Shown piece after piece: positions 1 to 42,064 of a stretch of 42,064 bases of DNA. The position numbers were made by a program, and so were the translations under genes. The DNA lies in IMG/VR virus record IMGVR_UViG_3300005288_000095, positions 1-42,064 of that record. One strand, given 5' to 3'. Each line of letters opens with the position of its first letter. Positions within the stretch are counted from its first letter, which is position 1. This stretch comes from a virus. Under the pieces are notes generated by a model. That model saw only the letters and a list, made by a program, of their open reading frames with translations, was not told where the DNA came from and searched no databases.

Positions 1-2792
1 CCGCCGAAGGCGAAGCCGGGGATCTCGTCAATGCGTCCACCGGTCGCCTTCCCCGGAGCGAAGGTTCCCGGCTTGAATGCCGTGTCCGCGGGAGTCTCCC
101 CCATGTTCTGCTGGGAGATCTGAGTGACGATGCTCTTGATCGTCTTCTCTTCGTGGACTGTGTAGGTGCGGACCGTCCGACCATCAATGGCGTCCATAGC
201 ACCCTTGGTCTGTTCGGCGGTGCGCTTGGCAGCCTCACTCATCCAGGACTCGATGCTAACACCGTCCGGGATACCCAGCACCTTGCGGGTCAAGGCAATG
301 GCGTCGTCACCGACGATGCCCATACCGTTGGCTGCAGTAAGCAGGTCCGTGTAGGTCTTGCCCAGTTTCTCCTGCAGCCCTGCCTGGCCCACACCCTCAT
401 CGGCCTTGGCCTTGACTTCGGCCATACCCTTGCGGGCGATGTCCTGGAAGGTTGCGTTAGCCAGACGACCAGCTTCCGTAGTGAGTGCGAAGTCACTGCG
501 GTTGTCCACCAGGGTCTGGCCCATTTTGCCACCGCTGTCCTTGATGGTCTGCATGGTGGTTTCCACCTTGGCCAGCGCCTCGTTGTATGCTGCGTTAGCA
601 TCACGGCTGCTCATGGTAGCCATGCCTGTGGCAAACAGCAGGTCGAGGAACTTCTGCATGTCCTCGATGAGGCCTCCCAGCCCCACGCCAGTCTCCTCGA
701 GAGCGGCCTGGAGCTGCTCGTGAGCGGCGGCTGCGGCCTCCGTGTTTGCGGGAGCCTCCTGCAGCTTCTTGTTCAGGTCCTCCTGGGAGATTGCAGCCCC
801 ATCGTTCTCCCGTGCTGCAGCGGCCACCGCGTCACGGTAGAGGGGGAACCTCTCCACCACCTTGTTGATGTCGATGCCCTGGGCCTTGGCGGCTTCGGCG
901 ATCGACTTGAAGGACTTGGCTGCTCCCTCAGCGTTGCCGCTTTGGAACATCGCAGCGAGCTGCTGGTCGACTCCGTTGATCGCAGCCTTGGTTTCCTTGA
1001 TCTCCGAGGATGCGAACGGGAAGGTCTCGTTGACCCAGTCGCGGAACGACTCCCCACCGGGGTTGATGACGCGGTTCAACGCATCGCCGATGTTGTTGAT
1101 GTCGTGAGCGGTACCGATGAAGGCGTTGGCCCGAGAGAACGTCGACTTGTCGAATGCCTGGTCAGCTGTCTTCACGCCGTTGGCGACGTTGATCAGCTTC
1201 TGGGCGATCTGTTCGCCGGTCTCCGCCGTCGGCAGATTGGCGTCCGAGATGGCTCCCGCGATTTGCATCGCGATGAGAGCTGCAGTGGCGATACCGGCTG
1301 CCTTGGCGACCTTACCCAGGCCACGGCTGCTGCCGTCTGCCTTCGTGTCGAGGGTCTGGAAAGCTTCCCAGGTTGCCACGACCTTGGGTACCAGGGTCAG
1401 CAGTCCGCCACCTACCAGGGCAGCCACGCCGACGATCCCCGAGAGGGTCACGACGGTGTTCTGCAGCGGCTTCGGGAGGTCCCCGAATGCCGAGGCGAGA
1501 CCTGCAACAGACTCGGCAACGGTCTGGATCATCGGCAGGAGCACGGCTCCCGCGTCGATCGCTGCGTCCTTGATGTTGTTCCAGGCGACCTTGACCTTGG
1601 ACTCGGTGGTCTCGTAGCGCTTGGCGGCTTCGGCGGCGAGAGCGGTGTTCTCTCCCCATGCCTTGTTACCGACTGCCAGTGACTTAGACAGCAGGTCCCC
1701 AGCTCCAGCGAGTCGGAGGACCACACCGGTCTCTTCCGTCCCCTTGATGCCGAGTTCGGTCATCGTCTGGACGACGTTTCCGCCTTCGGTCTTGACCTTG
1801 TTCAGGCCTTGGAAGACCATGTCCATGGCACGGACCGGGGAGGTCTCGAATGCCTTGGCGAAGTCAGCTCCGGAAACACCGGCAACCTTGGCGAGAGCCT
1901 GAAGACCCTTGCCACCTTCCTTGACGTCCGTGTACATGCGCTGCATGACACGACTCGTGACACCGCCACCGAGTTCAGCCTGTACACCGAGGGATGCCAG
2001 GGTTGAAGCCAGAGCCATGATGTCGGGCTTGGTCGCACCGACGAGCTTGCCAGCGCCGGAGATGCGCTGGGCCATCATGAGAATTTCCTTCTCGGTGGAG
2101 GCACCGTCGTTACCCAGAGCCACCAGCGTGGAGCCGAGGTTGTCGACCTCTCCTCCGGCGTCGCCCATCACGTTGAGGAACTGAGCGATGGCAGTGGCAG
2201 CCTCATCAGACGAGAGGTTGGTCGTCTCGCCCAGGTCCACCATGGTCTTGGTGAAGGCCAGGATGTCCTGGCGCTTGACGCCGAGAGCACCTGCCGATTC
2301 GGCGACCGCTGCAATGTCCTCGTGAGTCGCGGGGAGCGTCTTAGCCAGGCCCCTGAGCCCGTCCTCGATCTCCTGCATCTGCTCGGGGGTACCATCTACG
2401 GTCTTGGTAACACCCGCCCATGCGGACTCCCAGTCCATGGCTGCCTTGGTCGCAGCGCCGAGGCCAGCCAGTGTGGATGCACCGAAGACGGTGAGAGCGG
2501 TCCCAGCCTTCTCGGCTGCGTCAGCTTGCTTCTGCTTGGCCTTGGCGTCCTCCTCGGAGGACTGCTGCGACCGCTTGTTACTCTTCTCTACATCGTCTGC
2601 AGAGGAGGCTTGCTTCTTGTTTGCTGAGGAGACCTTGTCGGCCGCAGAGGAGCTCTTGTTGGCAGTCAGGTCGACTGTCTTGCCCAGCTCCTCTGCAGCG
2701 TCCTTGACCTCTTTGGTAGAGACCTTGGCCTGACCCATGCCCCGAACGTACTTGGAGACCTCGGCTTCCAGCCGGACCATCGTAGAGCGCAT
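1..2792 (-). CDS. Tail tape measure protein, 3' end missing
   Basis: Sets siphovirus tail length and forms the core of the tail tube during assembly. About 930 codons are visible from an ATG at 2792; the frame is open to the left edge, so the C terminus is outside the window. The first ~70 residues are Lys/Glu/Ser rich and probably coiled coil. Residues ~90-350 resemble the TP901-type tape measure core, with motifs such as DWESAWAGVTKTVDGTPEQM and a Gly-rich LGVQAELGGGVTSRVMQRMY stretch. Two hydrophobic segments near residues 440-510 (for example VALVGGGLLTLVPKVVA) could be membrane-inserting. It follows the frameshifted chaperone gene by 11 bases, the usual siphovirus order, with an AGGAGG-like site (GGAGGCC) in the gap. 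The long plus-strand open frame across 153-1682 is an antisense shadow. Confidence 0.93.
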   Translation of the reverse strand, partial: MRSTMVRLEAEVSKYVRGMGQAKVSTKEVKDAAEELGKTVDLTANKSSSAADKVSSANKKQASSADDVEKSNKRSQQSSEEDAKAKQKQADAAEKAGTALTVFGASTLAGLGAATKAAMDWESAWAGVTKTVDGTPEQMQEIEDGLRGLAKTLPATHEDIAAVAESAGALGVKRQDILAFTKTMVDLGETTNLSSDEAATAIAQFLNVMGDAGGEVDNLGSTLVALGNDGASTEKEILMMAQRISGAGKLVGATKPDIMALASTLASLGVQAELGGGVTSRVMQRMYTDVKEGGKGLQALAKVAGVSGADFAKAFETSPVRAMDMVFQGLNKVKTEGGNVVQTMTELGIKGTEETGVVLRLAGAGDLLSKSLAVGNKAWGENTALAAEAAKRYETTESKVKVAWNNIKDAAIDAGAVLLPMIQTVAESVAGLASAFGDLPKPLQNTVVTLSGIVGVAALVGGGLLTLVPKVVATWEAFQTLDTKADGSSRGLGKVAKAAGIATAALIAMQIAGAISDANLPTAETGEQIAQKLINVANGVKTADQAFDKSTFSRANAFIGTAHDINNIGDALNRVINPGGESFRDWVNETFPFASSEIKETKAAINGVDQQLAAMFQSGNAEGAAKSFKSIAEAAKAQGIDINKVVERFPLYRDAVAAAARENDGAAISQEDLNKKLQEAPANTEAAAAAHEQLQAALEETGVGLGGLIEDMQKFLDLLFATGMATMSSRDANAAYNEALAKVETTMQTIKDSGGKMGQTLVDNRSDFALTTEAGRLANATFQDIARKGMAEVKAKADEGVGQAGLQEKLGKTYTDLLTAANGMGIVGDDAIALTRKVLGIPDGVSIESWMSEAAKRTAEQTKGAMDAIDGRTVRTYTVHEEKTIKSIVTQISQQNMGETPADTAFKPGTFAPGKATGGRIDEIPGFAFG

Positions 2793-2803
2793 GTAGAGGC
2801 CTC

Positions 2804-3753
2804 CTAGCCTTCGTAATGACTCCGGTCCTTGAGAGGCTTCTCGTCAAGGTCCCGGGTGAACTTGCTGAACACCTTCTCGCCAGGCTCCGGCACGTAGGGA
2901 TCCTTATCGGTCCCAGTGGTGGCACGCTCCTGAGAAGCACAGCTTTGGCACTGTGTCTTCTCGGCCTCGTACCAACCCTCATTGTCGAAGTGGTGAGCGA
3001 GAACGATAGGCTGCCCGCAGTTACAGAGGCCAGCTTCGTAGGTGGTGAGTGCGAGGGTGAGGAGGTAGTCGCGCTCCAGCCAGTCACGCCGATTCCCGTA
3101 CAGCCAGGCACTCGGCGGTTTGCCTTGTGCCCGAGCTGTACGGAGAACGTTGATCAGTCTTGGATGGGGTCTGAGCCAGAGCGAGAGGGCAAAAAATCAG
3201 CGTCCACTTTGGGCATCGCGTTCTGTGCCGTCTGGTATGCGTACATCACCTGGTTCATCTGGGTCGTGCCCAGCTTGTCTTCCATCTTGATGATGGTCGC
3301 GGGGGACCAGAAGACCGGCTTGCGCTCTTCATCCGTCGGGGTCTTGATGCCCACGATGGACTTGGAGAGGAGACGTGCTGCGAAGTCGCGGTTCTCCTTC
3401 GCCTTCTCCCACTTGCCCTTCTCGGAGGCTTCCTCGTTCTCCTTGCGGATGAGCTCCTTCTCGTCCGGCGTGAGAGCCCGAACGTAGACGGTCATGGCGC
3501 TGTCGCCGAAGACACGTGCAAGGTGCTCATACTTCCGTCGAAGCTCCTTGACGGGGGACTCCTCGGAGGCGGAGCGCTCCAGGTCGGCCTCACGTTCGAT
3601 CTCGATCTCACCCTTGAGCCGGGTCAGCTCGGAGATGACGTCGGCACGCTTGTAGATCTGTGCGCTCTCCTCGGGGAGATTGGCGTCGGACAGCCATTCG
3701 TCGACGTTGAAGTCGAGAGCTTCCTGAGCCTGTTCCTGTGTCAGGTCGCTCAT
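2804..3753 (-). CDS. Tail assembly chaperone, -1 frameshift fusion (gpGT-like)
   Basis: This is the long product of the tail chaperone gene. Zero-frame translation from 3753 reaches a slippery TTTTTTG at 3196-3190 (T TTT TTG, in phase). A -1 slip continues in a frame open to TAG at 2806-2804, giving about 316 residues. The extension begins FALSLWLRPHPRLINVLR and has the look of a real protein: a W-L-Y-G-N-R-R-D-W-L helix and a CNC...CQSC cysteine set that could bind zinc. In lambda, the equivalent gpG/gpGT pair coats the tape measure protein and recruits the tail tube subunit. The extension has no good start of its own, and the gene sits directly before the tape measure. What is seen is the slippery site and open frame; that slippage occurs is inferred. 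Confidence 0.85.
3154..3753 (-). CDS. Tail assembly chaperone, short form (gpG-like)
   Basis: The 199-residue zero-frame product stops at TGA 3156-3154. It is highly charged and helical (KELIRKENEEASEKGKWEKA), as is usual for siphovirus tail assembly chaperones, and is placed between the tail tube genes and the tape measure gene. The start is an ATG overlapping the stop of the upstream gene (ATGA at 3753-3750), which implies translational coupling. Eleven codons before the stop lies the slippery site that produces the longer fusion. The family assignment rests on position, length and frameshift architecture more than on sequence similarity. Confidence 0.85.
   Translation of the reverse strand: MSDLTQEQAQEALDFNVDEWLSDANLPEESAQIYKRADVISELTRLKGEIEIEREADLERSASEESPVKELRRKYEHLARVFGDSAMTVYVRALTPDEKELIRKENEEASEKGKWEKAKENRDFAARLLSKSIVGIKTPTDEERKPVFWSPATIIKMEDKLGTTQMNQVMYAYQTAQNAMPKVDADFLPSRSGSDPIQD
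3190..3196 (-). promoter_or_regulatory. Programmed -1 ribosomal frameshift site TTTTTTG
   Basis: On the minus strand GAT TTT TTG is read in the zero frame. The heptamer T TTT TTG fits X XXY YYZ, so both tRNAs can re-pair after a one-base back slip. The -1 frame downstream is open for 128 codons while the zero frame ends after 11. This is the standard arrangement for tail chaperone genes. Confidence 0.85.
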
Positions 3754-4025
3754 TCGCCAGCCTCCACTTCTACGATGCCGAACTCTTCGGGCTTGACCTT
3801 GAGCGGGACCGTCACGGTCTCCTTCTCGTAGCCTTCCTCACGGTTGACAAGGGTCTTGGCTCCATTGCGGAGAACGAACTGCTTGTAGGTGATCTTGCCG
3901 TCTTCGATCTTCACCCGCTGTGCAGCGGGGACGATGTAGGGATCGATGCCGTTGGCTTCCATCCACTTGATGCGGTCGGCGTCGGGCAGGACGGGAACGT
4001 CGAGATTGACGTACTGTGTAGTCAT
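3750..4025 (-). CDS. Small tail-module protein, unknown function
   Basis: Ninety-one residues beginning MTTQYVNLDVPVLPDADRIK. Acidic, no membrane segment, no recognised domain. It lies between the tail tube region and the chaperones, so a tail role is likely. The ATG at 4025 is preferred because GGAG stands nine bases upstream; an ATG five codons earlier (4040) lacks a good site. Its stop overlaps the chaperone start (ATGA), so the two are probably coupled. The GGAGCCGAATC covering its ribosome site is perfectly complementary to the loop region of the hairpin just upstream (4078-4112). Confidence 0.75.
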   Translation of the reverse strand: MTTQYVNLDVPVLPDADRIKWMEANGIDPYIVPAAQRVKIEDGKITYKQFVLRNGAKTLVNREEGYEKETVTVPLKVKPEEFGIVEVEAGE

Positions 4026-4077
4026 GGGATTCGGCTCCATTTCTAGGGGTTTGGTTTCGGCTCGGAAGGTTGGTGAA

Positions 4078-4112
4078 CCCCGGTGCGCGGAGCCGAATCA
4101 CGCGCACCGGGG
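4078..4112 (-). terminator. GC-rich hairpin between tail genes
   Basis: Perfect 12-bp inverted repeat CCCCGGTGCGCG / CGCGCACCGGGG with an 11-base loop, directly after the gene ending at 4119. There is no clean T run after it on the minus strand, so it may attenuate transcription or stabilise the upstream message rather than terminate fully. The loop plus one stem base (GATTCGGCTCC on the minus strand) pairs perfectly with the ribosome-binding region of the next gene. Confidence 0.6.
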
Positions 4113-4118
4113 GAGTTG

Positions 4119-4439
4119 TTACACCCTGTTGATGACTGCGGCGGAGATACCGGCTGTTGCCGAGAAGTTCACCGTCGCAAGTCCACCAGCTTGCTGGTAG
4201 TCGGAGAGCAGTGGGATCCACCGTTCCGCACCAGCAGCTACTGCGATCACCTTGTCGGGGTAGGCATCGCCCGTACCCAACGTCCCTGGGGTGACCAGGG
4301 TGACGTTGATGGACGACGCCGAACCGTTCTTGACGATCAGGATGTTGCCGACTTCTACCTGCTCCGAAGCGTTCGGCACAGCGAAGGTCGGAGGTGTACC
4401 GGCAAGGACCGGCACTGACTGAGTCGATCCAATGGCCAA
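4119..4439 (-). CDS. Small beta-rich structural protein, probably tail or virion decoration
   Basis: One hundred six residues, rich in V, T, A, S and G with few charges, suggesting a beta sandwich (VEVGNILIVKNGSASSINV). Translation most likely starts at TTG 4439, five bases after AGGAGG. It follows the major tail protein gene by ten bases and precedes a strong hairpin, so it should be expressed with the tail tube protein at high level. A minor tail or tube-decorating role is inferred from composition and position; I do not recognise the family. Confidence 0.7.
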   Translation of the reverse strand: MAIGSTQSVPVLAGTPPTFAVPNASEQVEVGNILIVKNGSASSINVTLVTPGTLGTGDAYPDKVIAVAAGAERWIPLLSDYQQAGGLATVNFSATAGISAAVINRV

Positions 4440-4449
4440 AACTGCCTCC

Positions 4450-4959
4450 TTAGGCTACGACCAGCTTCTCGCTGATCATGTTCTGCGGGAGGAACTCGAT
4501 GCGACGCTTGATGTTACCATCGTTGTTCGGACGAGTCGGGGCATCGGAGATGACCTCGCCACCCAGGTGGATTTCGTCGCCGACTGCCCAGTTGGCTGTC
4601 GACAGCTTGTCGGTCTCACGCATGTAGATCCAGACCGTGGTACCACGAGTCTTGACTGCCTGGTAACCGGAGTCGAGGGCAGCCGTGTCGGGACCGCCAC
4701 CTCCCAGGTACTCACGCAGGAACGTGAGAGCTGTGTCGAAGTTGGCAGCACCCAGTGCCTGGGAGTTACCCTGCGTGCATGCGGGCTTCTCGTTGAAGCG
4801 ATCGGACGCGGTGTTGGTCCAGTTCGCGTCCGAGTCCAGCACTGCGCAAGAGATGTCCTTGCCGGCATTCAGCTCAGCTGCGGTCGGGATACCCGAGGCA
4901 GCTGCGGGCTTTGCCAGCAGGAGTGTGAACTTCTTCTTTCCATCAGCGGCGACCTTCAC
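4450..4959 (-). CDS. Major tail (tube) protein
   Basis: One hundred sixty-nine residues. It resembles actinophage tail tube proteins: KKFTLLLAKPAAASGIPTAA at the N terminus, then a DISCAVLDSDANW segment and a C-terminal GGEVISDAPTRPNNDG region. Polymerises into the tail tube through which DNA passes. Start is GTG 4959, six bases after GGAGG; it overlaps the preceding gene by 17 bases. The position after head-tail joining genes and before chaperones and tape measure is canonical. Confidence 0.85.
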   Translation of the reverse strand: MKVAADGKKKFTLLLAKPAAASGIPTAAELNAGKDISCAVLDSDANWTNTASDRFNEKPACTQGNSQALGAANFDTALTFLREYLGGGGPDTAALDSGYQAVKTRGTTVWIYMRETDKLSTANWAVGDEIHLGGEVISDAPTRPNNDGNIKRRIEFLPQNMISEKLVVA

Positions 4960-5197
4960 GGCTGACCTCCTTCTTGGGTTCTTCCTTGGTCACATCGACC
5001 TCGGTGGTTTCAGGTGGGACGACTGCCCCACTGATCGGCGTGACCGCCTCACCCTCCTCGTCGGTCCGCAGCTTGGCCCGAGCACTGGGCGGCAGCTTGA
5101 AGCCGAAAGCAGGGTTGTCCAGGTAGTGCTTCGGGACCCGACGCTTGTCGCCGTTGGGACCCTGGGCAATGACGAATTCGTCGTCGTTGTCTGCCAT
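4943..5197 (-). CDS. Small protein before the major tail gene, unknown function
   Basis: Eighty-four residues starting MADNDDEFVIAQGPNG. ATG 5197 is preceded by GGAGAGAC; longer in-frame starts lack ribosome sites. The C terminus is rich in Glu/Lys (VDVTKEEPKKEVSREGRR) and probably disordered. It has an internal KHYLDNPAFGFKLPPSAR stretch. Located between the tail terminator and the tail tube gene. No family recognised; a virion or assembly role is only inferred from position. Confidence 0.72.
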   Translation of the reverse strand: MADNDDEFVIAQGPNGDKRRVPKHYLDNPAFGFKLPPSARAKLRTDEEGEAVTPISGAVVPPETTEVDVTKEEPKKEVSREGRR

Positions 5198-5204
5198 GTC
5201 TCTC

Positions 5205-5621
5205 CTAATTGGTGATGAGCCGCCAGAACGTTGGCAACATGAATCGGGCGGGGGATACGGTCGTGTCGAGCAGTGGCACGTCACGCTTGTACGAGTCGGG
5301 GTTCGGTCGCACGGTGCCCGTACCCACTCGCATGTTCATCAGCGCCATCTTCAGCGAGTGAGCTGCAGCTCGACAGGCCGGAGGGTTGCTGGCTACTACA
5401 GTGATCTGGAAGTCCCAGACGAAGGAGTCATCGACCTGATTGCCATCGGAGGTAACCTCGTCCGGGCTGTCCGGGAGGCCAGACCACAGCACGAAGTAGG
5501 GGAGGATGCTCCCCTCGACCTCCGGAACCTTCTCTGGCACGTCGCCGTCGTAGGTTGTGATGCCGTCGACAGTTCCCATGACGTCGATGATCTGAGTGTT
5601 CATAGTTGCGAGATCAGCCAC
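5205..5621 (-). CDS. Putative tail terminator protein
   Basis: One hundred thirty-eight residues. In this slot of siphovirus head-tail modules the gene caps the tail tube and joins it to the head. The sequence shows PYFVLWSGLPDSP and WDFQITVVASNPPACRAAA, compatible with the alpha/beta fold of gpU-like terminators, with a repeated-use small helix (SLKMALMNM). GTG 5621 is chosen because GAGAGAGG lies seven bases upstream; it overlaps the previous gene by eight bases. Assignment is by position, size and general character. Confidence 0.7.
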   Translation of the reverse strand: MADLATMNTQIIDVMGTVDGITTYDGDVPEKVPEVEGSILPYFVLWSGLPDSPDEVTSDGNQVDDSFVWDFQITVVASNPPACRAAAHSLKMALMNMRVGTGTVRPNPDSYKRDVPLLDTTVSPARFMLPTFWRLITN

Positions 5622-5979
5622 CGAGTGCCCTCTCTCCTAGCTGCAGCATGGCGGTTTCGAACGCTGGGCTGAACCGGTCGAGGCTGGGACCCATGAAGGC
5701 TTGTGGAGCCATTCGGGAGGTGCCGAGCTCGACGTAGATGCCGTAGTTGGCTGTCGGTCCGATGTCAACCTGGAGATGCTCGGCGGACAGCTGACGGAGG
5801 TCAGAGTGGCCGATGCTGTTCTTCAGGTTGCCAGTGTCGACGGGGACGATGGATTTGGCGTTCCGCTCGATGTCGAGGGCGACCTTCTTGATGACGACTT
5901 TGGCACCTTCGACGACGACCTTGGGAGCCTTGCCGAGGTCTGCGTACAGTGAGTCGATCTGCCCTACATCAGCTCCCAT
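5614..5979 (-). CDS. HK97 gp10-like head-tail joining protein
   Basis: One hundred twenty-one residues. Contains features of the HK97 gp10 family: an amphipathic helix with VALDIERNAKSIVPVDTGNL followed by DIGPTANYGIYVELGTSRM and a C-terminal helical tail (AFMGPSLDRFSPAFETAML). These proteins act at the neck or in tail completion. ATG 5979 follows GGGAG; it overlaps the upstream gene by 11 bases and the downstream gene by 8. The VDTGxLxxS ... YGxYVExGT signature makes this one of the firmer small calls. Confidence 0.85.
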   Translation of the reverse strand: MGADVGQIDSLYADLGKAPKVVVEGAKVVIKKVALDIERNAKSIVPVDTGNLKNSIGHSDLRQLSAEHLQVDIGPTANYGIYVELGTSRMAPQAFMGPSLDRFSPAFETAMLQLGERALGG

Positions 5980-6391
5980 TGCCAGCTCCCTGGGTCTCGT
6001 TGAAGGTGCAGAGGATGTCCGCTTCCCACAGGAGCGAACCTCGGAAACCCTGCATCGCCCGGTAACGCTGACCGAGGACCAGGAACGTATCACCGCTCTC
6101 TCCTACCTGGAGGTCCTGGAGAAGCTCTACAGGGCCAGTGATCAGGTATTCGCGGAGCTGAGTGGGTTGAAGTCCGGAGACGGGATCCTCGGAGCGATTC
6201 CTCTGCTGTAGGCGAACGTTGCCTTCCCAGAGGGTCGTCTCAGAGGTCCATCCCTCGGGAAGAGGGTAAGGAGGCTTCTCTCCAGTGGAGCGAAGCAGGA
6301 CCGCCGGAGCGGTCTGCGTCTCGGCGACTACGGGCCTGTGATGCTCTGCCCATCCGACGGGAATCACCCGGGTGTTTGGCAGAGGGCTCAC
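5969..6391 (-). CDS. Head closure / head-tail connector protein
   Basis: One hundred forty residues, GTG start at 6391 overlapping the upstream stop (GTGA). Beta-rich in its second half (TFLVLGQRYRAMQGFRGSLL), with short N-terminal basic and Pro-rich stretches. Its place between the first connector and the gp10-like protein matches head closure (stopper) proteins of siphoviruses. No catalytic motif expected. The family name is inferred from gene order and length. Confidence 0.68.
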   Translation of the reverse strand: MSPLPNTRVIPVGWAEHHRPVVAETQTAPAVLLRSTGEKPPYPLPEGWTSETTLWEGNVRLQQRNRSEDPVSGLQPTQLREYLITGPVELLQDLQVGESGDTFLVLGQRYRAMQGFRGSLLWEADILCTFNETQGAGNGS

Positions 6392-6750
6392 AGGTAGTAC
6401 TCCGATGCTTCCTTGTGGAACGCATCCTCGAAAGGAACGATCTCGAAGAAGCTGACCGCGTTGTCGGCGGCATCCGCCTCGGCGAGGAGTGAGGCGGCGA
6501 GTGCCCGCAGTTCGGCAGACACCTTGGGGCCATCAGTGGAGAGGTCCTGCGTCCGGATGTACTTGGACACGAGGACTTCACTGGCAGCGATGGTCGTGAG
6601 AGCCTTCGCTGCAGCCCGGTTGACGTTGTCCGACGCCATACGGAGGAACGCATTGATCATTTCATCGGTCAACAAGAGGCCGTCAGGCTCATCTATATCG
6701 GAGATGAGAAGACGGACTTCCCCCAGCGGAGTTTCGTAATCAATGGCCAT
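6388..6750 (-). CDS. Head-tail adaptor protein (gp6/gp15-like)
   Basis: One hundred twenty residues, mainly helical: PLGEVRLLISDIDEPDGLLL then LTDEMINAFLRMASDNVNRAA. This pattern, a short LLIsD...ltDeel region followed by long helices, is typical of adaptor proteins that bind the portal. ATG 6750 has AGGAGG six bases upstream. It is the first gene after the capsid hairpin and is coupled to the next gene by a 4-base overlap. Confidence 0.75.
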   Translation of the reverse strand: MAIDYETPLGEVRLLISDIDEPDGLLLTDEMINAFLRMASDNVNRAAAKALTTIAASEVLVSKYIRTQDLSTDGPKVSAELRALAASLLAEADAADNAVSFFEIVPFEDAFHKEASEYYL

Positions 6751-6771
6751 GCGTTCCTCCTAGGCAAAAGT

Positions 6772-6805
6772 GCTGTGGGGCCTCCCCAGCTAGAGGCCCC
6801 ACAGC
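6772..6805 (-). terminator. Hairpin after the major capsid gene
   Basis: Perfect 13-bp inverted repeat (GCTGTGGGGCCTC / GAGGCCCCACAGC) with an 8-base loop, seven bases after the capsid stop. A short TTTT lies about three bases downstream on the minus strand. It probably attenuates transcription or protects the abundant capsid message so that downstream connectors are made at lower level. Confidence 0.7.
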
Positions 6806-6811
6806 GGTTTG

Positions 6812-7924
6812 TTAGGACCCGGTGCTGACGTAGGTCAGGAGCGGGTCGATGGTTCCTGCACCGACGATGTGACGACCACGGTAGGTGATCGTGTCGTCGC
6901 CGAAGGAGCCCTGCTCGGGAGCGATGGAGCCGCCGCCGAGGCGAGTGCCCTGGTCCGCCTTGACGCGGATGTCCGGGTTCTCTTCGCCCTGCATCTTGGC
7001 GACAACGAGAGCCGGACGAGCCGTCTCCGGTGCCGGCAGGATGTACCAGGTGGTGTCCGCCTTGTTGGACGTGTTGACGATCGTCAGGTAGTCCGAAACC
7101 ACGACGCGGAACTTGCCGGCGAGCGGGTTGGGGATGGTACCTGCGCCACCAGCGGGGTCCGGGATGGTCGGAGCGTTGACGATCTGCTCAGCCTCGAAGA
7201 GGAGAGCGTTCGGCACGACCAGGAGCAGACGTGCAGACGCCAGACGTACAGGGTTGCCCTGCTTGTCCTTGCGCTTGCTCATCGCCACGTATGCGGCCTG
7301 GATGTTCTCCCGAGTGAAGGGGAGAGCCGTCGGCGCGTTGCCGTTGGCTGCCTTCCAGAAGTTGGTGTTCGGACCTGTGGCCGACACGAACGAGGAGAAG
7401 GCGACCTTGTCCTCAGTCTCGACAGCACCCTGGGCCAGGTCGTTCGGCAGGTTGCGGAGCTCACCGATCTCGTCGTTCTTCAGCAACTCGAAGGTGAGCT
7501 TGAAGGTGTTACCGAACTTGTCGGCGGACAGCGAGTATTCGGCCTCGGCCTTGGTGCGTTCCTTGTACTCCGCACCTTCCTTGACCTTGTCCAGAGGACC
7601 ACGGCCACCGAAGAGATCCTTGAAGGTCTTCGGCTTGAAGTCCTTGACCGTGGTCTCACGAGCGATGGAGCGCCACTCGGGGGTGAGGTCCTGGTACTTG
7701 GCCAGCATCTCGACATCGAATGCCTTGCCGAGGTAGATGTTGAAGTCGGCGCGGGTCAGCGCTTCCTTCAGCATGGCGTACTTGAACGGGTTGCGGCCGG
7801 AGAGACCGTCGTTGAAGAGCTGGACAGCCTCCACAGCGTTGGACAGGAACTGTCCGTCGGCGGTGTTGCGCTTCTCCCATGCTTCAGCGACGAGGACTTC
7901 CTCGGCGTTCAGGAAAGTAGTCAT
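6812..7924 (-). CDS. Major capsid protein, HK97-like
   Basis: Three hundred seventy residues. Forms the icosahedral shell. Seen: an N-terminal helical arm, a capsid-like middle with WKAANGNAPTALPFTRENIQ and LLLVVPNALLFEAEQIVNAP, and a C-terminal DDTITYRGRHIVGAGTIDP. The LVVPxxLxxxAExIxN motif and a following segment of the form GKFRVVVSDYL are typical of actinophage HK97-fold capsid proteins. ATG 7924 follows AGGAGG. It sits after the decoration gene and before a strong hairpin, consistent with high expression. Confidence 0.9.
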   Translation of the reverse strand: MTTFLNAEEVLVAEAWEKRNTADGQFLSNAVEAVQLFNDGLSGRNPFKYAMLKEALTRADFNIYLGKAFDVEMLAKYQDLTPEWRSIARETTVKDFKPKTFKDLFGGRGPLDKVKEGAEYKERTKAEAEYSLSADKFGNTFKLTFELLKNDEIGELRNLPNDLAQGAVETEDKVAFSSFVSATGPNTNFWKAANGNAPTALPFTRENIQAAYVAMSKRKDKQGNPVRLASARLLLVVPNALLFEAEQIVNAPTIPDPAGGAGTIPNPLAGKFRVVVSDYLTIVNTSNKADTTWYILPAPETARPALVVAKMQGEENPDIRVKADQGTRLGGGSIAPEQGSFGDDTITYRGRHIVGAGTIDPLLTYVSTGS

Positions 7925-7938
7925 TTGGTGTATCCCTC

Positions 7939-8295
7939 CTAGGCCTGTGCAGGCCCGTTGAGCAGACCGATTTCGAGGGGACCCTTGGCCGCAGCCTTGG
8001 TGCCCAGCGAGTAGCCGATCAGCGTGTTGTCGGTTGCCGTGGTCGTAGCTTCGTTCGCACGAATGCTGGCGCCAGTACCGGCGATGTAGATCGGCAGCCC
8101 GAAGGTTGCCACAGCTCCGGTCACGTCGAGCGTGGCGGAACCGTTGATCCAGACAGTAGCTTCACCGTCTGCATCCTTGTCGGTCTGAGCAATACCGCGC
8201 CAGGCACCCACGGCCACTGCGTCACCGGAGACGGTGCCGTCGGGGACCGGGAGGCTGATGTGGAGGGCTTCGGGCAAGTTCATGTTCTTAGCCAT
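7939..8295 (-). CDS. DUF2190-like capsid decoration protein
   Basis: One hundred eighteen residues, almost uncharged and beta-rich: GDAVAVGAWRGIAQTDKDAD, then LPIYIAGTGASI and a final IGYSLGTKAAAKGPLEIGLL. This matches DUF2190-type proteins located just before major capsid genes, thought to stabilise the head at its surface. ATG 8295 is preceded by GGGAG that overlaps the end of the protease gene. A head decoration role is inferred from family and order. Confidence 0.82.
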   Translation of the reverse strand: MAKNMNLPEALHISLPVPDGTVSGDAVAVGAWRGIAQTDKDADGEATVWINGSATLDVTGAVATFGLPIYIAGTGASIRANEATTTATDNTLIGYSLGTKAAAKGPLEIGLLNGPAQA

Positions 8296-8298
8296 TGC

Positions 8299-9513
8299 TT
8301 AGGCTCCCTTCGGGGCGAAACCGGCGATCTTGAGGATCTTGGCTTCTGCGTCTTCCTTGGTCATTACGACCTTGGTCTGTTCCTGCACGTCGCCAACGCC
8401 GCGAGGAGTACCAGCGCCATTGGCAACCTGGAACTCTGCCACTGCTTCGGCGATGTCCTGCTTGAACTGCTCCACGTTGAGAGCACCGTTCTCCTTCACA
8501 GGGTATCCTGCGGAGAGACGAGCGGCAGTCTTCGGGGCAGTCACACCGGCGGACTCGAATGCAGAAGCCACCAGGGCTGCAGCGCTCTCATCGTTGGTGC
8601 TCTTCAAGGCTTCCAGAGCGGTGCTCTTTTCACCTTCCAGCACGGTTGCCCGGCTGGCATCTGCGACGAGGGTAGCGTGAACGCTTTCCTCAATCTGGAT
8701 CTGGCCCACAATGGGCTCCTTTCCTTCGGTGACCTCAGCCGGGTTCGGTGAGGAACTTGCTGCAGCCGATTCCTCGGCAGCAGGTGTGGGGTCTTCCCAC
8801 AGGTCTCGTTCGAACAACTGAGGGGCTTCTGCCTCCACGGTTGCCGTGAAACTGGTGAGGGCCTGACCGAGTGCAGCGGAGAGCGTGATGCGCTCCGAGC
8901 GAGTCAGTCGGCCGTCCCCGAACATCTCGTCGGAGATGCTCGTAAACATCAAGTGCATGCGAGCCTCGAGCCACATGCCCACGTTGCGGGCTTCCTCGAC
9001 CTTGGCGGACTCGAGGACCTCCGAGATGCGACCTCCTCGGCCAGCCACCGTGACGAAGTCGACACGGTTGAGAGGACCAGGGAGGAGCTTCTCGATGATG
9101 CGACCCTGACGACCCTCAGCCTCGCCCATGCCAATCTCAGCCGGAGCCGCGATGGACGTGCCAAGTGCTTCGGCCAGGAAGGCCAGGTCGTCCTGCCACT
9201 TGGGGGAGACACGGGACTCTGCCACGAGTCGACCCTTGACGCCAGTCTTGGGGTCGAGCCAGTCCGGCTCCCAGCGTGCGTCCTCGTTGAGGTACGCTGC
9301 CAAGGTGGAGACGCTTCCGACTCCGCCATCCTTCTCGTGGTCAATGTGCTGCTGCGTCAGACGGGGGAAGACCCGGTCCTTCGCTGCTTGCTCGAGGATG
9401 TCCGCGCTGTAGTAGCCTGAGCTGCCCCAGCCGGGTGTGATGAGGGTGATCTCGAGGAGCTTGCCCTTCTTGGTAAGGGCATTCTCGAGGGCCTCACGAA
9501 TCTGCTTGGGCAC
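8299..9513 (-). CDS. Capsid maturation protease fused to scaffold
   Basis: Four hundred four residues. Residues 1-~185 resemble prohead proteases: QQHIDHEKDGG near residue 55 (possible catalytic His), GRLVAESRVSPKW near 95, and EALGTSIAAPAEIG around S120 as candidate Ser nucleophile, followed by PLNRVDFVTVAGRGG. The rest (~230-404) is Ala/Glu rich, helical and low complexity, as expected for an internal scaffold that is cleaved away. GTG 9513 has GGAGG seven bases upstream. There is no separate scaffold gene before the capsid gene, which supports the fusion. Catalytic residues are inferred, not proven. Confidence 0.8.
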   Translation of the reverse strand: MPKQIREALENALTKKGKLLEITLITPGWGSSGYYSADILEQAAKDRVFPRLTQQHIDHEKDGGVGSVSTLAAYLNEDARWEPDWLDPKTGVKGRLVAESRVSPKWQDDLAFLAEALGTSIAAPAEIGMGEAEGRQGRIIEKLLPGPLNRVDFVTVAGRGGRISEVLESAKVEEARNVGMWLEARMHLMFTSISDEMFGDGRLTRSERITLSAALGQALTSFTATVEAEAPQLFERDLWEDPTPAAEESAAASSSPNPAEVTEGKEPIVGQIQIEESVHATLVADASRATVLEGEKSTALEALKSTNDESAAALVASAFESAGVTAPKTAARLSAGYPVKENGALNVEQFKQDIAEAVAEFQVANGAGTPRGVGDVQEQTKVVMTKEDAEAKILKIAGFAPKGA

Positions 9514-9902
9514 TAGGGCACCTCCACATCGTTCGGATCGGGAGCGTTGGGGTCCTCCGCGACCGGCGGAGTGCCAGTGCAGGGGTCCCCCGGCTGCGAG
9601 ATGAAGTGGCCCCCGCAGACGGGGCAGGGGATGTCGCCTCCAACGGGAGGCTCTGCCGGGGTCTCCGGCTCGGGCACTTCATCCGGGTCAGGTTCGGACC
9701 GGGGAGGCTCGTCGGGGAGCTGCGGTGGCTCGTCCGCAGGAGCTTCCGGCTCCGGAGTGGGTTCCTCTTCGACCGGGGTCTCCTCTGCGGGGGGCTCGTC
9801 CGAAGGAGCTTCCGGCTCCGGAGTGGGTTCCTCTTCGACCGGGGTCTCCTCTGCGGGAGGCTCGTCGTCGATGAGTTCATCGTACAAAGGGGATTCAGAC
9901 AC
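9513..9902 (-). CDS. Acidic Pro/Glu-rich repeat protein with zinc knuckle
   Basis: One hundred twenty-nine residues. Two adjacent 22-residue copies of a DEPPAEETPVEEEPTPEPEA-type repeat (residues 13-56) are followed by more Pro/Glu-rich sequence and then IPCPVCGGHFISQPGDPC, a possible zinc-binding knob. Predicted disordered and strongly acidic. GTG 9902 follows AAGGAG and overlaps the MuF gene by eight bases. Located between MuF and protease-scaffold, so an internal head or scaffold-associated role is plausible, but I know no family for it. Confidence 0.75.
   Translation of the reverse strand: MSESPLYDELIDDEPPAEETPVEEEPTPEPEAPSDEPPAEETPVEEEPTPEPEAPADEPPQLPDEPPRSEPDPDEVPEPETPAEPPVGGDIPCPVCGGHFISQPGDPCTGTPPVAEDPNAPDPNDVEVP
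9735..9866 (-). repeat. Tandem duplication of 66 bp in coding sequence
   Basis: Two adjacent 66-bp units (9735-9800 and 9801-9866) that differ at only two positions by eye. They encode the 22-residue acidic repeat. Near identity at DNA level, including silent positions, points to a recent duplication or ongoing slippage-based length variation. Confidence 0.9.
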
Positions 9903-10947
9903 TTAGACTCCTTAGATCCTTGACTGAAGTGGGGATGAAGCTGTCTCGCCATCCGGGGTTCTCCTGCTTCGAGGAGAGGTCCTTCCAGGAGATGCTTCCG
10001 TCCTGCAGGAGCCGGAGTCTCTCCGGTCCCATGATGTCCCTCTGGGTAGCTTCGGTCAGGTTGTTGAACCATTCCTCCGCATCCGGAGTGACGCTCTTCG
10101 GCTCAGGGATGTCGAAGCCGAGGTCCTTCCAGGACTTGGTCACGCTGACCCGGCTGCACCTTCCCTGCTGATGGTCGTAGGGGCCTCCCTGCTCGAGGGG
10201 GAACCGTTGACCATGCTTAGAGAGGCAGGAGGGACAGGTGCGGGAGCTCAGGTTAGCATGCCACTCCCACTCCGTCAGGAGATCGCTGTTCGCCTTCTCG
10301 CTTGCCTTCGTGGCTTCGCGGTGTGCGTCCAGCGTCTCCGTTCGAGAGATGACTAGCGCTCGGGTCAGTCCCCCGTTGAACCTGCCCTCTGCCTCCTTGA
10401 CGAGGCGACGGGCAGTTTCACGAGGATTATCCCCCACTGCGATTCCTCGGACCAGATGCTTCTTCATCATCCGAACGACGTCAGCCGCAAGGGGCTTCGT
10501 GTCGGAGTGGATCTGCTGGGTTGTCCGAGCTACCATCGCAGCTAGGGCCTCGTCAGCGACCCGAGCGAAGTTGATGGTCGATCCCACGCTCCCCGGGGGG
10601 AGTTGCGTGGTCACGATCTGGCGGTGAGCGTCCACAGCCGTTCTAAGAGCCTCTGGAATGTCTCGGGTAACAACGTCAGCCGTCGTGGCTGCAAGCTCCT
10701 GCAGATAGGCCTGAGCAGCTTCCAGAGCGCCACGGAGCCGAACGTTCCGAGCGGCTGCAGTACGACTGACTCGACCTCGGATCTGCTGCTCCATGAGATC
10801 GGCGGCTGCAGCCTCGAACTCTGGCAGGAGAACGTCCCATGCCTCCACCCAGGCCCTAGTCAGCGCCAGGGTCTGGGCATCGGTCATGGCTTCCAGGTCT
10901 CGCCGGAGCTGTGCGACTGCAGCGAGGGTCTGAATGGAGACTGCCAT
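9895..10947 (-). CDS. MuF-like minor head protein
   Basis: Three hundred fifty residues. Mu gpF-type head morphogenesis proteins bind the portal and are often ejected with DNA. N-terminal ~160 residues are long Ala-rich helices. The MuF core shows GGLTRALVISRTETLDAHRE, then WEWHANLSSRTCPSCLSKHG and a final GRCSRVSVT, which is the typical RTE / C-x2-C / H..GRC pattern. ATG 10947 has AGGAGG five bases before it. It follows the portal gene by eight bases as in most actinophages. Confidence 0.88.
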   Translation of the reverse strand: MAVSIQTLAAVAQLRRDLEAMTDAQTLALTRAWVEAWDVLLPEFEAAAADLMEQQIRGRVSRTAAARNVRLRGALEAAQAYLQELAATTADVVTRDIPEALRTAVDAHRQIVTTQLPPGSVGSTINFARVADEALAAMVARTTQQIHSDTKPLAADVVRMMKKHLVRGIAVGDNPRETARRLVKEAEGRFNGGLTRALVISRTETLDAHREATKASEKANSDLLTEWEWHANLSSRTCPSCLSKHGQRFPLEQGGPYDHQQGRCSRVSVTKSWKDLGFDIPEPKSVTPDAEEWFNNLTEATQRDIMGPERLRLLQDGSISWKDLSSKQENPGWRDSFIPTSVKDLRSLSV

Positions 10948-10955
10948 ACGACCTC

Positions 10956-12515
10956 CTACTTCAGAGCTGCGGCCGGATCCGTGCCGTCCCGGAATGCCTT
11001 CACAGCGACGTCACCAGCGGTGACCTCCGAGGGCTTCAGGTTCCCGTTGTCGTCAGTGATCTCGTCGATCAGCTCGTCGATGTTCTCCACCTTCAGGATG
11101 GAGAGCGCCAGTCGAACCAGAGGCAGCTTGGGTACGTCGGGCATGCCGTCGGCAGCCACGATCGCATCCATGATCGTCTTGACGTCGGCCTCTTCGAGAG
11201 ACGGCCATGTGACGTTCACCGAAGTGACGTCGGGGTCGTTCCAGAGGACCGTCAGGCGATCGTTGTCACGCAGTGGTCGACCCTTGCCCCGGAGAGCTCC
11301 TCGGGGAGCGAGGACAGCCTGTTCCAGAGCGTAACCGATCAGGTCGTTCAGCACCTCCGTGTGGAGCTGCTGACGTGCCTGCATCACGAGTCGGGTCGGG
11401 AGGTCGAGCGTCTCAGCCGTTGCACGTGCCCCGGTCTGGCCGGGGTCGGCGAGCAGGATCGTCACCGGGAGGGAGAGAGCCGAAGCTGCCATGGTGGCGA
11501 GCGGTCGGCTGGACTCCGCATCCAGCGTCGCTCCTGACTTGGAGAGAGGCTCGAGCGTCTGGCCTTCGGTCATGTTGACCGAGCTACCGGCTGGCATCTC
11601 CCCCAGACCCTTCAGGGAAGCGCGCTTGGCCTGAGCCTGACCTGCGGTCTTGCTGGAGGTCACGTAGGCGATCTTCGCCAGAGCCTTCATCAGCAGGACC
11701 CAGTCCTCCAGGAAGCCCTTGTGGCTGAGCGCCCAGGGGATCGCGGAGTAGGAGTCGCCGATGCCGAACTTCCAGTTCTGTCCGGCATTGACCTTGACGT
11801 GGCGAACAGGAGCATCCCAGACGACCTCGAGGTCGTTGACTCGCTTGTACCGGGTGGTCGGCTGGAACTTGATGCTCGGGTACAGAGCCTTCTTCTGGAC
11901 CGGCTTCCAGCTATTGGTCAGCTGGCCTGTAGAGTCAGCCTCCTGCTCCATCTCGGTCCAGGTCCGCTCGTAGTACCAGACGGTGGAGCGGTCACCCGGC
12001 TTCGTGATGACGTCGGAGATCTCCTCGAACGGGATCGTGCGGATCTTCACGGTGCCCTCGAGCGGGTTGGTGAAGGCGCAGTAGAAGAAGTTGCCTTCGT
12101 CGTAAAGGGTGCCCTCGAGAGTTGCTCGAGCCGAGGCACCGGAGAAGGTCTCCCGGTTCCCCTCATCGTCGAGGAATGCCTGGATGACTTCGTTCACGTC
12201 GTCGTCCTTGGCATCGATCGTGACGCCTTGGCCCCAGATGTATGCGTGGCGGACTTCCCGGCCTCGCTTGATCAGTGGGTTGGCAACTCCGAAGATGCGA
12301 CCCATCTCGGCAGCCTTGATCAGGCCTTCCCGAGTGAACTCCTGGGAGTACTGTGCAGAGAGCTGCAGGTACCCAGCGTTGTCGCGTGCCAGCTCAAGCT
12401 GGGCGAAGCTCTCCTGCAAGGAGTCCTTCAGCCGTGCTACCTGCGTGCTCAGTACTGCGACCTCTGAGGTCTGTGCTGCTTCCTGCAGACCAATCAGCTG
12501 TAGAAACTTGCCCAT
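10956..12515 (-). CDS. Portal protein
   Basis: Five hundred nineteen residues. The dodecameric portal is the DNA entry channel and terminase docking site. Seen: an N-terminal coiled-coil-like region, GVANPLIKRGREVRHAYIWG (a frequent motif in actinophage portals), a beta-rich clip-like section with EGTVKIRTIPFEEI, then ALPVTILLADPGQTGARATA-like wing residues and a Lys/Asp-rich end. ATG 12515 is six bases after GGAGG. It lies directly between terminase and MuF. Confidence 0.9.
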   Translation of the reverse strand: MGKFLQLIGLQEAAQTSEVAVLSTQVARLKDSLQESFAQLELARDNAGYLQLSAQYSQEFTREGLIKAAEMGRIFGVANPLIKRGREVRHAYIWGQGVTIDAKDDDVNEVIQAFLDDEGNRETFSGASARATLEGTLYDEGNFFYCAFTNPLEGTVKIRTIPFEEISDVITKPGDRSTVWYYERTWTEMEQEADSTGQLTNSWKPVQKKALYPSIKFQPTTRYKRVNDLEVVWDAPVRHVKVNAGQNWKFGIGDSYSAIPWALSHKGFLEDWVLLMKALAKIAYVTSSKTAGQAQAKRASLKGLGEMPAGSSVNMTEGQTLEPLSKSGATLDAESSRPLATMAASALSLPVTILLADPGQTGARATAETLDLPTRLVMQARQQLHTEVLNDLIGYALEQAVLAPRGALRGKGRPLRDNDRLTVLWNDPDVTSVNVTWPSLEEADVKTIMDAIVAADGMPDVPKLPLVRLALSILKVENIDELIDEITDDNGNLKPSEVTAGDVAVKAFRDGTDPAAALK

Positions 12516-12525
12516 GGTCAGCCTC

Positions 12526-14037
12526 CTAATACGGGCTGACGATCCAGCCGTTGTCGTTCATGAATTCGTACACGCCTTCAGGCTCTACGAGGTTGCCCTC
12601 GTTCTCCAGGGGGAGAAGGAGGAGACGGTTGATTGCCTGGGACATGGAGTCGATCGTGTCGTCGTGCGAGCTGTTGGGGAAGTTCTTGGCTTCCTCGAGC
12701 AGCTGCTTCACGTTCGGCAGGATGGCCTCTGTCGGCAGTACGACGTTGCCGCTCTCCACCAGCGGGGAGATGGCAGACGCACGAGCGTACTTACTGCCCT
12801 CGGGCTCAATTGGGATCAGGCCCATAACGAGCTTCTGCAGAGCGTTGATGACTGCGGGACCGTTGGCCTTGTCCTCCACGAACTTGGCGATGGCCTGTGG
12901 CCACTTCCTCGTCATCTCCAAGATAGCCTTGCAGGTGTCGGAGAAGTTGTAGCGCTCACGCACCATGTCCAGCAGGTAGGCTGTGTTGCCGACCCGGAGC
13001 CAGACCGTGCCTACGACAAAGTCACTGCCCTTGGTGTCCTTGAACGTGAGGTCCCAGGACTGGATCAGCTCGTGGTCGTCACGGTTGATACCGGGGACCC
13101 GGCAGACCGGCTTGCCCTCTTCGTCGAAGACCGTCTCGTGGATCGGTGTGCCGTAGCGGGACCAGCCTTCCTCAGCAGGGAAGACGCCACCAGCATCGGG
13201 CGACGGGCGACCCTGATACAGGGAGGCCCAGGTCTTAGCACCAGCGGCTGCCTCGCGGAGCCTCCACTGCTTCTCGGTACGGCCTCGGGTCGATACCATG
13301 TACTCCCCGGGCTCACGTCCGAGGATGTCCGTCTCGCCCTTCTCGGGGCGATGGTCGGCGCGTGCCGGGATGTTGATGACCTTCCAGCCAGCCTCCGGGT
13401 TGCGCTCTACCAGTCGTCCGGCAAGATCGTCTTGATGCCAGCGAGTAAGGATAACAACCACAGGAGCACCAGGTGCCAATCGGGCCGACGCGGCATCCGT
13501 CCACCAGTCCCAGACGTTGTCTCGGAAGATTTCACTGTCTGCCTCCTTGCGGTCCTTGATGGGGTCGTCAATGATCATCATGTCAGCACGACGACCAGTG
13601 ACACCAGCACCAATACCTACGGAGAGCAATCCGCCTTCATGACCGGAGAGTGTCCACTCTGACACACTGCCGTTGTCCTTAGCGATGGTAAGACCGAGCT
13701 CTGGGTTCGACAGGATGCGATTACGCACTGCGCGACCGTTACGGTTCGCCAAAGATTGCCCGTACGATGCCGTGACGATCATGAGCTCGGGGTTCTTGGT
13801 GAGTGCCCAGACGGGAAAGTCTTGAGCCACTCGGACGGACTTCCCCTCCTGGGGTGCCATCGTGATAATGAGGCGGCTGTCCGGCGTGTTGAACGCCTCA
13901 GTGAGGGCCTCGTCAATGATGTCCAGTGCGGGAGTCTGGACGGTGTTGGGGTTGGTGGCCTTTGCCATCTCCCCTGGAGTGGCCCACTTGCTGGTGCTGC
14001 TGGGATCCAGATTACCTGCGAGAGTATCCCAGTTCAT
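12526..14037 (-). CDS. terL: Terminase large subunit
   Basis: Five hundred three residues. ATP-driven DNA packaging motor and headful or cos nuclease. ATPase: Walker A-like APQEGKS at 61-67, Walker B MMIIDDP at 153-159 followed by DRKEA, and a coupling motif VILTRWHQDDL. The nuclease domain begins with LIQSWDLTFKD and has a late acidic SHDDTIDSM typical of the RNase H-like metal site. ATG 14037; a GGAGG stands 11 bases upstream, slightly far. The gene is separated by about 5.5 kb of small genes from the candidate small subunit. Confidence 0.94.
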   Translation of the reverse strand: MNWDTLAGNLDPSSTSKWATPGEMAKATNPNTVQTPALDIIDEALTEAFNTPDSRLIITMAPQEGKSVRVAQDFPVWALTKNPELMIVTASYGQSLANRNGRAVRNRILSNPELGLTIAKDNGSVSEWTLSGHEGGLLSVGIGAGVTGRRADMMIIDDPIKDRKEADSEIFRDNVWDWWTDAASARLAPGAPVVVILTRWHQDDLAGRLVERNPEAGWKVINIPARADHRPEKGETDILGREPGEYMVSTRGRTEKQWRLREAAAGAKTWASLYQGRPSPDAGGVFPAEEGWSRYGTPIHETVFDEEGKPVCRVPGINRDDHELIQSWDLTFKDTKGSDFVVGTVWLRVGNTAYLLDMVRERYNFSDTCKAILEMTRKWPQAIAKFVEDKANGPAVINALQKLVMGLIPIEPEGSKYARASAISPLVESGNVVLPTEAILPNVKQLLEEAKNFPNSSHDDTIDSMSQAINRLLLLPLENEGNLVEPEGVYEFMNDNGWIVSPY

Positions 14038-14106
14038 CTAGATCCCAGCCTCCTCTTCAGTGGAGGAGACACCCCACCCGCACAAGCAGCAACTTTACCG
14101 CATTAC

Positions 14107-14122
14107 TTTGCCGATCGGCAAA
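14107..14122. promoter_or_regulatory. Perfect 16-bp palindrome upstream of terminase
   Basis: TTTGCCGATCGGCAAA reads the same on both strands and lies in the 85-base gap before terL, directly after the stop of the small gene at 14123. It could be an operator for a dimeric regulator or a short hairpin in the late message. No T tract follows. Confidence 0.5.
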
Positions 14123-14278
14123 CTACGAATTGCCGTCCTTCGGGTCCCAGCTCGGGATGTGGTCTTTGGTATGCCCTGCCTCAAGGCTGCAGCGTACCAG
14201 CAGAAAGCCGGGTTGCCCCGCGTAGGTAATCGCGGGGCAACGGTCGGGCTTAGGCGAAGTCGATGTTGTCAACGGCAT
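14123..14278 (-). CDS. Small Cys/His protein, 51 residues
   Basis: Begins MPLTTSTSPKPDRCPA and contains CPAITY...VRCSLEAGHTKDH. The C-x(n)-RC-x4-GH-x3-H pattern is common in very small actinophage proteins and probably binds zinc. ATG 14278 has GAGG six bases upstream and overlaps the end of the preceding gene by 29 bases in another frame. Longer versions of this frame are antiphase shadow. Function unknown; it is the last gene before terminase. Confidence 0.7.
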   Translation of the reverse strand: MPLTTSTSPKPDRCPAITYAGQPGFLLVRCSLEAGHTKDHIPSWDPKDGNS

Positions 14279-14789
14279 CCTGGGCCTCGCTGCGGACCTG
14301 CTCAATCCATTCGTCCCAACGGGCCTGGAAGGCTTCCTCATCTTCGTCCTCTTCCCGCTCAGGCTCCTCGTCGCCTTCGTAGGTCCAGTTCGAGATCTCG
14401 TTGGCCTGGTCCTCGTAGTGGTCCTTCTTCTCCTCGAGCTCATAGTTGCCGTTCTCCCAGGCATCCAGAGCTTCCTGGTATTCGTCGGCAACCTCCTGGA
14501 TGGAGGAGCCCACCTCCTGGACTGCGGCCTCGATGTCGTCCTTGCTGTCCATGCCACTGACGTCGAAGTTCTCCTGGGCTGCCAGGATCGTTGCGGTCTT
14601 GCTGCTCTCCCGCTCGGAGGGCTTGGGGAAGCACTCCTGCTTGGTGCAGCGGACGTGCTTGTAATTGCTGCGGAAGCCGACGTAGTAGTACAGGTACGGG
14701 CTGCCAGCGGGGAGCTCAACTCCACACTTGTGGCATTTGCCCTGGTCCTTGCGGCTCTTCTGGACGGTGTACAGACGTGCTACAGACAT
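14250..14789 (-). CDS. Zinc-ribbon and acidic coiled-coil protein, unknown function
   Basis: One hundred seventy-nine residues. The N-terminal ~55 contain GKCHKCGVELPAG and VRCTKQECF, four cysteines forming a likely zinc ribbon with YLYYYVGFRSNYKH between. Residues ~75-179 are very rich in Glu/Asp and helical (EEPEREEDEDEEAFQ). ATG 14789 follows AAAGGA. This CxxC plus 'YYY-GFRS' arrangement recurs in actinophage proteins of unknown role; a nucleic-acid or DNA-mimic role is speculative. Confidence 0.82.
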   Translation of the reverse strand: MSVARLYTVQKSRKDQGKCHKCGVELPAGSPYLYYYVGFRSNYKHVRCTKQECFPKPSERESSKTATILAAQENFDVSGMDSKDDIEAAVQEVGSSIQEVADEYQEALDAWENGNYELEEKKDHYEDQANEISNWTYEGDEEPEREEDEDEEAFQARWDEWIEQVRSEAQDAVDNIDFA

Positions 14790-14824
14790 TGCTGGTTCCT
14801 TTGTTCGGTGTGGGTGTTGTGGGG

Positions 14825-14871
14825 CCGACTGGGAGCGACGTATGTGCGTCAGCCACGAAGCTCCCAGCCGG
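14825..14871 (-). terminator. Intergenic hairpin
   Basis: Twelve-bp stem (CCGACTGGGAGC / GCTCCCAGCCGG, one G-U pair in the minus RNA) with a 23-base loop in the 93-base gap between two leftward genes. No T tract, so a partial terminator or processing/stability element is more likely than a strong terminator. Confidence 0.5.
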
Positions 14872-14882
14872 GGTCTAGCGTA

Positions 14883-15125
14883 CTACTGCATCGTGGGGAG
14901 GAGGTAGAAGCCTCCGTCGATGTCCGTGCTCACGGTGACCTCACCGGGGTTCACGCCCATCTCCAGCTCGTACTCCACCAGGCCCAGAGCCAGCAGCGTG
15001 GCGATGGCTGCCTGTTCGCCGTTCTGGGTGAAGCGGTTCTGGTAGCACCCATCGTTCTCTACGATGAAGTCCAGGATGCGTTCCTGAGTGGCAGTGAGCT
15101 TGTAGTTGTGCGGGTTGCGGTCCAT
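14883..15125 (-). CDS. Small possible winged-helix protein
   Basis: Eighty residues: LTATQERILDFIVENDGCYQ, then FTQNGEQAAIATLLALGLVEYEL. The arrangement of helices and a short beta hairpin (VTVSTDIDGGFYLL) resembles a winged helix-turn-helix of the kind that reads 'which genes to keep silent' in phages, but there is no firm family match. ATG 15125 is six bases after GGAG in the common leader ACACAACGGAGACCACG. Second gene downstream of the leftward promoter at 15354-15383. Confidence 0.75.
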   Translation of the reverse strand: MDRNPHNYKLTATQERILDFIVENDGCYQNRFTQNGEQAAIATLLALGLVEYELEMGVNPGEVTVSTDIDGGFYLLPTMQ

Positions 15126-15157
15126 CGTGGTCTCCGTTGTGTCGAGGTGGGTGTTTG

Positions 15158-15316
15158 TTATGCGTAGCAGACGTGGTTCTCTGCCGACTCCTCGGCCTTC
15201 CACTGGTGAGACCATCGGCTCTTGTATCCGCATTCGCAGAGAGCGCGGTACTGGTAAACGTTTCCGGCCTTGGCTGCTTCTGCTTCGGTCCGGGTCTCGA
15301 TCGTTACCTGTGCCAT
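15158..15316 (-). CDS. Small Cys-containing protein, 52 residues
   Basis: Begins MAQVTIETRTEAEAAKAG and has ALCECGYKSRW...HVC, a likely zinc-binding C-x-C...H-x-C. ATG 15316 is preceded by AAGGAG inside a leader similar to those of other phage genes. It is the first gene after the leftward copy of the phage promoter. Too short to recognise a family, but start signals, codon use and promoter support it as real. Confidence 0.75.
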   Translation of the reverse strand: MAQVTIETRTEAEAAKAGNVYQYRALCECGYKSRWSHQWKAEESAENHVCYA

Positions 15317-15353
15317 GGTGGTGCTCCTTCGTGGTGTCGTGGTGATGGATAGA

Positions 15354-15383
15354 ACTATACGCTAGATCTCGTAGAATACCTAA
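15354..15383 (-). promoter_or_regulatory. Leftward phage promoter P1
   Basis: On the minus strand: TTAGGT, 18 bases, TATAGT. The spacer ends ATCTAGCG, identical to the rightward copies. The TTAG of the -35 contains the stop codon of the upstream gene (15382-15380). It is the only leftward member found of the seven-copy family. Confidence 0.8.
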
Positions 15384-15598
15384 TTGTATTTCTTGCCCTT
15401 GTGGATCAAGGGTCGATTGCTCAGTCTACGGCAGTAGTGTGGAGCCTTGGCAGGGATCCTCGGGGCGATGCCATTCTCTCGCTTCATCCTGTACACGTAC
15501 TCCTCGCTCACCGAGAAGACCAGCTGTCCGCAAAACGGGCACCAGGCCTCCCAAGCGAGCCTCCTGAAGCAGTGGTGTACGTCGATCCGCCTAAGCAC
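15380..15598 (-). CDS. Small zinc-motif protein, unknown function
   Basis: Seventy-two residues with WCPFCGQLVFSVSEEYVYRM and a later HYC, probably one zinc site. Basic C terminus (LIHKGKKYN). GTG 15598 follows GAAGGAACC and overlaps the upstream stop by eight bases. The C-P-F-C-G knuckle is widespread in small phage proteins; no function is implied. Confidence 0.75.
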   Translation of the reverse strand: MLRRIDVHHCFRRLAWEAWCPFCGQLVFSVSEEYVYRMKRENGIAPRIPAKAPHYCRRLSNRPLIHKGKKYN

Positions 15599-15824
15599 GG
15601 TTCCTTCGGCGGAAGGGGATCACGTTGCTGGACTTCTTCTGGATGTCCTCCGGGCTGACAATGGGGAATGCGTGGTAGCTCCCCTCCAGTCCGGGGCCTC
15701 CTACGTTGTCCCGTGCCCACTCGAACGCAGCTTCGCGGTCGTCGAAGGGTCCCACGCTCCTCGGGAGGCCCTCCATCTGGATGCTGAGGGCGAACTTCGG
15801 GTCTCCGATGCGATGCTTAGACAA
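15591..15824 (-). CDS. Small protein, unknown function
   Basis: Seventy-seven residues beginning at TTG 15824 (AAGGAG six bases upstream). Sequence starts MSKHRIGDPKFALSIQM; FDDREAAFEWARDNV resembles a small helical motif, and the end is basic (VIPFRRRNRA). Overlaps both neighbours by eight bases, showing tight translational coupling. No recognised family. Confidence 0.75.
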   Translation of the reverse strand: MSKHRIGDPKFALSIQMEGLPRSVGPFDDREAAFEWARDNVGGPGLEGSYHAFPIVSPEDIQKKSSNVIPFRRRNRA

Positions 15825-16410
15825 GGCTGGCTCCTTTGATCAGGTCGAATCCGAGCCACTGTTCCCCGCAAGCAAGGCATTCGGCTCGGACTGGGTCTTC
15901 GCTCATATGTACCCGCAACGCGGGGACAAGGGTGGTCTCTTCGCCCATCTTGGCGTGGATCCACGGCACCTTGCACTTGCTGCACGATACCTCTCGGAGC
16001 GGGACAATCTTCGGTGGCTGCAGGAGGTTGCGGATGCTGTTCCTCCAGTACACGCAGTACTCGAGCAGGTGCCGCTCGTCATCCGTGCCAGCCACTGTGT
16101 TGGTCCACCAGGTCAGCCGGTCGATAAGCAGAGTGTTCTGGTACTGCAGGTTGCCGTGCCCCGGCCAGTTCAGGTGAACGACCTCACGGATCTCCTCCCA
16201 CAGGGTGAAGGCTACTACGTCGAGAGGAGCTGTCGCCTTAGAGCTGGAGCTGCCTCCTGTGGCTCCTGAGGTATCGGCCTTGATAGCCACCTCCAGCAGC
16301 CTTAGAAGCGGAGGCTCCGTCCCTGCCATCTCTCCATCATCACGAAAGTGGTCGCGGGTAAGTTCCACGACCACTTCACGCAATGGGTTGCCTGGTGGCA
16401 ATCCAAACAT
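15817..16410 (-). CDS. Zinc-ribbon protein of about 197 residues, unknown function
   Basis: N-terminal region helical (PLREVVVELTRDHF), a Ser/Gly/Ala linker near residues 45-60, a middle helical domain (DRLTWWTNTVAGTDDERHLL) and a C-terminal CSKC...ECLACGEQW pair of knuckles. Proteins of this layout, a helical part followed by a two-knuckle ribbon, are common in actinophages between small genes. ATG 16410 follows GGGG and abuts the previous stop. No activity can be assigned. Confidence 0.82.
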   Translation of the reverse strand: MFGLPPGNPLREVVVELTRDHFRDDGEMAGTEPPLLRLLEVAIKADTSGATGGSSSSKATAPLDVVAFTLWEEIREVVHLNWPGHGNLQYQNTLLIDRLTWWTNTVAGTDDERHLLEYCVYWRNSIRNLLQPPKIVPLREVSCSKCKVPWIHAKMGEETTLVPALRVHMSEDPVRAECLACGEQWLGFDLIKGASLV

Positions 16411-16632
16411 CTATTTCCCCAGTCTTGTAAGTATTGCTTGTGCGAGTGCTATGCCCTCTGGGCAATTATACGGGTCCGTGCCACAGGTGCAACTAGTGGT
16501 GCCCGCAGATGCACTTGGCAGCTCCTCCACTTTCTGTCTCGACGAAAGCTGTGCACTTGCCGTCGGTGTGGTGGTGCCCGCATTCACTACAGTGTGACCG
16601 TGCCATTTCTGCTCCCCAGCTGAGTTTGCCAT
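16411..16632 (-). CDS. Uncertain small ORF with CxC...C motif
   Basis: The frame from ATG 16632 (or GTG 16530) ends TSCTCGTDPYNCPEGIALAQ... and abuts the ATG of the next gene. The C-terminal ~30 residues look genuine, but the N-terminal part is low complexity and is antisense-frame to the better supported nested gene at 16493-16606. No ribosome site is visible at 16632 and only a weak one at 16530, so the true start and even the gene itself are doubtful. Confidence 0.35.
   Translation of the reverse strand: MANSAGEQKWHGHTVVNAGTTTPTASAQLSSRQKVEELPSASAGTTSCTCGTDPYNCPEGIALAQAILTRLGK
16493..16606 (-). CDS. 37-residue zinc-finger microprotein
   Basis: MARSHCSECGHHHTDGKC, then CICGHH at the end: eight Cys/His in two knuckles, so a compact zinc-binding protein. 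ATG 16606 has GGGGAG five bases upstream, the best ribosome site in the region. It is completely nested, in another frame, within the uncertain ORF 16411-16632. Function unknown. Confidence 0.65.
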   Translation of the reverse strand: MARSHCSECGHHHTDGKCTAFVETESGGAAKCICGHH

Positions 16633-16633
16633 G

Positions 16634-16876
16634 CTAATCTGCCAAGGATACCGTGGCATCTGGCCGAAGGGTAGCCTTGGCTTCCTCCAGCAGCTCGATC
16701 GTGACGGACGGCCGACCCAGGATTCGCTCTGCTGGCTGGTGGAACATCCTGTCCTCCAAGATGTCTGCCTCGTGGTGAACTGCGGACAGAGTACCCATCA
16801 CGGAGAACTTGCCGTCGAGTACTGCGATTGTCCTACCAAGGTGGCTCCCGTTGAGCTGGTCTGCAGTGATCTGCAT
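16634..16876 (-). CDS. Small protein, unknown function
   Basis: Eighty residues, beginning MQITADQLNGSHLGRTIAVL; beta-rich start with VMGTLSAVHHEADIL, then VTIELLEEAKATLRP. Small proteins with this 'G-x-L-x-x-V-x-H' beta pattern recur in actinophages. ATG 16876 overlaps the upstream stop by one base (TAATG). No clear Shine-Dalgarno, so it likely depends on coupling. Confidence 0.72.
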   Translation of the reverse strand: MQITADQLNGSHLGRTIAVLDGKFSVMGTLSAVHHEADILEDRMFHQPAERILGRPSVTIELLEEAKATLRPDATVSLAD

Positions 16877-17469
16877 TACAGCCGGGCCATCGCTCGTTCG
16901 ATGCCTGGCCAGTTCACCGGGAGACCAGGGTCCTCGTCTCGCAGCCAACTGTTGATGCGGAACTTGAGCTCCTCCTTGGGGCTGGCATAGCTCTCCCCCA
17001 GGATCTTGCCCAGCATCTCGAACGCCTCAGCCGTCTCCTGCATCGACAGCCCGAACTTGGCTGCGTGCTCCTCCATCTCCAACTGGGTCGGGGCGACGAA
17101 GCTGCTCGGGGAGAGCTCTACTGTCATGTTCTCCAGGTCGCCTTGGATCCCTGTCTTGTCCCCTGTCCAACTGAAGTCGGTGTCCAGCACCGTCACTTCG
17201 GTCAGCTCCGTTGCGGCCTCCAGCTCGGCAACGGTGGGAGGGGTGTTGTCTGTCTTGCCGGGGAGGAAGTACATCTTCGGCTCGGGGAGCTTGCGGCTGA
17301 TGGGTGCCCATGCGAAGATAAGCTCTGCGGTGGTCATGTCGATTGCACCATCCTTGCTGACGCAGCCCCACCGTCCATCCTGCTTCTTCTCCCAGATGTC
17401 CTTCACTGCATCCTTGACACGTGCCCCTGTTGGGTAGCTGTCCAGACGTTCCTGCATTGACTGTGCCAT
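16876..17469 (-). CDS. Protein of 197 residues, unknown function
   Basis: Starts MAQSMQERLDSYPTGARVKD. Contains a beta-rich middle (DGRWGCVSKDGAIDM, TEVTVLDTDFSWTGD) and a helical C terminus (HAAKFGLSMQETAEAFEMLG). ATG 17469 lies ten bases after GGAG and overlaps the upstream stop (TAATG), so it is read with the MazG-like gene. No family recognised. Confidence 0.8.
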   Translation of the reverse strand: MAQSMQERLDSYPTGARVKDAVKDIWEKKQDGRWGCVSKDGAIDMTTAELIFAWAPISRKLPEPKMYFLPGKTDNTPPTVAELEAATELTEVTVLDTDFSWTGDKTGIQGDLENMTVELSPSSFVAPTQLEMEEHAAKFGLSMQETAEAFEMLGKILGESYASPKEELKFRINSWLRDEDPGLPVNWPGIERAMARL

Positions 17470-17987
17470 TATCGGTTGTCTCCTGCACCCTTGAGGACTC
17501 CACGTTCTGCGCGGGAGGCCAGCTTATCCAGATTCATCTGCAGCACCTGATCAAACGGCATACCCAGATGATGCTTGGAGGAGCACCACTTGGCCAGTGC
17601 CTTCCACATCAGCTGTGCCTCATCGGCGATGAAGCGGTGGTTGCTGGGGTTCAGCGTGAACAGGTGGATGTCGGATGCTCGGTTGATGAGCGTCTGGTCC
17701 AGGTCAGGACCGTCAGGGTAGTGGATGTGCCCCTTGTGGTTCGGCACGTTGATCTCGGTGACACCGTGGACGTGCAGCAGGGTAGCCAGTCCCCATGCGA
17801 TGTCTCCTGCCTCCTTCGCCTGGAGGTCCCGCAGCTTCTCTGCTGGCCACTTGTGCCAGTGTGCCTTGGCCTTCTGGCCGAAGAGCTCACCAGTCTCTCC
17901 TACGATCATGGGGGCAAGGTACTCGAGGTCGAATGCCTCAGGGTCTGCAGTCGCAAGAGCCTTGAGCTGATAGGTTCTCAGATCCAT
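17469..17987 (-). CDS. MazG-like nucleotide pyrophosphohydrolase
   Basis: One hundred seventy-two residues. The MazG superfamily hydrolyses NTPs or dNTPs to NMP and PPi. Seen: GETGELFGQKAKAHW followed at a fitting distance by KEAGDIAWGLATLLHVHGV, the EXXE / EXXD metal site. ATG 17987 follows AAGGA in the common leader. Many phages use such enzymes to clean the nucleotide pool or blunt ppGpp signalling. Here it could also remove unmodified dTTP, given the hypermodification island, but that link is inference. Confidence 0.82.
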   Translation of the reverse strand: MDLRTYQLKALATADPEAFDLEYLAPMIVGETGELFGQKAKAHWHKWPAEKLRDLQAKEAGDIAWGLATLLHVHGVTEINVPNHKGHIHYPDGPDLDQTLINRASDIHLFTLNPSNHRFIADEAQLMWKALAKWCSSKHHLGMPFDQVLQMNLDKLASRAERGVLKGAGDNR

Positions 17988-18037
17988 GTGTGCTGGTTCC
18001 TTCGTTGTGTTGTGTGGGTGGTGCAGGTTCAATGGTA

Positions 18038-18181
18038 CTAGATGTAGGACATGGGGTCCGCGTCGTCTGGATCCTCGGAGTAGGGCTCGGCAAAGTCCTC
18101 TGCTGCAGTGGGGAAGTGTGCACGGAAGCCCTTCAGCTTCTGGTCCTCGTACCACACTGGTGTGCCAGCATAGTCGTCCAT
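18038..18181 (-). CDS. Acidic 47-residue protein
   Basis: MDDYAGTPVWYEDQKLKGF, then a very acidic end (EPYSEDPDDADPMSYI). ATG 18181 overlaps the preceding stop (TGATG). Coding is supported by the coupling and by its fit between genes. Its function is unknown. Confidence 0.65.
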   Translation of the reverse strand: MDDYAGTPVWYEDQKLKGFRAHFPTAAEDFAEPYSEDPDDADPMSYI

Positions 18182-18546
18182 CAGCGCTTGCCTGTCTCAC
18201 GTTCAACGTGATTGCGGATGAGGTACCGAGCCTGTCGCTGGCTGCTGTCTGACGTGTCGCACTCAGGAGCGTACCCACAGGCACACCGGGGTCGCTCTGT
18301 ATGCTCGTCTGTGAGGAAGTGCTGCAGGTTCCCAGTCAGGTCTACTGTTGGCTTGATACCGTAGGTCGCCTCCAAGATCTCAGCATCCTTCGCCTTGCGC
18401 GCTTCCCGGTCCTGCTCGTCCAAGACGTCAAGCATCTCCTTGAACTCCTTGGTCGCTGCAGCGAGGTATGGTCCGTCAGCTCCGTGTCGGGTTGCGTTGA
18501 GAGTGCAGATGGCGATCAGTGCTGCCTGTGCATTCGTCAGCGTCAT
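18181..18546 (-). CDS. Small protein with Cys cluster, unknown function
   Basis: One hundred twenty-one residues: a helical N terminus (NAQAALIAICTLNATRHG), a charged coiled stretch (KEFKEMLDVLDEQDREARK) and a CACGYAPECD knuckle near residue 90. ATG 18546 overlaps the upstream stop (ATGA). It may bind nucleic acid or a partner; no family recognised. Confidence 0.75.
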   Translation of the reverse strand: MTLTNAQAALIAICTLNATRHGADGPYLAAATKEFKEMLDVLDEQDREARKAKDAEILEATYGIKPTVDLTGNLQHFLTDEHTERPRCACGYAPECDTSDSSQRQARYLIRNHVERETGKR

Positions 18547-18821
18547 CGGTTCAACCCCAGCTTCCGCATCAGAGCGTTGAACTGGCGAGCCATCTGCCCC
18601 AGCTCACCCTGCTCCTCCTTGGTGACCTTCGGATAGGTAGGCACGTATCGCATGATCGTGTGGTACCCGATGCCATGGGTGCGGATGACCTCCTGAATAG
18701 GCCATCCGTCAGCCATGCAGTCCTGAATGATCTGCAGCCGTTCCGGGGTGATGGGTCGACCACGTGTACCGGGGTCCGTGCGGAAGGCTGTTCCTGCTTC
18801 TGTGACGTAGTGCTTTGCCAT
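18543..18821 (-). CDS. Helix-turn-helix DNA-binding protein
   Basis: Ninety-two residues. A resolvase/Hin-like helix-turn-helix is visible: RGRPITPERLQIIQDCMADG, then WPIQEVIRTHGIGYHTIMRY, with RGRP resembling the DNA-contacting arm before the helices. No catalytic domain, so a regulator or DNA-binding accessory protein is likely. ATG 18821 follows GAGGA. It could also be a terminase small subunit-type HTH protein; position between terminase genes makes that an open alternative. Confidence 0.75.
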   Translation of the reverse strand: MAKHYVTEAGTAFRTDPGTRGRPITPERLQIIQDCMADGWPIQEVIRTHGIGYHTIMRYVPTYPKVTKEEQGELGQMARQFNALMRKLGLNR

Positions 18822-18822
18822 G

Positions 18823-18954
18823 TTACTGTGTCCTCAGGAGTGCTCGGTATACGGTGAGGGTGATGATTGCGTGAGTAGCTGTGTCCTCACAGGGGTTCAG
18901 GTCGAATGCCTTCACCGCCTGGTGTGCTTCCTCACGTGCTTCCCTGACGTTCAT
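18823..18954 (-). CDS. 43-residue helical protein
   Basis: MNVREAREEAHQAVKAFDL, then HAIITLTVYRALLRTQ. ATG 18954 overlaps the upstream stop (ATGA) and the stop lies just before the next gene. Coding is supported by coupling on both sides; function unknown. Confidence 0.65.
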   Translation of the reverse strand: MNVREAREEAHQAVKAFDLNPCEDTATHAIITLTVYRALLRTQ

Positions 18955-19415
18955 CGGATCAACTTTTCAAAGGGCTTGCCTACCAGAGCCTCGCAACGAT
19001 CCTCCAGCGTTGCCCAGAGTCGCATGGCTTCGGTGCGAGCGTGCTCAGGTTCCTCTGTTGCCCAGGCTCGGTGCAGCCGGTCTACGCGGGAGAGGAGGGC
19101 GACGTGCCCCGGTGTCGTCTTGCTGTACCGGAGTGCATCGTAGTACTCCTTCTCCACCTTCTCAATGCCATAGTGGGACAGGAGGAGAGCAGTGCCCTCT
19201 GCCAACGAGGCGTACTCCTCACCGTATGCAGCATTGTAGTGGTCGAAGGTCTCCCCCTCGTCCAGCAACTTCACTGCAGTACCGATCAGGTCTCCCACGT
19301 TCTGTACGATGGAAGGGATCAGGTATGTCTCTTCCTGGGTTGCCTTCTCGTTGGGAGTGCCAGTGTAGCGCTCGGCAAGCTTGGCTTGGATGGTCTTCAG
19401 GTTGGCTCTGGGCAT
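18951..19415 (-). CDS. Helical protein of 154 residues, unknown function
   Basis: Begins MPRANLKTIQAKLAERYTG. Mostly helical with LLDEGETFDHYNAAYGEEYA and GHVALLSRVDRLHRAWATEE. ATG 19415 has AGAGGA eight bases upstream; a longer frame to 19481 runs into the intergenic inverted repeat and has no good ribosome site. No recognised domain. Confidence 0.78.
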   Translation of the reverse strand: MPRANLKTIQAKLAERYTGTPNEKATQEETYLIPSIVQNVGDLIGTAVKLLDEGETFDHYNAAYGEEYASLAEGTALLLSHYGIEKVEKEYYDALRYSKTTPGHVALLSRVDRLHRAWATEEPEHARTEAMRLWATLEDRCEALVGKPFEKLIR

Positions 19416-19446
19416 GGCGGTGTCCTCTGTGGTAGGTGTGTAGGGT

Positions 19447-19509
19447 GGAAGGGGCCAGTCCGAAGAGCTCGTCTGCATCACCTTGGAGTCCCAGTGAGTG
19501 GCCCCTTCC
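19447..19509. terminator. Inverted repeat in the gap after the candidate small terminase
   Basis: Eleven-bp perfect arms GGAAGGGGCCA / TGGCCCCTTCC separated by 41 bases in the 152-base gap 19416-19567. On the minus strand it follows the gene ending at 19568, so it may attenuate leftward transcription. The large loop makes a protein-binding site pair another option. Nothing else is seen in this gap. Confidence 0.45.
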
Positions 19510-19567
19510 GTAGCCTCAACGCTACTACACGACGAGAGCTGGCCAAGCTTCTACGAGAGCTCCAGTA

Positions 19568-20161
19568 CTAACCTGCTGCAGGGACAGCACGAGGGCTCAG
19601 TGCTCGGAACTCTGCAGCCAGCAACACCTGTGCAGTCTTCTGCTGCTCGGCGGAGAGACCCATTGCTGCGATCACACGACGAAGGACACCTGCAACGAGC
19701 ATTGCTTCGGACTCCTCAATCTTGATCTGCCTCTCGGTGAAGCCGTGTCGGACGAGGTCGCTCAGCAGTCGGGCAGTGCGGTCCATCGCACGCTCGTACA
19801 TCTGGACCTCCGCCTTGATGGCTGGAGAGTTCTTGGCATCGAAGTGCTCCAGCTCATCGAGTGAATTGACCCTCGCCCCTAGTGCATTCATAAGGGCCTG
19901 GGAGCTGCTCGCCAGCTTGGAGAGCTCCTGCAGCGGGTCGGTGACACCTTCGATACCTTCATGAGCGAGGACGGCCTCTACGTCCTGCTCAATCTTCCGG
20001 GTGGCAATGCGCTGAGCGGCGGCTGCCTTCGTCTGGGGGGCAGCTCCGCCGTGGTGATAGCAGACGGTGCCTCCCTTTATTGCCCACATGGGGCACCTCT
20101 CACCGGAGGACTTGCTGGTGCCTTTGCAACGGAGGTGGTCAGGTGGGAGCTTATGTGCCAT
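19568..20161 (-). CDS. Cys/His HGG-motif protein, candidate terminase small subunit
   Basis: One hundred ninety-seven residues. N terminus: CKGTSKSSGERCPMWAIKGG, then VCYHHGGAAPQTK, the C...SG.RC...GG..C..HGG.AP pattern seen in actinophage proteins often found near terminase. The remainder is helical with ALMNALGARVNSLDELEHFD and MYERAMDRTARLLSDLVRHG, compatible with a small terminase oligomerisation domain. ATG 20161 follows AAAGGA. First leftward gene from the central hub. Call is by motif recollection and layout; the 5.5 kb gap to terL is unusual. Confidence 0.6.
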   Translation of the reverse strand: MAHKLPPDHLRCKGTSKSSGERCPMWAIKGGTVCYHHGGAAPQTKAAAAQRIATRKIEQDVEAVLAHEGIEGVTDPLQELSKLASSSQALMNALGARVNSLDELEHFDAKNSPAIKAEVQMYERAMDRTARLLSDLVRHGFTERQIKIEESEAMLVAGVLRRVIAAMGLSAEQQKTAQVLLAAEFRALSPRAVPAAG

Positions 20162-20338
20162 GAGGTTCCTTTGAGATTGGGGAAGGGTGATATGAGGTCG
20201 TGATCGTCTGCTTCAGCATACTACGTTTGGCAGAATACAGCGCTAATCGGCATCCGAACGCTCACCGTGAGCAACACGCGACACCCTGGCTGGCAACCTT
20301 CACCAGTATCACCGAGCACCAGCGTAATTTGGGTCGAC

Positions 20339-20363
20339 CAAATAACGGTATTGCCGTTATTTG
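20339..20363. promoter_or_regulatory. Operator-like inverted repeat CAAATAACGG
   Basis: Perfect 10-bp arms CAAATAACGG / CCGTTATTTG around TATTG. A third copy, CCGTTATTTG, lies at 20504-20513 in the centre of the GAGGTACG arrays. Adjacent GTTACCG is also repeated (20364-20377). The dyad form fits a dimeric repressor or initiator site. Confidence 0.65.
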
Positions 20364-20405
20364 TTACCGCGTTACCGGGATTACTCATGTGTTATATTCA
20401 GAGGA

Positions 20406-20620
20406 GAGGTACGGAGAGGTACTTCCTCTAATTCTAGAGGTTTCCAGAGGTACGCTCTAGAGGTACGCCTGAGGTACCGAACACCAGTTTAGAGGTACGG
20501 GCACCGTTATTTGGCCTCCACTACATAGCGTAGTTAGGTACCTCAGGCGTACCTCACCCGTACCTCTAGCCCGTACCTCTAACTTCCTCTAGATCTAGAG
20601 GGCGTACCTCTCCGTACCTC
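20406..20620. repeat. Two opposed arrays of GAGGTAC(G) iterons
   Basis: Forward GAGGTAC at 20406, 20416, 20447, 20460, 20471 and 20492, with a degenerate copy at 20437. Reverse GTACCTC begins at 20538, 20549, 20560, 20573, 20604 and 20614, with a degenerate TTCCTCTAG near 20584. Units recur mostly every 10-13 bases, about one helical turn. The blocks face each other across ~40 bases (20500-20537). Such phased repeats are typical of initiator or repressor arrays. They are too short and irregular to be CRISPR. Confidence 0.85.
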
Positions 20621-20631
20621 TAATCTCATAC

Positions 20632-20658
20632 AGTTTTAGAAAGGAAGTTTCTAAAACT
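20632..20658. promoter_or_regulatory. AT-rich hairpin
   Basis: AGTTTTAGAAA / TTTCTAAAACT, perfect 11-bp arms with GGAAG loop, between the iterons and the rightward genes. Could be an origin hairpin, a terminator for either strand, or an operator. Confidence 0.5.
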
Positions 20659-20751
20659 CAAATAACTTCACTTATATAAGCTACGATTCCTAAGTACGAG
20701 AGCTCTCGTATACACGAACGTAGTGGGTGTAGGCCGACTAGGGTTGTAGCT

Positions 20752-21075
20752 ATGAGTACAGAGGAGGCCAAGCGTGCCGTAGCCAATAAGCTGGAGTCAG
20801 CATTAGAAGACAAGTTCCGCCGAGTGGTCATGGGCAGACTCCGGGGACGCACGATGAAGATCGTGCCGTTCGAGAAGGGCGCACCCGACCGTCTGGTAAT
20901 CTTGCCTCCAGGCATTATCCATGTAGTAGAATTGAAAACGGACTCCGGTGAGCTCTCCCCGGCTCAGCGGGTCTGGCATGCCAAAGCGTTACGTTGTGGC
21001 TATCATGTAGTCACGATCTCCGGGGAAGCCGAACTGATGGACTGGGCCGACAGAATGGCACAACTGAACAAGTAA
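20752..21075 (+). CDS. VRR-NUC domain nuclease
   Basis: One hundred seven residues. VRR-NUC proteins are small PD-(D/E)XK nucleases, often phage Holliday-junction or structure-specific endonucleases. Motifs: PFEKGAPDRLVILP (G-x-P-D), then IHVVELKTDSGELSPAQRVW (E-x-K...S-x-x-Q) and a final helix. ATG 20752 is about 50 bases after the TACGAGAGCTCTCGTA palindrome. First rightward gene from the hub, upstream of the SNF2-like helicase, a common pair in phages. Confidence 0.88.
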   Translation: MSTEEAKRAVANKLESALEDKFRRVVMGRLRGRTMKIVPFEKGAPDRLVILPPGIIHVVELKTDSGELSPAQRVWHAKALRCGYHVVTISGEAELMDWADRMAQLNK

Positions 21076-21110
21076 GGAACCAGATTGTACACCTCACCGG
21101 GAGCGCGAGT

Positions 21111-22454
21111 ATGACCGCGCTCACACTGCACAGCTACCAGCAGGAAGCTGTAGAATACATCCGCCACCGCAAGCGAGCAGGTCTCTTCCTGGACATGGGT
21201 CTGGGTAAGACAGCAATCTGCCTTCGTGCGCTTCAACCCGAACACCTTCCCGTCCTCGTGAACGCTCCTAAGCGCGTCGCGGAGAACGTATGGCCCGAGG
21301 AGGGACCCAAGTGGCGTCCTGATCTCCGGGTCCGCGTTGCGGCCGGTACACCGGCTCAGCGCAAAGCAGCTCTGGAATCGGACGCAGATATTATCGTGAT
21401 TGGGCGCGATAATCTCGCCGATGCTGTACCCTACGCATCCAAGTTCAAGACGCACATCATTGACGAGCTGAGTGGGTTCAAGACCCGTAGCTCCCTCCGC
21501 TGGAAGGCAGCTAAGAAGCTCTGCGGTCCCGCCATGGAGCAGGTCTGGGGCCTCACCGGGACCCCAAGCCCTAACGGCCTCCTGGACCTCTGGGCTCAGT
21601 TGTACCTCCTGGACGGCGGAGAGGCTCTGGGAACCACGCTCGGCGGATACCGGGAGCGCTACTTCTCCCCCGGTCGTCAGCTGAAGAACGGGACCATCAT
21701 CGAGTACAACCTCCGACCCGGAGCCGACAAGCGTATACATGCACTGCTGGAGCGTACATGTCTCGCAATGTCGACGGACGGCAGGATCGACCTCCCCGAG
21801 ATCACCTTCAACAACATCGAGGTTCCTCTCAACCCGCAGACCCGTCGCTTCTACAAGCAGATGAAAGACGATCTGGTAGTGGATATGGAGATCATCGGCG
21901 GGGAGATCCACTCGGCGGTGAATGCCGCAGTGCTGAGCAACAAGCTGTCGCAGATCAGCGCTGGGTTCATGTACGTCGACGACGCGGAGTTCCGCGACCA
22001 CGAGTACAAGGTCATCCACAAGGAGAAGGTGAACGCTCTGCGGGAGATCGTGGACGGCACAGGCTCCCCAGTGTTGGTAGGCTACCAGTATCAGGCCGAG
22101 TTCGAAATGCTCAAGGAGGGACTGGGCGAGATGGCTCACGGCATCGACGAGCCAGACCTGCAGAAGCGGTGGAACAACGGAGAGTTCCCGGTGCTGCTGG
22201 CTCACCCCGATAGCGTCGGCCACGGTCTCAACCTGCAGTTCGGTGGGCACACGATGGTCTGGGCTTCCCTGCCTTGGTCACTGGAGCAGTATCAGCAGAT
22301 GAACAAGCGGCTGGCACGTCAGGGGCAGAAGAATCCTGTGGTCATCCACCACCTGCTGTCCCCCAAGACGATCGACTACAAGAAGCTGGCCGTGCTCGAA
22401 GGCAAGGAAAGCATCCAGTCCGCACTCATGGGACACCTGGAGTCCCCGCTTTGA
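21111..22454 (+). CDS. SNF2-like DEAD/DEAH-box DNA helicase or translocase
   Basis: Four hundred forty-seven residues. Motif Q/I: TLHSYQQEAVEYIRHRKRAG and FLDMGLGKTAICLRAL (Walker A MGLGKT). Motif II: HIIDELSGFKTRSS, DE plus SGFK as in phage SNF2-type ATPases. Motif III-like GLTGTPSPNG. C-terminal lobe carries HGLNLQFGGHTMVWASLPWS and QMNKRLARQGQ, motifs V and VI. ATG 21111 is nine bases after GGGAG; longer frames read through the nuclease gene. Likely remodels or unwinds DNA in replication with the neighbouring primase. Confidence 0.9.
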   Translation: MTALTLHSYQQEAVEYIRHRKRAGLFLDMGLGKTAICLRALQPEHLPVLVNAPKRVAENVWPEEGPKWRPDLRVRVAAGTPAQRKAALESDADIIVIGRDNLADAVPYASKFKTHIIDELSGFKTRSSLRWKAAKKLCGPAMEQVWGLTGTPSPNGLLDLWAQLYLLDGGEALGTTLGGYRERYFSPGRQLKNGTIIEYNLRPGADKRIHALLERTCLAMSTDGRIDLPEITFNNIEVPLNPQTRRFYKQMKDDLVVDMEIIGGEIHSAVNAAVLSNKLSQISAGFMYVDDAEFRDHEYKVIHKEKVNALREIVDGTGSPVLVGYQYQAEFEMLKEGLGEMAHGIDEPDLQKRWNNGEFPVLLAHPDSVGHGLNLQFGGHTMVWASLPWSLEQYQQMNKRLARQGQKNPVVIHHLLSPKTIDYKKLAVLEGKESIQSALMGHLESPL

Positions 22455-22837
22455 GCGGGGCAACTACACGCAGAGGCACCTCCAACCGAAACGAGCGCGG
22501 GAGCTCCCACTCCCGCCGCTCACGTCGTGCTTGGATTGTGCTCTGCTACGCAGCCAACGTCCCCGGCTTCTGCCGATGCTACAGGTGTGGCATTCTCTTG
22601 TTCAACCCGGATGACATTCCGGCAGGGGTCACCGTAAACATCTTGATCCCGGACGGCAAATACTACCTGGTCCAAAAGGAGTTCAAGCTGACACCGGTGG
22701 CACCCCTTACAGTAGATAGGATCGTGCCGGGAGTCTTGGGTGGAACTTACAGACGCAACAACATCCGTCCAGCATGCGGTACATGCAACAGTGAAACTGG
22801 AGGCGCACTCGCCTCTCGGGGGAGGAAGACAGCATGA
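22451..22837 (+). CDS. HNH-like endonuclease
   Basis: One hundred twenty-eight residues from TTG 22451, which overlaps the helicase stop (TTGA) and has GGAG eight bases upstream; longer starts run through the helicase gene. Features: Arg/Ser-rich N terminus, CRCYRCGILLF knuckle, then LTVDRIVPGVLGGTYRRNNI and RPACGTCNSETGG. This is the D-R-x-x-P...N-I-R-P-A-C-x2-C-N form of HNH (His replaced by Arg after the first D). May be a DNA-processing or homing-type nuclease; activity cannot be judged from sequence. Confidence 0.8.
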   Translation: MSGATTRRGTSNRNERGSSHSRRSRRAWIVLCYAANVPGFCRCYRCGILLFNPDDIPAGVTVNILIPDGKYYLVQKEFKLTPVAPLTVDRIVPGVLGGTYRRNNIRPACGTCNSETGGALASRGRKTA

Positions 22838-25191
22838 TCTCTGGGGAACACATTTTCGACGTCACAACGGCACCAAAGAGGGACTCGCGACACTGGAGCT
22901 CTGGGCAGGTCACTTGGGGTGAACTGAAGGAGTGGATGCAGCAGCCAGCGAACACGAAGGCGTGTGGCAACTACGTCTTGGGGAGGTTCCTCAAGACCAC
23001 AGTCACGCACCCCGCCAAGCCGGGGCAGGATCCACTGCCTCCGTGCACCAACCTTCACCGCACGAAGATGGCAATTGAGCTTCGCGGTGCCCTCACTCTG
23101 GACGTGGACCACGCCAAGGAAGACTTCCTGCAGAAGGTCAGGCAGGAGCTGGGTGGCATTTCCTACATCATCCACACGACGTACTCGTCGACGCCCGAGG
23201 AGCCTCGCTACCGGCTCATCGTCCCGCTCGACCGTACTGTCACGCCGGACGAGTACCACGTTGCTGCAGCTTCCATCATGCAGGGTATCGGTGTGGAGAA
23301 CTTCGACCCCGGGAGCGTCCAGCCGGAGCGCTACATGTTCCGCCCCTCAGAGGCCAAACGAGGAGCGTTCTGGTACGATGTGAACGAATCGGGCCTTGCA
23401 GACGTGGAGCAGCTTCTCCAGGACTTCGAGGAGGATCTCTCGTCGGTTCCCCTGCCGAAGCCGAGCCGCTCTAAGCGGGACCCGTTCGCCATTGAGGGGA
23501 CCGTGGGTGCCTTCAACCGTGCCTACGAGAACCTGCAGGAACTGATCCAGGTGTATGACCTGCCGTACGAGGAAGCCGGGGTCGGACGATGGCACCTGGC
23601 TGGAGCAGCAGCGGCTGCAGGTATGGGAGAGGTGGCACCGGGACTGTACTTCAGCCACCACGCCAACGACCCTGCCTATGGTCAGACCTGCTCAGCGTTC
23701 GACATGGCGAGGCTGCACCTGTTCGGTGACCTGGACGAGAACAGCAAGCCCGGTACACCTATCAACAAGCTCCCGTCCACCATTGCCATGCAGGAGATGG
23801 CGACGACAGACGTCAACGTGCTCAAGGAACTCGTCGGTAACGACTTTGCCGATGACATGGAGGCTACGGCCGACGCCATCACACAGGATAGCTGGCAGCT
23901 TGGGTTGCAGCGTCACCCCCGGACCGGCGAACCCATCGACAACATCGTCAACTGGGACCTGATCGGGGCGAACGACCCGGTGTTCAGTGGCCTGTTCTAC
24001 AACGAGATGTCCCTCGCCTTGGAGACGGACAGGGACCTGCCGTGGCGCAAGGTGGAGAAGGGCAAGGAGGCCTTCAACTCGGGAGACCGGTCGAGCCTCG
24101 CTCTGTACATCGAGCGCACCTACAGCATCCGACCCCCGAGGGCCTACATGGACGATGTGGTCAACGACCGGGCACGTCACCGTGTGCGCAACCCTGTTCG
24201 GGATTACCTGGAGTCCCTCCGGTGGGACGGGAAGTCCCGCATTGAGACCGCACTCCCCGGTGTACGCCCGACGGAGTTCACCCGTCTGGCCGCTCGTAAG
24301 GCGCTGGTGGCCGCAGCCGCTCGTATGCTGGAGCCGGGGATCAAGTGGGACCACACGCTCGTCCTGTTCGGGTCGGAGGGCCTGGGCAAGTCCTACTGGA
24401 TCGACAAGATGAGCAAGGGGTACAGTTCGAGCCTGGGGCGGCTCAACGACAAGGACACGCTCATCGTGATGCAGCGTTCTTGGATCATGACCGCTGACGA
24501 AGGGCACTCCCTGCGCAAGGCAGACTTCGATGCGCAGAAGGAGTTCCTGACCAAGACCCACGACATCTTCCGTATGCCGTATGAGCGTGAAGCGAGCATC
24601 CACCCTCGCCACTGTGTCATCTGGAGTACGACCAACGATGAGGTCTTCCTCCGTCGGCAGGAGGGTAACCGTCGCTTCCACATCGTCAAGTGCGAGGACA
24701 AGGTAGACTTCTCCCTGCTCACGGACGAGTACATTGACCAGGTCTGGGCGGAGGCTGTGCACCTGTTCCGCAATGGGGAACTGTTGTTCCTGTCGGACGA
24801 CGAGAGCGATCTCGCCGCCGAGGAGCGGGAACAGTTCACCGAGGAAGATGCCCTCGCCGGTGTCATCACAGAGTACCTGGACACGAAGGTGCCGGAGAAC
24901 TGGAACGACATGTCTCCCTCCGAGCGTCAGATGTGGCTCCAGAACCGTGCCGACGGTTTCGCTGCCGAAGGTACCGAGGACATCGACGAGGTCTGCTCGC
25001 TGCAGGTCTACATTGAGGCACTCGGCCGCAGGATGGGCGACCAGAAGCGCATGGAGCTTCTGGAGATCACCAACGTGCTGAAGGCTCTCCCGGGCTGGAC
25101 GCAGATGCCGGGACGCCACCGGCTTCACGGCTACGGACCGCAGCTCGTGTTCCGTCGCATCTCCTCCCTCGAGGGCTCAGACCTCATCTAA
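22834..25191 (+). CDS. Primase-helicase with VapE-like ATPase
   Basis: Seven hundred eighty-five residues. N-terminal ~1-180 resembles archaeo-eukaryotic primase/PrimPol: ALTLDVDHAKEDF with a D-x-D near residues 90-92, TTYSSTPEEPRYRLIVPLDR, and FDPGSVQPERYMFRPSEAKR. The C-terminal ATPase shows VLFGSEGLGKSYW (Walker A at 513-520), later WIMTADEGHSL (Walker B-like) and IWSTTNDEVFLRRQEGNRRF, the VapE/helicase arginine finger region. ATG 22834 overlaps the HNH stop. Likely makes primers and unwinds at the phage fork. The middle ~190-460 is less clear. Confidence 0.88.
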   Translation: MISGEHIFDVTTAPKRDSRHWSSGQVTWGELKEWMQQPANTKACGNYVLGRFLKTTVTHPAKPGQDPLPPCTNLHRTKMAIELRGALTLDVDHAKEDFLQKVRQELGGISYIIHTTYSSTPEEPRYRLIVPLDRTVTPDEYHVAAASIMQGIGVENFDPGSVQPERYMFRPSEAKRGAFWYDVNESGLADVEQLLQDFEEDLSSVPLPKPSRSKRDPFAIEGTVGAFNRAYENLQELIQVYDLPYEEAGVGRWHLAGAAAAAGMGEVAPGLYFSHHANDPAYGQTCSAFDMARLHLFGDLDENSKPGTPINKLPSTIAMQEMATTDVNVLKELVGNDFADDMEATADAITQDSWQLGLQRHPRTGEPIDNIVNWDLIGANDPVFSGLFYNEMSLALETDRDLPWRKVEKGKEAFNSGDRSSLALYIERTYSIRPPRAYMDDVVNDRARHRVRNPVRDYLESLRWDGKSRIETALPGVRPTEFTRLAARKALVAAAARMLEPGIKWDHTLVLFGSEGLGKSYWIDKMSKGYSSSLGRLNDKDTLIVMQRSWIMTADEGHSLRKADFDAQKEFLTKTHDIFRMPYEREASIHPRHCVIWSTTNDEVFLRRQEGNRRFHIVKCEDKVDFSLLTDEYIDQVWAEAVHLFRNGELLFLSDDESDLAAEEREQFTEEDALAGVITEYLDTKVPENWNDMSPSERQMWLQNRADGFAAEGTEDIDEVCSLQVYIEALGRRMGDQKRMELLEITNVLKALPGWTQMPGRHRLHGYGPQLVFRRISSLEGSDLI

Positions 25192-25200
25192 TTCCCACCC

Positions 25201-25228
25201 GCTGCGGGGTCACCACTGGCCCCGCAGC
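25201..25228 (+). terminator. Hairpin after primase-helicase gene
   Basis: GCTGCGGGG / CCCCGCAGC, perfect 9-bp stem with a 10-base loop, 10 bases after the primase-helicase stop. No T tract, so partial termination or message stabilisation is more likely than complete termination. Confidence 0.5.
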
Positions 25229-25247
25229 ATCACCCAAGGACAACGAC

Positions 25248-25526
25248 ATGCCGAAATCAAAGACACGCAAGACAGCTCCCCGTCCGGTACAGCGCCCAGT
25301 GGGGAAGCCGTCGCTGGAGACAGCCACACTGGCAATGGTCCAGGCCTCCTTCGAGGTCGTCCGGGAGGCTGAGCTGCACATTACCGCTGCAGCCCGAGCC
25401 GGAGACGAGGAGGCCCTGAACGAGGCCTTCGCCGTACACCATGAGCTGCGGTCCGGGGCACTGGGATTCCTGGTAGCCTACAGCCGCATGGCAGGGCTGC
25501 CTGACCCTCGCGAATCCAGGGATTAG
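25248..25526 (+). CDS. Small helical protein, unknown function
   Basis: Ninety-two residues. Basic N terminus (MPKSKTRKTAPRPVQRPVGK) then helices: VQASFEVVREAELHITAAAR and EEALNEAFAVHHELRSGALG. ATG 25248 is preceded by AAGGA. Its TAG stop lies inside the -35 of the next promoter. No family recognised; the helical hairpin might be a partner-binding module for the replication proteins. Confidence 0.78.
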   Translation: MPKSKTRKTAPRPVQRPVGKPSLETATLAMVQASFEVVREAELHITAAARAGDEEALNEAFAVHHELRSGALGFLVAYSRMAGLPDPRESRD

Positions 25527-25552
25527 GTTCTATACGAGATCTAGGGTATAGT
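25523..25552 (+). promoter_or_regulatory. Phage promoter P2
   Basis: TTAGGT, 18-base spacer ending ATCTAGGG, TATAGT. The upstream TAG stop codon is part of the -35. It is followed by a leader with CACCACGACACAACGG and drives the HicA-like gene. Confidence 0.8.
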
Positions 25553-25616
25553 TCTTACTGTCAGCCAAACAAGGGCTAGACTTACAACGAACACCACGAC
25601 ACAACGGAGCGAGCAT

Positions 25617-25811
25617 ATGGCAAACAAGGAACTCGACAAACTGGTCAAGGCAGCAGAGGAACTCGGTTACGAGCGAATCAAAGACACCAAGAACCAGCAC
25701 CCGAGGTTCAAGCACACGGAGACCGGGGTCATCGTTACGACGAGCGGAACCCCGAGCGACCACCGCAGCTACAAGAATGCACTAAGCAAGCTTCGCCGGT
25801 TCGCCAAGTAG
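25617..25811 (+). CDS. HicA-like small protein
   Basis: Sixty-four residues. MANKELDKLVKAAEELGYER then KNQHPRFKHTETGVIVTTSG and HRSYKNALSKLRR fits the dsRBD-like HicA mRNA interferase fold: an alpha helix, a His-containing strand, and a final helix. The usual GSH around the catalytic His is QHP here. No HicB antitoxin is seen next to it. ATG 25617 is behind GGAG in the phage leader, under promoter P2. It may be an active RNase, an RNA-binding protein, or an exapted regulator. Confidence 0.7.
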   Translation: MANKELDKLVKAAEELGYERIKDTKNQHPRFKHTETGVIVTTSGTPSDHRSYKNALSKLRRFAK

Positions 25812-25870
25812 CTTTGAGGAGGGGGATCACGGTCCCCCTCCTACACTCCACACCACGAAAGGAACCAGCA

Positions 25871-26065
25871 ATGACCATCCGACCAACATTCACTTCCGCC
25901 GACGAAGACGGTGACGAGCTGAGCGTCTGGCCCGCACTCCCCGGCACCGAGAAGCCCATCATCCAGATCGACTCCGGCAGCATGACCGTTGCCGTCGAGT
26001 TCAACGTCGAAGACGCAGCCAAGCTGGCCGGGGCAATCCTTGCCGCAGCCGACCGCTCCAAGTAA
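25871..26065 (+). CDS. Small acidic protein, unknown function
   Basis: Sixty-four residues: FTSADEDGDELSVWPALPG, then SGSMTVAVEFNVEDAAKLAG and a short helix. ATG 25871 is six bases after AAAGGA in the leader. The arrangement beta-beta-alpha is compatible with a tiny regulator; no family recognised. Confidence 0.75.
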   Translation: MTIRPTFTSADEDGDELSVWPALPGTEKPIIQIDSGSMTVAVEFNVEDAAKLAGAILAAADRSK

Positions 26066-26093
26066 ACCCCACAACGAGAAAGCGAACACCACG

Positions 26094-26552
26094 ATGACTA
26101 CGAACACCTCCATCCCCCGGTCAGAATTCACCAACGAACAGGTCGAGGCCGTCCACACTGCAGAGCGCATCAATCGACTGCAGCGCGACTGGCTCGCTGA
26201 CCTCACGACAGCCAGGGCAAAGGTTGCCGAGAACGACTTCTTGTCCAGCTTCGACCTCGAGGACCTGTGCACGGCCAACTCCCGGGTGGAGGTTCTGCAG
26301 CGGCTGAACACCTACAACCGGAAGCTCAAGGAGTTCTGCGAGACCTCCGAGGAGACCCGTCGCATCCTGGCCATCACCAACTGGGAAGAGTTCCAGAAGC
26401 TGCAGGCATACGTTCTCAACATGGCAACCGAGAGCTACATGGAGTGGTACCGGCCGAACAGCACCAGTGTGATGGACGTGGAGCTCAAGCTCCGTCAGCA
26501 CGAAGCGTGGCAGACCCTGCAGGGTGTAGCCTCCGGCCGCAAGTTCTTCTAG
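26094..26552 (+). CDS. Helical protein of 152 residues, unknown function
   Basis: Starts MTTNTSIPRSEFTNEQVEAV. Nearly all helical with Arg/Glu/Leu-rich heptads (RINRLQRDWLADLTTARAKV, RLNTYNRKLKEFCETSEETR). ATG 26094; the leader CCCACAACGAGAAAGCGAACACCACG has only a weak purine stretch. No domain recognised. Confidence 0.75.
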   Translation: MTTNTSIPRSEFTNEQVEAVHTAERINRLQRDWLADLTTARAKVAENDFLSSFDLEDLCTANSRVEVLQRLNTYNRKLKEFCETSEETRRILAITNWEEFQKLQAYVLNMATESYMEWYRPNSTSVMDVELKLRQHEAWQTLQGVASGRKFF

Positions 26553-26562
26553 ACCTCAAGAC

Positions 26563-26604
26563 GGGATGTCGGTTCCCAACCCCAGCTAGGGGGACCGGCA
26601 TCCC
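26563..26604 (+). terminator. Intergenic hairpin
   Basis: Fifteen-bp stem (GGGATGTCGGTTCCC / GGGGACCGGCATCCC, two G-U pairs) with a 12-base loop in the 80-base gap before the next gene. There is no T run, so it may be a partial terminator or an mRNA end-protecting structure. Confidence 0.55.
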
Positions 26605-26632
26605 CCACAACGACACCACGAAAGGCACGACC

Positions 26633-26812
26633 ATGGCACTGACAAAAGCAGAATTCAAGAAGCGGTGGGACTCCGACTCCACCGGAGGCGGCATCACGAT
26701 GGACGACATCGCAGAATGCGCAAAGGAGTGGGGCCTGTTCCCGGCACCCAAGGTCCGTCCTGCCTACGAGGTTCTCGAGGCCGTCTGCAAAGCCGCAGGG
26801 GTGACTCCGTGA
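26633..26812 (+). CDS. Small protein, unknown function
   Basis: Fifty-nine residues: ALTKAEFKKRWDSDSTGGGI then ITMDDIAECAKEWGL. Helical, one Gly-rich turn. ATG 26633 follows AAAGG in the leader. Its stop overlaps the next GTG start (GTGA), so the two are coupled. Confidence 0.75.
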   Translation: MALTKAEFKKRWDSDSTGGGITMDDIAECAKEWGLFPAPKVRPAYEVLEAVCKAAGVTP

Positions 26813-27270
26813 CCACGCAACCAACCTTCACTGGCACCCCCGACGACTGGTGGGAGAATGCTGAACCCATCACCCATGCAGAGGCGCAGGAGCGCAACAT
26901 GGGGGACTGGTACATCGCCCGAGTCACCAGCCGCACTTGGGACGGGAGCGAGTCTCGTGCCCGGTACACCATCAGCACCCCCAGCAAGCTCCCGAATCGG
27001 GAGAAGGCAGATGCTGCATACGGCAGCCAGGGCATCGCCGAGAGGGTCCGTCGACTCATCCACATGCCTGAAGAGGTACCAGCATGGAAGCTGGCAGAGA
27101 TGGTCACAGCCGAAGTCCCGGGCAAGGGACCGGAGCGTCACCCCTGGATGCGTAATGCGAACGGTCGCTGGAGGCTCCTCTCGGACGCTCGTATCAACGT
27201 CAACGATGCTTCCATGGCAGAGCTGAATCCGAGGCCCGCAGTGGTGGTCGAAACCCAGGACCTGGTATAG
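26809..27270 (+). CDS. Protein of 153 residues, unknown function
   Basis: GTG 26809 overlaps the upstream stop. DDWWENAEPITHAEAQERNM, then ISTPSKLPNREKADAAYGSQ and PAWKLAEMVTAEVPGKGPER. Trp-rich N terminus, helical middle, beta-rich C terminus (NANGRWRLLSDARINVN). No domain recognised. The stop is just before promoter P3. Confidence 0.75.
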   Translation: MTTQPTFTGTPDDWWENAEPITHAEAQERNMGDWYIARVTSRTWDGSESRARYTISTPSKLPNREKADAAYGSQGIAERVRRLIHMPEEVPAWKLAEMVTAEVPGKGPERHPWMRNANGRWRLLSDARINVNDASMAELNPRPAVVVETQDLV

Positions 27271-27272
27271 GA

Positions 27273-27302
27273 TTAGGTTTTATACCGGATCCAGAGTATA
27301 GT
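27273..27302 (+). promoter_or_regulatory. Phage promoter P3
   Basis: TTAGGT, 18-base spacer ending ATCCAGAG, TATAGT. The least conserved spacer of the family. It is followed by CACCACGACACAACGAAAG and drives the 27348 gene. Confidence 0.78.
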
Positions 27303-27347
27303 TCTTTTCAGCACCACTCCACCACGACACAACGAAAGCAGGACACC

Positions 27348-27698
27348 ATGGCAAAGGCAACCGGAAACATCACGATGGGGAAGCCCTTCGCTCGCCACCT
27401 TCAGGACGGCACCCTCAAGCCCTTCAGCGTCGTTCGCTTCTACGGCGAGGGCATCCCGGCCAAGTTCACCGGTCGCGACACCTACGTCGTGGGATGGTAC
27501 CGGCAGCCAGCAGGTTGGAACATCGAGGTCCGCACGCTGCTCGCCGACACCACGATCACCCTCCAGGACACCAGCAAGGTCGCTGTCTACACGGACCAGG
27601 ACGACGCCAAGCGCGACTGGGACGAGCAGGTTGCCGAGTACCGTGCAGCAATGGACTCCGGCAACTACGATCGTTGCCGCGAACTGTACCCTCTCTAA
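27348..27698 (+). CDS. Protein of 116 residues, unknown function
   Basis: NITMGKPFARHLQDGTLKPF, then VVRFYGEGIPAKFTGRDTY and VAVYTDQDDAKRDWDEQVAE. Two basic/aromatic beta strands and a C-terminal helix. ATG 27348 follows AAAGCAGGA in the leader after promoter P3. A small hairpin follows the stop, so it is probably a single-gene unit. No family recognised. Confidence 0.76.
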   Translation: MAKATGNITMGKPFARHLQDGTLKPFSVVRFYGEGIPAKFTGRDTYVVGWYRQPAGWNIEVRTLLADTTITLQDTSKVAVYTDQDDAKRDWDEQVAEYRAAMDSGNYDRCRELYPL

Positions 27699-27713
27699 GA
27701 GAGCTCTAGAACT

Positions 27714-27743
27714 CCTACCGGGCACCATTCCGGGTCCGGTAGG
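27714..27743 (+). terminator. Hairpin after 27348 gene
   Basis: CCTACCGG / CCGGTAGG arms (8 bp) with a 14-base loop, followed by CTTTAGG. Terminator-like, weak T tract. Confidence 0.55.
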
Positions 27744-27808
27744 CTTTAGGGGTCGGCCACACCGGCCACCTGTAAACCACGTTACACAACATCGAAAGAG
27801 GAACCAGC

Positions 27809-28297
27809 ATGTCTACCACGATCGTTATCACCATCACCGACACCGACGGTTACACCGAAGCAGACCGCCGCATCATTTCCGCACTCCAGGCTCACCCGTC
27901 CAACGGCACAGCAGCGGTCGTCCCCGCCGAGGGCAAGACCACAGCGGTTGTCCGTGAACCGGCCAAGGCAACTCCACCGGCCAAGACTGAGCCGGTGAAG
28001 GAACCTGCCAAGCCCGCAGTAACCAAGCCCGCACCGGCCAAGCCGAAGCCTGAGCCGGTCCAGGAACCCGTCGAAGCGGAAGAGGAAGCTGCCGAAGAGG
28101 CCGCTGAGGACGTTGTGGGGGATTCCAGTGACGAAACCACCTACACGCTGGAGGACGCCGTCTCCAAGGCGACCGGGCTGATCAAGGAGGGCAAGCTCGC
28201 TCTCGTCAAGGCAGCCCTCGCCCCGACCTCCGCCAAGAAGGTCTCCGAGCTCAAGGGCGATGACATCCAGACCTTCATGGCAAACGTCGAGGTCTAG
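27809..28297 (+). CDS. Pro/Ala/Lys-rich linker protein with helical C-terminal domain
   Basis: One hundred sixty-two residues. N terminus VITITDTDGYTEADRRIISA; then a low-complexity central stretch rich in Pro, Ala, Lys and Glu (PAKPKPEPVQEPVE), and a final ~45 residues with YTLEDAVSKATGLIKEGKLA and APTSAKKVSELKGDDIQTF, a plausible helical binding module. ATG 27809 follows AAAGAGGA. Placed directly before DUF2800/DUF2815 genes, so it may tether the recombination proteins. Function inferred only from position. Confidence 0.72.
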   Translation: MSTTIVITITDTDGYTEADRRIISALQAHPSNGTAAVVPAEGKTTAVVREPAKATPPAKTEPVKEPAKPAVTKPAPAKPKPEPVQEPVEAEEEAAEEAAEDVVGDSSDETTYTLEDAVSKATGLIKEGKLALVKAALAPTSAKKVSELKGDDIQTFMANVEV

Positions 28298-28302
28298 AAC
28301 CA

Positions 28303-29538
28303 ATGCCCTCTGAGCACGCCAAGCTCTCTCCCAGTGACTCGGCCAGATGGATTAGCTGCCCCGCAGCCATCCGGATGGACGAGTCACTGCGGGAGCAGGG
28401 CCTCCTGACCGATGACGAGGACTCGAGCTACGCTCGGGAAGGTACCCTCGCTCACGCACTGGGAGAACTGGAAGCCGCGCACGCCTTCGGTCTGACTGAC
28501 CGTCGGCAGTACCTGCTCGCAAAGAAGCAGTGGACCAAAGAGTTTGAAGCAGAGAACTACGAGGAAGGCACCCTCGAGGAGATGCAGGAGCACGTCCGCT
28601 CCTTCGTCAAGTTGATCGGTGAACGACTCAAGCGTTTCCCCAACAGCCAGCTCATGCTCGAGCAGCGGATGGACTCCGGCATTGAGAAGTGCTGGGGAAC
28701 CTCCGACGTTGTCATCATCTCCCCGGAGCACATCGAGATCATCGACCTGAAGTACGGGGCAGGTGTTCCGGTGTATGCCGGAGACAACAGCCAGCTCCGC
28801 ATCTACGGTCTGGGAGCACTGAGGACCTTCAACATCCTCGGCAACCTCAACCTGATCGTGATGACTATCTTCCAGCCTCGAGCCTACGACGAGCCGAGCA
28901 GCGAGGAGATGCACCCCGACGAGCTCATCGCCTGGAGCGAGGGTGTGGCTGAACCGGCCGCAGCGGAAGCGCTCCACAATCCGAAGGCCAAGTTCGGTCC
29001 CTCGGAGAAGGCTTGCCGCTGGTGCCCTGCTGCAGGTTTCTGCAGGGCGAGGATCGAGAAGGCAGTCGCTGAGGACTTCGGAGATGTCTTCGTCGACGAG
29101 CCTCTCACCCCCGCCAAGCCGGAGACCCTGTCGCTGGACGAGCTTGCCAAAGCCTTCCGCCGTTTGGGAGAGATCCGAGCCTGGTGCAACGACATTGAGA
29201 AGGCTGCGCTGGAGGCAGCCTACGCTCAAGGCAAGCAGCTCCCCGGGCTGAAGGTCGTCTGGTCCGGCGGACAGCGTCGCATTGAAGACCCGGCTGCAGC
29301 GATCCAGACCCTGATTGACGCAGGGTGGAAGGTTGAGGACGTAGCCAAGCCGGTCCAGATCAAGGGCATCGGTGAACTCGAGAAGCTCATGGGCAAGAAG
29401 GAGTTCGCCAAGATCCTCGATCCGTTCATCGGCAAGACTAAGGGTCGCGAGGCTCTGGTCGACGAGAGTGACAAGCGGGAGGCAATCTCCCCGGCAAAGG
29501 ACGCTGCGGCTGAGTTCGCAGAGGAGGATGCAGCATGA
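28303..29538 (+). CDS. DUF2800 Cas4/RecB-like exonuclease
   Basis: Four hundred eleven residues. PD-(D/E)XK nuclease: LSPSDSARWISCPAAIRM near the N terminus, YAREGTLAHALGELEAAHAF, GTSDVVIISPEHIEIIDLKY with D...DLK active-site residues, and DNSQLRIYGLGAL (the Q-x-x-x-Y motif). Later CRWCPAAGFC could hold an iron-sulphur cluster as in Cas4/AddB proteins. ATG 28303. With the following DUF2815-type protein it likely forms a recombination pair comparable to lambda Exo/Bet. Confidence 0.88.
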   Translation: MPSEHAKLSPSDSARWISCPAAIRMDESLREQGLLTDDEDSSYAREGTLAHALGELEAAHAFGLTDRRQYLLAKKQWTKEFEAENYEEGTLEEMQEHVRSFVKLIGERLKRFPNSQLMLEQRMDSGIEKCWGTSDVVIISPEHIEIIDLKYGAGVPVYAGDNSQLRIYGLGALRTFNILGNLNLIVMTIFQPRAYDEPSSEEMHPDELIAWSEGVAEPAAAEALHNPKAKFGPSEKACRWCPAAGFCRARIEKAVAEDFGDVFVDEPLTPAKPETLSLDELAKAFRRLGEIRAWCNDIEKAALEAAYAQGKQLPGLKVVWSGGQRRIEDPAAAIQTLIDAGWKVEDVAKPVQIKGIGELEKLMGKKEFAKILDPFIGKTKGREALVDESDKREAISPAKDAAAEFAEEDAA

Positions 29539-29711
29539 GCACCACCGTGATCGAAGTCACCAAGTTCGCCACCACTCACCCGGGGACCCACGACGAGGTC
29601 GTCCAGAAGATGGTTGCCGTCGGCTGGCAGGTTCAGGAAGAGACTGAGACGCACACGCTCCTCACTCACGACCTGATCCCCGGTGGCCAACGTATTGTCC
29701 ATCGCTCGTAG
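29535..29711 (+). CDS. Small protein, 58 residues, between DUF2800 and DUF2815
   Basis: MSTTVIEVTKFATTHPGTHD, then EVVQKMVAVGWQVQEETE. The ATG overlaps the DUF2800 stop (ATGA) and GGAGG is six bases upstream, so translation is well supported. Function is unknown. Confidence 0.72.
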   Translation: MSTTVIEVTKFATTHPGTHDEVVQKMVAVGWQVQEETETHTLLTHDLIPGGQRIVHRS

Positions 29712-29796
29712 AGTTACCCAGCACCACTTACAACCCAGTAAAATTAGAACCGTTCTACGGTACAACGAAACAACACAACGAAAGAGGTCTTCCCTC

Positions 29797-30381
29797 ATGG
29801 CTACAGCAACTGCAGCTCCCACCAAGGTCGTCACGGACAAGGTACGTCTCTCCTACTGCCACCTGTTCGAGCCGTTCAGCTCGTTCGAAGGCCAGGACCC
29901 GAAGTACTCCGTCGTCATCCTCATCCCGAAGAGCGACACCCGCACGATCAAGAAGATCAAGGCAGCGCAGCAGGCAGCCCTCGAGTTGGGCAAGGCTTCC
30001 AAGTTCAACGGTTCCATCCCGAAGAACTGGAAGAACACCCTGCACGACGGCGACGAAGAGGCTGACCTCGACAAGAACCCGGAGTACGAAGGCCACTACT
30101 ACATGACGGTCTCCAACAAGACCAAGCCCGGTGTGGTAGACCAGGCCCTCAATGCCGTGATCGATCAGACCGAGGTCTACTCGGGCTGCTACGCTCGCGT
30201 CTCCCTGAATGCCTACGCCTTCAACGTCTCCGGCTCCAAGGGTGTCTCCTTCGGCCTCAACCACGTGCAGAAGCTGGAGGACGGGGAACCGTTCGGCTCC
30301 TTCTCCCGTGCGGAGGACGACTTCGATGTCGTCGAGGGCTTCGAGTCCGACAACGACATGGATGACGACGACCTCATCTAA
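29797..30381 (+). CDS. DUF2815 single-stranded DNA-binding protein
   Basis: One hundred ninety-four residues. YCHLFEPFSSFEGQDPKYSV, VVILIPKSDTRTIKKIKAA, TEVYSGCYARVSLNAYAF and a very acidic C-terminal tail (DNDMDDDDLI) typical of DUF2815 and SSB-like proteins that recruit partners. ATG 29797 follows AAAGAGG. Likely coats ssDNA during recombination or replication with the DUF2800 nuclease. A separate promoter may lie in 29712-29796, but none of the conserved family is there. Confidence 0.88.
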   Translation: MATATAAPTKVVTDKVRLSYCHLFEPFSSFEGQDPKYSVVILIPKSDTRTIKKIKAAQQAALELGKASKFNGSIPKNWKNTLHDGDEEADLDKNPEYEGHYYMTVSNKTKPGVVDQALNAVIDQTEVYSGCYARVSLNAYAFNVSGSKGVSFGLNHVQKLEDGEPFGSFSRAEDDFDVVEGFESDNDMDDDDLI

Positions 30382-30407
30382 AGTCAGGCCCATACGCTAG
30401 ACTTGAA

Positions 30408-30475
30408 CTCCAGGGCCTCCACCCACTGCTAACTGGTTCCAGCAGCCGGGTGGAGGCTCTGGTTCTACCCTGGAG
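30408..30475 (+). terminator. Nested inverted repeats before the polymerase gene
   Basis: Outer arms CTCCAGGG / CCCTGGAG (30408-30415 and 30468-30475) enclose inner arms GCCTCCACCC / GGGTGGAGGC (30415-30424 and 30448-30457), with a small CTGCT/AGCAG stem inside. The whole gap 30382-30486 is used by this structure. The outer right arm includes the polymerase gene's GGAG, so folding could hide the ribosome site. Terminator or translational switch. Confidence 0.6.
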
Positions 30476-30486
30476 ACACTGCGCAC

Positions 30487-32337
30487 ATGACGCTCTACAT
30501 CGATATTGAAACCAGGTCCCGCGTGAACCTGAAGAAATCCAACGCATACCGCTACTGTGAGGATCCCGACTGGAAGATCCTGATGGCAATCTGGGCAATC
30601 GACGACGGCCCAGTCAGCGTAGCCTTCACCACGGAGGAGATCCTTGCGATCCCCGAACTGTGGGATCCCACCACTGAGAAGATTGCGCACAACGCAGCCT
30701 TCGAGCGGATCAACTTCAGCTACTTCATGGGCCACCCTGCTGCCATCGGGATGCTCGACCCGGCAGAGTGGACCTGTACCCAGGCACTCGCCGGGGAGCA
30801 CGGATACCCGCAGAAGCTGGAGAAGCTCGCTCATGCACTCGCCGGGGAGCAGAAGGATGAGAAGGGTACAGCCCTGATCACCTTCTGGACGAAGCCGAAC
30901 CGCAAGGGCGAGTTCAACAAGCCGGAAGACCACCCGGAGAAGTGGCAGCAGTTCATTGACTACGGCATCCAGGATGTCGTGACTCTGCGGGACGTACACA
31001 AGCGGCTGCCTGGTTGGCCCAATGAAGCTGAGCGCCAGGCATACATCGCAGACCAGAAGATCAACGACAACGGCATCTTGGTCGATGTGGAGATGGCTCG
31101 CATTGCCATCGCAACCGCAGACGCCAATGCTGCAAAACAGGTCGCCGAGATCCAGCAGATTGCTGGCATCGAGAACCCCAACTCTGGTCCCCAGATGCAG
31201 GGATGGCTGCGGGAGCAGGGTCTGGTGTTTCCGAACCTGAAGGCAGAGACCGTGGAGGAGCTGCTGGCCGGGGACCTCCCGGATGACGCTCGCCGTGTGC
31301 TGGAGCTTCGGCAGGAGCTGGCTCTGGTCGCGATGAAGAAGTACACTGCAGCTCTCGATCGCGTAAACGAGGACGACCGACTGCGGGGAGCGTTCCACTT
31401 CTTCGGGGCTCACACAGGCCGATGGGCGGGTCGCGGGGTCCAGCTCCAGAACCTCCCGTCGGCCACCATCAAGCCCCAGGGGGAGGAGCACGTCGATACT
31501 GCGATTGCTGCAGCCGTACTGGACCTGCACATGGGGAGCGAGGTCGATGCTCACACCCTGAAGGCTCTGGTGCGGGCGATGTTCCTTGGCCCCTTCACCG
31601 TGGTGGACTACTCAGCCATCGAGGCTCGAGTGCTGGCATGGCTCGCTGGGGAGGAGTGGGCACTCCAGGCCTTCCGGGACGGCCGAGACATCTACGTCGA
31701 GACCGCCACTCGTATGGGCAAGGGAATGACCCGCAAGGATGGCAAGGTTGCTACCCTGGCACTCGGCTACAACGGTGGCATCATGTCGCTTCGGCACATG
31801 GGCGCAGAGGGCGACGACAAGAGGCTGCAGCGTCTCGTGTACCAGTGGCGCGATGCCAACGAGTACATCGTCGGATTCTGGGCGGAGATGGATGCGGCAT
31901 TCCGCAAGGGCGACCGCTCCGTCGGCGACCGCATCTACGTCGAGCGAGACGAGAAGGACCGCCGCATCGTCCTCCCCTCGGGCCGAGCGATCACATACCA
32001 CAACGTCGCAGGTAAGTGGGTGGACACGAAGTACGGCCGCAAGCAGGTCATCGTCTACACTGACCCGGCTTGGTATCCAGCCAAGACCCAGACCTACGGT
32101 GGAAAGCTCACTGAGAACGTTACCCAGGCAGTCGCTCGAGACATCCTCTCGGAGGCTCTCGTACGGCTCGTGGACCGTGGCCATACCGTCGTAGGCCACG
32201 TACACGATGAGATCCTCGTAGAGGGCCTCAGCAGCCTGGACGAGATTACCAAGATCATGGTGGAGCAGCCAACCTGGGCTGAGGGTCTCCCGCTCTCAGC
32301 CGAGGGCTTCACCGCACCCCGCTACAGGAAGGACTAA
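30487..32337 (+). CDS. Family A DNA polymerase with 3'-5' exonuclease
   Basis: Six hundred sixteen residues. Proofreading domain: YIDIETRSRVNL (D5, E7), KIAHNAAFERINFSYF, and GIQDVVTLRDVH (Exo III). Polymerase: VVDYSAIEARVLAWLAGEEW (motif A, D374), KDGKVATLALGYNGGIM (motif B), HVHDEILVEG (motif C, D574). There is no 5'-3' exonuclease domain, as in T7-like enzymes. ATG 30487. Probably replicates phage DNA with 5-hmdU in place of dT, given the island that follows. Confidence 0.93.
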   Translation: MTLYIDIETRSRVNLKKSNAYRYCEDPDWKILMAIWAIDDGPVSVAFTTEEILAIPELWDPTTEKIAHNAAFERINFSYFMGHPAAIGMLDPAEWTCTQALAGEHGYPQKLEKLAHALAGEQKDEKGTALITFWTKPNRKGEFNKPEDHPEKWQQFIDYGIQDVVTLRDVHKRLPGWPNEAERQAYIADQKINDNGILVDVEMARIAIATADANAAKQVAEIQQIAGIENPNSGPQMQGWLREQGLVFPNLKAETVEELLAGDLPDDARRVLELRQELALVAMKKYTAALDRVNEDDRLRGAFHFFGAHTGRWAGRGVQLQNLPSATIKPQGEEHVDTAIAAAVLDLHMGSEVDAHTLKALVRAMFLGPFTVVDYSAIEARVLAWLAGEEWALQAFRDGRDIYVETATRMGKGMTRKDGKVATLALGYNGGIMSLRHMGAEGDDKRLQRLVYQWRDANEYIVGFWAEMDAAFRKGDRSVGDRIYVERDEKDRRIVLPSGRAITYHNVAGKWVDTKYGRKQVIVYTDPAWYPAKTQTYGGKLTENVTQAVARDILSEALVRLVDRGHTVVGHVHDEILVEGLSSLDEITKIMVEQPTWAEGLPLSAEGFTAPRYRKD

Positions 32338-32342
32338 CCAGC

Positions 32343-33089
32343 ATGAAGGCAACAATCCTGAACGAGTTCGAGATGGGACTCGTAGAGCCGCAGGACACCG
32401 ACGAGACCTGGTTCCTCGACTGGGTCCTCCGGTCCCCCAAGCACGCCGGAGACCACCTGGCGTGCAGCTACAAGACGTTCGGAGCGATCGCCAGCTTCTA
32501 CGAGGAGGAGATCCTTCTCGGCAACATCACGTCGGTGAAGGAGTACTTCGGTGGCATGGGTGCTCACGCTCTGTTCGCGCAGGAGCTCTTCCAGCCGACC
32601 GACCATGCGGTCACCGATTACTCAGCGGCTGCAGTAGAGCACCTGCAGCGGGTCCTCCCCGGTAACGTGCGGGTCTGGCAAGCAGACGCATATGATTCTG
32701 AGACACCGTGGATGGCCGACATTGCCATCCTGGACTTCGGAGACCTGACGGTGTTCAAGGCACAGCAGGACCAGCCGAGGGGCAAGCTCCTCGACACGGT
32801 GTTCGGTATGCACCCGAACGCAGTGACGATCACCGACATTGCAGCCCGGTACCTGCACCTGCAGAAACGGTCCTACGAGCCTCTCCTCGGGGAAGGGTGC
32901 TGCGAGTCATACGAGGAGTATCTCGAGCGCTTCTCTCGGCTGCTCGAGGACCGCTATGGGTACGTCATGCTCCAGGCCAACTACACGCGCTGGTCCACAG
33001 TGATGGCATTTGTACCGCAGGACACCGGAGCGGCTCACGGCGAGTTCCACAAGTACGTCTCCCCTCTCCCTGCGTTGGTGATCTCGTGA
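32343..33089 (+). CDS. Rossmann/methyltransferase-like protein, first gene of modification island
   Basis: Two hundred forty-eight residues. Residues 65-136 look like an AdoMet-type Rossmann fold: SVKEYFGGMGAHALFAQELF (E-x-F-x-G-x-G), HAVTDYSAAAVEHL (acidic end of beta 2), VWQADAYDSETPW and DIAILDFGDLTVFKA. No N-P-P-Y of N6/N4 DNA methylases or PC of C5 enzymes. It starts 5 bases after the polymerase stop and overlaps the next gene (GTGA), so it belongs to the modification operon. May methylate a base adduct or be a catalytically different fold relative. Family not recognised. Confidence 0.65.
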   Translation: MKATILNEFEMGLVEPQDTDETWFLDWVLRSPKHAGDHLACSYKTFGAIASFYEEEILLGNITSVKEYFGGMGAHALFAQELFQPTDHAVTDYSAAAVEHLQRVLPGNVRVWQADAYDSETPWMADIAILDFGDLTVFKAQQDQPRGKLLDTVFGMHPNAVTITDIAARYLHLQKRSYEPLLGEGCCESYEEYLERFSRLLEDRYGYVMLQANYTRWSTVMAFVPQDTGAAHGEFHKYVSPLPALVIS

Positions 33090-34000
33090 ATCTGTTCGAT
33101 CGGCAGAACTTCCAGCTCTACCTCGACTTCGTCGTGGGGCGGCATCGCATCTGGGAGCAGCGGCAGGAGGGTGTACCGGGACCCTGGTCGGAGGACCCCA
33201 TCCTCGCCAGCAGGAAGTTCACCAATGTCTTCCGAGTGCTGGACCCAGGCAGCCAGTTCATCTTCGATCTGGATGAAGCTGGTATCCCGGACCGGGATGT
33301 GCTCATGCGTCTCTTTCTCTATCGGCATACCGGCCGAGTGGAGGCCTGGCAGAATATCGCTCTGTACCTGGGAGGGTATCCTCAGGTGGGAGAGCTGCAG
33401 GACACTCTGAACATCTGGAAGAAGTACCGTGCGGAGGGCAAGGCCGTCTTCACCGGAGCGTACCTCGTCTACCCGCAGTCGTCTACGGCAGGGACCGACA
33501 AGCTCGAGTCGATCATCCGGCTGACCCAGCGGCTGTTCGACCCTTCCTCCCCGGAGGACATCGTGCCCGACTTCATGGCGGCAACGACGCAGAAGGAGCG
33601 GTTCGAAGTCCTCCGCAGGACCAAGGGTGTGGCAGACTTCATGTCGATGCAGATCCTGACCGACTGGGGATACACACGCTTCGTCGACGAGGACCTGGAG
33701 AACGAGTTTGTCGTACCAGGACCCGGTGCTCGCCGGGGAGTCTCCAAGCTCGTCGTCACGCCACAGCAGAAGGATTTCCTCTGGTTCGCCCAGGCCGAAC
33801 TGCTGCAGACCGAAGGGTGCCCGATGCTGAATTTGGGATCTTCGGAGAGACCACCTAGTATTATGGATGTCCAGAATACAATGTGTGAATTCAGTAAGTA
33901 CATTAGATTTGTAGAACAGGGTAAGACCGAGCTCAAGCCCTACGTCCCCGCTCACCCGGGGGCACAGCCAGCACCACGCACACCCGCCCACTGGGCATAA
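33086..34000 (+). CDS. 5-hmdU DNA kinase helical-domain / aGPT-Pplase-like protein
   Basis: Three hundred four residues. GRHRIWEQRQEGVPGPWSED, then DPILASRKFTNVFRVLD: the R..I.E.R..G.P.PWt.DPIL...FTNVyR..D signature of the alpha-glutamyl/putrescinyl thymine pyrophosphorylase group, named in Pfam as 5-hmdU DNA kinase helical domain. Later segments include KGVADFMSMQILTDWGY and PGPGARRGVSKL. GTG start overlaps the previous gene. Acts on hydroxymethylated thymine in DNA or its activated form. Two related-type proteins are in this island; which step each does is inferred. Confidence 0.82.
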   Translation: MNLFDRQNFQLYLDFVVGRHRIWEQRQEGVPGPWSEDPILASRKFTNVFRVLDPGSQFIFDLDEAGIPDRDVLMRLFLYRHTGRVEAWQNIALYLGGYPQVGELQDTLNIWKKYRAEGKAVFTGAYLVYPQSSTAGTDKLESIIRLTQRLFDPSSPEDIVPDFMAATTQKERFEVLRRTKGVADFMSMQILTDWGYTRFVDEDLENEFVVPGPGARRGVSKLVVTPQQKDFLWFAQAELLQTEGCPMLNLGSSERPPSIMDVQNTMCEFSKYIRFVEQGKTELKPYVPAHPGAQPAPRTPAHWA

Positions 34001-34021
34001 CTCGATAGGAACCAGACCACG

Positions 34022-35575
34022 ATGAACGAATACTACGATGCCAACCACGCACTCCCCTACCTCTGCAAGAGCGTACTGGAGAACGGCGACCCGGTTGAGA
34101 GCCGCAACGGTCTCACCAAAGAAGTCATCATGACACAGTTCAGCCTCGCCAATCCGGACAACCCATACATCACTGTCCCCGGTCGGAAGGTATCCCTGCC
34201 GGCACAGATCGCCGAGGTCATGTGGATCCTCGCCGGTCGAAACGACATCGAGTGGTTGTCCCACTACCTCCCCCGAGCAGCTCAGTTCTCCGACGATGGC
34301 AAGCACTGGCGGGGAGGGTACGGTCCTCGGCTGCGCAGCTTCGGCGGTACCTTTGAGGGGATTGACCAGCTCAAGCACGTCGTTGAGCTTCTGAAGGCAG
34401 ACCCGGAGACTCGTCGGGCGGTCTTCCAGATCTACGATCCCTCGATCGACACGGAACCAGGCAAGGACATCCCCTGCAACAACTGGGTCCACTTCCTCCC
34501 CCGCGAAGGAGTCCTGCACGCTCACGTCGCTATTCGCAGCAACGACCTGTTCTGGGGCTGGAGCGGCATCAATGCCTTCGAGTGGACCATCCTCACGGAG
34601 GTCGTTGCAGCGCTGTCCGGGTTGGAGCGTGGCTCGCTCACCTTCAGTATCTCGAGCCTCCACTTGTATGACCACAAGTGGGACCGCGCTGCAGCTCTCG
34701 CCAAGCAGGTAGGTCGCCCCGAACAGGCTCACACGGAAAGCCCCAAGTTCCAGTACAGTGGCACGGTGGGGCAGTTTGATGCTCTCGTGGGAGAATGGTT
34801 CAAGGTTGAGGGTCAGATCCGCAAGGGTGGTATCAGCTCGGCTCTCCTGCACCAGATCGACACCTTCCCGGAGCCGATGTTCCGTAGCTGGCTGCGGGTC
34901 CTTCTCGCTTGGCACCACGACGACATCCAGGGACTCGCTGGTATGCACTCTGGAACAGCTCTCTACGCTGCTCTCGAGGCTTCCCCGAAGCGCCAGACCG
35001 AAGGTACCAAGCTTCGGGATCGCACCCTGGAGAACGCTCAGAAGGACTTCACGGTCTTCGCCGACAAGCTCCACCGGGAGAAGCACGCAGCCTATGGCAA
35101 CAGCTGGAAGAAGCGTGGCGAGATGCTGGGTATCATGGCAAACATGGCCCGCAAGATCGACCGCCTCGGAGTCGCCGGTGGCGGCGACACGGCTGCGGAC
35201 ACCGCCATCGACCTGCTGATGTACGCCATCAAGTATCAGCTGTGGCTCGACGAGCAGAAGCACCTGGACTGGAAGGGAATCACCGACGGGGACATTCACG
35301 CCGACGAAGTCACCAAAGCACTGGAGAGTCTCGCCAAGAAGACGCTGTCTGTCGCCTCTCAGGCCGATCTCATTGCTAAGGTACACGAAGTCTTCGACCG
35401 CCTCGAGCAGGAAGTGACAGACAAGACCTACGATCGTAATCTGACAGTAGCACAGCTCATTGCCTGGGTCTACCCTCTGGCGGTTCGCCTGTGGAAGCAG
35501 GAGCAGCTCGAGAAGGCCAAGGCCACCGTGGCGGAGCTCAATGCTGTCCGTCCGTTCAACGGTTACGACGTATGA
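34022..35575 (+). CDS. dUMP hydroxymethylase (thymidylate synthase-like) fused to Nmad1-like domain
   Basis: Five hundred seventeen residues. Residues 1-~310 are thymidylate synthase fold: RRAVF (131-135), catalytic Cys152 in KDIPCNNWVHF, IRSNDLFWGWSGINAFEWT with R172, S173, D175 and N184, and SSLHLYDHKWD with H214/Y216. Asn at the base-contact position favours uracil over cytosine, so dUMP to 5-hmdUMP is expected. Residues ~333-412 (EKHAAYGNSWKKRGEMLG ... DTAIDLLMYAIKYQLWL) resemble Nmad1/DUF1599, linked to nucleotide modification. ATG 34022, ATGA overlap with the next gene. Substrate is inferred. Confidence 0.85.
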   Translation: MNEYYDANHALPYLCKSVLENGDPVESRNGLTKEVIMTQFSLANPDNPYITVPGRKVSLPAQIAEVMWILAGRNDIEWLSHYLPRAAQFSDDGKHWRGGYGPRLRSFGGTFEGIDQLKHVVELLKADPETRRAVFQIYDPSIDTEPGKDIPCNNWVHFLPREGVLHAHVAIRSNDLFWGWSGINAFEWTILTEVVAALSGLERGSLTFSISSLHLYDHKWDRAAALAKQVGRPEQAHTESPKFQYSGTVGQFDALVGEWFKVEGQIRKGGISSALLHQIDTFPEPMFRSWLRVLLAWHHDDIQGLAGMHSGTALYAALEASPKRQTEGTKLRDRTLENAQKDFTVFADKLHREKHAAYGNSWKKRGEMLGIMANMARKIDRLGVAGGGDTAADTAIDLLMYAIKYQLWLDEQKHLDWKGITDGDIHADEVTKALESLAKKTLSVASQADLIAKVHEVFDRLEQEVTDKTYDRNLTVAQLIAWVYPLAVRLWKQEQLEKAKATVAELNAVRPFNGYDV

Positions 35576-36618
35576 TCGACTGGAGGCTCCCGGAGAACCG
35601 CAGGGAGGCATTCCAGCGGTTCTACTCCTTCCACCTGAAGTACCAGTCGCACCCTGGCCTCGTCTACAGCTTCCTCCCCGGCATTGCCGAGGCGTATGAG
35701 CTGGACGAGGACCAGCGTGCATGGCTGGCATGGCTCAACGGTAACACGCAGAACCCTGTGATGTCGATGCTCCTGCTCGACGCGGCTCCCACCCATAAGG
35801 ACTGGGAGTGTGCAGTCGAGTTCTGGAACACCAACTTCAAGCTGATGGACTTCGACACTGATCGGCGGCACCAGAAGTCGAAGTTCGGAGAGGCCACCGC
35901 CAAGTGGGCAGAGATGGTCGGGCCTCACCCGGCTCTCGGCTGGCAGAAGGCTGGCATCATGGGCTGGGAAGACACATGGAAGTATGCCAACTCCCAGCCC
36001 TACATGGGTCGCCTGTCCGCCTGGTCCATGACGGAGTACGCTCGCATCCTCCTCGGAGACGACGTGCCGGACGCTGGTAGCTGGATGTTCAACGACGTGT
36101 CGGGGAGCCGCTCTCACCGGAACGGAACCGCTGTCGTCGCTGGGTACGATGCCACCTTCTGGGAGGCTGAAGTTCCCAAGGTGCTCGGCATCGTGGAGGA
36201 GCTGGAGGCCTTCGCAGATGACCTGCTGCGAGAGGCCATTGAGCGGAACCCCAGCAACCCTGACGTCGGCCGTCTCACGATGGAGTCGGCACTGTGCACG
36301 TACAAGAGCTGGCACAAGCCGAACCGGAGGTACCCGAACGTCTACTCGGACATGGCGTACCTCCGGATCAAGAAGGCAGAGGCAAGGTTCGGCAAGCGCT
36401 TCGACCTGCTGTGGCAGATCCGGTTCGACACCCTCCCCGAGCATCTCCGGCTCGAGCACATGCCGAACGATCCAGGCCTCACTGCGGTGAAGCAGAACCA
36501 CTACCTCGAGACTGGCGAGGTAATCATGATGAATCGGGACTTCCCGGACATGGAGAACAGCTTCAATTACAACGTGGACTTCGGAGTCTACGGCACACGA
36601 AAGGACCCCAAGTGGTAG
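35572..36618 (+). CDS. Amino acid:DNA transferase-like (aGPT-Pplase clade) protein
   Basis: Three hundred forty-eight residues. RFYSFHLKYQSHPGLVYSFL, then RAWLAWLNGNTQNPVMSMLL: the 'WLA.LNGNTQNPV' motif of the family that couples an amino acid to hydroxymethyl-pyrophosphoryl thymine in DNA of phages such as ViI and M6. Further RLSAWSMTEYARILLGDDVP and LTMESALCTYKSWHKPNRRY. ATG 35572 overlaps the hydroxymethylase stop. Expected to displace the activated phosphate with glycine, serine, glutamate or another amine. The donor cannot be read from sequence. Confidence 0.78.
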   Translation: MIDWRLPENRREAFQRFYSFHLKYQSHPGLVYSFLPGIAEAYELDEDQRAWLAWLNGNTQNPVMSMLLLDAAPTHKDWECAVEFWNTNFKLMDFDTDRRHQKSKFGEATAKWAEMVGPHPALGWQKAGIMGWEDTWKYANSQPYMGRLSAWSMTEYARILLGDDVPDAGSWMFNDVSGSRSHRNGTAVVAGYDATFWEAEVPKVLGIVEELEAFADDLLREAIERNPSNPDVGRLTMESALCTYKSWHKPNRRYPNVYSDMAYLRIKKAEARFGKRFDLLWQIRFDTLPEHLRLEHMPNDPGLTAVKQNHYLETGEVIMMNRDFPDMENSFNYNVDFGVYGTRKDPKW

Positions 36619-36629
36619 GCCACAACGAG

Positions 36630-37493
36630 ATGACCCCGGTAGAGCTGCGCAATGGCAGGTACTACAAGCGGGAGGACCTGTACCGCAACGACAAGTACGG
36701 GGTGAACGGAGCCAAGTTCCGTGCATGCCGTCACCTGTTCCAGAAGGCAGTCGACGAAGGTGCGACTGCGGTCGTGTCGGCCTCCTCCGTCCTCTCGCCT
36801 CAGGCAGCTATGGCCGGGGTCCTGGCCGAGGAGTTCGGCATCGACTGCACTCTGGTGCTCGGCGCAACCAAGGAGACGACTGCACCCAAGCACGTCTCAG
36901 TGGCGATCGCTCTCGAGGCTGGGGCCAGCATGAACCTGGACAGCAAGGTAGCTTACAACCCTGTCATCCAGCAGAAGGGGAATCTCCTCTCTAAGGAGCT
37001 CGGAGCTTGGCAGCTCCCCTACGGGATCACCACACCGGCCGACGCTCCTGCAGACGAGGTTGAGGCCTTCCTCGAGGTTGGTGGAGCGCAGGTGTGTAAC
37101 CTCCCCGAGGAGATCGAGACTCTCGTGATCCCGTTCGGCTCCGGCAACACAGCGACCGGTGTGCTCTACGGGCTGTCTCAGTTCACCACGCCGCACGCTC
37201 TCAAGCGTGTCGTGCTCGTCGGGGTTGGACCGGACCGGCTGCAGTGGATGCGCTCACGCCTCGACTACGTCGGCATTGCCATGGACAAGCTCCCCTTCGA
37301 GATCGAGCACCTGCCTCTCCACGGATGGTATGCAGACTACGCCGACAAGATGCCAGAGACGGCCGACGGTATCGTCATGCACCCGACGTACGAAGGCAAG
37401 GTCGTTCGCTTCCTGAACGAGAGCAGTTTCCCCTGGTGGGATGCCCGCGACGGCAAGACCTGCATGTGGATCGTGGGAGGGCCGATCGGATGA
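36630..37493 (+). CDS. Fold-type II PLP-dependent enzyme
   Basis: Two hundred eighty-seven residues. Resembles ACC deaminase / cysteine synthase / threonine synthase-like enzymes: YYKREDLYRNDKYGVNGAKF with K29 as likely Schiff-base lysine, ATAVVSASSVLSPQAAMAGV, and IPFGSGNTATGVLYG (170-177), the phosphate-binding loop. Shorter than most fold-type II enzymes. ATG 36630; the next gene starts at its stop (ATGA). In this island it probably acts on the amino-acid adduct (decarboxylation, elimination or replacement) or makes the amine donor. Confidence 0.82.
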   Translation: MTPVELRNGRYYKREDLYRNDKYGVNGAKFRACRHLFQKAVDEGATAVVSASSVLSPQAAMAGVLAEEFGIDCTLVLGATKETTAPKHVSVAIALEAGASMNLDSKVAYNPVIQQKGNLLSKELGAWQLPYGITTPADAPADEVEAFLEVGGAQVCNLPEEIETLVIPFGSGNTATGVLYGLSQFTTPHALKRVVLVGVGPDRLQWMRSRLDYVGIAMDKLPFEIEHLPLHGWYADYADKMPETADGIVMHPTYEGKVVRFLNESSFPWWDARDGKTCMWIVGGPIG

Positions 37494-38083
37494 CGCAGTC
37501 GGTCTACGTGATCGGTGCCGCTGGAGTAGGCAAGTCCACCTTCATGGGTGAGCTGCTCCAGCGGCTGCCGGTCGCCATGAGCCCCGAGCTGGAGGACCTT
37601 CACGCCAAGCCGAATGCCGCAGGGAACCAGGTCACCCTCCGAGGCCACTACCTGTATCAGGCAGCAGACCTGTGGGGCGTGTACCTCGGAGTGTGGAGGG
37701 AGCAGTTCCCCGGATCGGACGGGCTGGACCGGGCAAGCTCCCCCACTGGGGAGGAGTGGCTGCATGGAGAGGGGCAGTACCTCCCGGACGCCATCATCGC
37801 CGAAGGGGCGACCTTGGCAACCCGCAGGTTCATGAAGGCTCTCAACGAGACGACAGACCTGCTGGTGCTCGCCCTCCGGTGCGACCCGGTGGTGCACGAT
37901 CTCCGACTCGCCGAGAGGGGAGCAGGGCAGGTCTCGAGCTTTGTCCTCTCCACCGTGACGAAGACGGAGAACCTGGTGAACGACCTCCGCAAGGAGGGTG
38001 CTCGAGTCGAGTGGATCGACGCCGACACACCTGCCCATTGGAGAGCTGGATTACAGCTCGCGGAATCGCATCTGAGCCAGTAG
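37490..38083 (+). CDS. P-loop kinase, probable 5-hydroxymethyl-dU DNA kinase
   Basis: One hundred ninety-seven residues. SVYVIGAAGVGKSTFMGELL with Walker A GAAGVGKST at 9-17, AIIAEGATLATRRFMKALN, LLVLALRCDPVVHDLRL, and a basic/acidic end. Related P-loop kinases phosphorylate the hydroxyl of 5-hmdU in DNA, preparing it for amino acid transfer; this size and location fit. ATG 37490 overlaps the PLP stop. A clear terminator follows. A nucleoside monophosphate kinase for 5-hmdUMP is an alternative. Confidence 0.78.
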   Translation: MTQSVYVIGAAGVGKSTFMGELLQRLPVAMSPELEDLHAKPNAAGNQVTLRGHYLYQAADLWGVYLGVWREQFPGSDGLDRASSPTGEEWLHGEGQYLPDAIIAEGATLATRRFMKALNETTDLLVLALRCDPVVHDLRLAERGAGQVSSFVLSTVTKTENLVNDLRKEGARVEWIDADTPAHWRAGLQLAESHLSQ

Positions 38084-38086
38084 CAT

Positions 38087-38122
38087 AGGCCTCACCCAGC
38101 AAAGGGGTGAGGCCTTGCTTTT
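38087..38122 (+). terminator. Rho-independent terminator after the modification island
   Basis: AGGCCTCACCC / GGGTGAGGCCT, 11-bp stem with a 7-base loop, followed by TGCTTTT. It ends the operon 32343-38083 and separates it from promoter P4. Confidence 0.85.
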
Positions 38123-38131
38123 GGGCAGGAC

Positions 38132-38159
38132 TTTACTTCTACTCGATCTAGCGTATAGT
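38132..38159 (+). promoter_or_regulatory. Phage promoter P4
   Basis: TTTACT, a 16-base spacer ending ATCTAGCG, TATAGT. The -35 and spacer differ from the main form (two bases shorter), so activity may be different. It is followed by a CCACC/GGTGG mini-hairpin and leads to the 38220 gene. Confidence 0.75.
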
Positions 38160-38219
38160 TGATTCCCCCACCAGCCGGTGGCACTACGCTACATCGACAA
38201 CTCGAACAAAGGAACCGCA

Positions 38220-38837
38220 ATGACTAAGTACACCGAGAACCAGACCGCAATCCTCGCCGGAGTCGACCTCTCCGACGGCAGCTGGTTCGAAGACATCGTT
38301 ACCACCGTTGCCGAGCAGGGTCTGAACAAGGACAAGAAGCAGGCACGCGTCACCCTCAACCAGCTCATCAAGAAGGGCACCCTGGGCGTCGACACGACCA
38401 AGGAAGAGGGCGAGTCCTGGGTCTACCTGCAGGAGACGGAGCCGTGGTTCCGCAGCGAGCAGGGCCTCCCTGAAGAAGCACCGGCCGAGGAAGCCTCCGA
38501 GGAGGACGAAGAGGATCTCATCGGCGAAGTGCACGAGGACGAACCGGAAGCAGCGGAGGAGGCCCCTTCGGCAGCTGCTGACGTGACCAAGACCGTGGAG
38601 GACAACTACACGGTCCGGGAGTGGACGGACGAGCACGAGGTCGAGTGGACCGAGACCGTGTTCAACGACGGCTCCCGTACCATCAAGCGTCGCAAGAAGG
38701 TCTCCGGCTCGTGGCGCACCGACTACTGGGGCGCAGAGTTCGAGGGTGACGCAGAGCGCTACACCACCGCCAAGTTTGCCAAGATGGCTCGAGCCTACGG
38801 CAACTTCAAGCACAACCCCATCGAGGATGTAGTCTAG
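38220..38837 (+). CDS. Winged-helix-like protein, paralogue A
   Basis: Two hundred five residues. Residues ~5-75 (GVDLSDGSWFEDIVTTVAEQ ... QARVTLNQLIKKGTLGVD) look like a winged helix; an acidic linker (EEASEEDEEDLIGEVHEDE) follows; the last ~70 residues (VREWTDEHEVEWTETVFNDG, RRKKVSGSWRTDYWGAEF) are shared with the 38973 protein. ATG 38220, AAAGGA upstream. Each paralogue has its own promoter and terminator, so they may be regulators. No name is known. Confidence 0.78.
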   Translation: MTKYTENQTAILAGVDLSDGSWFEDIVTTVAEQGLNKDKKQARVTLNQLIKKGTLGVDTTKEEGESWVYLQETEPWFRSEQGLPEEAPAEEASEEDEEDLIGEVHEDEPEAAEEAPSAAADVTKTVEDNYTVREWTDEHEVEWTETVFNDGSRTIKRRKKVSGSWRTDYWGAEFEGDAERYTTAKFAKMARAYGNFKHNPIEDVV

Positions 38838-38843
38838 AACTGA

Positions 38844-38879
38844 TGGAGGCCCTGAGGAATCGGGGCCTCCAAAGTTTTT
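38844..38879 (+). terminator. Rho-independent terminator
   Basis: TGGAGGCCC / GGGCCTCCA stem (9 bp), 10-base loop, then AAGTTTTTC. Ends the paralogue A unit. Confidence 0.85.
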
Positions 38880-38890
38880 CGGCATCGGGC

Positions 38891-38920
38891 TTTACTTCTC
38901 TTCTGCATCCAGGGTATAGT
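38891..38920 (+). promoter_or_regulatory. Phage promoter P5
   Basis: TTTACT, 18-base spacer ending ATCCAGGG, TATAGT. It is followed by CACCACGACACAACGAAC and drives paralogue B. Confidence 0.8.
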
Positions 38921-38972
38921 TCTATTCATCAGCTCCACACCACGACACAACGAACACCACGGAGGCACCAAA

Positions 38973-39578
38973 ATGAACGCAAAGCTCACCGCCAAAGAGA
39001 CCGCACTCATGACGGCAATCGCCGCTAACCACTTCAGCTTCTTCGACCAGGGTCTGGTTGACGGGTCTGGCATCTGGACCGAATGCATGACCGACGAAAT
39101 CGCAGGTCACAAGGTCTACAAGGTTTCCGACTCGCAGCGCGGAGTTGCCACCGTCATCGCCTCCCTCGGTCGCAAGGGTCTCCTGCTCACCGATACCAAC
39201 GAAGACGGAGCCTGGACCGAGCTCACGGCAGCCGGGGAAGCCTGGATCACCGAGCACAACGGCCAGTCGGACCGCGAGGTACAGGAAGCAGCAGTCGCCG
39301 AGCGCATGGCCCCCAAGGTTGTGAACCCCGAAGCCAAGCACCCGGGAGAGACCACCGAGGCCAACGAGACCTTCGCAGTCAGCGAATGGGCAGACGAAGA
39401 CGAGACCGAGTGGGTCTCGACCGCATTCGCCGATGGCTCCTCCACCCTCCGCCGTCGCCGCCAGGTATCCGGCGCATGGCGCACCGACTTCTGGGGCACC
39501 ACGGCCGACGGCAAGAAGGTCTCCATCCTCTCCAGGGACGCCAAGGCAGCCCGGGAAGCCGGAACCTTCACCATCTAG
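38973..39578 (+). CDS. Winged-helix-like protein, paralogue B
   Basis: Two hundred one residues. N-terminal helical/winged part: ETALMTAIAANHFSFFDQGL, RGVATVIASLGRKGLLLTD. C-terminal VSEWADEDETEWVSTAFADG and RRRRQVSGAWRTDFWGTTAD align by eye with paralogue A, though the N-terminal parts differ. ATG 38973 follows GGAGG in the leader. Conserved W-x-D-E-x-E...D-G-S...R-R...V-S-G-x-W-R-T-D-x-W-G domain of unknown function, possibly DNA or protein binding. Confidence 0.78.
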   Translation: MNAKLTAKETALMTAIAANHFSFFDQGLVDGSGIWTECMTDEIAGHKVYKVSDSQRGVATVIASLGRKGLLLTDTNEDGAWTELTAAGEAWITEHNGQSDREVQEAAVAERMAPKVVNPEAKHPGETTEANETFAVSEWADEDETEWVSTAFADGSSTLRRRRQVSGAWRTDFWGTTADGKKVSILSRDAKAAREAGTFTI

Positions 39579-39588
39579 CACCCTCCGA

Positions 39589-39616
39589 AGGAGAGGCCCG
39601 GAGACGGGCTTCTCCT
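39589..39616 (+). terminator. Terminator-like hairpin
   Basis: AGGAGAGGCCCG / CGGGCTTCTCCT, 12-bp stem with one G-U pair and GAGA loop, four bases before promoter P6. T tract absent. Confidence 0.6.
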
Positions 39617-39620
39617 AGGA

Positions 39621-39650
39621 TTAGGTTCTCTTCTGCATCTAGGGTATAGT
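39621..39650 (+). promoter_or_regulatory. Phage promoter P6
   Basis: TTAGGT, 18-base spacer ending ATCTAGGG, TATAGT. It is followed by ACCTCGACACAACGGAG and drives the 39694 gene. Confidence 0.82.
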
Positions 39651-39693
39651 TGAGTTTACCAAGCAAGACCACCTCGACACAACGGAGAACGAA

Positions 39694-39960
39694 ATGAACA
39701 CCTTCACCGCAGCCCAGACCGACGTAGCCAAGATCTTCGCGGAGATCCGCAAGGCCAACGAAGCGGAAGGCCTCGGCACCCTGGTCTCCAACACCGGCAA
39801 CGTATGGATGGGCAAGAACACCATCTGGTACGAGATCCAGGATCACGCAAACGGTCTCCTCTGGTGGGTCATGATCAACGACACCCCTGACCGCTACAGA
39901 TTCTACACCGTATTCGCCGAGGACGAGCGGGACCGGGCCGAGAAGGACCAGGCCGAGTAA
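39694..39960 (+). CDS. Small protein of 88 residues, unknown function
   Basis: FTAAQTDVAKIFAEIRKANE, then VWMGKNTIWYEIQDHANGLL and an acidic end (AEDERDRAEKDQAE). Beta hairpins after an N-terminal helix. ATG 39694 is six bases after GGAG in the phage leader. Trp-rich beta segment could bind a ligand; no family recognised. Confidence 0.76.
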   Translation: MNTFTAAQTDVAKIFAEIRKANEAEGLGTLVSNTGNVWMGKNTIWYEIQDHANGLLWWVMINDTPDRYRFYTVFAEDERDRAEKDQAE

Positions 39961-39967
39961 GCTAGCC

Positions 39968-39991
39968 GGGAGGCCCCTACGGGGGTCTCCC
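39968..39991 (+). terminator. Hairpin with TACG tetraloop
   Basis: GGGAGGCCCC / GGGGTCTCCC, 10-bp stem with a single G-U pair closed by C(TACG)G, an extra-stable loop type. A second CCCCC/GGGGG hairpin follows at 39993-40004. Terminator or message-end structure. Confidence 0.65.
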
Positions 39992-40061
39992 TCCCCCTCG
40001 GGGGACTTGTGAACACCCTGAGGCGCACGCAGTTACCACGCACACCACGAAAGCAGGAACC

Positions 40062-40565
40062 ATGTCTGAGAACATCATCACCATCCCCGCACGACACATT
40101 ACCGCTGGCGACCACTTCTGGGGCTGGGTAGTGTTCAGCCTGAAGAACCTCCCCGATGGCGGCAGGGAGTTCAACCTCTGCATCCCCCGCACCACTACCA
40201 CCCAGACCATCACGGTAAAGGCAGACCAGCTCGACAGCGTCTCGTATCCCGTCTCCCAGCGTGGGGACAGCCACGCCCCCAACCGGCGGAACGAGCTCCT
40301 CGGTCTCCCTCGGGAGGAGCCTCCGGTATACGTCGAGCCGGAGCCCATCGCGGTCTACCCTGCGGGAACGAAGATTGGCGCAGTGCGGCACTGGGACCGG
40401 GGTCAGAAGGTAGTCTTCCACTGCCCAACCCACCCGCATAAGACCTACATGAGCAAGGACCCTTACTTCTCCAACTGGTTCTCGAGCACCCCCGGCGAGG
40501 GCTGCCAGTGCAGCATCCACGAGTACGTCGTCAGCATTGACTACAAGCCGACCCGGAACGGCTGA
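40062..40565 (+). CDS. Protein of 167 residues, unknown function
   Basis: IITIPARHITAGDHFWGWVV, then QTITVKADQLDSVSYPVSQR and PTHPHKTYMSKDPYFSNWF, ending CQCSIHEYVVSIDY with a C-x-C. Beta-rich N terminus and middle Pro linker. ATG 40062 follows AAAGCAGGA. No family recognised. Its stop adjoins promoter P7. Confidence 0.76.
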   Translation: MSENIITIPARHITAGDHFWGWVVFSLKNLPDGGREFNLCIPRTTTTQTITVKADQLDSVSYPVSQRGDSHAPNRRNELLGLPREEPPVYVEPEPIAVYPAGTKIGAVRHWDRGQKVVFHCPTHPHKTYMSKDPYFSNWFSSTPGEGCQCSIHEYVVSIDYKPTRNG

Positions 40566-40595
40566 TTAGGTACTCTTCTACATCTAGCGTATAGT
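40566..40595 (+). promoter_or_regulatory. Phage promoter P7
   Basis: TTAGGT, 18-base spacer ending ATCTAGCG, TATAGT, immediately after the TGA of the upstream gene. It drives the DUF932 gene. Confidence 0.82.
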
Positions 40596-40598
40596 TAC

Positions 40599-40630
40599 GT
40601 GCAGGTGGTCGTCACCCCGGCCACCTGCAC
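40599..40630 (+). promoter_or_regulatory. 5' leader hairpin of the DUF932 message
   Basis: GTGCAGGTGG / CCACCTGCAC, perfect 10-bp stem with a 12-base loop, beginning about where the P7 transcript should start. A 5'-terminal stem-loop would protect the RNA from decay. Confidence 0.6.
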
Positions 40631-40657
40631 CCCGCACACAGACAAGGAACCAGCACA

Positions 40658-41662
40658 ATGCACAACCTCGATATCACCAACGGTGTAGCAAGCTTCGTCT
40701 CGGCTCGTGAAGACGCATGGCACGCCATGGGCGAAGTCCTCCCCGATTCGTTCACCGCCGAAGAGGCTCTGAAGTACGGCAAGCTCGGGGGATGGAACCT
40801 CCGCAAGACCGCACTCTTCACGGAGGTCGACGGCAAGAAGATCCTCACCCCGGACATGTACGCAGTGGTCCGCAACAACCCTGTAGTCAAGGGGCAGCGA
40901 GATGTCCTCGGCGTCGTCGGCAACAAGTACACGATCATCCAGAACGAGGACCTGGCGACCCTGCTGAACGCTCTCGTCGATGAGAGCGGGGCACACTTCG
41001 AGACCGCCGGAGCGATCGACGGAGGCCGCAAGGTCTTCATCACGATGAAGCTCCCTGGCAACATCAAGATCGGTGGAGTCGACCGCGTCGACAACTACAT
41101 CGCCATCATGACCTCTCACGACGGCACGACCTCTACCCAGATCATGGTGACGCCGATCCGCATCGTCTGCCAGAACACCCTCAACATGGCATTCAACGGA
41201 GCCAAGCACGCTGGAGTCTTCCGCGTCCGCCACACCGTCGGTGCCCACAAGATCATGCTGCAGCAAGCACGTGAGGCTCTGGACTTCACCTTCGACTTCA
41301 TCGAGGACTTCCAGGCCGACGCCGAGAAGCTGATCAACACGACGATGACGCAGCTCCAGTTCGAGGAGATCATCCACGAGGCATTCGGCGCACCGGCCGA
41401 CGCTCCCCTCGGGACGCTGACTCGTACGGAGAACAAGCTCGACACGATGATGAATCTGTACGCCGACGCCAACACTCAGGAGGGCATCCGGGGCACTGCA
41501 TGGGCAGGGCTCAACGCTCTCACCGAGTGGTACGATCACTTCTCCCACGTCCGTGGTGCGGGAGTAAACACCGGCACGGAGGAAGTCCTGCGCTCCCGCC
41601 GAGCCTTGCTCGACCCGTCCTTCAAGAACCAGGCACTCAAAATGATGATGGAGTTGGTCTAA
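40658..41662 (+). CDS. DUF932 phage/plasmid-like protein
   Basis: Three hundred thirty-four residues. Features of the DUF932/TIGR03299 group: SAREDAWHAMGEVLPDSFTA at the start, GVVGNKYTIIQNEDLATLL, DNYIAIMTSHDGTTSTQIMV, and TPIRIVCQNTLNMAF. The family is common in plasmids and actinophages; its biochemical role is unknown, though it is often near replication or recombination genes. ATG 40658 follows AAGGA. It abuts the membrane protein gene. Confidence 0.88.
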   Translation: MHNLDITNGVASFVSAREDAWHAMGEVLPDSFTAEEALKYGKLGGWNLRKTALFTEVDGKKILTPDMYAVVRNNPVVKGQRDVLGVVGNKYTIIQNEDLATLLNALVDESGAHFETAGAIDGGRKVFITMKLPGNIKIGGVDRVDNYIAIMTSHDGTTSTQIMVTPIRIVCQNTLNMAFNGAKHAGVFRVRHTVGAHKIMLQQAREALDFTFDFIEDFQADAEKLINTTMTQLQFEEIIHEAFGAPADAPLGTLTRTENKLDTMMNLYADANTQEGIRGTAWAGLNALTEWYDHFSHVRGAGVNTGTEEVLRSRRALLDPSFKNQALKMMMELV

Positions 41663-42040
41663 ATGCGTCTCGACCCGTTCACTTCCCTTGCTACTCTCTT
41701 CGTCCTTCTCCTCCTGATCGGGGGATCCGTATGGCTCGTATGGTACCTTCGCCACGGACGACGATCGGCAGCGGAGAAGGCCCGTTTGGCAAACGAAGAG
41801 CTGCAGCGTCTCCTCCCCGACAGGGTTGGCCCCTACGAAGCGTCGGCCTACGCCATCAACCACAAGCTCGACGGCCGAGAGGCAGCAGCTCGTCACATGT
41901 ACGGACAGGCAGTCGGCTGGAAGCGTCAGGCCATGGAGGACTACGACCACAACGAGATCGTCCAGGCTACCTGGCTTGCCGAGGCTGATCGGGCAATAGC
42001 TCGCAGCCGCCGTTGGCCACAGGACCAGACTCTCTTCTGA
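41663..42040 (+). CDS. Small membrane-anchored protein, unknown function
   Basis: One hundred twenty-five residues. Hydrophobic helix at ~7-27 (SLATLFVLLLLIGGSVWLV) followed by the basic R-H-G-R-R-S, so the N terminus is likely outside and the C-terminal ~95 residues cytoplasmic. The tail has HKLDGREAAARHMYGQAVGW and DYDHNEIVQATWLAEAD helices. ATG 41663 directly follows the DUF932 stop; GGAG is nine bases upstream. Two dozen bases beyond the stop begin AAAAGAGGCCCC, possibly the left half of a terminator outside the window. Confidence 0.75.
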   Translation: MRLDPFTSLATLFVLLLLIGGSVWLVWYLRHGRRSAAEKARLANEELQRLLPDRVGPYEASAYAINHKLDGREAAARHMYGQAVGWKRQAMEDYDHNEIVQATWLAEADRAIARSRRWPQDQTLF

Positions 42041-42064
42041 GCACAGCAAAAGAGGCCCCACACC

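Follow-up and report, generated by a model that had tools for sequence, protein, structure and literature searches.

A compact phage gene island predicted to make hypermodified thymidine, with a candidate SAM-dependent tailoring enzyme

The closest described systems are those of Salmonella phage ViI, which makes 5-(2-aminoethoxy)methyl-dU, and Pseudomonas phage M6, which makes 5-(2-aminoethyl)-dU. Five ViI products (gp67, gp160, gp226, gp243, and gp247) reportedly make 5-NeOmdU in vitro, as attributed to Lee et al. in 2018. The ViI genes are scattered, and encode a dUMP hydroxymethylase, the HMUDK_hel protein orf160, the amino acid:DNA transferase (ADDT) orf247, the fold-type II PLP enzyme orf226, and two kinases (PF18748 and PF18747). 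M6 has a HMUDK_hel protein (gp55), an ADDT (gp51), a distant PLP enzyme (gp52), a kinase (gp54), and a hydroxymethylase (gp58), as well as a radical-SAM gene (gp53). The Mycobacterium phage Frederick group and related IMG/VR contigs rely instead on a Tet_JBP oxygenase, which forms 5-hmU in the DNA itself; there the ADDT gene adjoins that of a PF18751 kinase, and hydroxymethylase and HMUDK_hel genes were not found. A five-gene system of the Tet/J-binding-protein type, with an aGPT-PPlase2 and a 5-hmU DNA kinase, has been proposed as an actinophage thymidine hypermodification in Rhodococcus phage Tonitrus, where a PLP enzyme or methyltransferase is not described (PMC11955845). For 5-NeOmdU an m/z of 302.1 is given in PMC6449724, and phage SP8 has DNA that is fully 5-hmdU (PMC7653180).

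We analyzed a stretch of 42,064 nucleotides from an IMG/VR virus record (hereafter, the window), and a reading-frame check placed six plus-strand ORFs, g1 to g6, at 32343-38083, exactly where the sequence-only reading had drawn them. Their junctions bear out the tight operon with coupled starts which that reading described: g1 and g2 overlap by 4 nt (GTGA), g3 and g4 as well as g5 and g6 by 4 nt each (ATGA), and g4 and g5 by 7 nt, with a 21-nt gap between g2 and g3. The operon ends at a rho-independent terminator (38087-38115, plus strand), with an 11-bp stem and a T-rich tail; the strong fold of the surrounding segment (38080-38125; -27.6 kcal/mol, z = -4.7 relative to shuffled sequences) agrees with the terminator that had been claimed. 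Directly 5' of g1, at a distance of 5 nt, lies a family A DNA polymerase gene (30487-32337, plus strand; PF00476, 1e-14). A phage-specific, promoter-like motif occurs six times in the window with at most three mismatches, where none is expected; one copy (25532-25553, plus strand) precedes the replication and modification genes and may serve as a promoter. The closest relatives of this virus, Glutamicibacter phage Montesquieu (OV696619) and Brevibacterium phage LuckyBarnes, fit the earlier actinophage call, and the record probably derives from a virus of an actinobacterium.

The sequence-only reading had also assigned the products, in order, to a Rossmann/methyltransferase-like protein, a 5-hmdU kinase helical-domain protein, a thymidylate-synthase-like hydroxymethylase fused to Nmad1, an amino acid:DNA transferase, a fold-type II PLP enzyme, and a P-loop kinase. 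Significant and coherent matches, far beyond chance, were obtained for five of the six (g2 to g6), and the label of g1 was upheld by its predicted structure; only the Nmad1 portion of g3 was not confirmed. With this gene content, which corresponds to that of the ViI and M6 pathways, the island very probably makes hypermodified thymidine in the phage DNA.

The N-terminal ~265 aa of g3 (34022-35575, plus strand) match PF00303 (E=1.3e-28), and the best solved relative is the CMP 5-hydroxymethylase MilA (E=6e-28). C152 and N184 are kept in all 10 relatives; Asn184 occupies the dUMP-recognition position, at which the CMP enzyme MilA has Asp, and other residues stand in place of the IWDEW stretch of thymidylate synthase. 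These features point to a dedicated dUMP hydroxymethylase, of which the ViI counterpart is a relative and whose family includes M6 gp58. The C-terminal extension is conserved in Montesquieu and LuckyBarnes, yielded nothing against DUF1599 (PF07659) at E<=10, and showed no HMM support for Nmad1, as 0/10 relatives matched a nucleotide-modification domain there.

The g2 product (33086-34000, plus strand; GTG start) belongs to the HMUDK_hel/aGPT-PPlase1 family, with a Pfam match to PF18723 at E=3.5e-48 and BLASTP matches to ViI orf160 (6e-12) and M6 gp55 (2e-15). In 26 of 26 records HMUDK_hel occurred with a dUMP hydroxymethylase and never with Tet_JBP; a Fisher value for this split is no valid probability, since the records share ancestry and their selection was similarity-based. 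HMUDK_hel appears to belong with the route that brings in 5-hmdU at replication, and not with the kinase or transferase themselves, and so strict a split makes its role testable. By sequence g2 had no relative in the PDB, and its model had no significant match among PDB structures, the weak ones being the PaMx11 glycinyltransferase 8z2m (prob 0.54, TM 0.41) and 8-oxoguanine glycosylases. The profiles of g2 and g4 could not be aligned with each other and so lend no support to a shared glycosylase-like ancestry of the two.

The g6 product (37490-38083, plus strand) matches PF18751 (Ploopntkinase3; E=9e-13) and does not match PF18748, the kinase family of ViI and M6. Tet_JBP cassettes, in which oxidation of the base takes place in DNA, have a PF18751 protein as the P-loop kinase next to the transferase, and from those cassettes we infer that g6 is a 5-hmdU DNA kinase. 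A second kinase of the HMUD2 type (PF18747) was sought with ViI orf243, which had no match in the window, an IMG/VR record that may be incomplete; one P-loop kinase was found here, compared with two in ViI and in Montesquieu.

Relationships to ViI rather than to M6 are seen for g4 (35572-36618, plus strand; ADDT/aGPT-PPlase2) and g5 (36612-37493, plus strand; GTG start). The g4 sequence itself misses the PF18724 (ADDT) model, which is matched by 13 of the 17 members of its alignment (best 1.9e-14), and it has no relative in the PDB; by BLASTP it finds ViI orf247 (1e-16). The g5 match to PF00291 (6.9e-6) falls below the curated cut-off, while its family profile matches ACC deaminase (1.7e-13), its BLASTP match to ViI orf226 reaches 1e-36, and Lys35 is invariant (17/17). 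Against the ViI-type PLP enzyme g5 scored 4e-38, and against M6 gp52 0.09. We suggest that g5 decarboxylates the attached amino acid.

Taken in order, g3 would convert dUMP to 5-hydroxymethyl-dUMP, host or phage kinases would phosphorylate this product, and the polymerase would then incorporate 5-hmdU. In the DNA, g6 with g2 would activate the 5-hydroxymethyl group by phosphorylation, g4 would put an amino acid in place of the phosphate(s), with serine the likeliest, as it is in ViI, and decarboxylation by g5 would leave a ViI-like 5-(2-aminoethoxy)methyl-dU. By comparison with well-studied phages, such a tail on thymine would hide the phage DNA from host defenses.

That g4 attaches another amino acid, glycine or some other, giving a backbone like that of M6 or PaMx11 or a new one, is less probable. 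Its appeal is that g4 and ViI orf247 are only 26% identical, that amino-acid specificity is not readable from sequence, and that the most relevant weak match of the g2 model is the glycinyltransferase mentioned above. However, BLAST linked g4 and g5 to ViI proteins and to none of M6, and PF04055 gave no match at E<=1 in the window, so that no radical-SAM gene of the M6 kind was found; for these reasons the ViI-like backbone leads, and we regard the serine-derived aminoethoxy form as somewhat probable.

The five-enzyme core is a further example of a type already known. Montesquieu carries a comparable set (polymerase, HMUDK_hel, hydroxymethylase, an ADDT, MONT_42, that is 66% identical to g4, PLP enzyme, and PF18751 kinases), although its genes lie in two clusters, its kinases number two, and no relative of g1 was found. 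Whereas ViI scatters its genes, the core here forms a compact operon, extending the ViI-type pathway to phages of probable actinobacteria.

The new part is g1 (32343-33089, plus strand), which represents a new family with a confidently predicted class I SAM-methyltransferase (Rossmann-like) fold. Its AF2 model (pLDDT 90, pTM 0.90) drew best Foldseek matches in the PDB that were all SAM-dependent enzymes (E about 5e-8, prob 1.00, TM 0.36-0.55), and in BFVD an uncultured-phage AdoMet_MTase aligned with it at a TM of 0.79. All 10 members conserve E67, F69, G70, G71, G73, D/E92, D115, and D131; from the sequence and the predicted strands, we provisionally assign E67 and the glycines to motif I, D/E92 to motif II, D115 to motif III, and D131 to motif IV. 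Instead of a methyltransferase, g1 may be a SAM cyclase or an enzyme that transfers a different alkyl group. There was no match above chance in Pfam (Methyltransf_25 E=0.11, AviRa 0.25), none in PHROGs or NCBIfam, nothing useful in the PDB by profile, and nothing at E<=1 by blastp against six ViI pathway proteins. Three different members used as queries found no match in 50,697 phage records, and a pattern scan, which can miss relatives, found none in 84,980 bacterial and archaeal genomes.

The ten distinct members occur in four gene arrangements, solely alongside g4, g5, and g6, and with both 5-hmdU-making routes (dUMP hydroxymethylase and Tet_JBP). On the g5 tree, the presence of g1 needs five changes, at least three of them forced. 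That g1 keeps company with the PLP enzyme says little taken alone, given that almost every contig bearing g4 has that enzyme too. We think it slightly favored that g1 tailors the tail through SAM, most likely as an optional enzyme that would methylate the thymine tail and yield a derivative not yet described; the whole account, with g1 derivatization of the tail included, we hold to be likely. The possibly new derivative that the sequence-only reading suggested would have a concrete candidate source in g1. More tentatively, g1 may be the first SAM-dependent methyltransferase of thymidine hypermodification, methylating the amino-acid-derived tail to an undescribed DNA base and serving as an exchangeable module for both routes. 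If so, its family would bring a further class to the enzymes known to sculpt such tails, and its product would be a DNA counterpart of tRNA wobble uridines whose C5 side chains are methylated. MnmC-type tRNA methyltransferases, which methylate an amine on the uridine C5 side chain using SAM, offer an analogy of reaction, and act on tRNA.

It is less probable that the pathway is plainly of the ViI type, ending at 5-(2-aminoethoxy)methyl-dU, with g1 outside it in another replication role such as conventional methylation of DNA or a host target. Consistent with this, a search of 20 hypermodification records left 13 in which no g1 was found, Montesquieu has a comparable cassette without it, and in two contigs (L051 and L052) some 7 kb separate it from the cassette and place it inside the replication module. 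Yet every member found is on a hypermodification-bearing contig, two kinds of cassette have g1 between their transferase and PLP genes, and in a natural pair of cassettes, 84-85% identical at the DNA level, g1 is a clean insertion of 724 bp between g4 and g5 that one has and the other lacks.

The acidity of g1 (pI 4.8, net charge -17) raises possible action on a free metabolite rather than DNA, in which case g4 would attach an already methylated or cyclized amino acid. We consider this improbable: small-molecule methyltransferases and the SAM cyclase AzeJ are indeed among the fold neighbors of g1, but net charge ranges from -5 to -17 across its family, and g4 and M6 gp51, which by family would act on DNA, are likewise acidic.

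Finally, the published description of Montesquieu calls its PLP and kinase genes (MONT_40 and MONT_41) an ACC deaminase and an ABC transporter (PMC9331655), and the resemblance of g5 to ACC deaminase would suit auxiliary metabolic genes without a DNA-modification role, a reading we judge very improbable and would correct, as g5 matches ViI orf226 and more than 25 contigs have the g5 gene next to that of the DNA transferase.

The sequence-only reading described a six-gene island at 32343-38083, and this claim stands: when ORFs were read in the window, a viral record of 42,064 bases from IMG/VR, all six plus-strand genes (g1 to g6), their junctions and the terminator were present. The island follows the DNA polymerase gene after a gap of 5 nt. 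Its junctions are GTGA (g1/g2), a 21-nt gap (g2/g3), ATGA (g3/g4 and g5/g6) and a 7-nt overlap (g4/g5), and a terminator hairpin with an 11-bp stem (38087-38115) closes the island. Because genes for a DUF2800 exonuclease, an Enc34-type single-strand binding protein and the polymerase are found 5' of it, we place the island at the end of the replication module.

Judged from their sequences, the products of g2 to g6 belong to known pathway families, in agreement with the earlier interpretation that these are thymidine hypermodification genes of a probable actinophage. The g2 product matches HMUDK_hel (PF18723, 3.5e-48), the aGPT-PPlase1 family, and gp55 of Pseudomonas phage M6 is a relative. The g3 product matches thymidylate synthase (PF00303); among solved structures, the CMP 5-hydroxymethylase MilA is its closest relative. 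In alignments it retains the catalytic Cys (C152) and carries Asn at position 184, as in thymidylate synthase (Asp in MilA), while other residues take the place of the synthase's IWDEW stretch, a combination that favours a dUMP hydroxymethylase. On its own, the g4 sequence did not match the amino acid:DNA transferase (ADDT) model PF18724; 13 of 17 g4 family members do (best 1.9e-14), and g4 matches orf247 of Salmonella phage ViI at 1e-16. The g5 product, a fold II PLP enzyme, resembles ACC deaminase and has a Lys35 that is invariant in 17 sequences, ViI and M6 types among them, and g6 encodes a P-loop kinase of family PF18751.

In a 2018 study, the ViI orf67, 160, 226, 243 and 247 products reportedly made 5-(2-aminoethoxy)methyl-dU in vitro. 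We assigned orf67 to HMUDK_HMUD1 and orf160 to HMUDK_hel and, via their phage sal1 counterparts, orf226 to the PLP, orf243 to the HMUD2 and orf247 to the ADDT family. By BLAST, g2, g4 and g5 each match their own ViI counterpart; comparison of g4 with M6 gp51 and of g5 with M6 gp52 gave nothing significant, and no radical-SAM gene, as present in M6, was found in the window. These results make a ViI-like, serine-derived tail the leading prediction, amino-acid specificity not being readable from sequence. Among ViI-type pathways, the g2-g6 core of this probable actinophage appears to be a new and compact example. One kinase was found in the window, whereas ViI and Glutamicibacter phage Montesquieu (L002 among the comparison records) each have two.

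HMUDK_hel and a thymidylate-synthase-like gene occur in the same 11 of 26 records and the oxygenase Tet_JBP in the other 15, a split that carries no significance value, as the records are kin to one another and were selected by similarity. We found no description of this mutual exclusion in the literature; in M6-like systems the synthase is always accompanied by aGPT-PPlase1 (PMC9599517). In Brevibacterium phage LuckyBarnes (L047 5994-10009), two glycosyltransferase genes accompany those for HMUDK_hel and the hydroxymethylase; the one of the two that was tested is of the TAGT (TET-associated) type, and the set likely makes a sugar-decorated version of the same base. Together, the split and the LuckyBarnes glycosyltransferases suggest that HMUDK_hel tracks with how 5-hmdU gets into DNA rather than with the transferase. 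In Tet_JBP cassettes 5-hmU should be made within DNA through oxidation, and in those of the Frederick type (Mycobacterium phages) and others the PF18751 protein is a P-loop kinase adjoining the transferase, which supports the inference that this family phosphorylates at the DNA level. Records of the 5-hmdU DNA kinases M6 gp54 and ViI Vi01_061c call both 'terminase small subunit', a label shared by PHROG 800 (phrog_800), which g6 matches; it is probably a misannotation.

The remaining gene, g1, turns the ViI-type core into a new variant. It had no relative in the phage database (E<=0.01), nor did two divergent family members (E<=1); IMG/VR scans yielded ten distinct family members including g1, with which the rest share 37-65% identity. 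The AlphaFold2 model (pLDDT 90, pTM 0.90) retrieved only SAM-dependent enzymes among its top 50 Foldseek matches in the PDB (E about 5e-8, TM 0.36-0.55), Trm1 having the highest query TM (0.55), and in BFVD it matched two AdoMet_MTase proteins of uncultured phages (TM 0.73-0.79). E67, F69, G70, G71, G73, D115 and D131-T136 are invariant in the family and position 92 is acidic throughout, the pattern that would be expected for a working SAM site. MnmC-type enzymes methylate C5 side chains of tRNA (PMC3648344), and the simplest guess by analogy is that g1 methylates the amine tail. Alternatively, g1, which is acidic, could be a SAM cyclase or a methyltransferase of free amino acids.

The position of g1 varies. 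The order polymerase-g1-g2-g3-g4-g5-g6 is shared by the window and L004; L035 and L037-L039 have g4-g1-g5-g2-g3-g6; L016, L018, L019 and L020 have ParB-like-g4-g1-g5-g6-Tet_JBP; and in L051 and L052 g1 lies about 7 kb 5' of g2-g3-g4-g5-g6, overlapping a preceding helicase-like gene in L052. No g1 was found in 13 of twenty pathway records, which may be fragments. L018 and L024 differ cleanly by 724 bp corresponding to g1, with both flanks 84-85% identical DNA, and on the g5 tree the presence of g1 needs five changes, at least three of them forced by well-supported branches; both results argue that g1 is an exchangeable add-on. Tet_JBP cassettes in which g1 was not detected have a conserved protein of ~170-230 aa between the PLP and kinase genes (L011 5510-6211, L012 10300-10836, L014 10312-10854, L017 7264-7779; also L022 and L026). 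It has His and Cys motifs and matched no Pfam family (CHAP, E=0.53, in one), and is possibly a second uncharacterised tailoring enzyme.

Montesquieu MONT_40 and MONT_41 were published as auxiliary metabolic genes, an ABC transporter and an ACC deaminase (PMC9331655); our assignments place the two in families of the hypermodification pathway, the PF18751 kinases and the ViI-type PLP enzymes. Nanopore assembly of this phage gave no single contig (PMC9331655), which might reflect modified DNA. Window positions 40658-41662 encode an uncharacterised protein matching phrog_1221 (E=2e-98); in Montesquieu (MONT_38), L004, L007, L008 and L009, its relatives lie 3' of the hypermodification kinase.

The promoter-like motif CTTCTNNATCTAGNGTATAGTT has six copies in the window with <=3 mismatches (shuffles predict 0), at 15353-15374 on the minus strand and at 25532-25553, 38139-38160, 38900-38921, 39630-39651 and 40575-40596 on the plus strand. 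Terminators directly precede at least two of the six, which are probably the phage's own promoter set. One copy precedes each of two tandem paralogous small proteins (38220-38837 and 38973-39578; 30% identity, E=1e-20).
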